Below the pieces are notes generated by a model. It saw only the letters and a list, made by a program, of their open reading frames with translations. It was not told the DNA's origin and did no database searches. Below are positions 1 through 7,983 of a stretch of DNA of 7,983 nucleotides, in pieces. Numbering within the stretch: position 1 is the stretch's first letter; every line of letters starts with the position of its first letter. This DNA comes from Bacillota bacterium (GTDB lineage: Bacteria; Bacillota_E; Sulfobacillia; Sulfobacillales; Sulfobacillaceae), in NCBI GenBank assembly GCA_021820645.1, contig JAKADJ010000092.1, forward strand, positions 1 to 7,983, read 5' to 3'. The position numbers were made by a program, and so were the translations under genes.

Positions 1-15
1 CATCGTTCGGGTGAA

Positions 16-981
16 TTATGCCCGATATGCCTCCATAGCCTCCCAAACCCAGTCACGGAACCCATCGACGTTGATGTCCACGGCTACTTTGACGGGAGGC
101 CGTTTGATGTCGATGGGCGAGATGACGACCGCTCCGCGCAAGGGGCCCTCTCGGACGACCGCGAGCGGCATCTCGCGCCATTGAAACAACTCGGGTTGAG
201 CCACGGCGGCTACCGCCACCACGTCGTCAATGGGGAAGGCCGTAGGGTTTCCACCTTCGCCGCGGGAGCGTTGGCTATAAAAGGCCAGCATTTGATGAAG
301 CGATTGACCGACCGCGCCGTATTGCGTGAGGCGGTCGACGTCTCTGACGGGAATCAGCGCTTTGTGGGCCACGTTGATACCAATCAGTTGCACCGGCTGA
401 GCCCAGTGAAAAACGATATCCGCCGCGTGCGGGTCAACGTAGACGTTAAACTCCTGGGCTTTGTCCACTTGGGCCCCGGGAAGCGCTCCGCACATACAGG
501 TCACGGACGAAAAAGCTCGCGCCAGTCCTGGATGGGCAAGATAGGCGATGGCGAGATTGGTGAGTGGTCCCGTAGCCACCAGATGGACATCGTGGAGGCC
601 AGACTCTTTCTCTGCCCAGTAGGTCCATACCCGTTGTTGATCGTCGGAAACTACGCGGGTTCGCCCTTCCCATCCCCCTACTCCACCAGGGCCATGAAAG
701 GCTTTGGCGGTAATCAAGGGTCCCAAGATGGGGTGGTCGGCACCTGGTAGGAGCGGGCAATCTAAATCCAGTTCTTCCATTAGCCGCTCAGCGTTGCCGT
801 AGGTATGCGGGAGTTCAACGTTACCGGCGACTGCCGAGACTCCAACCACCTGGCATTGCGAGCGTGCCGTGGCCATCGCCCAGGCATCATCGATTCCCGG
901 ATCCATATCCAGCCAAATTCGCGGTGTAATGCTGTTACCCACCTTTCTCACGTAGTTGGGTAGAGTGTTCCCCTTTCCCAC
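16..981 (-). CDS. Inosine/uridine-preferring nucleoside hydrolase family protein
   Basis: Predicted cytoplasmic N-glycosidase that splits ribonucleosides (or a related N-riboside) into base and ribose, as in purine/pyrimidine salvage. Numbered from the GTG at 981, the N-terminal Ca-binding signature DMDPGIDDA lies at residues 25-33 (family form DTDPGIDDA; the Asp residues are D25, D27, D31, D32). ATGPLTN at 136-142 supplies the Thr ligand (T137), and EFNVYVDP at 177-184 contains the substrate-binding Asn (N179). The C-terminal motif is FPIDDVVAVA at 249-258; the family usually has HD there, so the general-acid His is Asp (D252) while the Ca ligand D253 remains. The length, about 305-321 aa, is normal. 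The GTG start gives a 17-residue leader unlike the family and has poor ribosome-binding spacing. An AGAAAGGTGG site at 939-948 instead sits 8 nt before an ATT codon (928-930). It follows the prsA-like gene but is separated by a terminator, and no promoter is visible in the gap. Substrate is not predictable. Confidence 0.9.
   Translation of the reverse strand: MGKGNTLPNYVRKVGNSITPRIWLDMDPGIDDAWAMATARSQCQVVGVSAVAGNVELPHTYGNAERLMEELDLDCPLLPGADHPILGPLITAKAFHGPGGVGGWEGRTRVVSDDQQRVWTYWAEKESGLHDVHLVATGPLTNLAIAYLAHPGLARAFSSVTCMCGALPGAQVDKAQEFNVYVDPHAADIVFHWAQPVQLIGINVAHKALIPVRDVDRLTQYGAVGQSLHQMLAFYSQRSRGEGGNPTAFPIDDVVAVAAVAQPELFQWREMPLAVVREGPLRGAVVISPIDIKRPPVKVAVDINVDGFRDWVWEAMEAYRA
939..948 (-). promoter_or_regulatory. 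Strong ribosome binding site inside the annotated 5' end of the nucleoside hydrolase
   Basis: Minus-strand AGAAAGGTGG has one mismatch to the consensus AGAAAGGAGG and is identical to the site in front of the prsA-like gene at 1986-1995. It ends 8 nt before an ATT codon at 930-928. That codon would start the protein as (M)TPRIWLDMDPG, just where this family normally begins. The in-frame GTG codons at 981, 951 and 942 lack a well-spaced site: the purines are either adjacent to the codon or more than about 13 nt away. Seen directly: the site and its spacing. Inferred: that it decides the start. Confidence 0.5.
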
Positions 982-995
982 CCTCGCTTACCCGC

Positions 996-1029
996 AAAAA
1001 AGAAAACCCGGGACGCGACGTCCCGGGTT
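996..1029 (-). terminator. Rho-independent terminator after the prsA-like gene
   Basis: A perfect 10-bp stem, AACCCGGGAC (1005-1014) with GTCCCGGGTT (1020-1029), closes a 5-nt loop. The loop can add one more G-C pair (1015/1019). Read on the minus strand the stem is followed immediately by TTCTTTTTT (1004-996). It begins 18 nt past the prsA-like stop codon and ends only about 15 nt before the GTG of the nucleoside hydrolase, so that downstream gene depends on read-through or an unseen promoter. The upstream flank AAAAGAAAA does not form a good T-tract for plus-strand termination. Confidence 0.92.
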
Positions 1030-1046
1030 CATGCCTGCGGTTAGGA

Positions 1047-1982
1047 TTATTTGATGGAGATATGCTGGGACTTTTCCATCTTGCTGGTCCAGTTTTGATA
1101 CATGGTGTTGGCCGTCTGTTGCTGGAGGTCCGATTTGACCTGGCTTTGAACTTTGGAAAATGGCTGGACGGTCGAGGGCTTAGTCGCCTGTAACCAAATC
1201 ACGTGGTAGCCTTGAGATCCCTTATAGGTGGAATACTTCCCGACCTTCATGCCTGAGATGGCTTGGGCCATGCCCGAGGACATGGAACTGGTGGGCAAAT
1301 ACCCAAGACTCCCCCCCGACTTTCCGGATGATGCAATGGAATAGTGTTTGGCCAACGTAGCGAAGCTTGTCCCGCCTTGGGCCTGCTTGAGGACTTTATC
1401 GGCAAGGGACTTCGTCTTGACCACAATGTCGCTTACCTCATCCTCAGGAGGAGTGGTGAAGGTAGACTTGTTCTTTTGATAAAAGGCCTTTTCCTGCGCT
1501 GTGGTTGGGGCCTTGACGTTTTTGGTAACCTTGGCAAAGGCGCTTTGAGCCACCATTTCATCGGTAATGTAAGTCTGGAAGTCCGCGAAGGTCAGTTTCT
1601 TCTGCTTTAACATTTTTGTTAGTCCGGATTTTCCCCCGACTTGCGATTCGATGTTGGCGCTGATGAACTGGCTGGCCTGGGACTTAGCCTTCTTGGTAGT
1701 CGTCAGGTGATGTTTCAAGGCCCACTGGTCCACGGCCGTCTGGGCGACCACTGCCTTGACTTCCAACTTTTTCTCGCTGGCTGTGGTAGGCAGGCTTGCT
1801 CCCTGCATGAACTCGGTCCCTCTAACGAATAAATTAACGTCTTGTGCGGTAATCTTTTGCCCGTTCACGGTGGCCACCGTGGCCGACCCCGGAGCCGAAG
1901 TAGCATGGGCGCCACATCCTGCAATGAGTGCACCAAGCGCGGGAATTGAGAGCGCTAATACTGCCTTCTGTCGTTTCATCAT
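1047..1982 (-). CDS. PrsA/SurA-type peptidyl-prolyl isomerase lipoprotein (foldase) with altered catalytic residues
   Basis: Predicted membrane-anchored extracytoplasmic foldase that helps exported proteins fold. A basic N-terminus (MMKRQK) and a hydrophobic core at 7-20 lead to a lipobox IAGC with the lipidated Cys at residue 23. A SurA_N-like segment starts with VATVNGQKIT (36-45). The parvulin-like domain spans about 180-268, with SLGYL (225-229), the MKVGKYS turn (245-251) and GYHVI (258-262). A Lys/Gln/Ser-rich C-terminal tail runs to 311; the length fits the PrsA family. Against canonical parvulins the HILVK His is D185, the Cys/Asp of the SxxSS motif is A217 and the Asp of GGDLG is S225; only the second His (H260) is kept. 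Isomerase activity may therefore be weak or lost, leaving a chaperone role. Start choice: AGAAAGGTGG at 1986-1995 lies 3 nt before the first ATG and 6 nt before the second (1979), so the second may be used. Confidence 0.93.
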   Translation of the reverse strand: MMKRQKAVLALSIPALGALIAGCGAHATSAPGSATVATVNGQKITAQDVNLFVRGTEFMQGASLPTTASEKKLEVKAVVAQTAVDQWALKHHLTTTKKAKSQASQFISANIESQVGGKSGLTKMLKQKKLTFADFQTYITDEMVAQSAFAKVTKNVKAPTTAQEKAFYQKNKSTFTTPPEDEVSDIVVKTKSLADKVLKQAQGGTSFATLAKHYSIASSGKSGGSLGYLPTSSMSSGMAQAISGMKVGKYSTYKGSQGYHVIWLQATKPSTVQPFSKVQSQVKSDLQQQTANTMYQNWTSKMEKSQHISIK

Positions 1983-1985
1983 TGA

Positions 1986-1995
1986 CCACCTTTCT
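1986..1995 (-). promoter_or_regulatory. Ribosome binding site of the prsA-like gene
   Basis: AGAAAGGTGG on the minus strand precedes tandem ATG codons at 1982 and 1979. The spacing is 3 nt to the first and 6 nt to the second, which slightly favours the second Met as the true start. The same 10-mer recurs at 939-948 in front of the nucleoside hydrolase domain. Confidence 0.8.
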
Positions 1996-2018
1996 TGGCC
2001 CCCTTAGGACGCCGTTGA

Positions 2019-2047
2019 CTCATACTTTACCCCAAAATTGTTGCGAA
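2019..2047 (-). promoter_or_regulatory. Weak candidate promoter for the prsA-like gene
   Basis: On the minus strand TTCGCA (2047-2042; 4 of 6 matches to TTGACA) and TATGAG (2024-2019; 4 of 6 to TATAAT) are 17 nt apart. This would give a leader of roughly 30 nt before the prsA-like ATG. The -35 element falls inside the dyad at 2037-2058, which would let a bound regulator block it. Called from box matches alone; no better sigma-70-type pair was seen in the gap. Confidence 0.3.
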
Positions 2048-2058
2048 CTTGTAACAAT
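2037..2058. promoter_or_regulatory. Imperfect dyad in the divergent intergenic region, possible operator
   Basis: ATTGTT (2037-2042) and AACAAT (2053-2058) are perfect inverted half-sites in a 22-bp element; 8 of 11 positions pair overall. An overlapping second inverted repeat, GTTGCG (2040-2045) with CGCAAC (2061-2066), shares its left arm. The element lies between two divergently transcribed genes and overlaps the candidate -35 of the minus-strand gene, as expected for a dimeric regulator. No regulator gene lies nearby, and the A/T-rich half-sites could arise by chance. Confidence 0.35.
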
Positions 2059-2074
2059 AGCGCAACCCCAAGAC

Positions 2075-2103
2075 TTTCCCAGATCGACCATTTTCGCTAT
2101 GAT
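2075..2103 (+). promoter_or_regulatory. Candidate promoter of the glycosyltransferase-GH31 operon
   Basis: TATGAT at 2098-2103 matches the -10 consensus at 5 of 6 positions. A poor -35 (TTTCCC, 2075-2080) is 17 nt upstream. Transcription would begin near 2110, leaving a leader of about 26 nt that contains the ribosome binding site AAGAAGGGGTG (2121-2131), with 4 nt between it and the ATG at 2136. No other -10-like sequence between 2060 and 2135 looked better. An activator or alternative sigma factor may be involved, given the weak -35. Confidence 0.4.
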
Positions 2104-2135
2104 AGGCGGGAGACAGATTCAAGAAGGGGTGTCCG

Positions 2136-3263
2136 ATGCGCGTTCTTATGATTTCTAAAGCCTGCGTGACCGCATCCTACCGCTCCAAAATTACCTACAT
2201 GAACCGAAGTCATGACGTCGAGATGGGGCTGGTGGTACCGGATCATTGGGCCAATTTGCCTTATGAATCGGACCCGTGCGACCAAGAGTATCCCATCTTT
2301 AAGCTCCCGATCCCGTTTAACGGTAAAAACCACTTTCATTGGTATCCTAATTTAACGCGTATTGTCCGCGAGTTTAAACCCGACCTCGTCCATGTGGATG
2401 AAGAGCACTACAGCGCCGTGACCTGGCAAGGGGTCCGAGCGGCGCAACGTGCCCGGATCCCGAGCCTTTTTTTTACCTGGCAAAATATCTACAAGCGTTA
2501 TCCGGCACCCTTTTCATCCATTGAACAGCAAGTTTTTCGGCTAACCCGCGGGGCGATTGCGGGGAACCAAGACGCGGAGGCTGTTTTACGCAAAAAAGGT
2601 TATACCAAACCGGTGGTGGTGATCCCGCAGTTTGGAACCGACTTGGCCCTATTCGGTCCCCGTGATCGAGACGCCTTACGGCGGGAATACCATATTCAAC
2701 AGTCGTTTGTGGTAGGCTACGTAGGCCGTCTCATTGCGGAAAAAGGTATTGGCGATCTGCTTCAGGCGATGGAACCTCTCCTTCGGCGAAACCCTGATGT
2801 TGGTCTCTTGATTGTGGGGACGGGCCCCTACGACGCTACCATTCGTGAATGGGCCGAGCGCACAGGGGTGAAGCGGCAGCTCACGCGAGTTCCTTGGGTG
2901 GCGTCGGAAGCCATGGGGGATGTCATGAACCTCATGGATGCGCTGGTGCTCCCCTCCCGCACGACTGTGCGCTGGAAAGAGCAATTCGGACGGGTCTTGA
3001 CGGAAGCGATGGCCTCCCAAGTGGTCGTGATTGGGTCGGACAGCGGGGAGATTCCCCATGTTATTGGAGATGCCGGGCTGGTCTTCCCGGAAGGTCGGGT
3101 TGATCAGTTGCAGGACATATTAGGGCGCGTAATTGATGACGCGGATATACGTCGGCAATTGGCGCAGCGGGGCCCTGAAAGGGTAAGGGCTCACTTTACC
3201 CAAGAAGCGATCGCGGATAAAACCGTGGCTTTTTATCGCGACCTTTTAGGAGGCATGGCATAA
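2136..3263 (+). CDS. GT4-type glycosyltransferase (GT-B fold)
   Basis: Predicted cytoplasmic or membrane-associated retaining glycosyltransferase that moves a sugar from a nucleotide-sugar donor to a glycan, lipid or other acceptor. The N-terminal Rossmann-like half (about 1-170) contains LVHVDEEHY (84-92) and FFTWQNIYKRYP (112-123), a block I recall from a subgroup of GT4 enzymes. The C-terminal donor half starts at VVGYVGRLIAEKG (192-204), with R198 and K203 in the phosphate-binding positions. The EX7E motif is E282-E290 in EQFGRVLTE, followed by SDSGEIP (301-307). The usual Gly-Val-Pro after EAMAS is Gln-Val-Val here. At 375 aa it is full length. It opens the operon with a good AAGAAGGGGTG site before the ATG, and the next gene starts on the base after its stop. 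Neighbours make UDP-GlcA and UDP-xylose, so either could be the donor; the sequence does not settle it. Confidence 0.92.
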   Translation: MRVLMISKACVTASYRSKITYMNRSHDVEMGLVVPDHWANLPYESDPCDQEYPIFKLPIPFNGKNHFHWYPNLTRIVREFKPDLVHVDEEHYSAVTWQGVRAAQRARIPSLFFTWQNIYKRYPAPFSSIEQQVFRLTRGAIAGNQDAEAVLRKKGYTKPVVVIPQFGTDLALFGPRDRDALRREYHIQQSFVVGYVGRLIAEKGIGDLLQAMEPLLRRNPDVGLLIVGTGPYDATIREWAERTGVKRQLTRVPWVASEAMGDVMNLMDALVLPSRTTVRWKEQFGRVLTEAMASQVVVIGSDSGEIPHVIGDAGLVFPEGRVDQLQDILGRVIDDADIRRQLAQRGPERVRAHFTQEAIADKTVAFYRDLLGGMA

Positions 3264-4640
3264 ATGAAGGTTTCCGTATTCGGCGCCGGGTATGTCGGCT
3301 TGGTAACAGGTGCCGTGCTGGCGGACTTGGGTCATCACGTGACTCTCATTGAAGTCTCTCAAGAAAAAATTTCGCTGATTAGCCAACGTTGCTCGCCTAT
3401 TTTTGAGGAGGGTCTAGAATCTCTCATGGCCCGCGCGATGGATAATGGGCACCTCGACGTGACGGACGACGCCCAAGCCGCGGTGGCCCAAAGTGACGTG
3501 ATCTTTATTGCCGTGGGCACCCCTCCCCTTCCGGACGGCGAGGCCGACCTCCGCTACGTACGCCAGGCCGCCCTGGCCATTGGGCATGGTCTGACAGGAG
3601 AATCGCGACAGGTCATTGTCAACAAGGCCACCGTGCCCATTGGCTCGGCCAACCTCGTAGAGGTATGGATTCAAGACGGCTATCGGGAGGTGCATGGGAG
3701 GGGACCGTCAGCCGAATGGTATTCGGTCGCCTCGAATCCAGAGTTCTTGCGAGAAGGCACTGCTGTCTACGACACTCTTTATCCCGACCGCATCGTGCTG
3801 GGAGCCGATCAAGACTGGGCACTACAGCGCTTAAAAGACCTGTATCAGCCGATTATTACCCAGTCGTTCGGGCCTCCCCCGGAAGCCCCGAGACCCAATG
3901 GTCTGACATCCGTTCCGGTGGTGGTGACCGATCGTATTTCCTCTGAAATGATTAAGTACGCGGCCAACGCGTTTCTGGCGACGAAAATTTCCTTCGCCAA
4001 TGAAATTGCCAACATTTCGGAGCGGGTTGGTGCCGACGTGGTCGAGGTGATGCAAGGGATTGGGCTCGACAAGCGCATTGGCTCGCGGTTCCTTAACGCC
4101 GGTATTGGCTGGGGCGGCAGCTGTTTTGGTAAAGATCTCTCGGCCCTGACGGTGACGGCCGATGAATACGGGTATCATCCGCGGCTACTTCGGGCGACCC
4201 AAGACGTTAACCGCGACCAACGGCTGACCGTGGTCAAACGCTTGCAGGAGGCCTTAAAGGCCATTAAGGGTCGACGGATTGCCTTGTGGGGCGTCGCCTT
4301 TAAGCCAGGTACGGACGACCTCCGCGATGCTCCGGCGCTCACGATTATCGAAGAGCTATTGCGCTTAGGCGCCCGTGTTCGTGTGTATGATCCGATCGCC
4401 CTCGATAATCTCCGGCGCACCCATCCGGATCTGGAAGTGGAGTATGCAGAGTCTGCGGAAGGCGCCTTGGACGGATCCGACGCGTTGATTTTGGCCACCG
4501 AATGGCCGGAGTTTCGCGACATCCCTCTTCCACGTATTGAAGAGCGCTTAACGCGTGGGATTGTCATAGACGGGCGAAACTTCTGGGATCCAGAAGAAGC
4601 GCGGCGGGCAGGACTACAATACCGCGGCATTGGCCGCTAA
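3264..4640 (+). CDS. ugd: UDP-glucose 6-dehydrogenase
   Basis: Oxidises UDP-glucose to UDP-glucuronate with two NAD+, feeding the decarboxylase encoded next. The N-terminal NAD-binding domain begins VFGAGYVGLVTG (5-16), with AVGTPP at 83-88 and SNPEFLREG at 157-165. The central dimerisation helix region carries K231 and N235 in MIKYAANAF. The catalytic loop is GWGGSCFGKD (282-291), with nucleophile C287 and D291; the Pro that often follows CF is Gly (G289), which I believe is an ordinary variant. The UDP-binding C-terminal domain contains FKPGTDDLRDAP (346-357) and ends with DGRNFWD (436-442). All expected motifs are intact and 458 aa is normal for the family. Its ATG directly abuts the TAA of the glycosyltransferase, with AGGAGG (3248-3253) inside the upstream gene, so the two are probably translationally coupled. 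Confidence 0.97.
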   Translation: MKVSVFGAGYVGLVTGAVLADLGHHVTLIEVSQEKISLISQRCSPIFEEGLESLMARAMDNGHLDVTDDAQAAVAQSDVIFIAVGTPPLPDGEADLRYVRQAALAIGHGLTGESRQVIVNKATVPIGSANLVEVWIQDGYREVHGRGPSAEWYSVASNPEFLREGTAVYDTLYPDRIVLGADQDWALQRLKDLYQPIITQSFGPPPEAPRPNGLTSVPVVVTDRISSEMIKYAANAFLATKISFANEIANISERVGADVVEVMQGIGLDKRIGSRFLNAGIGWGGSCFGKDLSALTVTADEYGYHPRLLRATQDVNRDQRLTVVKRLQEALKAIKGRRIALWGVAFKPGTDDLRDAPALTIIEELLRLGARVRVYDPIALDNLRRTHPDLEVEYAESAEGALDGSDALILATEWPEFRDIPLPRIEERLTRGIVIDGRNFWDPEEARRAGLQYRGIGR

Positions 4641-4652
4641 GGGAGGCGTAGC

Positions 4653-5594
4653 ATGAATACGGCCATTGTAACGGGCGGAGCCGGCTTTATTGGAAGCCAC
4701 CTGGTCGACAAGTTGGTGCAAGAAGGACTTCAGGTTGTCGTGTTGGACAATCTGTGTACCGGCAGTTGGGATAATCTCGCGCACCATGATCCGGCCATCG
4801 TGAAACGGGTTTTCGCGGACGTTTCCGCCCCATGGCCCGAAGGGTCGCTCCCGAGTCAGGTTGACCTGGTTTTCCACCTGGCATCCCCGGCCTCTCCGGT
4901 CCATTATCGGCGCTTAGCCATTGAAACGCTTATGGTCAACTCCACGGGGACCAAGAATGCGCTAGATACGGCCTTAAAGTACGGTGCCCGTTTCATCTTA
5001 GCCTCCACGTCCGAATCCTACGGTGACCCCACCGTGTCTCCCCAACCCGAAACCTATTGGGGGCATGTGAATCCGGTGGGCCCACGTTCCTGTTATGATG
5101 AATCCAAACGGTTCAGTGAAGCCCTCACCATGGAATACGTCCGTACCCATGGTCTTGACGCCCGTATTCTTCGGTTTTTCAACTGCTATGGGCCGCGCAT
5201 GCAATCGGAGGATGGTCGGGTGGTGCCGAACTTTGTACGCCAAGCACTTAGTGAGGAAGCACTCACGGTTTATGGGACGGGAGAACAGACGCGGAGTTTC
5301 TGTTACGTTTCCGATGAAGTCGAGGGTATTTGGCTCGCCGCCGTGACCGACGGGTTATCCGGAGAGGTCATTAATATTGGCAATCCCGAAGAACGAACCA
5401 TCAGGAATTTTGCTGAGGTGGTCGCCGAGGTGGCGGGGACTCAGCTCAACGTGGAGACCCGACCATTACCACCCGATGACCCGACCAACCGTTGTCCGGA
5501 CATTCGTAAGGCACGCGAACTCTTGGGATGGGAACCGCAGGTGGGATTAAGAGAAGGGCTGGAAGAGACATTCCGCTATTTTCGCAATGCCTAG
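4653..5594 (+). CDS. uxs: UDP-glucuronate decarboxylase (UDP-xylose synthase), extended SDR
   Basis: Converts UDP-glucuronate to UDP-xylose through a tightly bound NAD+ cycle, using the product of the preceding dehydrogenase. The Rossmann motif is GGAGFIGSH (8-16). HLASPASPVHY (75-85) and ASTSESYGDP (117-126) are hallmark blocks of UXS-type enzymes, as are NPVGPRSCYDESKR (140-153), with the YxxxK pair Y148/K152, and RMQSEDGRVVPNF (182-194). S120 and E121 match the decarboxylase Ser-Glu pair, and R280 in NRCPDI (279-284) matches the Arg needed for decarboxylation in ArnA-type enzymes. These features distinguish it from UDP-glucose 4-epimerases and from UDP-sulfoquinovose synthase. The 313 aa length is typical. 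GGGAGG (4641-4646) lies 6 nt before the ATG, and the gene is 12 nt from the stop of ugd. The stop is TAG at 5592. A 4-deoxy-4-keto-releasing or UDP-apiose-type activity is a less likely alternative. Confidence 0.94.
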   Translation: MNTAIVTGGAGFIGSHLVDKLVQEGLQVVVLDNLCTGSWDNLAHHDPAIVKRVFADVSAPWPEGSLPSQVDLVFHLASPASPVHYRRLAIETLMVNSTGTKNALDTALKYGARFILASTSESYGDPTVSPQPETYWGHVNPVGPRSCYDESKRFSEALTMEYVRTHGLDARILRFFNCYGPRMQSEDGRVVPNFVRQALSEEALTVYGTGEQTRSFCYVSDEVEGIWLAAVTDGLSGEVINIGNPEERTIRNFAEVVAEVAGTQLNVETRPLPPDDPTNRCPDIRKARELLGWEPQVGLREGLEETFRYFRNA

Positions 5595-5630
5595 AAGTAA
5601 AGCGGGGCGGAATGTGAGCTTTGTACCTCC

Positions 5631-5636
5631 AAGGGG
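5631..5636 (+). promoter_or_regulatory. Ribosome binding site that sets the GH31 start at 5642
   Basis: AAGGGG ends 5 nt before the ATG at 5642. An in-frame TTG at 5621 would add seven residues (MYLQGDT), but the purines ahead of it are poorly placed and TTG is a weaker start, so the ATG is preferred. The 47-nt gap after the decarboxylase stop shows no terminator or convincing promoter, so this gene is probably the last of the operon. Confidence 0.75.
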
Positions 5637-5641
5637 ACACG

Positions 5642-7960
5642 ATGACAACTCTTCAATGGAACATGCAGGGAAGCAACCGCCTGGTGCTAGGCCGGAATAA
5701 CTCGCCGATCATTGCGGTGAATTCCTCCGACTGGATTATTGAGGATGTGGAGAAGGTCTCCACGCAGCACTGGATTGCATGGGACAATTTTCGTGAACGG
5801 GGTCGGAGGCGTTTTGGCGCCACGACGGCGGTGTCCTTAGCCGAAAACCACTGGACGCTTCTCGATGAGTCGAGCCGGGCGCTTGCGTCCATATCATTAG
5901 AGCTTCCTCATCCCTGGCATGCTATCCTTCATCTTCATATTCATCGAGGCAACCGCGCAGGACTAGTCTGGTGGGGCCCCCAAGACGAGCGGTTGTACGG
6001 GTTCGGAGAATATGGCGACGGCCCCTTGATGTCGCCCGGACGCTGGTCGACATGGACGGAAGAAGGCCCCGTGGGTCTCGGCCCCCTTGGCCGCTGGCTT
6101 CGCTGGACCGGCAAGGTGCCCCTCCCCGGCCATCGGGCCACCTATGCCCCCTCACCCACCTGGCTTAGTTCACTCGGCTATGCCGCCTGGCTTGATGAGA
6201 CCGAGCGTGTGGATTGGACCTATCGTGGATCCCGTCGGAGCCTTCGCGTTTGGGATCAAGATGTTACTCTGCACGTAGTGGCGGGAGACTGCTTAAAGGA
6301 CGCTCTTATTCACCGAAATCAACTCATCGGCTTGCCGAGGCTTCCGGCGCTCTGGCAATTCGGACCGTGGAACGATGCCGTTCAGGGAGAATCTCAGGTA
6401 CGAATGTGCATGCTTCGGCTCAGAGAAAACCAGATTCCCTCCTCGGCCATGTGGATCGAAGACTGGACGGGGTCTTGGGAGGACGGGCGGCGATTTTGGA
6501 TGCGGCCGTTGAGCCATAAACTCAGCCGGCGCCTCTACCCTCATTGGGAAGACATGGTAAGTGATCTCCACCAGATGAACTTCAAAGTGCTCGGGTATTT
6601 CTGCCCTGAGATCGCTCAGGATACTCGGCTGTATCAGGAGGCCTTGGCCGGTGGTCATCTCGTCCAAGATTCCGATGGACGCGCCGTCGATGTGGACATC
6701 CTTGGGCACCATCATGGCGAAATCGACCTCACGCGTTCTGATACCCGCGAATGGGTAAAAAGCCGACTTTTTGCTCCGGCCTTGGAAATGGGCTTTGATG
6801 GATGGATGGCAGACTTCGGCGAGCATCTTCCTGTCGAAAGTCTACTGGATGACGGAACAAGTGGATTCGAAAGCCATAATCGGTGGCCGCTCCTTTGGCA
6901 GTCTCTCAATCGAGAATTTTGGCAAGACGCCCGTCCCGATGGGGACTATACCTTTTTTGTGCGCTCGGCCGGCCTCACCACCCCATCGCTTGCGCCGGCC
7001 ATGTGGGGCGGCGATTCGGATACCGACTGGGATGTGGCTGATGGCCTTCCTACAGTGGTCCCCGCCGCCCTCTCGGCCGGCCTTTCCGGCAACGTGTTTT
7101 GGGGCACCGACATTGCCGGCTATATGTCGTTCGGGTTAACCCGCCCCTCAACCAAAGAGCTCTACATCCGATGGGCCGAGGTGGGGGCGCTCATGCCCCT
7201 GATGCGAACCCATCATGGCACCGCCCGTCCCCGAAATTGGCACTGGTCGCGCGATGAGGAAACCCAGACCGCATATGCCCGCTTGGCGCGTCTACACGCA
7301 AGTCTATTGCCTGTCTTTTATAATCTAGCGGATGAGGCCTCAAAAACCGGTCTTCCCGTTATTCGCCCCCTATGGCTTGAGTACCCCGATGCCGATCCCG
7401 CAGATAATCGCCAGTTTCTTATTGGGTCCAACCTCCTGTGCGCGCCGGTGGTTCGTCGGGGACAAAGACGCCAGATGGTAGACTTGCCGACCGGAGCATG
7501 GAACATGTGGTGGACCAGTGTCACTTATCACGGCCCCGCCCGTGTCGTAGTGGATGCCCCGCTGGGTCAGCCTCCCCTGTTTTGGCGCCAAGATGCGTGG
7601 CTCGCCCTGTCCGAAGGACTCCCGGCGAAAGACACCAGCACCTTAGGATTTGTCGAGTCGCTTGCCCACACTGAGGGCCAACGGGCCGCGTCCTTTGCGG
7701 TAACCCTGGTGGCACCCAAGACGTCGGCGCCGGTGACGCTTACCTTGCCGGGAGGAATATTGACGGGCCGTCCGGAGTTAGGATGCGACGCGGATGAAAA
7801 CGCTCCCCCACCTACGTTTACCTCCCACCTCCCCCCGCTTTCCGAGGGGGTCAGGGGTAAAGTCCCACCGTGGGGGGAAAGGAAGGTCGCGCAGATGCAG
7901 TGGGAGTGGTCTGGTCGCGAGCCCTTATGGGTGACGGTTCGCCGACCGGAGCCGCAGTAA
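5642..7960 (+). CDS. GH31 family alpha-glycosidase, sulfoquinovosidase (YihQ)-like branch
   Basis: Predicted cytoplasmic retaining alpha-glycosidase (no signal peptide or membrane segment). An N-terminal beta-sandwich region (about 1-230) includes ERLYGFGEY (116-124). The (beta/alpha)8 barrel carries the nucleophile D391 in WMADFGEHLP (388-397) and the acid/base D458 in WGGDSDTDW (455-463), then RTHHG (522-526). From remembered E. coli YihQ, the 67-residue gap between the two catalytic Asp residues is the same, and Y494 in DIAGY falls where YihQ has its sulfonate-binding Tyr. R283/W286 (RxxW), Q248 and E273 are candidates for the rest of the substrate signature. YicI-type alpha-xylosidases have KTDFGE rather than MADFGE. 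At 772 aa it is about 95 residues longer than YihQ, mostly in a C-terminal tail after about 660. The substrate may be a sulfoquinovoside, an alpha-glucuronoside or another glycoside; family certain, specificity open. Next to UDP-GlcA/UDP-xylose genes it may trim or recycle the product glycan. Confidence 0.93.
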   Translation: MTTLQWNMQGSNRLVLGRNNSPIIAVNSSDWIIEDVEKVSTQHWIAWDNFRERGRRRFGATTAVSLAENHWTLLDESSRALASISLELPHPWHAILHLHIHRGNRAGLVWWGPQDERLYGFGEYGDGPLMSPGRWSTWTEEGPVGLGPLGRWLRWTGKVPLPGHRATYAPSPTWLSSLGYAAWLDETERVDWTYRGSRRSLRVWDQDVTLHVVAGDCLKDALIHRNQLIGLPRLPALWQFGPWNDAVQGESQVRMCMLRLRENQIPSSAMWIEDWTGSWEDGRRFWMRPLSHKLSRRLYPHWEDMVSDLHQMNFKVLGYFCPEIAQDTRLYQEALAGGHLVQDSDGRAVDVDILGHHHGEIDLTRSDTREWVKSRLFAPALEMGFDGWMADFGEHLPVESLLDDGTSGFESHNRWPLLWQSLNREFWQDARPDGDYTFFVRSAGLTTPSLAPAMWGGDSDTDWDVADGLPTVVPAALSAGLSGNVFWGTDIAGYMSFGLTRPSTKELYIRWAEVGALMPLMRTHHGTARPRNWHWSRDEETQTAYARLARLHASLLPVFYNLADEASKTGLPVIRPLWLEYPDADPADNRQFLIGSNLLCAPVVRRGQRRQMVDLPTGAWNMWWTSVTYHGPARVVVDAPLGQPPLFWRQDAWLALSEGLPAKDTSTLGFVESLAHTEGQRAASFAVTLVAPKTSAPVTLTLPGGILTGRPELGCDADENAPPPTFTSHLPPLSEGVRGKVPPWGERKVAQMQWEWSGREPLWVTVRRPEPQ
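7803..7877. repeat. C/G-run palindromic element inside the GH31 C-terminal tail
   Basis: Two nested inverted repeats are visible: an outer pair CCCCCAC (7805-7811) with GTGGGGG (7870-7876), and an inner pair CCCCC (7832-7836) with GGGGG (7846-7850). Runs CTCCCC and AGGGGT lie between. The style resembles dispersed C-run/G-run palindromes found in many genomes, and the encoded PPLSEGVRGK (731-740) reads like a translated repeat rather than folded protein. It keeps the frame. Whether it recurs in the genome cannot be seen in this window. Confidence 0.45.
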
Positions 7961-7969
7961 TTCCAGGAA

Positions 7970-7978
7970 TGGTATAAT
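7970..7978 (+). promoter_or_regulatory. Extended -10 promoter element at the right edge
   Basis: TGGTATAAT contains a perfect TATAAT (7973-7978) preceded by the TGn extension, 9 nt after the GH31 stop codon. No good -35 lies 17 nt upstream (AGCCGC), which an extended -10 can tolerate. It would drive a plus-strand gene beyond the window. No terminator is visible between the GH31 stop and this box. Confidence 0.55.
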
Positions 7979-7983
7979 TTCGG

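Follow-up and report, generated by a model that had tools for sequence, protein, structure and literature searches.

The locus

The window, by which we mean the whole stretch of 7,983 nucleotides of a Sulfobacillaceae contig (JAKADJ010000092.1) that was analysed, closes with a GH31 alpha-glycosidase gene, preceded on the same strand by genes for a GT4 glycosyltransferase, a UDP-glucose 6-dehydrogenase (UGD) and an SDR resembling UDP-xylose synthase (UXS) (Table 1). The GH31 reading frame runs from an ATG at 5642 to a stop codon at 7958-7960 (coding part 5642-7957, 772 amino acids); the ATG is preceded by AAGGGG and separated by 47 bases from the stop codon of the UXS-like gene, and the window ends 23 bases past the GH31 stop codon, with no downstream gene inside it. 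The reading frame reported in the first-pass annotation is real: its product scores over the cut-offs of Pfam PF01055 (175.9 versus 23.5 bits) and PF21365 (62.3 versus 24.4 bits), and the residues singled out in that annotation (D391, D458, Y494, Q248, E273, R283 and W286) all lie where it had placed them. Membership in GH31 is also borne out by the nucleophile and acid/base aspartates, D391 and D458. Among the matches listed, the closest named protein, from Sulfobacillus harzensis, is 66% identical.

Beyond residue 659, where the phmmer alignment with YihQ stops, the protein continues for about 110 residues to its C-terminus (660-772, window positions about 7619-7957), mostly as strands in the structure model.

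Table 1. Genes and GH31 residues in the window (residue numbers are those of the GH31 protein)
Feature	Position	Strand	Remarks
Nucleoside hydrolase and PPIC-type foldase, side by side	16-981 and 1047-1982	-	
GT4 glycosyltransferase	2136..3263	+	PF00534 over cut-off
UDP-glucose 6-dehydrogenase (UGD)	3264..4640	+	TIGR03026 over cut-off; PDB 4a7p 360.1 bits
UDP-glucuronate decarboxylase (UDP-xylose synthase, UXS) like SDR	4653..5594	+	best PDB match UDP-glucuronic acid decarboxylase 1, 313.6 bits
GH31 alpha-glycosidase	5642..7960	+	open reading frame, Pfam; N-terminus without signal-like look (by eye)
Q248	6383..6385	+	aligned with YihQ Q262; varies within the clade
E273	6458..6460	+	aligned with YihQ Q288 and the Agrobacterium SQase Glu; Glu in 59/59 listed clade members
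Loop 279-292 (WEDGRRFWMRPLSH)	6476..6517	+	clade signature; stands where SQases have the FGxRxxW loop
C321-P322-E323	6602..6610	+	replaces N-P-Y of SQases; C and E each in 59/59 listed clade members
D391, nucleophile (WMADFGE)	6812..6814	+	aligns with YihQ D405; 59/59 listed clade members
D458, acid/base	7013..7015	+	aligns with YihQ D472; 59/59 listed clade members
Y494	7121..7123	+	aligned with YihQ Y508; Tyr in 58/59 listed clade members

A separate clade next to the sulfoquinovosidases

Among solved structures, the sulfoquinovosidases (SQases) are clearly the nearest relatives of the window enzyme by sequence and by fold, with 391-411 bits in the profile search compared to 232 for the next structure, and Foldseek TM values by target length of 0.87-0.90 compared to 0.65. 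The first-pass annotation, which had read the protein as an SQase with a pocket of mixed type, thus identified the right neighbour family, but the mixed-type SQase fails in the form in which it was proposed.

The clade that includes the window enzyme and the 61 intermediate GH31s (P0060-P0120) were drawn from the best 120 of 322 homologues, whereas the SQase homologues are the best 120 of 5563, with YihQ as the sole characterised one and the named ones mostly alphaproteobacterial; the counts given below for these groups refer to the listed sets. The clade comprises P0001-P0059 in the trees, the residue and spacing counts and the pairwise alignments, and P0001-P0057 in the alignment that matched D391, D458 and Y494 to YihQ. 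In the trees (132 rows with 549 of 650 columns, and 59 chosen rows with 546 of 607 columns; branch support by SH-aLRT), the window enzyme belongs to a clade of at least 59 proteins that has full support and stands apart from the SQase clade, and the SQases form one side of a branch that excludes it, with SH-aLRT values of 99-100. The first-pass annotation, which had suggested a new SQase subtype, had itself named such a placement as evidence to the contrary; the AU test, however, does not reject the SQases and the window clade as one group (sister position; p-AU 0.231).

The NCBIfam model of YihQ (NF007746) gives the window enzyme 397.3 bits, under the cut-off of 553 and below all three intermediates tested (P0060, P0100 and P0113), compared to 1246.6 bits for YihQ and 870-967 bits for four SQase homologues; over the 28 clade genomes, no protein scored above the cut-off of this model, and the same was the case for 14 control genomes, so that this result does not speak for an absence. 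The alpha-xylosidase model (NF007940, YicI) yields 200.8 bits for the window enzyme, compared to a cut-off of 606.

In the order to which the S. harzensis genome belongs, 30 of 42 genomes encode a close copy of the enzyme, once per genome (E <= 3.5e-179). Another GH31 from the same order (G034:C1:932134-933831), 36% identical to that of the window and outside this close set (E 1.7e-60), might be an intermediate form. Other PF01055 matches are missing in 8 of the 28 clade genomes, and further ones, some weak, are present in the remaining 20. To judge from the sequences, the clade is a new branch of GH31; we know of no characterised enzyme within it, and for this reason its substrate can only be inferred.

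Catalytic and pocket residues

The distances from D391 to D458 (67) and from D458 to Y494 (36) are identical to those between D405, D472 and Y508 of YihQ, and Y494 aligns with Y508 without gaps, as the first-pass annotation had observed. Both spacings are found in 58 of the 59 clade members, 6 of the 7 reference SQases and all 120 SQase homologues. The intermediates share them in 45 of 61 cases (in 28 together with the tyrosine), and we therefore rejected these spacings as evidence of an SQase. Likewise, a tyrosine at the position of Y494 is present in 40 of the 61 intermediates, so that a tyrosine corresponding to Y508 is not SQase-specific.

The residue pairs Q-Q and K-E, which we take to mark the SQase subtypes, differ from the Q-E of the window enzyme. 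The same annotation had considered Q248 and E273 a hybrid signature; the glutamate is indeed kept throughout the clade, but position 248 varies (R 35, Q 17, G 6, H 1), giving the pairs R-E in 35 of the 59 members, Q-E in 17, G-E in 6 and H-E in 1. Q-E is a local state of the window protein, and the mixed type is no stable trait of the clade. The commonest pair, R-E, appears to resemble the K-E pair of the Agrobacterium enzyme. Where the clade has C321 and E323, all seven reference SQases carry the N and Y of NPY; H525 (58 of 59 clade members, with one gap) takes the place of a glutamate of the SQases, D460 that of N, S or C, and H292 that of a tryptophan.

The loop at residues 279-292

In YihQ, R301, W304 and Y508 presumably bind the sulfonate, with the arginine and the tryptophan carried by the motif FGxRxxW; no paper naming these two residues of YihQ turned up in a literature search. 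This motif is present in all 120 SQase homologues and is printed in the alignment rows of all seven reference SQases, whereas none of the 59 clade members, the window enzyme included, and none of the 61 intermediates has it. Conversely, the motif F[WVIR][MQ]RPL is found in all 59 clade members and in 28 of 28 clade loci, in none of the 120 SQase homologues and in none of the intermediates. Measured from the aspartate of EDW/QDW to the tyrosine of LYP/NYP, the loop has 25 residues in all 59 clade members (and in 17 of the 61 intermediates) compared to 24 in 119 of the 120 SQase homologues; the earlier estimate of a loop two to three residues shorter than that of YihQ was mistaken. The structure model of the window enzyme has a hairpin (279-280/285-286) within this loop, and the strands predicted for YihQ at 294-296/299-301 are not relied on because pLDDT is below 50 at residues 290-302 of that model.

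The proposed equivalence of R283 and W286 with R301 and W304 holds in direct alignments and is lost once the intermediates are included. When the clade and the SQases alone are aligned, the two pairs match under all seven MAFFT and all six HHalign settings, with a printed HHalign confidence of 7 to 8 of 9 at this pairing, and pairwise alignments place R283 on R301 in 681, 656 and 493 of 885 cases at three gap costs; the pairing costs one 3-residue gap and one 4-residue gap opposite, for a total loop length that differs by one. Read by eye, the printed phmmer alignment with 5ohy agrees with this match, and in the others R301 lands on R288 (YihQ) or R284 (8r56 and 6pnr). With the 61 intermediates in the MAFFT alignment, W286 comes to lie opposite R301, and L290 opposite W304. 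Within the clade, R288 and H292 are invariant and R284 is found in 57 of 59 members, with the position of R283 occupied by R in 48, K in 7 and Q in 4, and that of W286 by W in 54. Given the replacement of FGxRxxW and of NPY by CPE, and the differences at H292, H525 and D460, the pocket of the clade is apparently rebuilt relative to the SQases, and whether it has an arginine and a tryptophan facing C6 depends on the alignment chosen.

Genomic neighbourhood

Loci were taken from the best 80 of 521 relatives; of 29 loci (L002-L030), 28 carry the clade motif and one (L029) does not, and neighbouring reading frames of at least 100 codons were called mechanically, so that overlaps are approximate. 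Homologues of the nucleoside hydrolase and of the PPIC-type foldase are located upstream of GH31 in 9 and 7 of the 28 clade loci, respectively, and accordingly mark an old shared neighbourhood of the GH31 gene. A tenth nucleoside hydrolase, in L028, is encoded downstream of GH31 and is only 31% identical.

In the S. harzensis locus (L012), the genes are arranged as in the window. A GT4 homologue is found upstream of GH31 in 6 of the 28 loci, directly in four and with UGD and the SDR in between in two, and this association is limited to relatives of the sub-branch of the window (L005-L008, L010 and L012). Close homologues of UGD and UXS adjoin GH31 in two loci (L010 and L012), and in L002 they are located 8.7 kb upstream.

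In 16 of the 28 loci, the next gene after GH31, or nearly so, encodes an MFS_2/GPH symporter, which overlaps GH31 or begins within 33 bases of it in 14 cases, the distance being 788 bases in L023 and 166 in L024. The one neighbour symporter tested with Pfam is over the cut-off of PF13347, and the three tested with TIGR00792, at 148-156 bits, fall short of the 231 that this model requires. Of the six E. coli GPH carriers compared, MelB is the best match for 11 of the 16 symporters, UidB for 3 and YagG for 2, and YihO, YihP and YicJ for none; with matches thus split, and identities of only 20-25%, the sugar cannot be read from the carrier. The GPH gene is absent in 12 loci (L003-L010, L012, L014, L016 and L027), which include most of the closest relatives of the window enzyme; the sequence of L027 ends inside GH31. 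Neighbours other than the GPH gene provided no lead. In the S. harzensis locus, the place that the GPH gene takes in many relatives is filled by two genes for peptide/nickel-type ABC permeases (L012:9884-11697); neither an ATPase nor a binding protein was noticed immediately next to these.

No homologues of YihR-YihV (E 1e-5) were found among the reading frames of the 29 loci. The wider search for sulfoglycolysis genes covered 28 genomes of relatives, largely MAGs and possibly incomplete, and, of the sulfo-ED, sulfo-TAL and monooxygenase routes, included only DUF4867 (PF16161), which had no matches, with the control equally silent. YihU likewise had no matches over the cut-off, which just 1 of 14 controls exceeded. 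With no control run, YihT yielded two weak matches (about 24 bits) and YihS three (28% identity), perhaps different isomerases from within this large family. The lack of convincing sulfoglycolysis genes in these genomes weakens the case for an SQase role, to the extent that such weak controls permit.

Likely function

In our judgement, the window enzyme, which belongs to an uncharacterised GH31 clade found in Sulfobacillus and the order around it, is probably a retaining, exo-acting alpha-glycosidase that works in the cytoplasm on an imported small alpha-glycoside. From what is known of the family and from the conserved residues, D391 would attack the anomeric carbon and D458 would protonate the leaving group, after which water would free the alpha-sugar. 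By homology to the SQases, the minus-1 sugar would be held on the O3/O4 side by E273 together with the variable residue 248, and on the C6 side by Y494 and the conserved RRFWMRPLSH loop. Given that a GPH symporter gene adjoins GH31 in many relatives, the most likely substrate is a small alpha-glycoside imported by a sugar transporter; the likeliest sugar is a gluco-configured hexoside that is neutral or bears an acid group at C6, and sulfoquinovose itself is unlikely. Against import stand the 12 loci without a GPH gene and the peptide-type ABC permeases downstream of GH31 in S. harzensis; furthermore, in the window, L010 and L012, the position of GH31 after the GT4-UGD-UXS genes points to the making of a polysaccharide rather than to uptake.

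A neutral sugar, cleaved by an alpha-glucosidase, alpha-galactosidase or alpha-xylosidase paired with a GPH carrier in the manner of YicI, is a strong contender, if one that we stop short of calling probable. The YicI-YicJ arrangement is the same, and the eight clade genomes without another PF01055 match are compatible with such a role; however, the further matches in the other 20 genomes could do the same work, the score with the alpha-xylosidase model is far below its cut-off, and YicI structures reach at most 232 bits in the profile search compared to 411 for YihQ. Conceivably, the enzyme trims or recycles the exopolysaccharide of the cell made by the adjoining GT4-UGD-UXS genes, with which it shares the strand and, in the case of UXS, a spacer of only 47 bases. 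The GT4 gene upstream in 6 of the 28 loci fits this scenario as well, but its restriction to the sub-branch of the window and the cytoplasmic look of the protein (by eye) make such a role very improbable.

We consider it rather unlikely that the clade has rebuilt an SQase-type pocket, with the RRFWMRPLSH loop, CPE, H525 and D460, for a C6 acid other than sulfonate, such as that of an alpha-glucuronide, an option that the first-pass annotation had also raised. The more specific version, an alpha-glucuronide hydrolase whose arginine-rich loop (R283, R284, R288 and H292) recognises a carboxylate in place of the sulfonate, is unlikely too. The conservation of R284, R288 and H292 speaks in its favour, as do the neighbouring window genes, which make UDP-glucuronate and probably UDP-xylose, and the inclusion in the GPH family of the glucuronide carrier UidB, the best match of 3 of the 16 neighbour symporters. 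However, UGD and UXS build uronides rather than degrade them and adjoin GH31 in only 2 of the 28 loci, 11 of the 16 symporters are closest to MelB, and the loop arginines may pair with acidic residues that are conserved as well, for example E323 and D460. We know of no report of GH31 activity on alpha-glucuronides; if true, the C6-acid reading would give GH31 a new activity, kept across most of an acidophile order. A true SQase of a new subtype would bind the sulfonate with R283, W286 and Y494 by way of two compensating changes in loop length, with E273 and Q248 (or arginine) doing the job of the K-E pair of the Agrobacterium enzyme. The match of R283 and W286 in direct profile and pairwise alignments, the SQases as nearest solved structures, the joint group that the AU test does not reject and the likeness of R-E to K-E argue for it. 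Nevertheless, we count this claim as improbable because of the tree placement, the absence of FGxRxxW from 59 of 59 clade members compared to its presence in 120 of 120 SQase homologues, the YihQ-model score (397 versus 553 bits, and lower than those of the intermediates tested) and the lack of a sulfoglycolysis set in the locus flanks and, with weak controls, in the genomes; moreover, R283 and W286 are not invariant and lose their match when the intermediates are aligned.

Whichever sugar is cleaved by the imported-glycoside hydrolase that we favour, a GH31 branch that is conserved, present in single copy and invariant in its pocket offers a promising place to look for a new specificity in a much-used family, and neither the name sulfoquinovosidase nor alpha-glucosidase should be transferred to it on overall similarity alone.

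Comparison with known GH31 enzymes

The GH31 SQases include E. coli YihQ (5aed, 5oht), the Agrobacterium SQase (5ohs, 5ohy), E. rectale SftG (6pnr) and BmSQase (8r56). The window enzyme shares with them the GH31 fold, the aspartate nucleophile and acid/base at a spacing of 67 and the tyrosine at +36, and, with the Agrobacterium enzyme in particular, a glutamate at the position of E273. Unlike the SQases, it falls outside their clade, lacks FGxRxxW, has a 25- instead of a 24-residue loop, and carries CPE in place of NPY, H525 where they have E and D460 where they have N, S or C; it is also longer than YihQ (772 versus 678 amino acids). For known SQases, one report gives kcat/KM values in the 10^5 M-1 s-1 range (PMC11968277).

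The intermediates, unnamed GH31 groups of Actinomycetota, Myxococcota and others, belong to the same broad branch as the window clade and resemble it in the motifs WMADFGE (25 of 61) and DIxGY (33 of 61), but none has F[WVIR][MQ]RPL and the three tested score higher on the YihQ model. Four of the 61 (P0090, P0111, P0113 and P0114) bear the JGI name sulfoquinovosidase, yet lack FGxRxxW and lie outside the SQase clade, so that the name may have been over-transferred. The alpha-xylosidase YicI, with its GPH partner YicJ, is likewise a GH31 adjoining a GPH carrier, as in the clade loci, and differs from the window enzyme in its outgroup branch in the trees, its loop and its spacings (66, 33 and 17).
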